A stretch of DNA of 43,810 nt from Thermococcaceae archaeon. Lineage in GTDB: Archaea > Methanobacteriota_B > Thermococci > Thermococcales > Thermococcaceae. Made by a program: the position numbers and the translations under genes. The stretch covers positions 1-43,810 of the forward strand of contig JASGLT010000014.1 of NCBI GenBank assembly GCA_030156945.1, written 5' to 3'. The notes beneath the pieces were generated by a model. That model saw only the letters and a program-made list of their open reading frames with translations, ran no database searches and was not told the origin of the DNA. Positions 1 through 43,810 of the stretch are shown piece by piece (position 1 is the first letter of the stretch; each line of letters starts with the position of its first letter).

Positions 1-293
1 TTTTATGATCAGGATTTTCCTTTGAAAGCTCAATACAACCACCAATCAATCAAAAGACTTAAGTGCTTATAACTCTAACGATCTAATGGGAACTAGGGTA
101 TATCCTTTATTTCCTACTCAATTTTGTAGTTATTGATTAGCTATCTTACTTTATAAATTTCTCTATTTTGATAGTAGCCCTAATATTGAAAACTATCAAT
201 AATCTTTGAAACAACTTTCAAGAAAAGCAAAAGCAGAAGAGTTGCAAGCTTATGCACCGCCACCTTTTTAAGCCAACTTTCAAAGGCCCTTCC
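1..293. other. AT-rich stretch with no gene; rsmB-type promoter at its end
   Basis: I see no convincing gene here. The stretch is clearly more AT-rich than the coding DNA around it. A TATA-like element CCTTTTTAA lies at 263-271. Its centre is about 26 bases before the ATG at 294, so the following gene is probably read from a leaderless or nearly leaderless transcript. A loose inverted pair, TTATTGAT near 132 and ATCAATAA near 198, is present but too short to interpret. Confidence 0.5.
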
Positions 294-1649
294 ATGGAGC
301 TGTTTTACCGCGTGAGCTTTCAGGAAGTTGTGGCCGATGCGCTCATGCTTGTGGAGGAGCGTGAGCTGTCATCGAAGCACGCCCTTGAGAGGGTCTTTAA
401 GAGGGTAGCCGGAAGAGACCGCGAGAAGGCGCGCGGTTTGGCGCATGCTTATGTCTTTGAGATCGAGAAGTGGCGCGCGAAAATAGACTTCATAATAAAC
501 TCAGTTCTCAAGGGTTCAAAGGTTGAAGACCTTGACCCGTATCTTGCGAACCTTCTCCGTATAGGGACTTTCGAAATACACTTCCGCAAAGTGCCGCCCG
601 CTGTGGCGACGGACTCTGTAGTGAGGGTCGTCAAGGAGAAGTTCGACTTCTCCAAAGCCAAATTCATCAATGCCCTAATGCACGAGATAGAAAAGTTTGA
701 TGTCGAGAAGGCCTTAAAGAGGCTCAAAGAGAAAGACAGAATTGATTGGCTCTCCGTTCGCTTTTCCCACCCCCGCTGGTACGTGGAGTACGTTATAAAC
801 CTCTTCGGCTACGACGAAGCTGTAAGACTACTCCTCAGCAACAACAGACCGCAGAGGTATTACGTGCGGGCCAACACGCTAAAGACAGACGTTGATTCCC
901 TCCGCGACTACCTCGAGGAGAACGGCGTTAGGACTGCACTAACCCCAGTTCCAGACGTTTTAAAGGTTCTTGAGTACAAAACGCCGGTTACAAGGCTTGA
1001 ATGGTACAAAGAGGGGAAGTTCGTAATCCAGGATTTGGCAAGTGCCTACGTCGCCCACGTACTCTCTCCAGAGCCGGGTGAAAGGCTGCTCGATCTGGCC
1101 GCAGCTCCTGGCTCAAAGACCTTCCACGCCGCGGCGCTGATGGAGAACAAAGGAGAAATTGTAGCCGTTGACTGCTCCTACGACCGGCTTATGCGCATGA
1201 AGGAGAAGGCGAAGGTTCTCGGCGTTAAGAACGTCCGCTTCGTCCACGCCGACGGCCAGAGCTTCAGGGACAAGGAGAAGTTCGATAAGATAATCCTCGA
1301 CGCCCCTTGCTCGTCATCAGGAACATACCGCCAGTTTCCAGAGGTGAAGTGGCGCTTCGACGAGGCGAAGATAAAGAAGATTATCAGCGTCCAGAGGAAC
1401 ATGCTGAGAAACGCCTACGAGAACCTCAGAGAAGGCGGTGAGATGACTTATTCTACCTGCTCGATCAGGATTGACGAGGACGAGGAGAACGTTCTGTTTG
1501 CCATCAACAGGGTGGGTCTTGAACTGGTTAACTATCCCTTCAGCTGGGGGGACAGGGGATTCCTGGAGATAGGGGACAAGGTTTTCAGGGCCTGGACGCA
1601 CAGGCACGACTGCAACAGCTTTTTCATCGCGAAGGTGAGAAAATTTTGA
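294..1649 (+). CDS. NusB-fused RsmB/NOP2-type RNA cytosine-C5 methyltransferase
   Basis: Predicted S-adenosylmethionine-dependent enzyme that makes 5-methylcytosine in rRNA or tRNA. The 451-residue protein has an N-terminal NusB-like helical domain (about 1-140) followed by a Rossmann-fold methyltransferase. The SAM-binding motif LLDLAAAPGSKT is at 265-276. The two catalytic cysteines of the family are visible: C339 in DAPCSSSG and C389 in STCS. An in-frame ATG at 252 would add 14 residues, but the TATA-like element at 263-271 lies downstream of it, so I chose ATG 294. The family assignment is firm. Whether the target is 16S rRNA, 23S rRNA or tRNA cannot be read from sequence. Nothing in the protein looks truncated. 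It runs toward the vapBC pair and AMMECR1 gene that follow. Confidence 0.9.
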   Translation: MELFYRVSFQEVVADALMLVEERELSSKHALERVFKRVAGRDREKARGLAHAYVFEIEKWRAKIDFIINSVLKGSKVEDLDPYLANLLRIGTFEIHFRKVPPAVATDSVVRVVKEKFDFSKAKFINALMHEIEKFDVEKALKRLKEKDRIDWLSVRFSHPRWYVEYVINLFGYDEAVRLLLSNNRPQRYYVRANTLKTDVDSLRDYLEENGVRTALTPVPDVLKVLEYKTPVTRLEWYKEGKFVIQDLASAYVAHVLSPEPGERLLDLAAAPGSKTFHAAALMENKGEIVAVDCSYDRLMRMKEKAKVLGVKNVRFVHADGQSFRDKEKFDKIILDAPCSSSGTYRQFPEVKWRFDEAKIKKIISVQRNMLRNAYENLREGGEMTYSTCSIRIDEDEENVLFAINRVGLELVNYPFSWGDRGFLEIGDKVFRAWTHRHDCNSFFIAKVRKF

Positions 1650-1825
1650 GCTCTAAAGACAGCATAGTGCCGTGTAAGCTAATAACCTGAACCCAAAGCC
1701 TCTAAGGTCTATCAATGTCTTCTGATATTTTTCAATCGTATTGGAGATGAGCCAATAGTAAGCCATGCCCGCGGTGATTACCAGGGCTAGAGGGCCAAAC
1801 ATGCTCACCTTCTCACATAACACCA

Positions 1826-1875
1826 CCGGCTTCCTCCTAACAGGCCCCCCTCGGATACTCCTCTTCGAGTTTCGG
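1826..1875. repeat. Left copy of the AMMECR1-gene 3' end (about 50 bp direct repeat)
   Basis: This segment is nearly identical to 2617-2667, the last coding bases of the AMMECR1-family gene. Both contain GGCTTCCTCCT, CACAGG or AACAGG, a C-run, CTCGGATACTCCTCTTC and TTTCGG, with only a few substitutions and a 2-base gap. It reads like a detached gene tail. The two copies bracket the vapBC pair and its promoter, which suggests an insertion accompanied by duplication of flanking DNA. The remainder of 1650-1953 holds no gene I can support. Confidence 0.75.
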
Positions 1876-1912
1876 AGGATAATACAAAAGTCACTAGTTG
1901 GTATGCAGAATG

Positions 1913-1921
1913 CTTATATAT
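1913..1921 (+). promoter_or_regulatory. TATA box of vapBC
   Basis: CTTATATAT is centred about 27 bases before the expected transcript start near 1944. A GGTGA ribosome-binding site at 1944-1948 precedes the chosen GTG start at 1954. The promoter lies just inside the left flanking repeat, so it belongs to the inserted module. Confidence 0.6.
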
Positions 1922-1953
1922 TTGTATTACGAAATCTGCCTCAGGTGAATTAC

Positions 1954-2184
1954 GTGGGGAACGTTGTTAGCGTCCGCGTCCCTCCGGATATAAAGCGTGA
2001 GATGGACGAGTTAAGGGGCGAGATTAACTGGAGTGAGGAAATTAGAGAGTTCATAAAAAAGAAAATCAAAGAGTACCGTAAGAGAAAGGCACTTCAGGAG
2101 ATTGTCTCTTACATTCAAACTCTACCCGAGGCTCCTAAGGGGACGGCACAAAAGCTCGTGAGGGAGGATCGTGATAGTCATTGA
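1954..2184 (+). CDS. vapB: VapB-type antitoxin
   Basis: Short 76-residue protein predicted to bind the operator DNA and neutralise the VapC toxin encoded next to it. The N-terminus (NVVSVRVPPDIKREMDEL) has the strand-plus-helix pattern of ribbon-helix-helix antitoxins, and the C-terminal half is a charged helix that would wrap the toxin. I chose GTG 1954 because AGGTGA at 1943-1948 is a good ribosome-binding site and the TATA box at 1913-1921 fits. A longer open frame upstream would run through the duplicated AMMECR1 tail and is not credible as protein. Its 3' end overlaps vapC by 14 bases, so the two are probably translationally coupled and self-repressed. Confidence 0.85.
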   Translation: MGNVVSVRVPPDIKREMDELRGEINWSEEIREFIKKKIKEYRKRKALQEIVSYIQTLPEAPKGTAQKLVREDRDSH

Positions 2185-2587
2185 CTCCTCAGCCTTCACA
2201 AAGTTTCTGCTGAAGGAGGAAGGCTGGGAGAGGGTAATACTCTACTTAGAGCCAAGCTTAGAGCCGCACGCTGTTGACATGCTGACCCTTGAGACGACGA
2301 ACGTGATATGGAAGTACGCTAAAAAGTACGGGCTGATAACGGAGGAGCAGGCATTAGGGCTTTATGATGGAATGATGAGGCTCGTGAAAGAAGAAGTGAT
2401 AACCGTGGAGCCGAGCGGAAAGTACCTGAGGGAAGCCCTAGAAATCGCCATGAAGCACGATATTTCGATTTACGACAGCCTGTTCTTGGCCCAAGCGAGA
2501 GGCCTTGGGGCCAAACTGGTCACGAGCGACAAAAGACAGTTAGAAATAGCAAGAAAGATGGGGCTGGAAGCAGTGTATATTGAGTGA
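2171..2587 (+). CDS. vapC: VapC-type PIN-domain ribonuclease toxin
   Basis: Predicted Mg2+-dependent endoribonuclease of the PIN family, 138 residues. The acidic metal-binding residues of PIN domains are in place: D5 in MIVIDSS, E41 in TLETTN, D102 in IYDSLFLAQA and D120 in VTSDKRQ. The toxin therefore looks intact. Translation starts at GTG 2171 behind GGGAGGAT and overlaps the antitoxin frame. Cellular targets of archaeal VapCs are usually tRNA or rRNA, but the target of this one is unknown. The module sits between two copies of a piece of the next gene, a sign of horizontal arrival. Confidence 0.92.
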   Translation: MIVIDSSAFTKFLLKEEGWERVILYLEPSLEPHAVDMLTLETTNVIWKYAKKYGLITEEQALGLYDGMMRLVKEEVITVEPSGKYLREALEIAMKHDISIYDSLFLAQARGLGAKLVTSDKRQLEIARKMGLEAVYIE

Positions 2588-2608
2588 CTTCTCAGGCTCA
2601 AAGATCTT

Positions 2609-3226
2609 TCACGCCAGCGGCTTCCTCCTCACAGGTCCCCTCGGATACTCCTCTTCAAAGATTTCGGCAGTGAAGCGGTAAACCTTCGTGTCTGGATCGA
2701 GCCAGCAGTCGGGTGGAAGGCCTGCCTTCCAGCAGGTCTGGGCCAGGAACTCCTCCTCGTCCCAGCCCCACTCGACTGGAACCTGGGGCAGGAGCAGGCC
2801 GGAGTAGATGCCCTTCTCTATGAGCAGACCGTCCCTGCCGACTTTAACCTTCTTAGGCCTCTCCTCTGGAGGTCCTTCTATGAGTTCCGGCGGGGTTAGG
2901 ACGCTGACCTCAACAACGAGGTCATTGAGCTCGCTCTCCCTCACCGGCGGGAAGCGCGGGTCGTCGACTGCCGCATAGATGGCAGCTCTTATCGTTGCCT
3001 CAACGAGCGGATATATCGGGAGCGGGAAGCCTATGCACCCCCTCAGTGCCCTCTGGGGCGGGACGTTATGTCTGTTCAGCGTTACGAAGACGCCCATCTT
3101 CTCCCAGAGCTCCGGCGGAGTGTCTTCGGGCGGCTCTATTACCCTCCTGTACCTCACGTATTCCTCAACCGCCTTTCTCGCGAGTCTAACGAGGAACTCC
3201 CCCCACTCATCCTTTATCCTGTACAT
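2609..3226 (-). CDS. AMMECR1-family protein
   Basis: Conserved 205-residue protein of the AMMECR1 family, shared by archaea, bacteria and eukaryotes. Its biochemical role is not settled. The signature RALRGCIGFP is present about a third of the way along, and the sequence closely resembles the Pyrococcus homologues I remember throughout, including the C-terminal EEYPRGPVRRKPLA. I chose ATG 3226, giving MYRIKDEWGEF. An upstream start at 3346 would run through the divergent promoter. A GGGGTGT-type ribosome-binding site precedes it. The last 50 coding bases are the right-hand copy of the repeat that brackets vapBC, so the gene survived intact while a tail fragment was left upstream. Confidence 0.9.
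   Translation of the reverse strand: MYRIKDEWGEFLVRLARKAVEEYVRYRRVIEPPEDTPPELWEKMGVFVTLNRHNVPPQRALRGCIGFPLPIYPLVEATIRAAIYAAVDDPRFPPVRESELNDLVVEVSVLTPPELIEGPPEERPKKVKVGRDGLLIEKGIYSGLLLPQVPVEWGWDEEEFLAQTCWKAGLPPDCWLDPDTKVYRFTAEIFEEEYPRGPVRRKPLA
2617..2667. repeat. Right copy of the repeat flanking vapBC (functional AMMECR1 3' end)
   Basis: Partner of 1826-1875. This copy is inside the intact AMMECR1 coding region, so it is the original. The segment between the copies (1876-2616) contains precisely the vapBC promoter, vapB and vapC. Confidence 0.75.
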
Positions 3227-3323
3227 GAACACACCCCGACTGTCCCTTGGGTTCCAAAGTTTATAACTCCTAACTCCACAAAATTTAAAACATTGTCGAG
3301 ATACCCTAAGCCGGGTGTCGAAA
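3227..3323. promoter_or_regulatory. Divergent promoter region, AMMECR1 / MTH1187-family gene
   Basis: On the minus strand GTTATAAAC near 3259-3270 is a fair TATA box for AMMECR1. On the plus strand AAATTTAAAAC near 3282-3292 is placed for a transcript starting near 3315, just before the start of the plus-strand gene. The positions are inferred from spacing only. Confidence 0.45.
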
Positions 3324-3626
3324 ATGATCATAGTGGAGTTCGTCATAGTTCCTCTGGGAGAGAAGAGTCTCAGCAGATACGTAGCTGAGGTAGTAAAGCT
3401 TTTAGAGAGAAAGGGAGTTAAGTATCAACTGACACCGATGTCAACGATAATTGAGGTCCCCACTTTGAAGGAAGCTTTCGATGTGATATCAGAGGCCCAT
3501 GAACTGATGTTCAAACTCGGGGCCGAGAGGGTTTCAACGACGATAAGGATCGACGACAGGCGCGATAAGGAGAGGCACATGGAAGACAAGGTAAAATCAG
3601 TGATGGAAAAATTAAGGGGTGGTTGA
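3324..3626 (+). CDS. MTH1187/UPF0045-family thiamine-binding-like protein
   Basis: Small 100-residue protein of the MTH1187/YkoF-like family. Members form ferredoxin-like-fold oligomers, and several bind thiamine or related ligands. The conserved start (IVEFVIVPLG), the central LTPMSTIIEVPT segment and the RVSTTIRIDDRRD segment are all present, and the length is typical. ATG 3324 is preceded by CGGGTGT, so I prefer it to GTG 3315. The next gene begins inside its last codons (8-base overlap), which points to a shared transcript with the DUF373 membrane protein and the coiled-coil protein. No thiamine-specific partner is in that operon, so ligand identity remains open. Confidence 0.85.
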   Translation: MIIVEFVIVPLGEKSLSRYVAEVVKLLERKGVKYQLTPMSTIIEVPTLKEAFDVISEAHELMFKLGAERVSTTIRIDDRRDKERHMEDKVKSVMEKLRGG

Positions 3627-4752
3627 TATCAGGGTGTTAGTTTTGGCCATAGATCGCGACGATGACTTCGGTAGAAAGGCCGGGGTTAGGGGCCCTGTTA
3701 TTGGACGGGACGCCTGTTTGGACGCTGCTGTAAAGTTAAGCCTGGCTGATCCGGAGGACAGCGATGCAAACGTTCTCTATGCGGCAGTAAAGCTCTACGA
3801 CGAGCTTAAGGAAAGTAAGGAATTCGATGAGATCGAAGTCGCACTGATAACTGGTCATCAAAAGGTGGGACTTAAGAGCGATATGGAGCTTGCAAGACAG
3901 CTCGATGAAGTCCTGAAGGTCTTTCCCGCAGACGGCGTTATTCCTGTAACCGATGGAGCGGAAGATGAGCAGATATTCCCAATAATAGCATCAAAGGTCC
4001 CGATACTCACGTCAAAGAGAATAGTCGTGAAGCAGAGTGAAAGCATAGAGACAACATGGTATATAATCGTGAAGTATCTGAAGGAGCAGCTCAGCGATCC
4101 AGAGGCTGCTAAACTATTCTTAGGCATTCCCGGAGTTATACTGCTGCTCTACGGCATCTCAATCCTACTTGGGGTCTGGTACCCCCAGAGCGTCAAAATT
4201 ATATCCACGGCCGTAACCGGAACAGTGCTCCTTATAATCGGAGCATACTTCTTCACAAAGGGCTTCAAATTCAGCGTGAGGGGGACCCTAACAAAGAACT
4301 TCATCCTGATAGTCTCGATAGTCTCGGGAATTTTCATCATTGCCGGGGGAGCTATAAACGCCTACCTCCGCCTGGAAGACTACTCGAGAGAGCTGATAGG
4401 AGGATGGCCTGGCACGCCTCTCTTAGCAACCCTGATATACATTAACGCCCTCGTACTTACCCTTATCCTCGGAATCTCAGTCATGATAATCGGAAAGATC
4501 ATCCAGGCCTATTTGAAGAAAGACCCTCACTTATGGTACTACGTTGCAGGCCTGCTCACAATGCCCGCACTGGGAATAACCATCGACCTGACAACCAGGT
4601 ACGCAATGTCCATCCTGATAATCTCGGACATAGAGGTCTTCACAAAGCTGATAATGGCCATTCTGGACATCGGACTCGCGGTTGCCGTTGGGATGTTCCT
4701 CAGGAAAAAAGTGAGAGGATGGGAAAAGATTGAGGCTGGAACAAGCGCTTGA
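3619..4752 (+). CDS. DUF373 family membrane protein
   Basis: Archaeal protein of unknown function, 377 residues. The first 155 residues or so are soluble and contain the family's hallmark VLAIDRDDDFGRKAGVRGPVIGR near the N-terminus. The remainder has several hydrophobic segments (around 165-190, 195-215, 225-250, 265-295, 300-325 and 330-360), so it is an integral membrane protein with a cytosolic head. The start is GTG 3619, which overlaps the previous stop. Its 3' end overlaps the coiled-coil gene by 23 bases, making translational coupling likely. The DDD motif suggests metal binding, but that is inference. Confidence 0.85.
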   Translation: MVDIRVLVLAIDRDDDFGRKAGVRGPVIGRDACLDAAVKLSLADPEDSDANVLYAAVKLYDELKESKEFDEIEVALITGHQKVGLKSDMELARQLDEVLKVFPADGVIPVTDGAEDEQIFPIIASKVPILTSKRIVVKQSESIETTWYIIVKYLKEQLSDPEAAKLFLGIPGVILLLYGISILLGVWYPQSVKIISTAVTGTVLLIIGAYFFTKGFKFSVRGTLTKNFILIVSIVSGIFIIAGGAINAYLRLEDYSRELIGGWPGTPLLATLIYINALVLTLILGISVMIIGKIIQAYLKKDPHLWYYVAGLLTMPALGITIDLTTRYAMSILIISDIEVFTKLIMAILDIGLAVAVGMFLRKKVRGWEKIEAGTSA

Positions 4753-5791
4753 AGAATACAAAAGGAGAAAAGCCGCTGGCGCAAGAGAAACCGAGAGAGT
4801 TAGGAGAGACTTCGAGAGAGAGCTCAGGAAAATCCTGAAGGACGTGCAAAAGGCAATTGAAAAGCTGGAGAATAGAGAAGTCCCCAAAAATATAGACGAG
4901 CGGCTCAAGCGCATCGTGAGTGCAGAGAAGGGGAAATATGTCTCAGCCCTAAAAAAAGCCTCCAGCAACATCTCGACCATGGAAGAACTGGGAAAAAGGC
5001 TTCCCGACCTGGCAAAGCTTCACGTAGACCACGGAAAGTACCTCATATCCGTCTTTGAGAAAGAAGTCTACAGAATAAACTCCCTTCTGAAGTCTCTCAG
5101 TGAGTTATACTCCCAATACACGCAGGCAATTGAGGAGAAAGTCGTTGAAGACATTGAAATCGAGAGCCTACTTGCGGAGAAAGATAGAATTCTAGAAGAA
5201 GTTAAGAGGATAGAATCCGAGAAAAAAGAGCAGGAGAAGAAACTGAGGGCCAAAGAAGAGGAGATAAAAGAGCTCCCGGAACTTATGGAACTGGAAAAAT
5301 TGAAGTCCGAGATGGAAAGGCTCAATTCAAAGGCTCGTGGCATAGAGATCGAAGTCCGTTCAAAAGTGGCCAAACTTCAGAAGCCCGTAAAGAGGATGAG
5401 GCTCCCAGATGCAATGGCATTGAAACTCACGGAGGATAGCTCAATAGCACTTGAGGAACCTGAGGAGTTCCTCCGGTTTCTTCAAAGAATAACCCCAGAG
5501 CTTGATAAGAAGTACAGAAAAGCTGCAGAGTGGCTCCTGGATAACCTTCCAAAGAAGATTGCAGAGCTGGAAGGTCTTAGGAAAAGCCTCGAGGGCCTAG
5601 AAAAGTCCCGCCACGAACTGGAAGAAAAGGTTGGTAAAAGGAAAAATGAGCTCATTGAACTTAAGAGGCTCATTGAAGAGAAGGAAAACGAGCTAAAACA
5701 GCTAAGAAACCGACTCGAACACCTCGAAAAGGAGCTCAACGAGTCGCTTGCCAAACTTGAAAAGATTCTGGAGACAAAAATCGAGCGGTAA
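4730..5791 (+). CDS. Coiled-coil protein of unknown function
   Basis: I do not recognise a characterised family. The 353-residue product is almost wholly charged helix. Strong heptad-like coiled coils cover roughly 1-60, 120-215 and 270-350, and a less charged region around 220-270 (containing VKRMRLPDAMALKL) separates the last two. There is no signal peptide or membrane segment. The start is TTG 4730, with GAGAGG about a dozen bases upstream, inside the end of the DUF373 frame. Because the gene is locked to a membrane protein, it may form a cytosolic scaffold or tether for it. That role is inference. Confidence 0.75.
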   Translation: MRLEQALEEYKRRKAAGARETERVRRDFERELRKILKDVQKAIEKLENREVPKNIDERLKRIVSAEKGKYVSALKKASSNISTMEELGKRLPDLAKLHVDHGKYLISVFEKEVYRINSLLKSLSELYSQYTQAIEEKVVEDIEIESLLAEKDRILEEVKRIESEKKEQEKKLRAKEEEIKELPELMELEKLKSEMERLNSKARGIEIEVRSKVAKLQKPVKRMRLPDAMALKLTEDSSIALEEPEEFLRFLQRITPELDKKYRKAAEWLLDNLPKKIAELEGLRKSLEGLEKSRHELEEKVGKRKNELIELKRLIEEKENELKQLRNRLEHLEKELNESLAKLEKILETKIER

Positions 5792-5832
5792 CCTTATATT
5801 TTAGGGCACCCTAATCCAAGGTGGTGGTCAAA

Positions 5833-6678
5833 ATGTTCAAGGTTGATAGGCTCCGCTTCGGAACGGCTGGAATACCCCTCTCCACCCCAAAACCCTCGAC
5901 AATAACCGGAATAGAACACGTGAGAAACCTCGGGCTCGACGCGATGGAGATAGAGTTCGTTCGCGGTGTGAACATGAAACCAGAGCTTGCCAAGAAGATA
6001 AAGTATGTTGCCAAGAAGAACGACGTCCTGCTCACCGCTCACGCTCCCTACTACATCAACCTCAACGCAAAGGAGAAGGAAAAGGTTGAAGCGAGCAAAA
6101 AGAGGATAATCCAAAGCTCTGAGAGGCTCTACGAGGCAGGCGGCTGGAGCGTCGTCTTCCACGCAGGTTACTACCTCAAACAGCCACCTGAGAGCGTCTA
6201 CCAGAGGATCCTCGAGGCCCTCAAGGACGTCCAGAGGGAGCTCATGGACAAGGGAGTAAAGGTCTGGATAAGGCCCGAGCTAACTGGGAAGCCAACCCAG
6301 TTCGGAGACCTGAAGGAGATAGTGAAGCTCAGTGAGGAGCTTGAGATGGTCCTCCCTGCCATAGACTTCGCCCATGCCCATGCAAGAAACAAAGGGAAGT
6401 GCAACACTGTTGAGGAGTGGCGCGAAATGCTGTCCTTCATTGAGGATCGCCTTGGAAGAGAGGCTCTCGACAACATGCACATCCACATCAGCGGTATAGA
6501 GTACACTGACAAGGGTGAGAAAAACCATCTCAACCTCCAGGAGAGCGACATGAACTGGGAAGACCTCCTCAGAGTTCTGAAGGAGTTCAGGGTCAAGGGC
6601 GTCGTCATAAGCGAAAGCCCGAACATCGAAGGGGATGCCTTGCTGATGAAGAAGAAGTACGAGGAGATAAAGGTCTAA
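5833..6678 (+). CDS. TIM-barrel protein, AP endonuclease IV family-like
   Basis: 281-residue protein of the xylose isomerase-like TIM-barrel superfamily, closest in pattern to endonuclease IV, which cuts DNA at abasic sites using three metal ions. Potential metal ligands are visible in the expected order: HAPYYIN (about 67), VVFHAGYY (about 109), the RPELTGK segment (Glu at about 147), IDFAHAHARNKG (about 178-185), the NMHIHISGIEYT segment and a late SES motif. The length matches archaeal and bacterial Nfo proteins. ATG 5833 follows a GGTGGT ribosome-binding site, and CTTATATTTTA at about 5795-5805 is a good TATA box. Its stop overlaps the stop of the convergent peptidase gene. True abasic-site activity is likely but not proven by sequence. 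Confidence 0.8.
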   Translation: MFKVDRLRFGTAGIPLSTPKPSTITGIEHVRNLGLDAMEIEFVRGVNMKPELAKKIKYVAKKNDVLLTAHAPYYINLNAKEKEKVEASKKRIIQSSERLYEAGGWSVVFHAGYYLKQPPESVYQRILEALKDVQRELMDKGVKVWIRPELTGKPTQFGDLKEIVKLSEELEMVLPAIDFAHAHARNKGKCNTVEEWREMLSFIEDRLGREALDNMHIHISGIEYTDKGEKNHLNLQESDMNWEDLLRVLKEFRVKGVVISESPNIEGDALLMKKKYEEIKV

Positions 6679-7718
6679 CCGCGCTCTATTCTCCCGTATT
6701 TCTCCAAAATTTCGACGGCTTTATCAACCGGCAGTGCGTACCTTACATGTCCATTGCCTTCGGTAGTCTTTGCTTCAAGGAGAGCGTTTATTATCGCCTC
6801 CTCCGTTGCCTCGGCAGTTGCCCTGAAGAGATAGCTGAGAGCGTTGTCAGGCAGAAAACTCACCAGTTCCGGCTCTTTTCCAATTGGAACAGTCTGGGCT
6901 GTTGAGAAGGCCAGAACTATGTCTCCGCTCCCGTGGTAGGCGTAGCCACCCGTTCTGGCCAGCCCCACCACTGCCCTCTTTGCAAGCCTCTTAAGCTGCC
7001 TTGCGGTGAGTGGAGCGTCGGTGGCAACAACCATCGAGATGCTGCCCCTACCCGAAGTTCCTCTCCCTGGATAGTCCTTCAGAAGCTCGCCGACGGGAAC
7101 TCCAGCTATCGTTAAGTCTTCTCTCCTCCCGAAGTTTGCCAAAACCAACGAAGCAACCTTGTATTCCTCCCCGCCAATCTCGACGACCCTTGAGGAAGAG
7201 CCTATACCACCTTTGAACTCGAAGGCACTCATTCCCGTCCCAGCTCCCACAGCACCTTCCTCAAAGTCGAGCGATGCATTTTTAACGGCCTCAAAGTAGT
7301 GCTCTTCCTTAACCGCCATCTTCCTTATGTCGTTCAGGTAGGAGTCGTTGCACTCCATTACAACGGGCGAGACGCTCTTCAGGTCTGGGTTGAGGTCTAT
7401 CATGTGCCTAACCACCGCGCTAGCTACTGTGTAAACGCTCAGAGTGTTCGTCAGGACTATTGGGGTCTCAATGTAACCGAGCTCATCAATCTGAACGAAG
7501 CCTATCGGCTTGGAGAACCCGTTCATGACAAAGGTTGAAGCGAATAACCTTTCCCTGAATGGGTTCTTTACCGGCGGCAGAACTACGGTAACGCCAGTCC
7601 TTACGTCATCGCCCTCGATGAGAGTTTTATGCCCTACTTTAACGCCGAGATCGGCTATTGAGTTTCTCTTGCCGTGCTCATGGAGACCTACTTTTATGCC
7701 GAGGTCCGGGGCCTTCAT
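6675..7718 (-). CDS. P1 (DmpA/BapA) family self-processing aminopeptidase
   Basis: 347-residue N-terminal-nucleophile-type peptidase of MEROPS family P1 (L-aminopeptidase/D-esterase). These enzymes are made as one chain that cuts itself to expose a catalytic serine. The cleavage site G225-S226 lies in GRGSISMVVATDAPL, the diagnostic motif. Upstream, KGGIGSSSRVVE (about 169-180) is another family signature. ATG 7718 is preceded by GGTGGG. The GTG at 7727 would leave no room for the promoter, which is shared with the divergent ABC permease. The product probably degrades short peptides in the cytosol. Substrate preference is unknown. Confidence 0.9.
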   Translation of the reverse strand: MKAPDLGIKVGLHEHGKRNSIADLGVKVGHKTLIEGDDVRTGVTVVLPPVKNPFRERLFASTFVMNGFSKPIGFVQIDELGYIETPIVLTNTLSVYTVASAVVRHMIDLNPDLKSVSPVVMECNDSYLNDIRKMAVKEEHYFEAVKNASLDFEEGAVGAGTGMSAFEFKGGIGSSSRVVEIGGEEYKVASLVLANFGRREDLTIAGVPVGELLKDYPGRGTSGRGSISMVVATDAPLTARQLKRLAKRAVVGLARTGGYAYHGSGDIVLAFSTAQTVPIGKEPELVSFLPDNALSYLFRATAEATEEAIINALLEAKTTEGNGHVRYALPVDKAVEILEKYGRIERG

Positions 7719-7746
7719 AACACCCACCGCAGGGGATTCAAATCAA

Positions 7747-7759
7747 CCCTTATAAACCC
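7747..7759. promoter_or_regulatory. Shared bidirectional TATA box (P1 peptidase / ABC permease)
   Basis: CCCTTATAAACCC reads as a TATA box on both strands, with the self-complementary core TTATAA. Plus-strand spacing (25 bases from the centre to ATG 7778) implies a leaderless permease mRNA. Minus-strand spacing predicts a start near 7727 and a leader of about 9 bases for the peptidase. No second TATA box is apparent between the two genes. Confidence 0.6.
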
Positions 7760-7777
7760 ATACAACCAGGTTTTCAC

Positions 7778-9403
7778 ATGCGGGTAAGGGCTTCGAAGCT
7801 TTTAATATTCGCTCCAGCAGCCTTCCTCCTCGCCTTCTTTTACCTACCCCTGGGGAGCATTTTGAAAATCGGACTGTGGGAGGAGGGACCGACCCTTAAG
7901 CCGATAATAGAAGTTCTCTCCAACGAGTACCACAGGAGGGTGATATTATTCACAATAGGCCAGGCCCTGGCATCTACCGGCCTCACCCTCCTCCTGGGCC
8001 TCCCGGGCGCTTACATTTTCGCCCGCTACGAGTTCCCGGGAAAGAGGCTCCTAAAAGCCATTTTAACGGTTCCATTTGTGATGCCGAGCATCATGGTAGC
8101 CCTCGGCTTCATACTGCTCTTCGGCAAGAGCGGAATTATAACGAGCCTCATAGGCCGCGATTTGGGCATTCTCTACTCCTGGAAGGCGATAATCCTCGCC
8201 CATGCATTCTACAACTTCCCCATAGTCATCAGAATGGTATCGGCGCTCTGGCAGAGGGTCAACCCCCACTACGAGGAGGCAGCGATGGCGCTCGGAGCAA
8301 GGGGCTGGAGGCTCTTCTGGCGAGTAACGCTTCCACTCATATCCCCGGCTATATTTGCCTCTGCAATGCTCACCTTCGTCTTCTGCTTCCTGAGCTTCTC
8401 AATACCCCTTATACTCGGGGGATATCGCTACGCCACGATTGAAGTGGACATATTCACCTCCATAATGACGCTCCTGGACTTCAGAACGGGATCCGCCCTC
8501 GCCGTAATCCAGATAATCCTCAGCATGGCATTTATGTACATCTACCTCAGGGCACTCGACTCGTACGCAAAGAGAGAGGAACAGAGGGTCCTGCAGAGAG
8601 AAAAGCGCCTCACAAGGAAGGAACTACTGAGCCTAAAGGGAGCCCTAATAGGCCTCTACTCCCTGACGGTCTTTATCTTCATCCTAGCTCCCCTTATTGC
8701 AGTAATCTACGATTCTCTCCAGTTTAACGGGAGCTGGAGTTTGGAATGGTACAGGAGGATTTTCTCTGCCGAGTACAACCCGATGTTTGGGGCCACAACG
8801 TTTACTGCCATAAAGAACTCACTGCTCTTCGGTTTTGGGACAGTGATCTTCTCAATCACAGTTGGCCTCCCAATTGCCTATGCCCTCTACCGGTGGGACT
8901 TCAGGGGGAAGAGGCTCTTTGATGTCCTGGCAATGCTCCCCCTCGCGAGCTCCTCAATAACCCTGGGACTTGGCTACATAGCCCTCTTCAGCAAAACCCC
9001 CCTGTATTACAGCCCCATTTTGATAATAGCTGCCCACACCATCATAGCCTACCCCTTCGTTCTGAGAGCCGTGTCAACGAGCCTTAAGAAAATCCGGCCT
9101 ACCCTGTGGGAAGCTGCTTTGAGCCTCGGAGCAAGGGAGTGGCAGGCCTTCCTCAAGGTCGAGCTCCCCCTAGCGGCAGGAGGGCTGATAGTGGGCTCGA
9201 TCTTTGCCTTTGCGATGAGCATAGCGGAGCTCGGAGCCACCTACATGCTCGCGAAGCCAGAGTACACCACCATAACAGTGGCCATCTACAAGTTCCTAGG
9301 GGCAAGACAGTTCGGTTCAGCCTCTGCCCTTTCCGTGCTCCTGATGGCGGTCTCAACGGCAGGGTTTCTGATAATAGAAAGGGTGGGTGAGGAAGCGTGG
9401 TGA
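7778..9403 (+). CDS. ABC transporter permease, Fe3+/thiamine type (two fused permease domains)
   Basis: 541-residue membrane protein with two tandem BPD-type permease domains, as in the FbpB/ThiP group that imports ferric iron, thiamine or related solutes. Each half carries the EAA loop that docks the ATPase: EEAAMALGARGWRLFWRVTLP (about residue 166) and WEAALSLGAREWQAFLKVELP (about 445). A dozen hydrophobic segments are evident, and a charged linker lies near residue 265-290. ATG 7778 sits 25 bases after the TATA core. The gene overlaps the ATPase gene by a few bases. No substrate-binding protein is encoded next to it, so the solute cannot be assigned. Confidence 0.88.
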   Translation: MRVRASKLLIFAPAAFLLAFFYLPLGSILKIGLWEEGPTLKPIIEVLSNEYHRRVILFTIGQALASTGLTLLLGLPGAYIFARYEFPGKRLLKAILTVPFVMPSIMVALGFILLFGKSGIITSLIGRDLGILYSWKAIILAHAFYNFPIVIRMVSALWQRVNPHYEEAAMALGARGWRLFWRVTLPLISPAIFASAMLTFVFCFLSFSIPLILGGYRYATIEVDIFTSIMTLLDFRTGSALAVIQIILSMAFMYIYLRALDSYAKREEQRVLQREKRLTRKELLSLKGALIGLYSLTVFIFILAPLIAVIYDSLQFNGSWSLEWYRRIFSAEYNPMFGATTFTAIKNSLLFGFGTVIFSITVGLPIAYALYRWDFRGKRLFDVLAMLPLASSSITLGLGYIALFSKTPLYYSPILIIAAHTIIAYPFVLRAVSTSLKKIRPTLWEAALSLGAREWQAFLKVELPLAAGGLIVGSIFAFAMSIAELGATYMLAKPEYTTITVAIYKFLGARQFGSASALSVLLMAVSTAGFLIIERVGEEAW

Positions 9404-10398
9404 CCATAGAGCTCTCGGGGATAAAAAAAGCTTGGGAGGACTTTAAACTTGAAATAAATGACCTCAGGGTAAAAGACGGAGAATTCCTGACCCTGCTCGG
9501 GCCAAGCGGATGTGGAAAGACGACGACGCTCAGGATCATTGCGGGGTTTGAGAAACCGGATTCCGGGGAAATACTCTTCGATGGTAAGTCCGTGAACGAA
9601 CTGCCCCCCTACGAGAGGGGGATAGGTATTGTGTTCCAGGACTACGCACTATTTCCTCACATGAGCGTCTTTAAGAACGTTGCGTTTGGTCTTGAGATGA
9701 GAAGACTTCCCAAAGCCGAGATAGAGAGAAGGGTAAAGTGGGCGCTTGAGCTGGTGGGGCTCAAGGGGTTTGAAAACCGCTATCCGGAGCAGCTGAGCGG
9801 CGGGCAGCAGCAGAGGGTGGCCCTCGCGAGGGCCCTGGTTGTTGAGCCCCAAGTCCTCCTGCTCGACGAACCCCTCAGCAACCTTGATGCAAAGATAAGG
9901 GAGAGACTGAGGGGGGAGATAAGGAGAATCCAGCGCGAGCTTGGGATAACGACGATATACGTAACGCACGACCAGGAGGAGGCGATGGCAATAAGCGACA
10001 GGATAGCGGTTATGAACGTCGGTAAGTTGGAGCAGGTTGGGTCCCCTCTGGAGCTCTATTACCGCCCAAAAACCGAGTTTGTGGCGAGGTTCCTTGGCCT
10101 TAGCAACATACTGGAGCTCGAAGCCAGGAACGGGGTGGCCTGTGCTGGAAAGCTCTGCTTCCCCGTGGAGAGGGAAGGAAGGGTGAGGATATTCTTCCGG
10201 CCGGAAAGCGTTGTCATAGAGAGTGGCGATGATGCCGAGATTCTCGATTACGAGCTTCTGCCCGGGAGGATCCGTCTCAGGTTAGAACTCGATGGAAACA
10301 CCATAATTGCAGAACGCTTCCTGGAGGAGCTACCATTCCGCCCGGAGAGACCCCCCAGAAGGGTTGGGCTAAAAGTTACCCGCTTCTCCCTCCTGTGA
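9397..10398 (+). CDS. ABC transporter ATP-binding protein
   Basis: Energising subunit for the permease just upstream, 333 residues. Walker A GPSGCGKTT is at 35-43, the signature LSGGQ at 133-137, Walker B LLLDEP at 154-159, the switch histidine is H191 in VTHD, and a Q-loop is in IVFQDYALFP. The C-terminal 90 residues form a TOBE/MOP-type regulatory domain, typical of the Fe3+, thiamine, sugar and spermidine importers. Translation starts at GTG 9397 (or GTG 9400), inside the end of the permease frame behind GGGTGAGG, so the two subunits are coupled. It acts on the cytosolic face of the membrane. Confidence 0.93.
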   Translation: MVTIELSGIKKAWEDFKLEINDLRVKDGEFLTLLGPSGCGKTTTLRIIAGFEKPDSGEILFDGKSVNELPPYERGIGIVFQDYALFPHMSVFKNVAFGLEMRRLPKAEIERRVKWALELVGLKGFENRYPEQLSGGQQQRVALARALVVEPQVLLLDEPLSNLDAKIRERLRGEIRRIQRELGITTIYVTHDQEEAMAISDRIAVMNVGKLEQVGSPLELYYRPKTEFVARFLGLSNILELEARNGVACAGKLCFPVEREGRVRIFFRPESVVIESGDDAEILDYELLPGRIRLRLELDGNTIIAERFLEELPFRPERPPRRVGLKVTRFSLL

Positions 10399-10484
10399 GC
10401 CCGAGCTTTCTACATTTTTATGTCAAAAAAACGTTTATAAAACCAAGTTATTACCATCTAACAGTCAATACTGGGGGTGAATCC

Positions 10485-11858
10485 ATGGGATGGGTTGAGA
10501 AGTACTTCGAGTTTGACAAATATGGAACCGATATGAAAACCGAGGTTCTGGCCGGAATCACCACGTTCCTTACAATGGCGTACATACTCTTCCTGAACCC
10601 ATCCATTCTCAGCGATGCAATGGGGAAGGAGGCCTTTAATTCGCTCGTCGCTGTGACAGCTCTCGCCGCCGGGTTCACGACTATCCTCATGGGCATCTAC
10701 GCTAAAAAGCCATTCGCTCTCGCACCGGGAATGGGGCTCAACGCGTACTTCGCCTACACAGTTGCTCCAATGTACGGGTGGAAGGTTGCACTCGCTGCAG
10801 TCTTCGTCGAGGGGCTGATATTCATTGTACTCAGCCTCACCAAAGTGAGGAGTGCCATAATCCACGCCATACCCCGCAGCCAGAAATACGCAATAGGTGC
10901 TGGAATTGGGCTTTTCCTTACCCTCATCGGGCTGAACGATGTTGGCGTGCTCACAGCCAAGGTGGTGGCACCTGAGGGGAGCGAGTTTATCATTAACGGC
11001 CAAATAAACCTCATCGGCAAGCTGGCTTTCACCGGTCTTAACGCCGAGGTTTTGGCCACCAAAGCCGGTCTCCTCTTCCTCTTCGGACTTTTATTCGCGG
11101 GAATACTCATAGGACTCCGCATCAAGGGAGCGCTCCTCATATCGATACTCACCACCAGCATCATTGGCTGGATAACCGGAGCCGCCCCGTGGCCAGAGAG
11201 CCTATTCTCAATGCCAGACATAAGCTACACGTTCATGAAGATGGATCTCCAAGGTCTCCTAAACGCTGGAGCGCTGGGAGCCGTCTTCGCATTCTTCATG
11301 GTGGACTTCTTTGACACCCTCGGGACTGTAACAGGACTGAGCGCAAAGGCAGGCTTCCTGACAAAAGACGGGAAAGTGCCAGATGCTGAAAAGGTTCTCC
11401 TAACGGACGCGGTTGGAACGACCTTCGGTGCCGTACTTGGAACTTCAACGGTAACGACCTACATCGAGAGTGCAGCCGGTATAGAAGAGGGCGGAAGAAC
11501 CGGAATGACAGCCCTCGTTACCGGACTGCTCTTCCTGGGGATAGGCCTCTTCATAGCACCGCTGGCCCAGGCAATCCCCGCCTTTGCAACAGCCCCAGCT
11601 CTCGTCATAGTCGGCTATTACATGCTCACAGCCCTCAAGGAGGTCGACTTCAGCGACCACACAGAAGCGCTCCCGGCATTCCTTGTCCTTGTCACAATAC
11701 CCTACACCTACTCCATAGCGGACGGAATTGGTATGGGCTTCATAAGCTACACCGTGATTAAGGTCTTCAGCGGACGCTGGAAGGAAGTGCACCCGCTGAT
11801 GTACATCCTGGCAGCGGTGTTCGTTGCTTACTTCGCCTACCTTGCGGGAGTCTTCTGA
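10485..11858 (+). CDS. NCS2 family permease (AzgA/PbuG-like purine transporter)
   Basis: 457-residue transporter predicted to carry adenine, guanine or hypoxanthine with protons. The N-terminal EVLAGITTFLTMAYILFLNPSIL and the APGMGLNAYFAYTV motif are characteristic of the AzgA branch, as are FFMVDFFDTLGT and the TSTVTTYIESAAGIEEGGRTG segment. There are about 12-14 membrane segments. I chose ATG 10485 because GGGGGTGA at 10473-10480 is a strong ribosome-binding site and CGTTTATAAAACC at 10431-10443 is the TATA box. The frame upstream of this ATG has no support. It ends one base from the convergent DtxR-type regulator. Purine specificity is inferred from family. Confidence 0.9.
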   Translation: MGWVEKYFEFDKYGTDMKTEVLAGITTFLTMAYILFLNPSILSDAMGKEAFNSLVAVTALAAGFTTILMGIYAKKPFALAPGMGLNAYFAYTVAPMYGWKVALAAVFVEGLIFIVLSLTKVRSAIIHAIPRSQKYAIGAGIGLFLTLIGLNDVGVLTAKVVAPEGSEFIINGQINLIGKLAFTGLNAEVLATKAGLLFLFGLLFAGILIGLRIKGALLISILTTSIIGWITGAAPWPESLFSMPDISYTFMKMDLQGLLNAGALGAVFAFFMVDFFDTLGTVTGLSAKAGFLTKDGKVPDAEKVLLTDAVGTTFGAVLGTSTVTTYIESAAGIEEGGRTGMTALVTGLLFLGIGLFIAPLAQAIPAFATAPALVIVGYYMLTALKEVDFSDHTEALPAFLVLVTIPYTYSIADGIGMGFISYTVIKVFSGRWKEVHPLMYILAAVFVAYFAYLAGVF

Positions 11859-11859
11859 C

Positions 11860-12282
11860 TCACTTTTCTTTCTCAATTCTCTCCTTCAGAAACTGCTTTA
11901 GCACGCCGGAACAGTTCTCCTGTATGAATTCCGCGAACTCCATCATCCTCTTGACGGTTTCCTCGTGCACGTAGTGCTCGAACTGACAGGCATCCTGCTC
12001 GGCTATTTCAGGCGGAATACCAAGTATGCCCACGAAGAACTGGGTTAGGAGCTTGTGTTTTGAGTAGGTGTCCTCAGCTATCTTCCTGCCCTCCTCAGTG
12101 AGGAGTATCCTGTCGTACTTTTCGTACTCCACAAGGCCCTTTTCGGAAAGTTTCTTAAGAGCGTCGACAACGCTCGGGGGTTTGACTTTCAGCGCCTTTG
12201 CGATGTCCTTTACCCTGATTACACCCTTGTTCTTCTGGAGTATATACATGGTTTCAAGGTACTCTTCCTCCCTCTTGCTCAC
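11860..12282 (-). CDS. DtxR/MntR family metal-dependent transcriptional regulator
   Basis: 140-residue regulator of Fe2+ or Mn2+ homeostasis. A winged-helix domain (VSKREEEYLETMYIL... KPPSVVDALKKLSEKGLV) is followed by the metal-binding and dimerisation domain, with candidate ligands in EQDACQFEHYVHEE (Glu, Cys, Glu and two His). There is no C-terminal SH3 domain, so it is MntR/SirR-like in length. I prefer GTG 12282, preceded by GGTGAGG, because the TATA element at about 12318-12325 predicts a transcript start near 12295. GTG 12297 would add five residues and is possible if the mRNA is leaderless. An inverted repeat brackets the promoter, so autoregulation is likely. Confidence 0.88.
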   Translation of the reverse strand: MSKREEEYLETMYILQKNKGVIRVKDIAKALKVKPPSVVDALKKLSEKGLVEYEKYDRILLTEEGRKIAEDTYSKHKLLTQFFVGILGIPPEIAEQDACQFEHYVHEETVKRMMEFAEFIQENCSGVLKQFLKERIEKEK

Positions 12283-12306
12283 CGACAACTTCCTCACCGA
12301 GTTAGG

Positions 12307-12339
12307 TTTGCCAAAAATGTTTAAGTAGTTTTCGGCAAA
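12307..12339 (-). promoter_or_regulatory. Inverted-repeat operator around the dtxR-like promoter
   Basis: Left arm TTTGCCAAAAA (12307-12317) and right arm TTTTCGGCAAA (12329-12339) are inverted copies matching at 10 of 11 positions, separated by 11 bases. The minus-strand TATA element CTTAAACA (12318-12325) lies in the spacer. A protein binding both arms would block TBP/TFB, which fits self-repression by the DtxR-type regulator encoded 25 bases downstream. Confidence 0.65.
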
Positions 12340-12346
12340 AATGAAA

Positions 12347-13999
12347 TCACCGGAACACAGCCCCGGTGCTGGCAGAGGTTACAAGCCTCGAATACCTCTC
12401 AAGGTAGCCTGTTAGCTTCTTCTCCTTCGGCTTCCAGTCCCTTCTCCTCTCTTCGAGCTCCTCGGGATCGACGAGTAGGTCTATCCTCTTGGCCCTGACG
12501 CCTATCCTTATCCTGTCGCCGTCCTGGACGAGGGCTATCGGGCCGCCCTCAGCCGCCTCAGGCGAAACGTGGCCTATGGAAAGCCCCCTCGTTGCCCCAG
12601 AAAAGCGCCCGTCGGTAACGAGGGCGACCTCCCTGTCAAGCCCCATGCCCGCTATGGCCGAAGTCGGGGTGAGCATCTCCCTCATTCCCGGCCCGCCCTT
12701 CGGGCCCTCGTAGCGGATGACGACAACGTCTCCAGGCTCGATACTTCCCGTCAAAATAGCCTTCGTGGCTTCCTCCTCACTATCGAAGACCCTGGCCGTT
12801 CCCTCGAAGCTCTCTATGCCCGACACTGCCGACACCTTGAGGACCGCTCCTTCTGGAGCCAGCGAGCCGTGGAGTATCATTAATCCGCCTCTCTCAGAGT
12901 AGGGCTCGCTGAGGGGCCTTATCACCTCAGGCCTCGAGACGAAGGCCTCCTTGAGAAGCTCACCAACGGTCTTCATCGAGACAGTCAGCCTGTCCTCGTG
13001 TATGAGCCCCTTCTCTGCTAATCTCTTCATTACTCCCAGGACTCCCCCTGCTTCATAGAGGTCGAGGACGTAGTGGTCTCCAGCCGGGCTGAGCTTTACT
13101 ATGTTTGGAGTCACCTCGCTTATTCTGTCGAAATCTTCGAGGGTGAGCCTGACCCCGGCCTCGCGCGCTATTGCCATTAAGTGGAGTACGGTGTTCGTTG
13201 AACCTCCCAGGGCCATGTCCACCGCTATGGCATCCTCGAAGGCCTCTCTCGTCATTATCTGGCTCGGGGTTACGTTCTCCTCAACGAGCCTCATCACCGC
13301 CATTCCTGTCTGCTTCGCTATTCTCCTCCTGTGGGCGTATGCAGCGGGGGCGGTTCCGTTCCATGGCAGGGAAACGCCGAGAGCTTCGCTGAGGGCGTTC
13401 ATCGTGTTCGCGGTAAACATTCCGGCGCAGGAGCCGCAGCCTGGGCTGGCCACCTCCTCTATGAGCTTAAGCTCGGCCTCGCTCATCTTCCCGGCCTTTA
13501 CCGCTCCGACCGCCTCGAAGACGGTCTTTATGTCCACGTACTTCCCCTTATACCTGCCGGGGAGCATTGGGCCGCCGGAGACGAAGACTGCCGGAATGTC
13601 TAACCTAGCCATCGCCATGAGCATTCCAGGTATTATCTTGTCGCAGGAAGCGACGAGCACTAGCCCATCGAAGTTGTAGGCCCTCGCCATGGTCTCGACC
13701 ATGTCCGCTATGAGCTCCCTGGAGGGGAGGGAGTACCTCATTCCCCCGTGGTTCATGGCTATGCCGTCGCATATGCCTATCGTCCCGAACTCCAGCGGCG
13801 TTCCACCTGCCATCCTTACGCCGGCTTTCACCGCCTCGGTTATCTCCCTGAGGTGGATGTGCCCGGGGATAACCTCGTTGAAAGAGTTAGCTATGCCTAT
13901 GAGCGGCCTCTCGAGCTCCTCATCGGTTAAGCCCATCGCCTTGAAGAGGGACCTGTGGGGTGCCCTCTCAATCCCTCGCTTTACCACATCGCTTCTCAT
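12347..13999 (-). CDS. ilvD: Dihydroxy-acid dehydratase
   Basis: Fe-S dehydratase that converts 2,3-dihydroxy-isovalerate and 2,3-dihydroxy-3-methylvalerate to the 2-oxo acids preceding valine and isoleucine. The protein has the standard 550 residues. Cluster cysteines are visible in [24 protein letters not shown] and [15 protein letters not shown]. The C-terminal [22 protein letters not shown] is the conserved active-site segment. It is the last gene of the ilv-leu operon, and its ATG overlaps the cimA stop by 4 bases (ATGA), a sign of coupled translation. A GAGGGGAAGAG ribosome-binding site precedes it. Confidence 0.97.
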
Positions 14000-15561
14000 C
14001 TCTTCCCCTCCTTCATGAGCCAGTACTCCATGCCGTCAACTATGGCCTTCAGGCTTGCCTCGATTATGTTGGTAGAGGCTCCAACGGTTCCCCAGCTCCT
14101 CATTCCATCGCCAGTCTGGATTAGAACGCGGACTTTGGCAGCGGTTCCCTTCTCGCTCCCGAGGACGCGGACCTTGTAGTCCCTGAGCTCTATCTTGCCA
14201 AGCTCGGGGTAGGATTCTGTTAAGGCCTTCCTGAGGGCCTGGTCGAGGGCGTTAACCGGTCCGTTGCCTTCTGAAGCCGTGTGTATCCTGTTCCCCCCAA
14301 CCCTGAGGACGACCGTCGCTTCAGAGATGGGCTCCTTGCCGGGGAATATCTCGGTTATGACCCTCGCCCTCTCAAGCTCGAAGAACGGCCTGTAAGAGCC
14401 CCTGACGCGCTCTATGAGGAGCTCAAGCGAAGCTTCAGCGGCCTCAAAGTGATACCCCTCGAACTCGAGCTCCTTTATCCTCTCAACTATTTCGGGGAGG
14501 GCAGGATCGTTCTCGTCAAGAGGAATGCCGAGTTCTTTGGCCTTGTATATCAGGTTGCTCTTTCCGGAGAGCTCGGAAACCACCACCTTCCTCCTGTTCC
14601 CGACCAGCTCAGGGTCTATGTGCTCGTAAGTCTGAGGGTTCTTTAGGACTGCCGAAACGTGGACGCCGCCCTTGTGGGCGAACGCGCTGTCCCCGACGTA
14701 GGGCTGGTTCCTGGGGAGCTCCATGTTCGCTAACTCGGCAACAAACCTTGCCAGCTCCCTGAGCTTCGCGAGCCTCTCCCTTCCAACAACCTCAACGCCG
14801 TACTTGAGCTCGAGGGCTGGGATTATTGAAACGAGGTTGGCATTTCCGCACCTCTCGCCGTAGCCGTTTATCGTACCCTGTATCTGAACCGCTCCCGCCT
14901 CGAAGGCTGTGAGGGAGTTCGCAACGGCCAGCTCGGAGTCGTTGTGGGCGTGGATTCCCAGGGGGGTTTTCACGCTCTCCTTCACGAGCTCGAAGCCGTA
15001 CCTTATCCACGATGGAAGGGAGCCGCCGTTGGTGTCGGCGAGGATTATCCTCTCCGCACCTCCCTCCTCAGCTGCTTTGACGGTCTGGAGGGCGTACTCC
15101 TCGTTGGCCCTGAGGCCGTCAAAAAAGTGCTCGGCATCGTAGAAGACCCTCATCCCGTGCTCCCTGAGGTACTCGATGGAGTCAGCTATCATCTGAAGGT
15201 TGTTCTCCAGAGTGGTTCTCAACGCTTGAGTTACGTGCAGATCCCAGCTCTTGCCGAATATCGTCGCTATCTCGGCCCCCGAATCCACGAGGGCATTAAG
15301 ATTGGGGTCGTCTTCGGGCTTGAGCCTCGGTCTTCTCGTGCTCCCGAAGGCAGCTATCTTGGCGTTTTCCAGCGGGAGGTCCTTCACGGCCCTGAAGTAC
15401 TCGATGTCCTTAGGATTGGAACCCGGCCAGCCGCCCTCGATGTAGTGTATCCCGAACTCGTCGAGCTTTTCGGTGATCCTGAGCTTGTCCTCGAGGGAGA
15501 AGCTTATCCCCTCCATCTGGGAACCATCGCGGAGGGTTGTGTCGTAGAGCTCAACCCTCAC
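13996..15561 (-). CDS. cimA: (R)-citramalate synthase
   Basis: 521-residue member of the isopropylmalate synthase superfamily. It is the citramalate synthase branch that condenses pyruvate with acetyl-CoA, giving threonine-independent isoleucine synthesis. The N-terminus [17 protein letters not shown], with QMEG rather than the QTPGV of LeuA, and the segment [13 protein letters not shown] are typical of this branch. [12 protein letters not shown] carries metal-binding histidines. The last 150 residues form the LeuA-type allosteric dimer domain, so feedback control by isoleucine is likely. It overlaps leuB by 11 bases upstream and ilvD by 4 downstream. A true leuA is also present, so the two activities are split between two genes. 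Confidence 0.92.
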
Positions 15562-16609
15562 TGTAGACCACCTCTAAGGCCTCAACCACGGCATCCCCGA
15601 CTTCCGAGGTCTTCAGAGAGCCCCCCATGTCCGGAGTGAGTTTACCCTCACTTATGGCCCTCTTCACGGCCTCCTCAACTGCCCTCGCCTCTTTATCGAG
15701 GCCTAAGTGCTCCAGGAGAAGCGAAGCCGTTAGAATTGCAGCTATCGGGTTGGCTATCCCTTTGCCCGCTATGTCAGGGGCGGAGCCGTGGACCGGCTCG
15801 AACATCCCGGTTCCCTCGGGGTTTATGTTGCCGGAAGCCGCTATTCCAAGCCCCCCGACGATCTCCGCCCCGAGGTCGGTGAGTATGTCGCCGAACATGT
15901 TGGGCGTAACGACCACGTCGAACTGCTCCGGCGAGCGGACCATCTTCATGGCCATCGCGTCTACGTAGTAGTGATCGGTCTCGATGTCCGGATATTCAGC
16001 GGAGACCTCCTCAAAGACCCTCTCCCAGAGGTCGTGGGCATAGGTAAGGACGTTGGCCTTGTCGACGAGAGTAACCCTTTTCCTGCCCGTCTTTCTGGCG
16101 TACTCGAAGGCGAACCTCACTGCCCTCTCAACGCCGAAGCGCGTGTTGACCATCTCCTGGATCGCGACCTCCTGGGGGGTCCCCTTCCTCAGGAAGCCGC
16201 CCGAGCCGACGTAGAGCCCCTCGGTGTTCTCCCTGATGAAGACCATGTCTATTCTCTCCTTTCCCTTAAGGGGCGTTAGGGATGGGTGGTAGAGTTTGAC
16301 GGGCCTTAGGTTGACATAGAGGTCGAGGGAAAAGCGGAGCTTGAGGAGTACCCCGTGCTCCAGCACTCCTGGTTTCACCCTCGGATCTCCAACCGCGCCG
16401 AAGTATATCCCGTCCGTCTTCCTAAACTCCTCGAGTGCCCAGTCGGGAAGGAGCTCCCCGGTTTTTAGGTAGTGCTCCGCGCCAAAGGGATACTCCTCAA
16501 AGTCAAAGGAAACGTTTGAGAGCTCTTCAACTTTCTCAAGGACCTTGAGGCCCTCCCTCACTACCTCCTTACCTATGCCGTCCCCGGGAACAACGGCTAT
16601 CTTAAACAT
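15551..16609 (-). CDS. leuB: 3-isopropylmalate dehydrogenase
   Basis: NAD-dependent oxidative decarboxylase of 352 residues in the isocitrate/isopropylmalate dehydrogenase family. The conserved stretch GDGIGKEVV is at the N-terminus, [10 protein letters not shown] lies in the active-site region, and [19 protein letters not shown] is the signature with Mg2+-binding aspartates. It acts on 3-isopropylmalate for leucine and probably also on 3-methylmalate in the citramalate route, because no second dehydrogenase is in the operon. I chose ATG 16609 ([13 protein letters not shown]), behind GAGGAGG. An upstream extension lies inside leuD and lacks family support. It overlaps leuD by 8 bases. Confidence 0.95.
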
Positions 16610-17099
16610 TGCCCAGCCTCCTCTTGGTGTACTCAACCAGTCCACCCGCCCTTATTATCTCCATCACGAACTCCGGGAAGGGCTTCGCGGTGTAGGTTTC
16701 CCCCTTCGTCAGGTTCTTTATCTCGCCTTTCGAGAAGTCGACCTCGAGCTCGTCCCCGGTATCGATCCTTTCCACAGCTTCCGGCGCTTCGAGGATGGGC
16801 AGGCCTATGTTGATGGCGTTCCTGTAGAAGATCCTGGCAAAGCTCTTGGCTATGACGCAGGAAACCCCAGATGCTTTTATTGCGAGCGGCGCGTGCTCCC
16901 TCGAGCTCCCTGAGCCGAAGTTCTCACCGGCGACTATTATATCCCCCGGCTTCATCTTCTTCCTGAACTCCGGATCGAGGTCTTCCAGGACGTGCTGGGC
17001 CAGTTCGGCCGGATCGGACGTGTTCAGGTATCTCGCGGGGATTATGACGTCCGTGTCAACGTGATCCCCGTACTTCCAGGCTCTTCCCTTAACCCTCAT
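16602..17099 (-). CDS. leuD: 3-isopropylmalate dehydratase, small subunit
   Basis: 165-residue swivel-domain subunit of isopropylmalate isomerase, partner of LeuC. The family motif [12 protein letters not shown] is at the N-terminus, and the substrate-binding [14 protein letters not shown] lies in the middle. The length is that of the short archaeal LeuD. ATG 17099 follows a GAGGAGGTG ribosome-binding site and overlaps the leuC stop by 4 bases. A longer in-frame reading upstream is out-of-frame leuC sequence. With LeuC it should isomerise both isopropylmalate and citramalate derivatives. Confidence 0.95.
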
Positions 17100-18367
17100 T
17101 TCAACACCTCCTCGGGAGAGGCTATCCTTCCGAGAACGGCCGATGCAGCTGCAACGTAGGGGTTGGCCAGGTAAACCTCGCTCGCGGGGTGCCCCATCCT
17201 TCCAACGAAGTTCCTGTTGGATGTCGAGACCGCTCTCTCGCCGCTCGCGAGGATCCCCATGTGACCGCCGAGGCAGGGACCGCAGGTCGGCGGTCCTATG
17301 ACTGCCCCTGCCTCGTGGAAGATCTCGAGGAGCCCCTCCTTCATGGCGCGGTAGTAGACGGTTCTCGAGCAAGGGATGACGATCAGCCTGACCCAGTCCG
17401 CCACCTTCTGCCCCTCAAGCACTTCTGCGGCCATCTTGAGGTCCTCATAGCGGCCGTTAGTGCACGAGCCTATGAAAACCTGGTCTATCCTTATCCCCAT
17501 CTTCGCGGCTTTGCTTATTGGAATCGTTTTCTCCGGCAGGTGCGGGAAGGCCACGACCGGCTCCCATGGAGTGACGTCGTACTCGATGACCTTCGAGTAT
17601 TCAGCGTCTTCGTCGCTCTTCACTGGTGTGAAAGGCCTCTTTGCCCTCTCCTTCACGTACTCGAGTGTCTTCTTATCCGGCTCGATTAATCCAGTCTTCC
17701 CCCCTGCCTCTATCGCCATGTTGCTCATCGTCATCCTTTGCTCAACGGAGAGCTTTTCAATAACCTCCCCGCTGAACTCCATCGCCTTGTAAAGGGCCCC
17801 GTTGACCCCTATGTCTCCTATCGTGTGGAGGATGAGGTCTTTTCCGGTCACGAAGGGAGCGAGCTCACCTTCGTAGACGAACTTAATCGTCTCAGGAACC
17901 CTGAACCAGGCCTCCCCTGTTGCCATGGCAACGGCCAGATCAGTGCTCCCGACGCCTGTCGCGAAGGCCCCCAGAGCACCATAGGTGCAGGTGTGGGAGT
18001 CGGCCCCTATGACGAGATCGCCGGGCAAAACTAAGCCGAGCTCCGGGAGGAGGCAGTGCTCTACGCCAACGTTTCCCCCCTCGAAGAACCACTTTATCCC
18101 CATCTCCCTCGAGAACTCGCGGGAGAACTTGCACTGCTCGGCCGCTTTAATGTCCTTGTTGGGCGTGAAGTGGTCGAGGACTATCGCTACCCTCTCTCCC
18201 TCAAAGACCTCCTTAGCTCCCAGCTCCCTGAACTTCTTTATGGCCAGAGGAGTCGTGACGTCGTTCCCGAGCACGAAGTCGAGCTTCGCCATGACTATTT
18301 CGCCCGGCTTTACCTCCTCCCTTCCAGAATGGAGGGCGAGTATCTTTTCAGCCATCGTCATTCCCAT
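17096..18367 (-). CDS. leuC: 3-isopropylmalate dehydratase, large subunit
   Basis: 423-residue aconitase-family subunit carrying the [4Fe-4S] cluster. Its three cysteine ligands are apparent: one in FIGSCTNGR and two in [32 protein letters not shown] is the other signature. The short archaeal form lacks the swivel domain, which is supplied by LeuD from the next gene. ATG 18367 is preceded by GAGGTGA. It follows leuA by only 4 bases. The complex interconverts 2- and 3-isopropylmalate and probably also citramalate and methylmalate, since only one leuCD pair is visible here. Confidence 0.96.
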
Positions 18368-18371
18368 TCTA

Positions 18372-19859
18372 TCACCTCGCGAGGGCGTTTAGGTAAGCCT
18401 GAGCGCTCGCCTCGATTATATCGGTGCTAAGACCCCTTCCCACCGAGATCCTCCCATCAACCTCCACCCTGACGAGAACCTCCCCGAGAGCGTCTTTCCC
18501 AGAGCCGACGGAGGAGACGCGGTATTCGAGGAGCTTCGCGTTGACTCCCATGGCCCTGTTTATTGCCTCAAATAGGGCATCGACCGGCCCGTTGTGGGAC
18601 CAAACCGCTTCCACCCGCTCCCCGCCGTCGATTATCTTGACAGTTGCTGTCGCTATTCCCTTTGATGCCGTCACGTGGACGAGCTCCACCCTGTACGGAT
18701 TTACGCTGCTCCCAAGCTCCTCCTGGATTATGGCCTCAAGATCGAGGTCGGTTATGCTCTTCTTCCTGTCCGCTATCTCTTTGAACCTCTCGAAGGCCCT
18801 CTCGAACTCCTCCCCGCTCAGTTCGTAGCCGAGCTCTTCGAGCTTCTTCCTGAAGGCGTGTCTTCCCGAGTGCTTTCCGAGGACTATCCTGCTTCCCGAG
18901 AAGCCGAGGAGTTTGGGATCGAGTATCTCGTAGGTGGTCCTCTCCTTCAGGACACCATCCTGGTGTATCCCCGACTCGTGGGCGAAGGCGTTGGCACCGA
19001 CAACGGCCTTGTTCGGGGGCACCTCTATTCCGGTGAGGTGGGAAACCAGTCTGCTCGTCCTGGCTATCTCCGAGAGGTTTACCTCGTTGAAAGCCTTGTA
19101 AACGTCCTTCCTGGTGAATAGCGCAGCCACAACCTCCTCAAGGGCCGCGTTTCCTGCCCTCTCGCCGATTCCATTAACGGTGACTTCAACCTGATCAGCC
19201 CCTGCCCTTATGGCCGAGAGCGAGTTGGCAACCGCTAAACCTAGGTCGTTGTGGCAGTGGACGCTCACCTTGACGTCCTTTATCCCCGGAATATTTTTCC
19301 TGAGGTAGCTTATCAGCTCGTAGAACTCCTCGGGCGTTGTGTAGCCAACCGTATCCGGGACGTTGATGACGCTCGCCCCGGCATCTATTACAGCCTCATA
19401 AACCTCAACAAGAAAGTCCCAGTCGCTCCTCGTTGCATCCTCAGCTGAAAACTCGACCTCATCCGCCTTATCGGCGGCGTACTCAACTGCTTTAACCGCT
19501 AACCTCTTCACTTCCTCCGGGTCCTTCCTGAGCTTGTACTTCATATGAACTGGAGAAGTCGCAATGAAGGTGTGTATCCTCTTCCTCTCCGCGTTTTTGA
19601 GCGCTTCAGCGGCCCTGTCTATGTCCTTCTCAACGGCCCTTGCGAGAGCCGCTATTACAGGCCCGCTGACCTCCTCCGAGATCCTCTTAACCGCTTCAAA
19701 CTCGCCCTGGGAGGAAATCGGGAAGCCGGCCTCGATAACGTCGACGTTGAGCCTCTCAAGGGCCTTTGCTATCTCGACCTTCTCCTCGACGGTTAAGCTG
19801 ACTCCGGGAGTCTGCTCCCCGTCCCTCAGCGTGGTGTCAAAAATCTCCACCCTTCTCAT
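18372..19859 (-). CDS. leuA: 2-isopropylmalate synthase
   Basis: 495-residue enzyme that condenses 2-oxoisovalerate with acetyl-CoA, the first committed step to leucine. [15 protein letters not shown] at the N-terminus, [15 protein letters not shown] (metal-binding His) and [16 protein letters not shown] are the LeuA-type signatures. The C-terminal regulatory domain (about 365-495) is complete, so leucine feedback is expected. The QTPGV motif separates it from the citramalate synthase further along the operon. It lies 30 bases after ilvC and 4 bases before leuC. Confidence 0.94.
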
Positions 19860-19889
19860 CCCTCACCCTCCAAGAAAAGGGGAAGGGGC

Positions 19890-20879
19890 TCACTTCTCGA
19901 GCCCCGACATCTTCCTGATGAACTTCCCAACCCTCTCGATTTCATGCTCTTCAATTGGTTTCATCAGCCCGTTGAGAACTTCCCTTGCGTTTTCCGCCTT
20001 GGATATCCATTCCCTGGCGAACTCGCCGCTCCTGACCCTCTCAGCGTACCTTCTCATGTTCTCCTTGACGTGCTCGTCGATGACCTTCGGGCCGACGGTT
20101 AAACCGCCGTATTTGGCCGTATCTGAAACCGCCCTGAGCATCCCGGTGAAGCCGCGCTCGTAGATGAGGTCCATTATCAGCTTGGCCTCGTTGCAGGCCT
20201 CAAAGTAGGCCAACTCCGGGGGATAGCCGAGCTCGACGAGGACCTCGAAGCCGTTCTTGATGAGCTCTATCAAGCCGCCGACGAGGACGAGCTGTTCGCC
20301 TATCAGATCGCTCTCGGTCTCGTCCTTGAACGTCGTCTCAATTACTCCAGCCTTGGTCGAGCCTATCGCCTTGGCAAAGGCCAGTGCCAGCTCCTTTGCC
20401 TTCCCAGTGTAGTCCTGGTAAACCGCTATCAGCGATGGAACTCCGAAGCCCTCCAGATACTTCTCCCTGACCCTTCTCCCCGGGCTCTTTGGGGCCACCA
20501 TGATGACGTCAACGTACTCCGGCGGGAGGATCTGCTTGTAGTGGATGTTGAAGCCGTGGGAGAAGCCCAGGGCCTGGCCCTCCCTAAGGTAGGGCTCTAT
20601 CTGCTCCCTGTAAACCTTGGGCTGGACGAGGTCCGGGATAAGGATGTGGACAACGTCCGCCCTCTTCACGGCTTCCTCTATCGTGTAGACCTCAAAGCCG
20701 TCCTTCTCAGCTCTCTTCCAGGAGCTTCCGTTGGGGCGCAGGCCGAGTATCGTGTGAACTCCCGAATCCCTCAGGTTCTTGGCCTGCGCCTCACCCTGGT
20801 TGCCGTAGCCTATCACAGCCACGGTCTTGCCCTTCAAAGCCTCCATACTCACTTCATCGTCGTAGTACACCTTAACCAA
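19890..20879 (-). CDS. ilvC: Ketol-acid reductoisomerase
   Basis: Class I (short) acetohydroxyacid isomeroreductase, about 329 residues, which converts acetolactate and acetohydroxybutyrate to dihydroxy acids with NAD(P)H. The Rossmann loop [17 protein letters not shown] is near residue 20. The Mg2+-binding acidic residues are in [15 protein letters not shown] and the later [12 protein letters not shown] chose TTG 20879, giving [10 protein letters not shown], because that N-terminus matches the family and GGGGTGG lies just before it. GTG 20888 would add three residues and would sit directly on the ribosome-binding site. It lies 12 bases after ilvB. Confidence 0.94.
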
Positions 20880-20891
20880 TTCAACCACCCC

Positions 20892-22586
20892 TCAATACCT
20901 GGTTACAACCTTCGTGATGTGCTCCCCCGGCGGAACCATTGGGAGAACGTCGTCCTCGGGATGGATCGGAACGTCTATGACCGTTGGGACGTCCAGCTCC
21001 ATCCCCTCCTTCACGGCCTTCAGGACTTCGTCTATTGTTTCCGCCCTGACACCGTTAGCTCCGTAGACCCTCGCCAGCTTGTCGAAGTCAGGGTTCTTGA
21101 TGTAAGTTCCAACGTAGCGCCTGTTGAAGAACATCCTCTGCCACTGGGCCACCATGCCGAGGGAGGAGTTGTTAAGCACAAGAGTAATAACCGGGATGTT
21201 CTCGCTAACGGCAGTGGCGAGCTCCCTCTCGGACATCATGAAGCTTCCATCTCCAGCGATGTCGACAACAACCTTATCGGGCCTCGCAACCTTCGCACCT
21301 ATAGAGGCAGGAAAGCCGAAACCCATCGTGCCGAGACCTCCGGAAGTTATGAAGGTCCTCGGCTTCAGTATCTGGAAGTAGAGGGCAACCCACATCTGAT
21401 TCTGACCGACCTCCGTGGCGATTATGCTATCAACCGGCAGGATCTTCCTTAGCTCTTTAAGAAGCTCCGGGGGCCTTATGTAGTCCCCGTCCAGCTCCGG
21501 GAACTCCTCCCTGTATTTCTCCTTGAACTCCTGAACCGTCCTGAGCCACGGCCAGTCCTCTCTCCGCCTAACTCTCCTGGCTATCTCCCCGTAGATGGCC
21601 GCTAAAACCCTCTTGGCATCGCCGACTATTCCGAGGTCAACCTTGACGTTCTTGCCGACCTCCTTTGGATCAATGTCGATGTGGATTATCTTGGCCTCGG
21701 GCGCGAAGTTCTCGAACTCGCTCACCGTTCTGTCGCTCCACCTCGTCCCGACGGCTATGATGAGGTCTGTTTCTGGAAGTAGTTTGTTTGCGGCGACTTT
21801 CCCGTGCATTCCGAGGTTCCCGACGTAGAGCGGATGGTTCTCCGGAACTGCTCCTTTGCCCATGAAGGTCGCCATTATCGGGATGAGAAGATGCTCAGCT
21901 ATAGCGAGCAGTTCCCCGGTGGCGCTTGAGGCTATAACACCACCTCCAACCAGGAAAACGGGCCTCTCAGCGGAGAGGATCATGTCAACTGCCCTCTTAA
22001 CCTCCTCTGGGCAGGCGTCGAGCTTTGGAGGCCTGAAGGGAGTTATAGCCTGCTCCACATCAACCTCAAAGTCCATCTCCGCCTCCCCTGTCTGTGCATC
22101 CTTAGGGAAGTCGAGCAGAACCGGACCGGTTCTGGGCATCGTGGATATCCTGAAAGCCATCTTGACAGCCTCAGGAACCTCTCCAGGGGTTCTTATCTGG
22201 TAGTTCCACTTGGTTATCGGCTTGGTGACGCCTATTATGTCGGTCTCCTGGAATGCCATCTTGCCGACCATGTACGTTGGAACCTGGCCGGTGATCGCTA
22301 CCATCGGCGAGGAGTCCATGTAGGCGGTCGCTATTCCAGTCACGAGATTAGTTGCGCCGGGTCCAGACGTGGTTATTGCCACTCCAGGCCTCCCAAGGAC
22401 CCTCGCGTAACCATCGGCAGCGTGAGCGGCACCCTGCTCGTGGCGCATGGTTATGTGCCTTATATCGCTGTCCAGGATCTCATCAAAAACGGGCATTATG
22501 CTGCCGCCGATTATGCCGAACGTTACCTTAACGCCTTCCCTCTCAAGGCCCCTTACCAGAGCTCTTGCTCCGCTCATCCTTTCCAC
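20892..22586 (-). CDS. ilvB: Acetolactate synthase, catalytic (large) subunit
   Basis: Thiamine-diphosphate enzyme of 564 residues that makes acetolactate or acetohydroxybutyrate. The catalytic glutamate is in MRHEQGAAHAADGYAR. GDGSFMMSERELATAV followed by TLVLNN is the cofactor-binding motif. FAD-binding-type central and C-terminal domains are complete. I chose GTG 22586, preceded by GAGGTGGT at good distance. ATG 22577, three codons later, is the alternative. A much longer reading upstream runs out of frame through the preceding gene and is not real. No ilvN regulatory subunit follows or precedes it, which is notable. The gene just upstream is an unknown protein. Confidence 0.95.
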   Translation of the reverse strand: MERMSGARALVRGLEREGVKVTFGIIGGSIMPVFDEILDSDIRHITMRHEQGAAHAADGYARVLGRPGVAITTSGPGATNLVTGIATAYMDSSPMVAITGQVPTYMVGKMAFQETDIIGVTKPITKWNYQIRTPGEVPEAVKMAFRISTMPRTGPVLLDFPKDAQTGEAEMDFEVDVEQAITPFRPPKLDACPEEVKRAVDMILSAERPVFLVGGGVIASSATGELLAIAEHLLIPIMATFMGKGAVPENHPLYVGNLGMHGKVAANKLLPETDLIIAVGTRWSDRTVSEFENFAPEAKIIHIDIDPKEVGKNVKVDLGIVGDAKRVLAAIYGEIARRVRRREDWPWLRTVQEFKEKYREEFPELDGDYIRPPELLKELRKILPVDSIIATEVGQNQMWVALYFQILKPRTFITSGGLGTMGFGFPASIGAKVARPDKVVVDIAGDGSFMMSERELATAVSENIPVITLVLNNSSLGMVAQWQRMFFNRRYVGTYIKNPDFDKLARVYGANGVRAETIDEVLKAVKEGMELDVPTVIDVPIHPEDDVLPMVPPGEHITKVVTRY

Positions 22587-22615
22587 GCTGCACCACCTCA
22601 AAGGAAATCTAAAGG

Positions 22616-23011
22616 TCAGTAGCGGGACATCATGCTCCTCAGCACTGAGTCGTGCATGAAGTCGTCGCTTACCATATCGACCAGGGAGTAGAACTCCTCT
22701 CTTCCCTCTTCTTCGGACTTCTCCTCGACCTTCACGACCTCCTCCCTGCTGGAGAGGCTCCACTTCACAACCAGGGTCTTTCTCTGACCGTCTCTCTCGG
22801 CCTCAAACATGGCAACGCCGTAACTTCCAGAGCTCCACCAGTTGGCCCTGAAGGCCACCCTCCAGCCAGCCTTCTTCAGCTCCTCTTCCACCTTACTCTC
22901 AACCCAGCTGGGGCCCCTGGGGGACATCATGGTCACAGACACCCAATGCGCCCCGTTTCCCATCTTGGGCCCAAAGGCCCAGCCCTTCCATCCAGCTCCA
23001 ACCGCCTCCAT
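22616..23011 (-). CDS. Unknown protein heading the ilv-leu operon
   Basis: 131-residue protein whose family I do not recognise. It is the first structural gene after the leader peptide and lies 29 bases before ilvB, where ilvN might be expected. The N-terminal two thirds is rich in Trp and Gly (GWKGWAFGPKMGNGAHW, then a strand). Next come an amphipathic helix (WVESKVEEELKKAG) and alternating strands (WRVAFRANWW, YGVAMFEAER, KTLVVKWS). The C-terminal part is acidic and helical (REEVVKVEEKSEEEGREE). This strand-helix-strand-strand order recalls ACT-like folds only loosely. ATG 23011 has an excellent GGAGGTG ribosome-binding site six bases upstream. A regulatory role for IlvB is inference. Confidence 0.75.
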   Translation of the reverse strand: MEAVGAGWKGWAFGPKMGNGAHWVSVTMMSPRGPSWVESKVEEELKKAGWRVAFRANWWSSGSYGVAMFEAERDGQRKTLVVKWSLSSREEVVKVEEKSEEEGREEFYSLVDMVSDDFMHDSVLRSMMSRY

Positions 23012-23017
23012 ACGACC

Positions 23018-23100
23018 CACCTCCGGGTTTGGTTTTCAGAGAACGGGCCCAAAGAGACAAAACACACAAAAGGGGCCCGGAAGAAACCATTGAACCAAAT
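23018..23100 (-). promoter_or_regulatory. Candidate attenuator RNA between leader peptide and first gene
   Basis: In the transcript, CGGGCCC (23079-23073) can pair perfectly with GGGCCCG (23050-23044), closing a 22-base loop that is mostly U, with runs of four, four and three. Immediately after the leader stop, UUUGGUU (23099-23093) is complementary to AACCAAA (23034-23028), which ends a few bases before the ribosome-binding site GGAGGTG. As a rival to the hairpin, CCGGG (23080-23076) can pair with CCCGG (23027-23023), which would cover part of that site. Which form exists is inference. The complementarities are seen directly. Confidence 0.6.
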
Positions 23101-23217
23101 TCAAATAATAAGGACTAGGATAAGGAGAAGAAGGATAAGGAGCAGGCTAACGCCCGCGAATCTTGGTTCAGCTTTCGAACTGTTACTCTCGTCGGTCATT
23201 AGCACCATCATAGCCAT
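23101..23217 (-). CDS. Putative ilv-leu operon leader peptide (attenuator type)
   Basis: A 38-codon frame on the operon strand. The first 24 residues are ordinary and hydrophilic (including TDESNSSKAEPRF). The final 14, LLLILLLLILVLII, are all leucine, isoleucine or valine: nine Leu, four Ile, one Val, encoded at 23145-23104 directly before TGA. Those are exactly the end products of the operon. ATG 23217 coincides with the transcript start predicted from the TATA box at 23241-23250, so translation may be leaderless. ATG 23199, with GGTG just upstream, is an alternative start giving 32 residues. Such runs are what bacterial ilv and leu leader peptides use to sense charged tRNA. The alternative is a tiny tail-anchored membrane protein. 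The hydrophobic stretch is short for that and has no flanking basic residues, but the possibility stands. Confidence 0.75.
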   Translation of the reverse strand: MAMMVLMTDESNSSKAEPRFAGVSLLLILLLLILVLII

Positions 23218-23224
23218 CGGGTTT

Positions 23225-23240
23225 GTTGAAGAACTTCAAC
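23225..23240. promoter_or_regulatory. Perfect 16-bp palindrome, candidate operator of the ilv-leu operon
   Basis: GTTGAAGAACTTCAAC is perfectly self-complementary along all 16 bases. It abuts the TATA box and lies between it and the predicted transcript start near 23218, so a bound dimer would block polymerase. The TGAA...TTCA pattern recalls sites of Lrp/AsnC (FFRP) regulators in Thermococcales, but the protein is not identified. Confidence 0.65.
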
Positions 23241-23250
23241 ATATAAAAAT
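23241..23250 (-). promoter_or_regulatory. TATA box of the ilv-leu operon
   Basis: On the minus strand the sequence reads ATTTTTATAT, preceded by a purine-rich GAAAC that could serve as the TFB element. Its centre is about 27 bases before 23218. It is the only strong promoter seen upstream of the ten-cistron unit ending at 12347. That implies a leader of about 200 bases before the first structural gene. Confidence 0.7.
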
Positions 23251-23424
23251 GTTTCTATCGTGTGCATACATGAATCAATGTACTACAGTGATGTTCAAAC
23301 AATATGGTCACCAGTATGGAACAAAACTGACCAGAAGAGAGAAACTATAGACATTAAAATGACAACACAATTCAAACGTCCTCGCCCCAGAATCCAGTTA
23401 GCTTGACCAAGGAAACTTTTCTAG

Positions 23425-23445
23425 CAAGCTTTTGGAAAAAGCTTG
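23425..23445. repeat. 9-bp hairpin with three-base loop
   Basis: CAAGCTTTT, loop GGA, AAAAGCTTG. A sister hairpin occurs at 24037-24057 as GAAGCTTTT, loop AGG, AAAAGCTTC. The end base pair has changed from C-G to G-C with pairing kept, which suggests selection for structure. The decamer GCTTGACCAA occurs on both sides of this copy (23401-23410 and 23441-23450). Confidence 0.65.
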
Positions 23446-23567
23446 ACCAAAAATGCGCCCTTCCCTTTGAACTTGCCTGTTGAGTGGCGTATGCTTTTCC
23501 GGAAGGCAGCATAACGTGGGTTTAATCTTAAACTCTCCATGCTAATTGCGATTTCAACTTTCTTTTT

Positions 23568-24037
23568 AGCGCTCTTTGAGCGCTATACCATGAGGAAATC
23601 CCGTAAACTCAGCCGATCGGTAAGTAAACCCTTGTAAGAATGAGCCTCTTAGAAGTGCATACTATTTTCCGCCAGCGCTTGCGGGAGGATTTTGTTTGGG
23701 AGTGTGGGGGCGTTAGCCCCCCAGCAACCTTTGCTTGCGCAAAGCTTGGCCAAAAAGTAATTACTCTTTAGATGGAGCCGAAGAGAGCTTGTACGTGCTG
23801 TTCGCTAAGCCAGTTTTTAGGGCTTTTTAAGTCAAAAGTAGCATCTTAACAAGTGGTTTTTACTCTCTTGCGCCCTTCGGGCGCTGTTAAAAGTAAACCC
23901 TCCTCTTTAAAACCTCTCAAGGTGGAAAGCCCTTGAAAGTAAGGCACTTGAAAGAGTTACACTCTTTGATGAAACTTTTCGCCAGAAAAGTTTCTTTCCG
24001 TGGGGCGAAGCCCCACTCCGGGGTTTTAGAGTACAGG
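23568..24037. repeat. Hairpin-island unit, copy 1
   Basis: Ordered elements: hairpin AGCGCTC-TTT-GAGCGCT (23568-23584) followed by ATGAGGAAATCCC; the box CCGCCAGCGCT (23669-23679); hairpin GGGGGC-GTTA-GCCCCC (23706-23721); hairpin GCGCCC-TTC-GGGCGC (23870-23884); hairpin GAAACTTTTC-GCCA-GAAAAGTTTC (23971-23994); hairpin GTGGGGC-GAA-GCCCCAC (24000-24016) followed by TCCGGGG and TAGAGTACAG. Four of these elements recur in the same order in copy 2. Confidence 0.65.
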
Positions 24038-24145
24038 AAGCTTTTAGGAAAAGCTTCATCAAAGTTTTAATGTCTTTTTTGAGTTCGACCTGATGAGATG
24101 GATTCTCAAGTAAAAATAGTGGGTAGTTAGGGTTTTTTTCTCTTT

Positions 24146-24438
24146 AACGCCCGAAGGGCGTTGTGCTATGAGGAAACCCTTTGAAAATTGTCGATTAAAT
24201 GTGAGAATCCCCAGAATAAGGCGAGTATGCACGGACATTAATTTTTCAAACAATCCAGTTGAACCAGTTAATAACATTCCGCCAGCGCTGCTTGGGAAGC
24301 GAAGCTTTCGAGGTGTTGGGACAAAGTCCCAACATGCGCAAGCAAAGATATTTGGGGGTGTGGGGGCGTAGCCCCCCAGTGGTTTAAGAAACACGGGGTT
24401 GTGGGGCGAAGCCCCACTCCGGGGGTTTGAGAGTACAG
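24146..24438. repeat. Hairpin-island unit, copy 2
   Basis: Same order as copy 1: hairpin AACGCCC-GAA-GGGCGTT (24146-24162) followed by ATGAGGAAACCC; the box CCGCCAGCGCT (24279-24289); hairpin GGGGGC-GTA-GCCCCC (24362-24376); hairpin GTGGGGC-GAA-GCCCCAC (24401-24417) followed by TCCGGGGG and GAGAGTACAG. An additional hairpin TGTTGGGAC-AAA-GTCCCAACA is at 24314-24334. Spacers have diverged far more than stems. The function is unknown. Confidence 0.65.
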
Positions 24439-24441
24439 AGA

Positions 24442-24466
24442 GATAAGGGGGCGGAGCCCCCTTATC
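24442..24466 (-). terminator. 11-bp hairpin just downstream of tRNA-Arg
   Basis: GATAAGGGGGC, loop GGA, GCCCCCTTATC: a perfect 11-bp stem with a three-base loop, starting 8 bases after the tRNA 3' end in its direction of transcription. It could help termination or 3' processing of the tRNA, or simply be another member of the hairpin island. No long T-run follows it, so the terminator call is tentative. Confidence 0.4.
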
Positions 24467-24474
24467 TTTCGTTG

Positions 24475-24552
24475 TGGCGGGCCGGGCGGGATTCGAACCC
24501 GCGACCTTCGGCTCCGGAGGCCGACGCCCCGTCCAGGCTAGGCCACCGGCCC
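24475..24552 (-). tRNA. tRNA-Arg (anticodon CCG)
   Basis: Complete cloverleaf on the minus strand. The acceptor stem is GGGCCGG with CCGGCCC, then discriminator G and an encoded CCA. The anticodon stem TCGGC/GCCGA holds loop CTCCGGA, giving anticodon CCG (24517-24515), which reads arginine codon CGG. The T arm GCGGG-TTCGAAT-CCCGC is perfect. No intron is apparent. It borders the hairpin island and could have served as an integration site, but I see no duplicated tRNA end. Confidence 0.95.
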
Positions 24553-24658
24553 ATGCCCATATGAATTCCCAGCCCCCATTTAAAAATCTAATCACCGGAT
24601 ATCAGTCATAAAGCTTTTTAACACAATCAACCAGAGATAGTTCTAAGGGGGGTAGACC

Positions 24659-25024
24659 ATGAAGCCGCACGAATTTAAACTCACCGAGGATGGTATAAGG
24701 GCCGTTCTACCGCCGCTGGAAGCGGACATAATGGAGCACATGTGGAAGGTCAGGGTGGCAACGGCCGGCCAGGTCTATGAGTACATGAAAAAGAAGCATC
24801 CCGAAATCCGCAGGTCAACTGTAAGCATACTTATGAACCGCCTGTGTGAGAAAGGCCTTCTGGAAAGAACCGTCGACCGCGGTAGAGGCGGAATGAGATA
24901 CGTTTATTCGGTGACCACGACGCGGGAAGAGTTCGAAGAAAACGTCGTTAAAAGCATTCTCGATGCCCTAATGAACAACTTCCGCGAGGCCACCTATGCC
25001 TACCTCTCAAAAATGAAGAAGTGA
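24659..25024 (+). CDS. BlaI/MecI-like winged-helix transcriptional regulator
   Basis: 121-residue repressor-type protein. The pattern PPLEADIMEHMWK, then VYEYMKKKHPEIRRSTVSILMNRLCEKGLLERTVDRGRGGMRYVYS, is that of BlaI/MecI/CopY winged helices: a helix-turn-helix with an STVS core and a wing. The C-terminal helix would dimerise. The TATA-like GCTTTTTAACAC (24611-24622) and GGGGGGT ribosome-binding site precede ATG 24659. It overlaps the next gene, an M48 membrane protease. In bacteria BlaI is inactivated through a membrane metalloprotease (BlaR1, family M56). The analogous pairing here suggests a proteolytic switch, as inference. Confidence 0.85.
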   Translation: MKPHEFKLTEDGIRAVLPPLEADIMEHMWKVRVATAGQVYEYMKKKHPEIRRSTVSILMNRLCEKGLLERTVDRGRGGMRYVYSVTTTREEFEENVVKSILDALMNNFREATYAYLSKMKK

Positions 25025-25029
25025 TCAAA

Positions 25030-25806
25030 ATGATATACCTCCTCCCTGCCCTTGAAATCCTGATGGTAATTCACGAAATGGGCAGGTTTGGGGCCTTACT
25101 TCTGGCCTCTTCTGGAGGAGCTCTTACGCTCATGTATTTCCTCGCCGGGAGCAGAAAAATCGGGAAGCGCATGATACCCGTTGACAGAGAGGAAATGGAG
25201 TGGCTACACGAGGGCATAACAAGGCTCTCAAAAAGGGCCAAGATTAAACCTCCAAAAGTCTACCTCCTTGACGACTACATACCAAACGCATACTCCTTTG
25301 GAAACAACATAGTCCTCTCCCTGGGTCTCTTTGAGGTCTTGGACGAGGAGGGAATATTGGCTGTAGCAGCCCACGAGCTCGGGCACATAAAAAACAGGGA
25401 CACCAGGCTCTTCCCCATAGTCATGTACCTGAGGTTCCTCATGATGACGTTAACTGGAGCAGTTCTCCTCCTTGGAAGCCCCCTCGCAAAGGTCTCCTCC
25501 CTAATCCTGTACATCGCCTATGAAGTGGAGAGGAGCAAGTTCATGAAGAAGAGGGAGTTCAAAGCCGATAGAGCCGCCCTGAAGATTCTAGACGTGCCCC
25601 TTTCCCTCAAGAGGGCCCTCGAAGAGCTGAAATACTACGAAGACCTGAGGGCAAGCGTAAAAGTAAACGGAATCCCAAGCATTGAACCGGGAATCGATAG
25701 GGATGAGAGAACAAGGAGCAGGCTTATAGACACTCATCCCAGCTACGAGGAAAGAATTGCTAGGATACTCATGTACTCAAACATCCTGAACTTCCAGATT
25801 AAGTGA
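25030..25806 (+). CDS. M48 family membrane zinc metalloprotease (HtpX-like)
   Basis: 258-residue protease with the zinc motif HELGH at 115-119 and the third ligand E176 in REFKADRAAL. Two N-terminal hydrophobic segments (about 3-16 and 20-40) and one or two after the active site (about 130-165) place it in the membrane with the catalytic side probably cytosolic. The length is that of compact archaeal HtpX-like proteins. ATG 25030 is preceded by GTGATC. GTG 25021, overlapping the regulator stop, is an alternative. It is translationally coupled to the BlaI-like regulator and followed after 6 bases by dCMP deaminase. The likely role is membrane protein quality control or signal-dependent cleavage of the regulator. 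Confidence 0.87.
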   Translation: MIYLLPALEILMVIHEMGRFGALLLASSGGALTLMYFLAGSRKIGKRMIPVDREEMEWLHEGITRLSKRAKIKPPKVYLLDDYIPNAYSFGNNIVLSLGLFEVLDEEGILAVAAHELGHIKNRDTRLFPIVMYLRFLMMTLTGAVLLLGSPLAKVSSLILYIAYEVERSKFMKKREFKADRAALKILDVPLSLKRALEELKYYEDLRASVKVNGIPSIEPGIDRDERTRSRLIDTHPSYEERIARILMYSNILNFQIK

Positions 25807-25812
25807 TGCCCT

Positions 25813-26343
25813 ATGGTGGAGATTTACCTTGACCAGAAAAAAGCCGAGAGGATAAAGAGGATACGCCCCACCAAAGACGAGTACTTCATGCTGATAGCCA
25901 AGCTCGTCTCCCTCAGGGCGACCTGTCCGAGGCTCAGGGTGGGAGCTGTGGCTGTGAAGGACGGCTACATTCTGGCAACGGGATACAACGGCGCTCCGAG
26001 GGGAATGGACCACTGCATCGACGTTGGCTGTCTTATAGTTGATGGCCACTGTCACAGGGCGGTTCACGCAGAGCAGAACGTCATAGCCATGGCCGCCCGG
26101 AAGGGGATAAGCCTCGAAGGAGCAACACTCTACGTCACGCATTTCCCCTGTGACACCTGCTTTAAACTCCTGATAAACGCCGGCATAAAGGAGATAGTCT
26201 ACGAGGAGATGTACCCTAACGAGGCCACGGAAATCCTTCTCAAGGAAGCCCAGGAGAAGGGGATAGTGAAAATAAGACAGTTCAGGCTCAAAAAAGAAAG
26301 AGTCAGGGTTTTCCTTGAGGAGCTATTTGGGGAGGACTTCTGA
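25813..26343 (+). CDS. Deoxycytidylate (dCMP) deaminase family protein
   Basis: 176-residue zinc deaminase predicted to convert dCMP to dUMP for thymidylate synthesis. The zinc site is complete: HAE at 85-87 supplies the histidine ligand and catalytic glutamate, and PCDTC supplies C113 and C116. The [12 protein letters not shown] motif (57-68) is typical of dCMP deaminases and ComEB. A second zinc site, formed by C68, C73 and C80/H81, is suggested by [17 protein letters not shown] 25813 lies 6 bases after the protease stop with GTGAT before it, so the three genes form an operon. Its 3' end almost abuts the convergent DUF2304 gene. Confidence 0.9.
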
Positions 26344-26346
26344 AGC

Positions 26347-26712
26347 TCATAACTTCTTCTCCAGCTTTTCAAGCCTTTCGTTGATCTCCTCAAGCTCTAT
26401 CGCGATTTTTCTCGTGAGTTCAGTTATCTCCCTCTTGGTTCTGTCAACCTCAACGTAGAGCTCAAACATTAGGAGGAACATGAGGCCTATTGAGACCACG
26501 ATTAGCGCATCGAGCCCCCTCCCCAATCCGAGGACGTTCTTGATCTCATTGGAAATCTGGAGCGGGAAAGCCGCCACAATGCCGAAAACGGCAACTATCG
26601 CAAGCCAGGAGAGCAAGCTGGCCCACTCTATCCGGCCGCGCCTGTAGTCGTTTATAAGCCTAACCACTATATACACTACAGCCAACAGGGCTATCACCTG
26701 TGCCACATACAT
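26347..26712 (-). CDS. DUF2304 membrane protein
   Basis: 121-residue protein of the DUF2304 family. Three hydrophobic segments (about 2-20, 33-52 and 68-88) are followed by a C-terminal coiled coil (VDRTKREITELTRKIAIELEEINERLEKLEKKL). I chose ATG 26712, preceded by GAGGTGAT. ATG 26718 would touch the ribosome-binding site. The gene follows the HAD-glycosyltransferase fusion by only 5 bases, and DUF2304 genes are commonly found next to family 2 glycosyltransferases, so it probably helps anchor or assist that enzyme. The function is not established. Confidence 0.82.
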   Translation of the reverse strand: MYVAQVIALLAVVYIVVRLINDYRRGRIEWASLLSWLAIVAVFGIVAAFPLQISNEIKNVLGLGRGLDALIVVSIGLMFLLMFELYVEVDRTKREITELTRKIAIELEEINERLEKLEKKL

Positions 26713-26717
26713 CCCCA

Positions 26718-28040
26718 TCACCTCAACTTGTCAAATAGCAGGTTTACGGCTATTTTTATCCCCTCAAACACGTTTGTGCCCTTTTTCATCGAATATTCAG
26801 TATAAACTGCCTTTATCGGGACTTCCACTATACGGCATCCTTTTTTAGCGGCCTCGATTATGAGCTCGCTTGAAACGGCGTAGCGGTCGCAGGTTATCCT
26901 GATTTTTGATGCGCACTCCCTGTTAATGCATCTCAGACCGCTCTGGCTGTCGCTAACATACCTCCCAGCGAAAACAGCCGTTATCGCATCAAGGAGGAAG
27001 TTCCCAAACCTCTTAACAAAGGGCATCTCGCTGACGTCCCCTCTAAGCCTTGAACCCACCGCAAAGTCCGCTCTCCCCTCCACTACCGGTCCCATGACCC
27101 TCAAGGCATCCTCCACCCTGTGCTGGCCGTCGGCATCGAATGTAACAACCGCCCGGGCCCCCTTACGGATAGCATAGGTTATTCCAGTCCCCAGAGCCCC
27201 GCCGAGACCCCTGTTGACGAGGTGGTTTAGTACCCTAACTCCCATAGACCGCGCTATCTCCCCCGTCCTATCCCTGCTACCATCGTTAACGACGATGATT
27301 TCTTCCGGTTTGAAGTGAGCCAAAAGCTCCCCCAAGACTGAGGCTATGGTTTTTTCCTCGTTATATGCTGGAACAACCACGTAGCTCTTCATTAGGTTTT
27401 CAATGAGCACTGGCAGCTCCCTAAGAGCCTCAACCTCAAAATGAGGCTCTACATCCACGTCGAAGCTCATTCTCCCGGCAGTGTGTCCAGTTATCTTAAC
27501 GCTAAGACAGCCGAGTTTTTTGGCGGGGATTATGTCGTAGCCGTGGTCCCCCGCCACAAGCACCTTGCTGGGCTCAACGCCAAAATGAGAGATTATCGCC
27601 TCAAGCTGGCCGGTGTTGGGCTTTAAATCCTCCTGGGGCACATCATCCCGGGTGGAGATGAGAGAGAAGTACTCCTCGATTCCATGCATCTCCAGAGCCT
27701 TCATAGCTGCCTTTCGGGAGCTCCTCGTCATCAGCGCCATGGGGATTCTCCTTTCCCTCAAAAACTCCAGGACTTCAATGGCACCATCAAAAAGGAAGCT
27801 CTCCTCAATCCTTTCCGCCTCGAGCTCCACAAGAAGGGAATAGAGCTCCTCAAAATCCCGCCCAGTTTCCAATGATATCCTCTTAAGGGACTCGTACATA
27901 GGGGTTAAATCACCGATAAGCTCCTCATCCACCCCCATGTTCAAAAGCTTAGACTTAAGCTCCTCCTTGAGCTCCTGAAAGGTCTTTGGAGCACCCAAGA
28001 GCGTGCCGTCCATGTCGAAAACTACGAGTCTCACGTCCAT
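26718..28040 (-). CDS. Fusion of HAD-family phosphatase and family 2 glycosyltransferase
   Basis: 440-residue two-domain protein. Residues 1-215 are a HAD hydrolase: VVFDMDGTLL gives the nucleophile aspartates, MTRSS is motif II, and GDHGYDIIPAKKLG is motif IV. From about 217 a GT2 domain begins (SYVVVPAYNEEKT), with VVNDGSRDRT and the metal-binding TFDADGQH, resembling dolichol-phosphate mannose or glucose synthases. No C-terminal membrane segments are present, so the DUF2304 neighbour may provide the anchor. ATG 28040 follows GGTGGATG. The natural reading is a sugar-phosphate phosphatase joined to a lipid-linked sugar transferase. Substrates are unknown. Confidence 0.88.
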   Translation of the reverse strand: MDVRLVVFDMDGTLLGAPKTFQELKEELKSKLLNMGVDEELIGDLTPMYESLKRISLETGRDFEELYSLLVELEAERIEESFLFDGAIEVLEFLRERRIPMALMTRSSRKAAMKALEMHGIEEYFSLISTRDDVPQEDLKPNTGQLEAIISHFGVEPSKVLVAGDHGYDIIPAKKLGCLSVKITGHTAGRMSFDVDVEPHFEVEALRELPVLIENLMKSYVVVPAYNEEKTIASVLGELLAHFKPEEIIVVNDGSRDRTGEIARSMGVRVLNHLVNRGLGGALGTGITYAIRKGARAVVTFDADGQHRVEDALRVMGPVVEGRADFAVGSRLRGDVSEMPFVKRFGNFLLDAITAVFAGRYVSDSQSGLRCINRECASKIRITCDRYAVSSELIIEAAKKGCRIVEVPIKAVYTEYSMKKGTNVFEGIKIAVNLLFDKLR

Positions 28041-28094
28041 AGCATCCACCGAAGGGTTTATTTTCGCTTTTCCTCAAACACTTCGGGTGTGATT
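28041..28094. promoter_or_regulatory. Divergent promoter, HAD-GT2 fusion / GT4 gene
   Basis: GGGTTTATTTTCG near 28054-28066 gives an AT-rich box that can serve the plus-strand gene (start near 28085, ATG 28095). Its complement, AAAATAAACCC, could serve the minus-strand gene. Spacing is tight, so simultaneous use seems unlikely. The evidence is weak. Confidence 0.35.
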
Positions 28095-29000
28095 ATGATT
28101 GCGGTCACGGGGCTTATAGCTTTAACTCTCACCCTAATCCTGACTCCCTACATTGGGGAGGGCATGAAGAAGAGGGGAATAGTGGGTAGGGACATACACA
28201 AGCCAGATCAGCCAGAAGTTGCCGAGATGGGAGGCTTGGCGATTCTTATCGGGGTCGCTGTTGCAATATCTCTGAGCGGCGATAGCGGAGCATACCTCCC
28301 CCTGGCGGTCTTTCTCCTTTTCGGGATAGTTGGGGTCTTAGACGACCTCACGAACCTAAAACAGTCGCATAAAGTCCTTCTATCCCTGCTGGTCTCGCTG
28401 CCCGTGGCCTTCTTGGACGTCTCACACACCCTCGACCTCTTCGGACTTCAGGTAAACCTTGGGGTTCTGTATCCGATATTTGCCGTCCTCTTCGTAACCG
28501 GCTCTGCCAATCTCGTCAACCTCCTCGCAGGGTTCAACGGCCTTGAAGCAGGCACATCGGCCATAATACTGCTTTTCTTGGCGATTATTGCAGGAGGAGA
28601 AGCAAGGTTGCTTGCTTTGGCTGGTATGACAGGAGCCCTTGGCTTTTTGTGGTGGAACCGCTATCCTGCGAGGGTTTTTCCCGGAGATACCGGGACGCTG
28701 TCACTCGGAGCGTTGATAGGACTCGTGGCGATAGTTGGAAAGGTGGAAGCTTACGCGGCTATTCTCCTGCTTCCCCACTTCATCGACTTTCTGCTCAAGG
28801 CTTCGGGGGTTAGGTTTAAGGTCAGGGCACGGGGCAGGACTGAGGTGATGCCCGACGGTACCCTAAAGGCCCCTCCTTACCCAAGCCTACTCGGAAGCAT
28901 AATGAGAAGGGTTAGGGTGACGGAGCCCAGACTGGTTGCAATTGTTTGGATGATCCAGTTCCTCCTGGGCTTCCTTGTGCTCCTCATCTCTCGTCTATGA
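28095..29000 (+). CDS. Family 4 glycosyltransferase, MraY/WecA/Alg7-like
   Basis: Integral membrane enzyme of 301 residues that transfers a sugar-1-phosphate from a UDP-sugar to a polyprenyl phosphate, the first step of lipid-linked glycan assembly (Alg7/AglH role in archaea). Diagnostic segments are present: GRDIHKPDQPEVAEMGGLAI near the N-terminus, VGVLDDLTNLKQSHKV with the aspartate pair, NLVNLLAGFNGLEAGTS, and VFPGDTGTLSLGALIG. About ten hydrophobic helices are evident. ATG 28095 is preceded by GGGTGTGAT. It is divergent from the HAD-GT2 fusion, so the region may be an N-glycan locus. The 3' end overlaps cas6 on the other strand by 17 bases. Confidence 0.88.
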   Translation: MIAVTGLIALTLTLILTPYIGEGMKKRGIVGRDIHKPDQPEVAEMGGLAILIGVAVAISLSGDSGAYLPLAVFLLFGIVGVLDDLTNLKQSHKVLLSLLVSLPVAFLDVSHTLDLFGLQVNLGVLYPIFAVLFVTGSANLVNLLAGFNGLEAGTSAIILLFLAIIAGGEARLLALAGMTGALGFLWWNRYPARVFPGDTGTLSLGALIGLVAIVGKVEAYAAILLLPHFIDFLLKASGVRFKVRARGRTEVMPDGTLKAPPYPSLLGSIMRRVRVTEPRLVAIVWMIQFLLGFLVLLISRL

Positions 29001-29712
29001 CCTTTACCATGCCAAAGCCATAGCGGGTCTTTTCGCCGAAACCGTTTTCATAACCGAATTTTGCTATCTCAACGGAGCCCTCGTACCTGAATATCATGAG
29101 GGAGCCCCTGTAGTACATGTCCTTAACCACAATGCGTACCGGCTTGAACTTTATGACCTCAAGGGAAAAGTCCCTGTCGGAGGGCATATCACCAAAAATT
29201 GCCAAGTACCTCGTCAGCATGACCTTCCGCAGCTTTTCAAAGAAGAGTTCGTCGCTGGGGTACAGGTCCCATATCTTCATCTGCTCCCCATCAAGCTTTA
29301 CGGTGCGCACCATGACGGGACTGAGGGTCGAGAAGAGCATGCGCTCCTTGATCCGCGGCTCCCTGAGAACCTTCACGTTCTCGGCCATCAGGGTTGCCTC
29401 CCCCACTCTGAGCACAGGATCCTCAACGAAGCCTTCCACAACGGCCTTTATGAGCTCCGTGTTTGAGGAGGAAAAGTAGAGGGAAACGTCGTCCGACAAA
29501 ATCCTAATGCCCTTCTCGGGTATCAGCTCCCTCTTCCTGACCATTATCCTGGAAAAGGTGAACTGGTCAACGTGGCTTGAATCAACATCGTAGGCAAGTT
29601 CCGGAGAAACAAGGGAGATTTTCTGAATGATCTGGGTGTAAACATCGTAGTTGTAGTTAAAAGGCAGTACGGTACCCTCACCTGCGGGCCTGAACTTTAT
29701 TTCTATCCTCAT
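28984..29712 (-). CDS. cas6: CRISPR-associated endoribonuclease Cas6
   Basis: 242-residue RAMP-superfamily RNase that cuts the repeat in CRISPR precursor RNA. The N-terminus MRIEIKFRPAGEG is the first ferredoxin-like strand. The C-terminal glycine-rich loop GFGEKTRYGFGMVKV is the Cas6 hallmark. H47 lies where the general acid/base histidine (H46) of the Pyrococcus furiosus enzyme is. Y22 or Y25 and K60 are possible partners. I chose ATG 29712, preceded by GGGTGTGA, with a TATA box at about 29740-29750. No repeat array or other cas gene is in the window, so it must act in trans. Confidence 0.9.
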   Translation of the reverse strand: MRIEIKFRPAGEGTVLPFNYNYDVYTQIIQKISLVSPELAYDVDSSHVDQFTFSRIMVRKRELIPEKGIRILSDDVSLYFSSSNTELIKAVVEGFVEDPVLRVGEATLMAENVKVLREPRIKERMLFSTLSPVMVRTVKLDGEQMKIWDLYPSDELFFEKLRKVMLTRYLAIFGDMPSDRDFSLEVIKFKPVRIVVKDMYYRGSLMIFRYEGSVEIAKFGYENGFGEKTRYGFGMVKVIDER

Positions 29713-29931
29713 TATTATCACACCCTGTGTGTATACCCACTTTATTAAAACAACCCGAAGGTTAATAAAAATTTCGTAAACCCAACCACCATCCGTTAGT
29801 ACCACGAATGATTGTCATTACCAATGGAAAGTCAGCAATGAAGAACATTAAAGGACATTCCTGGATGGAGGGAGACGGATAGAGTTAAAAACCGCAAAAA
29901 CCTATACTCCTTAAGGAGAGAGGTGAAAAAC
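29713..29931. promoter_or_regulatory. Intergenic region with divergent promoters of cas6 and pan
   Basis: The minus-strand TATA box TTTTAATAAAG (29750-29740) serves cas6. The plus-strand GAGTTAAAAAC (29882-29892) serves pan, with ribosome-binding site GAGAGGTGA (29917-29925). A short inverted pair CACAC...GTGTG (about 29720-29732) overlaps the cas6 leader. Otherwise there is no gene. Confidence 0.5.
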
Positions 29932-31125
29932 ATGGTTGAAGGTGTGGGAGTTAAGAGCTCAGACGAGTACGATGACTACATCACGTATCTAAAGAGGAGA
30001 ATAAGGCAGCTCGAGCTCCAGGTGAGAACACTCGAAGCGGACAAGGAGAGACTGGAGAGAGAGCTCTCCCGCCTCCGTGTTGAGATGTCAAGACTAAGGC
30101 AGCCCCCTGCCTTTGCAGGGAACGTTATAGAAGTTCTCGACGAAGACAGGGCGATAGTTCAAAACTACAACGGGCCAAGGTTCGTAGTCAGGATAGCCCC
30201 CTGGATAGAGAGGGACAAACTCAAACCGGGCTCAAGGGTGGCGCTTGACCAAAGAACAATGGCCATAGTCGAGATTCTCCCCAGTGAAAAAGACCCCAGC
30301 GTCCTTGGCTTCGAGGTAATAGAGAGGCCAAACGTGACCTACAAAGACATAGGAGGTCTTGAAAGGCAGCTCCAGGAGCTCAGAGAGGCAATAGAGCTTC
30401 CGCTGAAGCATCCGGATCTCTTCGAAAAAATCGGAATAGAGCCGCCAAAGGGAGTCCTTCTCTACGGACCTCCAGGATGCGGAAAAACCCTAATGGCCAA
30501 GGCTATAGCCAGGGAGGTCAACGCGACGTTCATCAGGGTGGTCGGGAGTGAGCTAGTGAGGAAGTTCATAGGAGAGGGCGCACGCTTAGTCCACGAGCTT
30601 TTCGAGCTTGCCAAGGAGAAGGCTCCAACCATAATTTTCATCGACGAGATTGACGCAATAGGTGCCAAGAGGATGGACGAGACCACCGGCGGAGAGAGGG
30701 AAGTTAACAGAACCCTCATGCAGCTTTTGGCCGAGATGGACGGCTTTGACCCAAGGGGTAACGTGAAGATCATAGCGGCAACCAACAGGCCCGACATCCT
30801 CGACCCAGCACTTCTGAGACCCGGGCGCTTTGACAGGCTGATAGAAGTTCCGCTACCAGACTTCAGGGGCAGGCTCGAAATACTGAAGGTTCACACGAGG
30901 AAGATGAACCTCAGGGATGTTGACCTCAGGGTAATAGCGGAGCTTACGGAAGGTGCGAGCGGAGCGGACCTAAAGGCCATAACAACCGAGGCAGGCATGT
31001 TTGCCATCAGAAACAGGAGGGAGTACGTTACTCAGGAAGACTTCCTCAAGGCCGTGGAGAAGGTTCTGGGCTCAGAGCACAGACTGGCACAGGCCATAGC
31101 GGCCCACGAGGTAATGTACGGCTGA
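29932..31125 (+). CDS. pan: Proteasome-activating nucleotidase (PAN)
   Basis: AAA+ ATPase of 397 residues that forms a hexameric ring, unfolds proteins and feeds them to the 20S proteasome. Domains in order: N-terminal coiled coil (about 15-57), a linker with PP at 58-59, an OB domain (about 63-118) and the AAA+ module with Walker A GPPGCGKT at 179-186 and Walker B IIFIDEID at 234-241. The SRH arginines are in [18 protein letters not shown]. The C-terminus VMYG is an HbYX-type tail that opens the proteasome gate. ATG 29932 follows a GAGAGGTGA ribosome-binding site. A monocistronic transcript is likely. Confidence 0.97.
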
Positions 31126-31191
31126 GAAAGCCCTTTTCTTTTAACAGCAGCAAAGTCTCCTTCTCGCTTTTTCAAATTCTCCACCTCAGAG

Positions 31192-32292
31192 TCAAGACAT
31201 CTCCTCCAGTTTTACAAGGAGCCATGCAAAAACGTACATTGCCGGAATCGAGAGGAAAGCAGTCCTGTAATCAAAGCTGTCGATTAAAAAGCCCATCAGG
31301 TAAGGTCCCACTGTGGCCCCAAAGAAGCCTACCATGTTGACAAACCCCATTACCGAACCAAGGTTTTCTGGACCTGCCTTCTCAGATGTGTATGCAGTAA
31401 CTATTGGACCCACGGAGTAAAATGTAAGTCCGAGCGGGACTATAATCCAGGGAGAGGCTGTTACCCCAAGAAGGAACGTCAGCAGTGAGTTGAGCACGAA
31501 TATCAAGTGAACGCTCTGCCTCCCCTTTCTGTCGTATAGCATGCCGCCGAGAAAAGAGCCAGCCACACCAACTACCGAGAGGAGGGAGAAGAGACCAGAG
31601 GCAATTTCAAGGGAAACTCCTGAGTGCACCAAGAAGGACACCAGAAAGGTTAGGAGACCAAAGAAGGCAGCGAGTGCAAGGAAATTTGCAAAGCTGAGGA
31701 GAATGGCATTCCTCGGGATGGAGAGGGAAACTCCAGATGGCCTTGAAACCTCCCCCCTAACGGCAAGGGCGAGGGCAACCCCAACGAGAAGACTCATAGC
31801 CGAGAGCACAACAAATGCATGCCTCCACTGGAGTGAGAGCGCTATCGGAACCACTATCAGAGGGGCAATGCCACTCCCCACCGGGGGCCCGACCATGAAT
31901 ACCCCCATGGCGGAGCCCTTTCTCTCACGGTAGACCTCACTTATCAGGGCCGTCGCAGGGGCATAGTAAAGGCCCGAGAAAACTCCATAGAGAGCCCTAA
32001 CCGCCAGAAGCTCCCAGTAATGACGTGCAAAGACTATGAGGGCAGAAGAAATGGAGTAACCGATGATGCTCATCACCAAAAGACGCTTTCTCCCGAGTCT
32101 GTCACCTAAATATCCCGCAGGTACCTGAACTATCGCGTAGGGGAGCAGAAGTGCAGTCATGAGCAGGCCGGCCTCGGCGTTGTTTATGCCAAGTTCAGCC
32201 TTTATAACCGGAATAAGGGGCGGTATGGCCATCCTGTGCGCGTAGTTGAATATCCAGCCGAGGGATAGCAGCAACAGGAGTTTCCTCCGCAT
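31192..32292 (-). CDS. Major facilitator superfamily transporter
   Basis: 366-residue transporter with about twelve membrane helices. Motif A between helices 2 and 3 is clear (GYLGDRLGRKRL), with a weaker repeat in the second half (GGMLYDRKGRQ). The NYAHRMAIPPLIPVIKAELGI opening resembles anion or organic acid symporters, but the substrate cannot be assigned. ATG 32292 has no ribosome-binding site. A minus-strand TATA box CTTTTAAGCG at about 32313-32322 lies 26 bases away, so the mRNA is probably leaderless. It is divergent from rio2. Confidence 0.85.
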   Translation of the reverse strand: MRRKLLLLLSLGWIFNYAHRMAIPPLIPVIKAELGINNAEAGLLMTALLLPYAIVQVPAGYLGDRLGRKRLLVMSIIGYSISSALIVFARHYWELLAVRALYGVFSGLYYAPATALISEVYRERKGSAMGVFMVGPPVGSGIAPLIVVPIALSLQWRHAFVVLSAMSLLVGVALALAVRGEVSRPSGVSLSIPRNAILLSFANFLALAAFFGLLTFLVSFLVHSGVSLEIASGLFSLLSVVGVAGSFLGGMLYDRKGRQSVHLIFVLNSLLTFLLGVTASPWIIVPLGLTFYSVGPIVTAYTSEKAGPENLGSVMGFVNMVGFFGATVGPYLMGFLIDSFDYRTAFLSIPAMYVFAWLLVKLEEMS

Positions 32293-32384
32293 AGGTTCGA
32301 TGAATGATGAAGCGCTTAAAAGTATGTCGGGAGCAACAAAGTAGATTTATAAGACCCCTGCACAATCCACAATCGGGAGAGAGG
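32293..32384. promoter_or_regulatory. Divergent promoters of MFS transporter and rio2
   Basis: Minus-strand TATA box at about 32313-32322 for the leaderless MFS gene. Plus-strand TATA box GATTTATAAG at 32344-32353, followed by GGGAGAGAGG directly before ATG 32385, for rio2. Confidence 0.5.
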
Positions 32385-33317
32385 ATGGTCAGCAAACTGC
32401 TCGCACTTGAGGCTTACCCCTCACTCAAGGACTTAGACTTCAGGATACTTAGGGGAGTAGAGCTCAACATGCGCCACCACAGGTGGGTTCCCTTAGAGGA
32501 CATCGCGCGCTTTGCCAGGGTGGACGTTGAGACGGCATCCTTCAGACTCGGAAAGCTCGACAACTGGGGGCTCGTGGTCAGGAGGAGCGATATAGGCTAC
32601 ATAGGCTACCAGCTCACGATACACGGCTACGACGCGCTTGCTATCAGGGCGCTCGCCAAGAAGGGGGTCATAGAGGCCATAAGCACGACGCAGATAGGAG
32701 TTGGCAAGGATGCCGATGTCTACGTTGGAGTAACGCCGTCTGGAGAGAAGGTCGCGGTCAAGTTCAACAGGATAGGAGGGAGGACTGCCTCAAGAAGGGC
32801 CGGCTATCACGGTCACGTCTTCCAGAACAAGCGCCACACGAGCTGGCTGTACGTTTCACGGCTCATAGCCAAGAAGGAGTACGATGCCCTCCTTCTCCTC
32901 AGCCCCATAGCCCGGGTCCCAAGACCCCTGGCATGGAACAGACACGCAATAGTGATGGACTTTATAGAGGGAAGAGAGCTTGCGGAGCTCAGGGATGACG
33001 ACCTCAGCAGGGAAGAGGCGGAGAGCATACTGGACAGGGTCCTTGAGGAGTACCTGAAGATAGTGCGCTTTGGAATAGTTCACTCCGACCTCAGCGAGTT
33101 CAACGTTGTCCTGACGGATGATGACATCCTCATAATAGACTGGGCCCAACACCTAACGACGGCCCATCCCGAGAGCTACGAGATGCTGAAACGGGACCTC
33201 AATGTCCTGATAAACGCATTCAGGAGAAGGTGGAGGGTCGACAGAAAGTTTGAAGATTTCTGGCCCGAGTTTAAATCAGCATGGGAAGAGAGCAGGGGTG
33301 AGGGGAATGACGATTAG
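32385..33317 (+). CDS. rio2: RIO2-type atypical serine/threonine kinase
   Basis: 310-residue protein acting in maturation of the small ribosomal subunit. The N-terminal winged-helix domain specific to Rio2 covers about 1-90 (LEDIARFARVDVETASFRLGKLDNWGLV). The kinase domain follows: nucleotide loop GVGKDADVYVG (105-115), lysine K126 in VAVKFNR, catalytic HSDLSEFN with D235 and N240, and metal-binding D252 in IDWAQ. I chose ATG 32385 (MVSKLLALEAYPSLKD), the conserved family start. The longer upstream frame overlaps the promoter. Its 3' end overlaps the next small gene by 11 bases. Confidence 0.95.
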   Translation: MVSKLLALEAYPSLKDLDFRILRGVELNMRHHRWVPLEDIARFARVDVETASFRLGKLDNWGLVVRRSDIGYIGYQLTIHGYDALAIRALAKKGVIEAISTTQIGVGKDADVYVGVTPSGEKVAVKFNRIGGRTASRRAGYHGHVFQNKRHTSWLYVSRLIAKKEYDALLLLSPIARVPRPLAWNRHAIVMDFIEGRELAELRDDDLSREEAESILDRVLEEYLKIVRFGIVHSDLSEFNVVLTDDDILIIDWAQHLTTAHPESYEMLKRDLNVLINAFRRRWRVDRKFEDFWPEFKSAWEESRGEGNDD

Positions 33318-33798
33318 ATACGAACCTCTGAACAGAAGGGAGAGAATTCTGAAGCTGTTTAGGGAGGCACTCGAAGCAGAGAACAGAAGAGATCTCGACG
33401 AGGCCAAGAAAAAGCTCGATGAAGTGCTTCACGAGAGCATGGAATACGAGCCGGACCTCTACTTCGAGGCCTGCTTCAGGCTGGCGGACATATTCATACA
33501 GGAGGAGAACTACAGGGGAGCTGTCAAAATGGCCCTCAGGGGAATGAGCTATGCTCCAAGGGAGGAGCAATACGCCCTCGCCATCAAGAGGCTCGGGGAC
33601 ATACTGGCAATAATCAAGGACCGTGGGGCCCTGGACCAGCTCGCAACGGGCATGGAAAACGCTCTGGTGGCTTTTAAGGACGACGAAAACATTTACTCGC
33701 TTGTGGAGGCCATAATAAGGGCCGCAAGGGGAGAAAAAGTCGACACTGAAAAACTGCCGCCCGAGTTCAGGGAAATCCTGTATGTGCTCACAGGATAG
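33307..33798 (+). CDS. Small TPR-like protein coupled to rio2
   Basis: 163-residue, all-helical, charged protein. Helix pairs such as REALEAENRRDLDEAKKKLDEVL and YFEACFRLADIFIQEENYRGAVKMALRGM resemble degenerate tetratricopeptide repeats (about 15-125). No catalytic motif or membrane segment is visible. ATG 33307 lies inside the end of rio2 behind AGGGGTGAGGGGA, so the two are translationally coupled. I do not recognise a named family. The linkage suggests a role with RIO2 in ribosome biogenesis, by inference only. Its stop overlaps the convergent radical SAM gene by 11 bases. Confidence 0.75.
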   Translation: MTIRYEPLNRRERILKLFREALEAENRRDLDEAKKKLDEVLHESMEYEPDLYFEACFRLADIFIQEENYRGAVKMALRGMSYAPREEQYALAIKRLGDILAIIKDRGALDQLATGMENALVAFKDDENIYSLVEAIIRAARGEKVDTEKLPPEFREILYVLTG

Positions 33799-34741
33799 TT
33801 TTGAGTATCCTAATTACGTACTCTCTTTCGGGAATTTTGGGGAAGTTGTAGGGCTCTTTTCTTGGCCTCTCGTTGTAGTATGGCCTGTTGCACCCGGGGC
33901 AACCATGAGTCATGAAAACAGTTGGCGGTAAAACATCAGCAAGCTCCTCCATATCCATACCGAAGCCATAAAGGTTACCATGGTCATCAAACTCAAAGTC
34001 TTCCTCACTCAAAATTCCCTTTTCAAGGAGATAGCGTGCCACCTGGATTCTCCTGTAGCGGGATAAGCTTGGGGGAGCCTGATTCTCCATTTTGGTTCCT
34101 TTTATAGGAGTAAAAGCGAACAGCGATATCTCAGCCCCCATTGAGTAAGCCCTGGACATCGTCTCCACAAGCTCCCCATCCGTCTCTCCAAGGCCCACTA
34201 TGAGGTGAACCAGCGCTTTTCGGGGCCCAAAAACGTCCAAAACTTCCTCGGTGAACTTCCACATATCTTCCCAGGAGTACAGGGAGTCCTTGACGGCCCC
34301 ATAAACCCTCTCACTCGCCGCATCGAGGCCAACGCCTATGTAATCCACTCCAAGAGACCTGAAGGCTTCCAGGGTTTCCCTCGATACAGGGGTTATGGAT
34401 ACAGAGACGGGGAGCTTCAAGGGCTCAAGATATGCAAGCAGTTCCAGGACATCCCCAACCATACCGGGATAGTCAATGGTCTGGAGGCAGATTCTTGAGA
34501 ACCCCCCCTTCGGTAGCGCTTCAAAAACCCTCTCAACCTCAAAGGCAGGCCAGGTGACGCGGGATAGCCTTTCAATGTCTGCCTTGCTTTCCCTTGCCTG
34601 GGCGCAGAAGGCGCAGTTATTCCTGCAGTGGCCGGTCCAGTACGTCATAAGGTAGGCGGTAGTGGGTCTCGCGAGGAGTTTCGCTCTAATTAGGCCCATC
34701 GCTATTGCGGTCCCGTAGGAGACCCTTACCATCTCAGGCAT
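33788..34741 (-). CDS. Radical SAM protein, biotin synthase-like; candidate archaeal lipoyl synthase (LipS) subunit
   Basis: 317-residue radical SAM enzyme. C39, C43 and C46 in CRNNCAFCAQ bind the SAM-cleaving [4Fe-4S] cluster. A second cysteine pair near the C-terminus (THGCPGCNRPYYNERP) suggests an auxiliary cluster. The fold pattern is BioB-like but biotin operon genes are absent. From memory, Thermococcus kodakarensis makes lipoyl groups with two BioB-like proteins, LipS1 and LipS2. One of them is encoded close to a plant-type asparaginase, as here, so LipS is my preferred identity. I chose ATG 34741, preceded by GGGGTGA. It overlaps the MFS gene by 8 bases. Confidence 0.8.
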   Translation of the reverse strand: MPEMVRVSYGTAIAMGLIRAKLLARPTTAYLMTYWTGHCRNNCAFCAQARESKADIERLSRVTWPAFEVERVFEALPKGGFSRICLQTIDYPGMVGDVLELLAYLEPLKLPVSVSITPVSRETLEAFRSLGVDYIGVGLDAASERVYGAVKDSLYSWEDMWKFTEEVLDVFGPRKALVHLIVGLGETDGELVETMSRAYSMGAEISLFAFTPIKGTKMENQAPPSLSRYRRIQVARYLLEKGILSEEDFEFDDHGNLYGFGMDMEELADVLPPTVFMTHGCPGCNRPYYNERPRKEPYNFPKIPEREYVIRILKTIL

Positions 34742-35909
34742 TGACTTCACCCCTTATCCTGGGCATCAGGACGCTTATAAGGGCCATCCCCGCCAGCAAA
34801 GGAAGGATGGGGAAAACTGCACGGTACCCCCTTAAGTCCGCCAGATATCCCAGCGTGACCTGCCCCCCAAGCATGCCGAGGTCGAAGAACATCGTGTATA
34901 TGCTCGACCCCATTGCGCGGATTTTTCCGGGGAGGGGGGCAAGGGCCATCATCTGCATGGCAGGAACGGCCAGACCAAAGCCTGCACCGATGAGAAGGGC
35001 GCTGACGTAAGAGTCAGGGGGAAGGATGCGGTAGTTTAGGAAGAGGTAGCCGGTTATGACGACAGCTATTCCTCCGAGGGAGACAGGGACCGGGCCTATT
35101 CTGTCGGCAGTTCTGCCTCCTACCAGCCTCGTTGCGAAGCTCGAGGCACCGACAACCATCATGTAGAGTCCGAAAGTCCTCTGCGGGAAGCCGAGGTGCT
35201 TATAGAGGGCCGGAAGGTATGTTGTTATCCCGGAGTAGGAAGCGGAGAAGAAGAGCAGGGCAATCGACGTGGAAACGAAGGAAACCCTGAGGAGAGCTTT
35301 ATATCCGGCTCTACTTTCAGAGGAAACTTCTTCATCCGTTATCCGTCCGATTTCCTTCCAAACGGGCACCACAAAGGCCGCACCCACTATGGAGAAGAGG
35401 GATACGAAGGAAAACGCCCCAACGAAACCGAGGTAGTCAGAGAGATACCCACCAAGGGCAGGGCCGATTATGTTGCCGAGGGAAAACATCATCCCACGCC
35501 ATCCGAGGGTCTCACCAACCCTACCAGCTGGAGCCAGGTCAACGGCTGTGGAGAGGCTTGATGGGAAGAATATCCCCATTGAAAAGCCGTGGAGTGCCCT
35601 TGAGAACGCAAAGAGTGGAAGGTTTGACGTATACGCGGAGGTGACGTAGAGGATGCCGCTGATAAGCGAGAGCAAGTTCCCCGCTATCATCATCTCAAGC
35701 CGGTAGCCTTTATCACCTATGAAACCACCGAGCGGCTTCGATATGAGGGAGATAAAGGAGGTGGCGCCGGCTATTAAGCCCACTATGAACGGACTTGCCC
35801 CAAGGGTTATGGCAAACGGGGGTACTATGGGGTTGGTTAGACTGATCCCGAGGAAGAAGAAAAATGTGGAGAGGTTCAGCAGCCATATGTTCCTAATGCC
35901 CTTCTCCAC
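34734..35909 (-). CDS. Major facilitator superfamily transporter
   Basis: 391-residue transporter with about twelve hydrophobic helices, of a drug or sugar efflux-like type. The loop after helix 2 reads GGFIGDKGYRLEMM, a motif A variant, and the second half has VGGRTADRIGPVPV. FSRALHGFSMGIFFPSSLSTAVDLAP is typical of the MFS_1 family. The start is GTG 35909, with GGTGTTTA just upstream, sharing one base with the asparaginase stop. It lies in one unit with the asparaginase and LipS-like genes. The substrate is unknown. Confidence 0.84.
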   Translation of the reverse strand: MEKGIRNIWLLNLSTFFFFLGISLTNPIVPPFAITLGASPFIVGLIAGATSFISLISKPLGGFIGDKGYRLEMMIAGNLLSLISGILYVTSAYTSNLPLFAFSRALHGFSMGIFFPSSLSTAVDLAPAGRVGETLGWRGMMFSLGNIIGPALGGYLSDYLGFVGAFSFVSLFSIVGAAFVVPVWKEIGRITDEEVSSESRAGYKALLRVSFVSTSIALLFFSASYSGITTYLPALYKHLGFPQRTFGLYMMVVGASSFATRLVGGRTADRIGPVPVSLGGIAVVITGYLFLNYRILPPDSYVSALLIGAGFGLAVPAMQMMALAPLPGKIRAMGSSIYTMFFDLGMLGGQVTLGYLADLRGYRAVFPILPLLAGMALISVLMPRIRGEVNA

Positions 35910-36829
35910 TAAACACCAGCCTCCGGCTCCTCCATTCCGTCCTTCATGAATGCATAGCTCATGTGCTTGGTGTTCTTTGCAAATCCGACGTTGCCTTTAG
36001 CATCCACCATGATGATGCCCATTGTGTCGACGCCGAAGTATTTCGTTGCGAGACTTATCGCGGCTTCACTGGCAGCCTGGGCGTCCATGCCAAGTCCCAC
36101 AAAGTCGGTTGCCGTTTTAGCAAGGGCAAGCTTTATCGCGACCTCACCAAGGCCGGTGCATGAAGCTCCGGCAACTTCGTTTGCGTACGTTCCCCCGCCG
36201 ATTATTGGAGTGTCTCCAACCCTGCCGAACATCTTGAGGAAAACTCCACCAGTGGAAGTTCCGGCAACGACCTCTTCGCCGTCAAAGGCAACAGCACCGA
36301 CCGTGCTTCTCAGGACTTCCGGATACTCCTTGATGAGCTCGTTGAGCTTCTTCCAGTGCCAGGTTTCACCCTTCTCTATGAGCTTCTTCCTCAGCTCACC
36401 CCACTGCTTGAGCCTCTCCTCGGTTATCGGGTCGTACTCTCCGAAGCCGAGCAGTCTGGCGAACTTTACGGCCCCCTCACCGATGAGGAGAACGTGGTCG
36501 GTTTTTTCCATGACCTTTCTTGCAACGCTTATCGGGTTCTTGACGCCCCATATTCCAGCGACTGCACCAGCGTCAAGCGTTTTGCCACGCATTATGGCGG
36601 CGTCCATCTCGACCTTTCCGTCGAGGGTGAGAACGCTTCCGGTTCCGGCATTGAAAAGCGGGTTATCCTCAAGGGCTTTGACGGCTTCCTCAACTGCATC
36701 CAATGCGGAACCCCTCTTTAACTCTCTCCAGCCTGCCAAAACAGCCTCCCTAACCCCGGCTATTACCTTTGGTATTCTCTCCTCGTTTCTAAACGTGCCG
36801 GCTCCACCGTGAACGATTATCGAAACCAT
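35909..36829 (-). CDS. Plant-type L-asparaginase / isoaspartyl peptidase (Ntn hydrolase)
   Basis: 306-residue precursor that cleaves itself to expose a catalytic threonine and hydrolyses L-asparagine or isoaspartyl dipeptides. The N-terminus IIVHGGAGTF and NPLFNAGTGSVLTLDGKVEMDAAIM are diagnostic. The predicted nucleophile is T176 in RSTVGAVAFDG, and the later GTSTGGVFLKMFGRVGDTPIIGGGTYA forms the substrate pocket. I chose ATG 36829 (MVSIIVHGGAG), behind GGTGGTCC. Its length matches the Thermococcus kodakarensis enzyme I remember. A gap of 68 bases separates it from the PhoU-type gene. Confidence 0.93.
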   Translation of the reverse strand: MVSIIVHGGAGTFRNEERIPKVIAGVREAVLAGWRELKRGSALDAVEEAVKALEDNPLFNAGTGSVLTLDGKVEMDAAIMRGKTLDAGAVAGIWGVKNPISVARKVMEKTDHVLLIGEGAVKFARLLGFGEYDPITEERLKQWGELRKKLIEKGETWHWKKLNELIKEYPEVLRSTVGAVAFDGEEVVAGTSTGGVFLKMFGRVGDTPIIGGGTYANEVAGASCTGLGEVAIKLALAKTATDFVGLGMDAQAASEAAISLATKYFGVDTMGIIMVDAKGNVGFAKNTKHMSYAFMKDGMEEPEAGV

Positions 36830-36897
36830 AAGGACCACCGTAGAAAGAGAGTTCGAAAGGTTAAAAGGGTTATGGAAACGAAAGATATGCCCCTTCA

Positions 36898-37812
36898 TCA
36901 GCTGAGGGCCATGTTTATTATCGCCTCACCTATGTTTTCGAGGTACTCCAGCATTCTGCGGTAGCTCTCGAAGGCTATTGAACGCCTGTAGTCAATCGAT
37001 TTTATCTCCTCCTTGAGCTCAAGCATGAGCCTGTCTATCCGGGCGAGGTTGCGCTCCTGAATCTGGGCAAACATTGAATCGAACTTCTCTTTGTATCCCG
37101 AGATATCCACCCGGTCTGGATTCTCGGCTATGCGGATTATGTGATCGCCTATGCGCTCCACGTTGCGTACTATGAAGAGGGTGCCTATTATGTCGAAGTT
37201 CCTCCTTATTACGCCGCTCTCCTCTGTTATGCTCTTCTTTGTTAGGAGCCTGCTTATCGTCCTCAGAACCAGGAAGTAAAACCTGTCAAGCTCGTTCTCC
37301 AGGTCGTGAATGTCCCTGAGAATCTCTTCAGCGGACCCGTCACTGATTAAGAGATCGAGGTCTTCAAGCATGGAAATTACAAGGGAGCGCATCCTGTTTA
37401 GGAGCTCCGCGAGGTTAACCTCTTCCTCGTCAAGGAGGCTCTTGGCAAGTATCCTGTGGGGTTCGTCGAGGATTATCTCGACGCCTGGGAGGCTCTGGAG
37501 GATCTTCCTGATCTTGACCTTATACAGGGGCGCTTCCTCACGAAAGAGTATCTCAAGGGCGTCGTAGCCTTGAATGTAGGCCGAAATCACGAGACGTACG
37601 GCCATGTCTGAGGAGTACTCAGTGGATATCTCCAGCACCTTCTTCTCCGAAACTTCCTTCGGCTCTCCGGGAAAAACTGTAATGGTGCCATCGGGATTAA
37701 CTGCTATGGGTACTGAGTCGCCCTGTTTAAGTCCATGTTTTTTAACCCAGGATTTGGGGAGAGAAATTATGTAGGAGCTCCTCCCGGTAAATTGGATTTT
37801 CCTAAACTCCAT
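36898..37812 (-). CDS. PhoU-type regulator with N-terminal AbrB-like DNA-binding domain
   Basis: 304-residue protein. Residues 1-50 form a SpoVT/AbrB swapped-hairpin domain (RKIQFTGRSSYIISLPKSWVKKHGLKQGDSV). Two PhoU-type helical bundles follow (about 110-200 and 205-304, with NVERIGDHIIRIAENP as the PhoU signature). This architecture is common in archaea and is usually taken as a phosphate-uptake regulator that can bind DNA directly. ATG 37812 follows GGGTGATTGGGT. TATA-like elements lie at about 37857-37868 and 37828-37836. No phosphate transporter is in the window. Confidence 0.88.
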   Translation of the reverse strand: MEFRKIQFTGRSSYIISLPKSWVKKHGLKQGDSVPIAVNPDGTITVFPGEPKEVSEKKVLEISTEYSSDMAVRLVISAYIQGYDALEILFREEAPLYKVKIRKILQSLPGVEIILDEPHRILAKSLLDEEEVNLAELLNRMRSLVISMLEDLDLLISDGSAEEILRDIHDLENELDRFYFLVLRTISRLLTKKSITEESGVIRRNFDIIGTLFIVRNVERIGDHIIRIAENPDRVDISGYKEKFDSMFAQIQERNLARIDRLMLELKEEIKSIDYRRSIAFESYRRMLEYLENIGEAIINMALS

Positions 37813-37891
37813 ACCCAATCACCCAATCTATATAGCAACTGTGAAAAGGGTGAGGAAGATATAAACTTTGCGTTAAAATAAAGAGAAAAGC

Positions 37892-38476
37892 TCACTCCCT
37901 CGAAAGCTCGATTCCCCTTTCCAGGGCCCTGAAGTTCATCTCCCAGAGCTTCTCCCTTAGAGTAAGCTTGATGCCCTCAAGGATGCTCTCCTTCCTGAGC
38001 GGAATCAGTCCCTTCCCATAAGCGTACCCCAGCATAAGGACTCCGAGGGTTCTCGGGTTTATTTTGTCAGCCTCCTTCTGGAAATCGAGCATATCCACCG
38101 GGCAGATCCGGCCTATCGCCTCTCTTATCTCGTCGAGCTCAGGATAGCGCTCCTTGCCGACGAGGGTCGTGGCGGTGTGTATTGGATAGGCGTTGATTAC
38201 CGCGTGGCTCTTCTTCCCGAGGAAGCGGGCGTTCCTCAAGGCCTCAGCTGGCTCGAGGGCAAGCATCAGATCCGCTTCTCCCTCCTCAATGAGTGGGGAA
38301 TACACTTCCTCGCCGAAGCGGAGGTAGCTCAGAACGCTCCCATAGCGCTGGCTCATCCCAAGGGTCTCGCCGATTCTGACGTTGTAACCTTCTACCATTG
38401 CGGCGTTCCCGACTATCCTGGAGAGGGTCAAACCGCCCTGGCCGCCGACACCGGTTATGATGAGGTTGAACTCCAT
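37892..38476 (-). CDS. Indolepyruvate ferredoxin oxidoreductase, beta-type subunit (orphan)
   Basis: 194-residue protein of the IorB / 2-oxoacid ferredoxin oxidoreductase gamma-domain family. The family start NLIITGVGGQGGLTLSRIVGNAA is clear, and the NVRIGETLGMSQRYGSVLSYLRFG segment is typical of IorB. IorB normally pairs with IorA, which carries thiamine diphosphate and Fe-S clusters, to oxidise aromatic 2-oxo acids. No iorA is nearby. ATG 38476 follows GGTGGTGG. A TATA-like box GTTTTTATGTTT near 38505-38517 suggests its own promoter. It may be a paralogue working with an IorA encoded elsewhere. Confidence 0.83.
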   Translation of the reverse strand: MEFNLIITGVGGQGGLTLSRIVGNAAMVEGYNVRIGETLGMSQRYGSVLSYLRFGEEVYSPLIEEGEADLMLALEPAEALRNARFLGKKSHAVINAYPIHTATTLVGKERYPELDEIREAIGRICPVDMLDFQKEADKINPRTLGVLMLGYAYGKGLIPLRKESILEGIKLTLREKLWEMNFRALERGIELSRE

Positions 38477-38612
38477 TTCCACCACCGGAAAAAGTTTGGG
38501 AAGAAACATAAAAACCTAAGCTCAAAAAGGTTCGGTCAAACTATCAGTTTCTCGAATATTCTGAGCCTTTCCCTCTCCTTCAGCTTAACCCAGTCAAAGA
38601 TCGAACCGGAGC

Positions 38613-40193
38613 TCAGCCCTCAAGCCTGAGCCTTCTTACCACGAAATTCTTATCCAGTGAAGCCAGGAACGGTGCCAGCCTCGGACCGCGGTCCTTGCCG
38701 ATGAAGACGTTATAGAGGGCTTTGAACCACTCCCTGCTCGGAATACCACGCTTCTTTGCTGCGTCGAAGATAACGTTGTTCAGCTCATCGACGCTGAACC
38801 TCTCGTGCTTCTCGAGCCACTCTGCAACCTCGAGCATAGCTTCCCTAATCTCGGGCCTGAGCTCGATCTCGGGCGGCCTTTCGAGAAGCGAGAACTTAAC
38901 GTCATCGGACGCGTACTTCTCGACCCAGTTCTTAGCTAAGCGTATGCGGAGCTTTATCCTCTCAATGTCTCCCTTTGTAAGGTTCTCCGGGACGTGACCC
39001 TGCTCCTGGAGAATCCTTATTATTCCGTTCTCGTCGAGGTGGGGCATCTGTACGAGCGTCACCAGGAAGCGGAAGGGTGCCTGCGCGACCAGCCTCTCCG
39101 GGAGCTTCGGCATTGAAAGTTCGTAGGTCCTTTTCAGCTCCTCTTCTTCCTCCGGATTCTTTGCATGCTCAAGGCCGAAGTAGATGCGCTCGACATTGTC
39201 AAACTCATCGTAGAGGTTGAGCAGGCCGAGGCCGAGGTCTATCCTCAGCTCCTTGTTCGGACGGGCTTTGGCGTAGATGAAGCGGATTATTCCAGGTTCG
39301 AGAACTTCGTAGAGGTCGGAAAGTAAAATCACGTTACCCTTGCTTCCACTCATCTTGCCCTTCTGGCCCTTTATGCCGACGAACTCGTACATGAGTGTCA
39401 TCGGTGCCTTCCAGCCAAAGACCTTCTCCACTATCTCCTTTCCAGTGTCGTAGGAGCTTCCCGCGGCCAGGTGATCCTTACCAGCGGGCTCGAAGTCGAC
39501 CTTGAAGTGGGCCCACCTCATTGGCCAGTCAACGCGCCAGCGGAGCTTGACGTTGCCCTCCCTGATATCAGTCTCGCCTTCGGCGCCGCAGTGGGGGCAT
39601 CTGTAGGTCACCTTCCACTCACCGTCCCAAGATATGAACTCGGCCTCCCTCCTGCAGTGGGGGCAGTAGACCATTACCGGCTGCCAGGAGTCTTCGAGCG
39701 GCGGCTGCTTTGCAATCTCTCTGTATTTGTCGAGGATGGCCTTTATCTCATCCCTCTTCTCAAGGGCGAGCCTTATCTCCTCAGCGTATTCACCGCTCTT
39801 GTACAGCTCGCTCGCGTGGAGGAAGTCAACCTCAATGCCGAGCTTTGAAATCTCCTCCTCGAATAGGCTCATGAAGTGGTCCGCGTAGCTCTCATGGCAG
39901 CCCCAGGGATCTGGAACCTCGCGGACCGGCTTAGTGAGGTGCTCCTTCCACTCAGGCGGAACGTTCTTGGGAACCTTCCTGAAGCGGTCATAGTCGTCCC
40001 ACATGTGAATGTGCCTGACCTTCTTGCCCCTGTCCCTGAGGGCGTGTCCAACGATGTAAGCGGTAAAGAACTCGCGGAAGTTGCCTATGTGAACGTAACC
40101 GCTCGGGGTTATTCCGCTCTCTACCACGTACTCCTCCTTGTCGCCCCTTTCCCTGATGATCTTCTCGGCCATGTAGTCAGCCCAGTGAACCAT
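38613..40193 (-). CDS. lysS: Lysyl-tRNA synthetase, class I
   Basis: 526-residue class I lysyl-tRNA synthetase, the archaeal type. The HIGH-type motif is VHIGN at 34-38 (within [14 protein letters not shown]), and the KMSKS-type motif is KMSGSKGN. Two CPHC pairs ([10 protein letters not shown] and CPHCGAEG) form a zinc finger around residue 170-210. The C-terminal helical domain binds the anticodon. I chose ATG 40193 ([13 protein letters not shown]), preceded by GGTGGTGAAA. It is transcribed toward the orphan iorB but with a gap holding a separate promoter. Confidence 0.96.
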
Positions 40194-40325
40194 TTTCACC
40201 ACCGCGCTTAGCTCGTGGAATGCCCTTTTAAGGTTACGGCCGGTTCAAAACTACGTTATCAAGGGCAAAAGTTATAAAGCTTAATGGTAAAAACAAGACG
40301 ACAGAAAAATAAAACGGTGGTCGAA

Positions 40326-41198
40326 GTGGAAGTTGAACTTCTAAGGAGCCAAGTTTTCTTTCCGGCGTCGCTGGAGATACAGGAAGAGCTGTTGAAGGCA
40401 GGCTTCAAGGTGCCGTACGATAAAGAGAGCGGAAGAAAAACGCCCGTTCCAGTTGTCGTAAGCTCAAGTGAGCCACGGAAAATTAGGGAATCAAGGCTGC
40501 TGAAGGCCAGAGAGTACGAGAGCGATGGAAAGTTCGCCCTCCTCCCAGAAGAGCGGGCTGTGCTCGAACTCGATGTAACTGAGAAGGGCTTTCTCGTGCT
40601 GAAGCCGAAGCCCATGGAATACCACCTTGAGGAGATGGGCTTTATTTCCGTGCCACCGCGGCTCTGGGGAACGTGGGCGAGCTTTTCGCTCCCGTTTTCG
40701 GTGTACGAGGACATAGTTGAAGAGTTCAGCGCCTTCAAAGACGAAGAGGCCAAGGGAATTCAGCTGGCTTCAAAAGGCTCTGGGAGCAGAATAGAGGTCT
40801 ATGCCTACAAGGGGAGAAGCAGAAAAGACCTCGGGATACCAGTTTTAGGTTACGCCCTCGGACTTCATGGATTAACCCTAGCGGATGAGTACCTACGAAA
40901 GAAAGCTGTAGAGAACGAGGTTCCAGAAGAGAGGCTGCGCTATCTAAAGCTTGGACTGAAGAAGAGGAAGGAAACTAAAGCGGGCCTGAAGGTCGGAATG
41001 GTGTGGGAAAATGGAAAGCCAAGCGAGATAACGCTGAAGCTAACGACCACGGAGCCCAGGATAAGAATCCAGGGCCTTTATGGAGAACTGATTGGGAAGT
41101 CGAGGGGAGAGCTGACGAGAACTGGGGAGTGGTACGTTGTTGTGCACGCTGGAGACTTCATAAACGCCCTTGAGGCAGTGCACAGGGCCTTCGGATAA
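40326..41198 (+). CDS. Conserved hypothetical protein
   Basis: About 290 residues, soluble, with no family I recognise. Visible features are an N-terminal segment VEVELLRSQVFFPASLEIQEELLKAGF, a central GFISVPPRLWGTWASFSLPFSVY, and a C-terminal strand-rich part ending VVVHAGDFINALEAVHRAFG. I favour GTG 40326, because GGTGGT lies just upstream and the TATA-like AGTTATAAAGC at about 40269-40279 would place the transcript start near 40300. ATG 40284 (14 more residues, Lys/Arg-rich) is then too close to the promoter. It is divergent from lysS and codirectional with the lipid-kinase-like gene 47 bases on. Confidence 0.65.
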   Translation: MEVELLRSQVFFPASLEIQEELLKAGFKVPYDKESGRKTPVPVVVSSSEPRKIRESRLLKAREYESDGKFALLPEERAVLELDVTEKGFLVLKPKPMEYHLEEMGFISVPPRLWGTWASFSLPFSVYEDIVEEFSAFKDEEAKGIQLASKGSGSRIEVYAYKGRSRKDLGIPVLGYALGLHGLTLADEYLRKKAVENEVPEERLRYLKLGLKKRKETKAGLKVGMVWENGKPSEITLKLTTTEPRIRIQGLYGELIGKSRGELTRTGEWYVVVHAGDFINALEAVHRAFG

Positions 41199-41245
41199 AC
41201 AAAAGCATTTTTAACTCCTGCACCCTTTAATTTTCGGTGGAATTC

Positions 41246-41854
41246 ATGCTTGAGACTGCCTTGGGGGTTGCAATCGGGGCATCCTGCATAATAATCACGA
41301 TAGCCCTAACAAAGAAACTCGGACCCGAGTGGGCATGGATAAACAGGAAGCTCATACACCTCAGCATAGTGCCAGCGGCCCTGCTGTTCTATTATGGAGT
41401 CATTCCTCGGGAGATTTTCAGCCCTGCCGCGGCCCTCTTTGGGGTTGTCCAGCTGCTCACCCACCTGAAGCACGAAGAGCTGAGCTGGTACCAGATAAAT
41501 CACAACTACGGCGAGGTGTTCTTCGCGTTTTCAGCGTCGGCTGTGACATTTCTGTTCTCCCGGGAGTACGCCACTGCACTGCTGCTTGTCATGGCCATCA
41601 GCGACGGAGTTACTGGGATAATCAGGCACCACTACTTCAGGCGGAACGGCTTCAACGTGAAACTCAAGAAGCACTGGACAGGGAGCTTAGGCTACCTAAT
41701 AACGGCCGCTATAATCGCAATGGTATTCCTAAACGGGAGCATGATAGGAAAAATAGGGTGGGCGTTCGTACTTATGCTCGCCGAGTATCAGCCGTGGGTG
41801 GACGATAACCTCGCAGTTCCTTTAGTCGGGTCGCTCTTGTACTTCCTCTACTGA
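41246..41854 (+). CDS. Dolichol kinase / CTP-dependent lipid kinase-like membrane protein (SEC59/VTE5-type)
   Basis: 202-residue membrane protein with about six hydrophobic helices. The order INRKLIHLSIVPAALLF, then AISDGVTGIIRHHYFRR, then KLKKHWTGSLGYLITA follows the conserved elements of the SEC59 dolichol kinase / DGK1 / phytol kinase group, which phosphorylate isoprenoid alcohols or lipids using CTP. Possible roles include recycling polyprenols for glycosylation or making archaeal phospholipids. ATG 41246 follows CGGTGGA. A TATA-like GCATTTTTAAC is at 41206-41216. Its end overlaps the DUF366 gene by 7 bases on the other strand. Confidence 0.75.
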   Translation: MLETALGVAIGASCIIITIALTKKLGPEWAWINRKLIHLSIVPAALLFYYGVIPREIFSPAAALFGVVQLLTHLKHEELSWYQINHNYGEVFFAFSASAVTFLFSREYATALLLVMAISDGVTGIIRHHYFRRNGFNVKLKKHWTGSLGYLITAAIIAMVFLNGSMIGKIGWAFVLMLAEYQPWVDDNLAVPLVGSLLYFLY

Positions 41855-42420
41855 GCCCACCTTACCTTGAGGCTGTCCCTCTTTACTTTGTTGAACTCCT
41901 CAACGAGGGCCCTACCAGTCTTCTCCATGAATTCATCAACGTCAATAATGCCTATCTCCTTCAGGCCTATCGCATCAACGCCCTCAGGAATTCCCCTGAC
42001 CTCGACGTTTACCCCGATGTGAATCTTCACGCTGACGGGAGAAACAGTTGCTATCGAGATGCTGAGCTTCTTTCCGTTCACGTAGATGTCGTCGCCCTTC
42101 CTTTGAGTCTTTATTCCGTACTCACCCAGAACCTCGCACAGCCTTGCTATGAAGAGCTTCTGGAGCGTCGAGGCAAAGAGTGTGTTCACGAGCTCAAAGA
42201 CCTCGATTATATAGTGAACCATGTCGTCGCTCTTTATCTCCTTGCTCCCCCGAAGATCTTCGATGTCTATCATCTCCTCAACCTTGACGTCGCATTTCCC
42301 GCGGAAGATCACCATCGAGTTGCCGAGGATTCCAAAGTTTCTGTAGGTCCAGTGACTCTGAATTGCCGAACCATCGTAGTCTATCCGTCTGTCCTTAACG
42401 ATCAGCAGTTCCACTTCCAT
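41848..42420 (-). CDS. DUF366 family protein
   Basis: 190-residue archaeal protein of the DUF366 family. It has an N-terminal RIDYDGSAIQSHWTYRNFGILGNSMVIFRGKCDV segment, and the C-terminal part carries GVNVEVRGIPEGVDAIGL. The family is loosely related in fold to biotin/lipoate ligases, but its function is unknown. ATG 42420 overlaps the GGGTGAT ribosome-binding sequence, so GTG 42414 is a reasonable alternative start. It begins 5 bases after the MDP-1-like gene stop, so the two are cotranscribed. Confidence 0.78.
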   Translation of the reverse strand: MEVELLIVKDRRIDYDGSAIQSHWTYRNFGILGNSMVIFRGKCDVKVEEMIDIEDLRGSKEIKSDDMVHYIIEVFELVNTLFASTLQKLFIARLCEVLGEYGIKTQRKGDDIYVNGKKLSISIATVSPVSVKIHIGVNVEVRGIPEGVDAIGLKEIGIIDVDEFMEKTGRALVEEFNKVKRDSLKVRWAQ

Positions 42421-42425
42421 CACCC

Positions 42426-42902
42426 TCAATCCAGCTTTTCAAGGAGTTGCTTAAGCTCCTCAAAAGACTTTACATCAACCCACATGTGGATGAAGTCAAC
42501 ATCTGGCAGTTCCCGTTTAATCTTGTCCACGTGGATTGCCCTATCGTCAACGTAGATGACGTCGTCGATTGTATATCCTATTGATTCAAGTTCCTCGATG
42601 GTTCTCCGTATCATGTCTGCCTTGTTGGGATGTCCCTCGATTTTCGGAAAGAGAAAGTAGTCCCAGAGGCCAAAGCCCTCCAGAATAGGTCTGACCTTCT
42701 CCTCAATGTTCCAGCTGGCTATCGAAAGGAGAAAGCTCTCGCTGGCCCACTCGAGGAACTCGCGGACGCCTGGGAACAAATGCAGCTCCTCACCATAGGC
42801 ATCGACGAGGTAATCACCATGAAACTCGTAGGGCGGAGTAAGGCGAGAAGCATCCTCATGATCCCATAGGGTCCCGTCCAAGTCGAGAACGAGAAGCCTC
42901 AT
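42426..42902 (-). CDS. HAD-family phosphatase, MDP-1-like
   Basis: 158-residue small HAD phosphatase resembling magnesium-dependent phosphatase-1. LVLDLDGTLWDHEDASRL gives nucleophile D7 and D9, and the WDH continuation is typical of MDP-1. SIASWNIEEK is motif II, K94 in GHPNKADMI is the probable motif III lysine, and IYVDDRAIHV is motif IV. There is no large cap domain, which fits substrates such as phosphotyrosine or glycated protein residues. ATG 42902 follows GGTGGTGT. It lies directly downstream of the 23S rRNA gene. Confidence 0.85.
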   Translation of the reverse strand: MRLLVLDLDGTLWDHEDASRLTPPYEFHGDYLVDAYGEELHLFPGVREFLEWASESFLLSIASWNIEEKVRPILEGFGLWDYFLFPKIEGHPNKADMIRRTIEELESIGYTIDDVIYVDDRAIHVDKIKRELPDVDFIHMWVDVKSFEELKQLLEKLD

Positions 42903-43032
42903 GACACCACCAAAAAAGGCTCCGCTGGAGGAAATTTAACAGTTACTATCGTGAACAACAGAACTCACAGGAGCTCATATTGCAGTTGAACACAACGATT
43001 GGAGTGAGAACAGAATTTTCAGAAGAGTTATT

Positions 43033-43810
<778 letters not shown>

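Follow-up and report, generated by a model that had tools for sequence, protein, structure and literature searches.

Putative leader peptides at the branched-chain amino acid and histidine operons of Thermococcales suggest ribosome-mediated attenuation in archaea

Here we describe a short open reading frame (ORF) just upstream of the branched-chain amino acid (BCAA) biosynthesis operon of a Thermococcaceae archaeon, which ends in 14 consecutive codons for leucine, isoleucine or valine. Taken as a whole, the ORF is best explained as a cis-acting leader peptide through which ribosome-mediated attenuation would control the operon, a reading that we judge from comparative sequence analysis to have a probability of roughly 0.77. 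Attenuation by leader peptides is known from textbooks as a mechanism of bacteria. The author of the original prediction was aware of no archaeal leader-peptide attenuator, and our search of open-access papers (subscription papers and preprints being outside its scope) agrees, having retrieved no earlier report. A transcriptome study of T. kodakarensis also states that control by attenuators or riboswitches had no direct experimental support in Archaea (PMC4247193). The leaders described below suggest that archaea, like bacteria, may sense a missing amino acid by stalling a ribosome.

Within the stretch of DNA that we analysed (the window, 43,810 nucleotides), the ORF lies on the reverse strand, as do all features of the leader and operon given below. 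It occupies 23217–23101, comprises 38 codons with a TGA stop and is translated as MAMMVLMTDESNSSKAEPRFAGVSLLLILLLLILVLII*. Its C terminus reads LLLILLLLILVLII-stop, so that the 14 putative control codons (23145–23104; 9 Leu, 4 Ile and 1 Val) directly abut the TGA. Translation thus confirmed the predicted frame, and chance is excluded as the origin of the run: among 5,000 dinucleotide-preserving shuffles of the 290-nt upstream region, the best ORF tail held 11 Leu, Ile or Val residues in 14 positions (2/5,000) and none held 12 or more, compared with 14 of 14 observed. The leader is the sole match to the pattern (NTN)x10-TGA on either strand of the 2.08-Mb genome, and the single match in each of the genomes G004, G005 and G009 is likewise the ilv leader. 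Matches to VVILLLIIIV* in four other genomes do not precede BCAA genes, as judged by neighbouring frames. The absence of any Pfam or NCBIfam match to the window leader, together with its uniqueness in the genome, fits the earlier expectation that the peptide does not belong to a protein family encoded elsewhere. Rfam searches of the leader also returned nothing, with no T-box match at the gathering threshold and only an unrelated miRNA family at E ≤ 5.

A TATA box (TTTATATG, 23247–23240) with a BRE-like element (GAAACATT) just upstream predicts a transcription start at about 23217–23220. The centre of the TATA box is 26 nt upstream of the leader ATG, and the transcript is therefore predicted to be leaderless; the equivalent spacing is 26–29 nt at the corresponding leaders of G004, G005, G008 and G009. 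The proposal that the frame begins at the transcription start is consistent with this spacing, and the start itself stays a prediction.

An ilv–leu operon follows on the same strand as had been proposed, but its first gene is not ilvB. The order is P131 (131 aa, 23011–22616), ilvB (acetolactate synthase large subunit, 22577–20892), ilvC (ketol-acid reductoisomerase, 20888–19890), leuA (2-isopropylmalate synthase, assigned from sequence and gene order, 19859–18372), leuC (18367–17096), leuD (17099–16602), leuB (16609–15551), a cimA/leuA-like gene of the citramalate synthase type (15561–13996) and ilvD (13999–12347), with a gap of 36 bp between P131 and ilvB. P131 is an unannotated member of a family found, as far as we searched, only in Thermococcales. 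It has an invariant ANWW motif and no curated Pfam or NCBIfam assignment, with two sub-threshold Pfam matches. A PDB sequence search returned only designed repeat proteins, which were judged spurious, and no PDB fold matched with E ≤ 0.001. Six further Thermococcales genomes encode orthologues with 46–55% identity, and most (nearly all) Thermococcales genomes encode a second paralogue elsewhere, behind a UbiA-like gene (its identity read from the translated end) and without a leader. P131 is the gene most directly behind the first leader, and we propose that its orthologue in BCAA operons would be under the control of the BCAA leader.

The design of the leader is conserved within the order. 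Of 94 Thermococcales genomes, only 7 encode IlvC (that of the window and six others), and a BCAA-run leader stands just before P131 in all seven loci with upstream DNA. In addition to LLLILLLLILVLII in the window, the runs of this first leader are LLLLLLISIVIIIVIIL (G004), LLVIILILLIL (G005), IVVTILIILIIIIA (G008), LLVIILVLLIL (G009), LLLIAIDIILIIIL (G022) and LLLVLITVAIILII (G047). Some are interrupted by D, R or A, and the shortest have 9–12 residues. Except in the close pair G005 and G009, the N termini are unrelated between genomes, and the combination of a conserved run with a variable N terminus is what had been predicted for homologous operons. In five genomes, P131 and ilvB are further apart, and a second BCAA-run leader, different from the first, precedes ilvB; in four of the five it is behind its own TATA-like element. 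All 12 ilv leaders (seven first and five second) stop at TGA. An unbiased scan of eight ilv regions (304 kb, both strands counted) placed 11 of its 12 matches at the two leader sites, and 342 kb of his- and trp-region stretches from the same order, scanned with a somewhat stricter cut-off, gave none. In G047, the BCAA leader and P131 are retained on a contig (locus L132) without ilvB nearby, possibly left over from a pathway that has since been lost.

Outside Thermococcales, we examined eight ilv loci in other families within the class and seven in other archaea, and in none did a BCAA leader precede the operon; the device may therefore be restricted to Thermococcales. With the same scan, we recovered ORFs with a run rich in Leu, Ile and Val near the stop before ilv genes in several Bacteroidetes, Ignavibacteria and relatives (L057, L069, L070, L082 and L093), which we took as a positive control; these resemble the archaeal leaders in design, but they are bacterial and have no homologous sequence.

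Codon usage in the last 18 codons of the ilv leaders differs from that in long genes of the same regions. Isoleucine is encoded by ATT (66%), ATC (20%) and ATA (14%), compared with 60% ATA in the genes (P = 3 × 10−23), and there are shifts towards CTT for leucine (P = 1 × 10−5) and GTC for valine (P = 0.001), all P values given here counting related sequences as independent. Variable codon choice had been expected of an attenuator; we found instead a strong bias towards NNU and NNC codons. Such a bias indicates that selection acts on the codons themselves, as expected if particular isoacceptors are measured, and in bacterial leaders the choice of codons has been explained by selective charging of isoacceptors (PMC1183508). 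The bias could be reinforced by a requirement for RNA that is pyrimidine-rich and unstructured.

A parallel arrangement is found at the histidine operons. We inspected 32 of these (L163–L192, L223 and L224), covering all genera and including the genome of the window, and found a leader ORF with two to four His codons beside or near its stop before hisZ in 30 of 30 operons and in the two additional ones. In the window's own genome, this leader reads MVERSTKSGVLSMGASLLFKVTYCHHLF. The usual ending is VSYCHHH*, with the variants HHHLF*, SLHH* and HHPF*, and in one species, in which the first stop is lost, the leader ends in HHHCRLFYN*. The His codons are CAT in 79 cases and CAC in 3, against 15:181 in neighbouring genes. 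Ahead of them, VS[Y/H/P][C/Y/R] is conserved, and the nucleotides GTGAGCTACTGCCATCATCATTGACTGTTCT are well conserved, extending past the stop. Directly after HHH-TGA, the sequence CTRTTCT (in-frame Leu-Phe) is conserved across L163–L192 and lies inside the leader in some species (HHHLF*); it may be an RNA element or what is left of an older stop. We saw no leader at 15 trp operons, 30 homoserine dehydrogenase genes or 3 prephenate dehydratase genes. The trp operons (L193–L207) begin with trpC, which appears leaderless and is behind a conserved TGTCCAAA element that overlaps the promoter and looks like a repressor operator.

That the codons fit the pathway in both ilv and his, two operons unrelated to each other, is the strongest argument that the leaders are sensors of tRNA charging. 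With the conserved position, the cognate runs beside the stop and the selection on codons, this fit makes it very probable that the leader is translated, that ribosomes stall on it and that it acts as an aminoacyl-tRNA sensor. As to how stalling would be converted into a change in expression, the output step is probably, if only by a little, transcription termination; an effect on translation or reinitiation is on the unlikely side, and the remainder falls to other outputs.

The region in which the output would be decided is the 89-nt, pyrimidine-rich spacer between the leader stop and the P131 start (23100–23012), a candidate termination or regulatory region. It contains a U-rich core (CTTTTGTGTGTTTTGTCTCTTT, 23072–23051) that is a candidate site for U-tract termination by FttA and forms the loop of a hairpin (23079–23044) in which CGGGCCC (23079–23073) pairs with GGGCCCG (23050–23044). 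The window spacer folds with −4.3 kcal/mol at 85 °C, and the hairpin is not conserved in relatives, being absent from most other spacers. The Shine–Dalgarno sequence of P131 is GGAGGTG (23024–23018); in the 11 units scored, this element is 12–14 nt upstream of the ATG. As read from the sequence, CTTCCGGG (23083–23076) could alternatively pair with CCCGGAGG (23027–23020), a species-specific interaction (spanning 23083–23020) that would cover the Shine–Dalgarno sequence and is mutually exclusive with the hairpin. Spacers measure 46–89 nt in ilv operons and mostly 50–80 nt in his operons, with only 22–32 nt in L175, L184, L190 and L181. Their T content is 38% (ilv; P = 7 × 10−5) and 35.5% (his; P = 4 × 10−9), compared with 26% in comparable upstream regions, and the second leader of G022 has no U-run before the Shine–Dalgarno sequence. 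Folding at 85 °C predicts no structure at all in 7 of 12 ilv spacers and in 28 of 30 his spacers.

Neither component of a classical RNA switch recurs in these spacers. A conserved terminator hairpin followed by a U-run was not found between leader and gene in the ilv or his spacers, and a mutually exclusive antiterminator pairing had a single candidate, that of the window, which relatives do not share. A conserved RNA switch was considered and set aside after folding of the spacers at 37 and 85 °C and modelling of stalling gave no consistent signal: at 37 °C, stalling raised the modelled accessibility of the Shine–Dalgarno sequence in 2 of 12 units, lowered it in 2 and left it approximately unchanged in 8. 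With no conserved hairpin and no consistent change at the Shine–Dalgarno sequence, a bacterial terminator/antiterminator or ermC-type switch is unsupported as the common mechanism. The original prediction of control by coupled transcription and translation is well supported by sequence for its sensing half; its output half we infer, in a form other than the classical switch.

Archaeal RNA polymerase terminates at U-tracts with the aid of FttA (aCPSF1), a factor that binds U-rich RNA, and FttA and a coupled ribosome have been proposed to be mutually exclusive (PMC8116511; PMC11616081). Given spacers that are mostly U-rich and unstructured and this published mode of termination, we favour U-tract/FttA termination gated by the stalled ribosome. 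In such a scheme, the nearly leaderless transcript would be translated from its 5′ end. When BCAA-tRNAs are plentiful, the ribosome would pass the control codons, terminate at the abutting TGA and depart, exposing the U-rich and mostly unstructured spacer, at which polymerase would terminate (at the U-tract, assisted by FttA/aCPSF1). When leucine, isoleucine or valine is short, the ribosome would stall at the end of the leader, close behind polymerase, and keep FttA off so that the operon is transcribed. We give about even odds to the full proposal, namely hairpin-free attenuation in Thermococcales, at both the ilv–leu and the his operons, in which a stalled ribosome bars FttA/aCPSF1 from the U-rich spacer and the switch is transcription–translation coupling itself. 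Stalling could act with either sign, since a ribosome that stalls can also lose contact with polymerase and thereby favour factor-dependent termination. The few his spacers of 22–32 nt would leave little room for termination before the Shine–Dalgarno sequence; they and the second leader of G022 are exceptions to the scheme. The conserved CTRTTCT after the stop of the his leaders is more than a model of pure codon sensing needs, which counts against the best explanation.

The same sensor might instead act on translation, with stalling refolding the RNA to free the next Shine–Dalgarno sequence or with the terminating ribosome covering it. Pyrimidine stretches in the spacers can pair with GGAGGTG, as CTTCCGGG does with CCCGGAGG in the window, and the short his spacers would suit occlusion; yet the modelled accessibility does not rise consistently on stalling and most spacers are structureless at 85 °C, making translational attenuation an unlikely alternative. 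Another reading dispenses with the empty A site. Arrest of the ribosome by a free amino acid or by the nascent peptide would be in keeping with the conserved VS[Y/H/P][C/Y/R] of the his leaders and with control codons that abut the stop. The critical codons of tnaC are also adjacent to its stop. No residues are conserved ahead of the ilv runs, however, and we regard nascent-chain arrest as very unlikely indeed.

Two further readings do without a sensing ribosome. The region could be an operator, in DNA or RNA, that is bound by a regulatory protein and only happens to read as cognate codons, for which the conservation of GTGAGCTACTGCCATCATCATTGACTGTTCT beyond the stop of the his leaders might speak. 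This is very unlikely, as nothing at the nucleotide level apart from the codons is common to the ilv leaders, the frame is open all the way from the promoter-proximal ATG, and the amino acid fits the pathway in both operons. Alternatively, the ORF could encode a small single-span or tail-anchored membrane protein acting in trans, since 14 hydrophobic C-terminal residues could enter a membrane. We consider this the least probable reading: the N termini are largely unrelated between genomes, some runs are broken and some have as few as 9–12 residues, five genomes carry two different copies per operon, and leaders that end in histidine cannot anchor in a membrane, while the NNU/NNC codon skew would be left unexplained.

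Ribosome-mediated attenuation, the reading that we prefer, has clear bacterial counterparts. The ilv, leu and his attenuators of bacteria (ilvL, leuL and hisL of Escherichia coli and ilvBNC of Corynebacterium glutamicum) likewise rely on a short leader ORF that precedes a biosynthetic operon and contains runs of cognate codons, and share with the archaeal leaders a variable N terminus and non-random synonymous codons. They differ in that the archaeal control codons directly abut the stop and the archaeal spacers, mostly unstructured at 85 °C, have no conserved terminator or antiterminator hairpins. Control of the tnaC type is factor-dependent, relying on Rho and on tryptophan-induced arrest. 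There, too, a ribosome kept at the very end of the leader could block access of the termination factor to its binding site, although the archaeal case would involve stalling on starvation and FttA/aCPSF1 rather than Rho. T-box riboswitches also sense tRNA charging upstream of amino-acid genes, but the archaeal leader has no Rfam match and carries an ORF of cognate codons instead. For the C. glutamicum leader, the title of a paper (Morbach 2000, as cited in PMC13158618) indicates that it forms without a ribosome binding site.

If our reading is true, amino-acid sensing by a stalled ribosome extends to a second domain of life and works in organisms growing near 85–100 °C, where weak hairpins melt. 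The leaders would also provide a natural and, because his leaders occur in Thermococcus, genetically tractable reporter of competition between the ribosome and FttA at the elongation complex, a question that earlier work left open (PMC8116511; PMC11616081). The window also contains, at 23400–23700, an element of about 275 bp with at least five diverged copies (72–78% identity) elsewhere in the genome, together with short, near-exact repeats of 25–39 bp (TTGGTCAAGCTTTT...).
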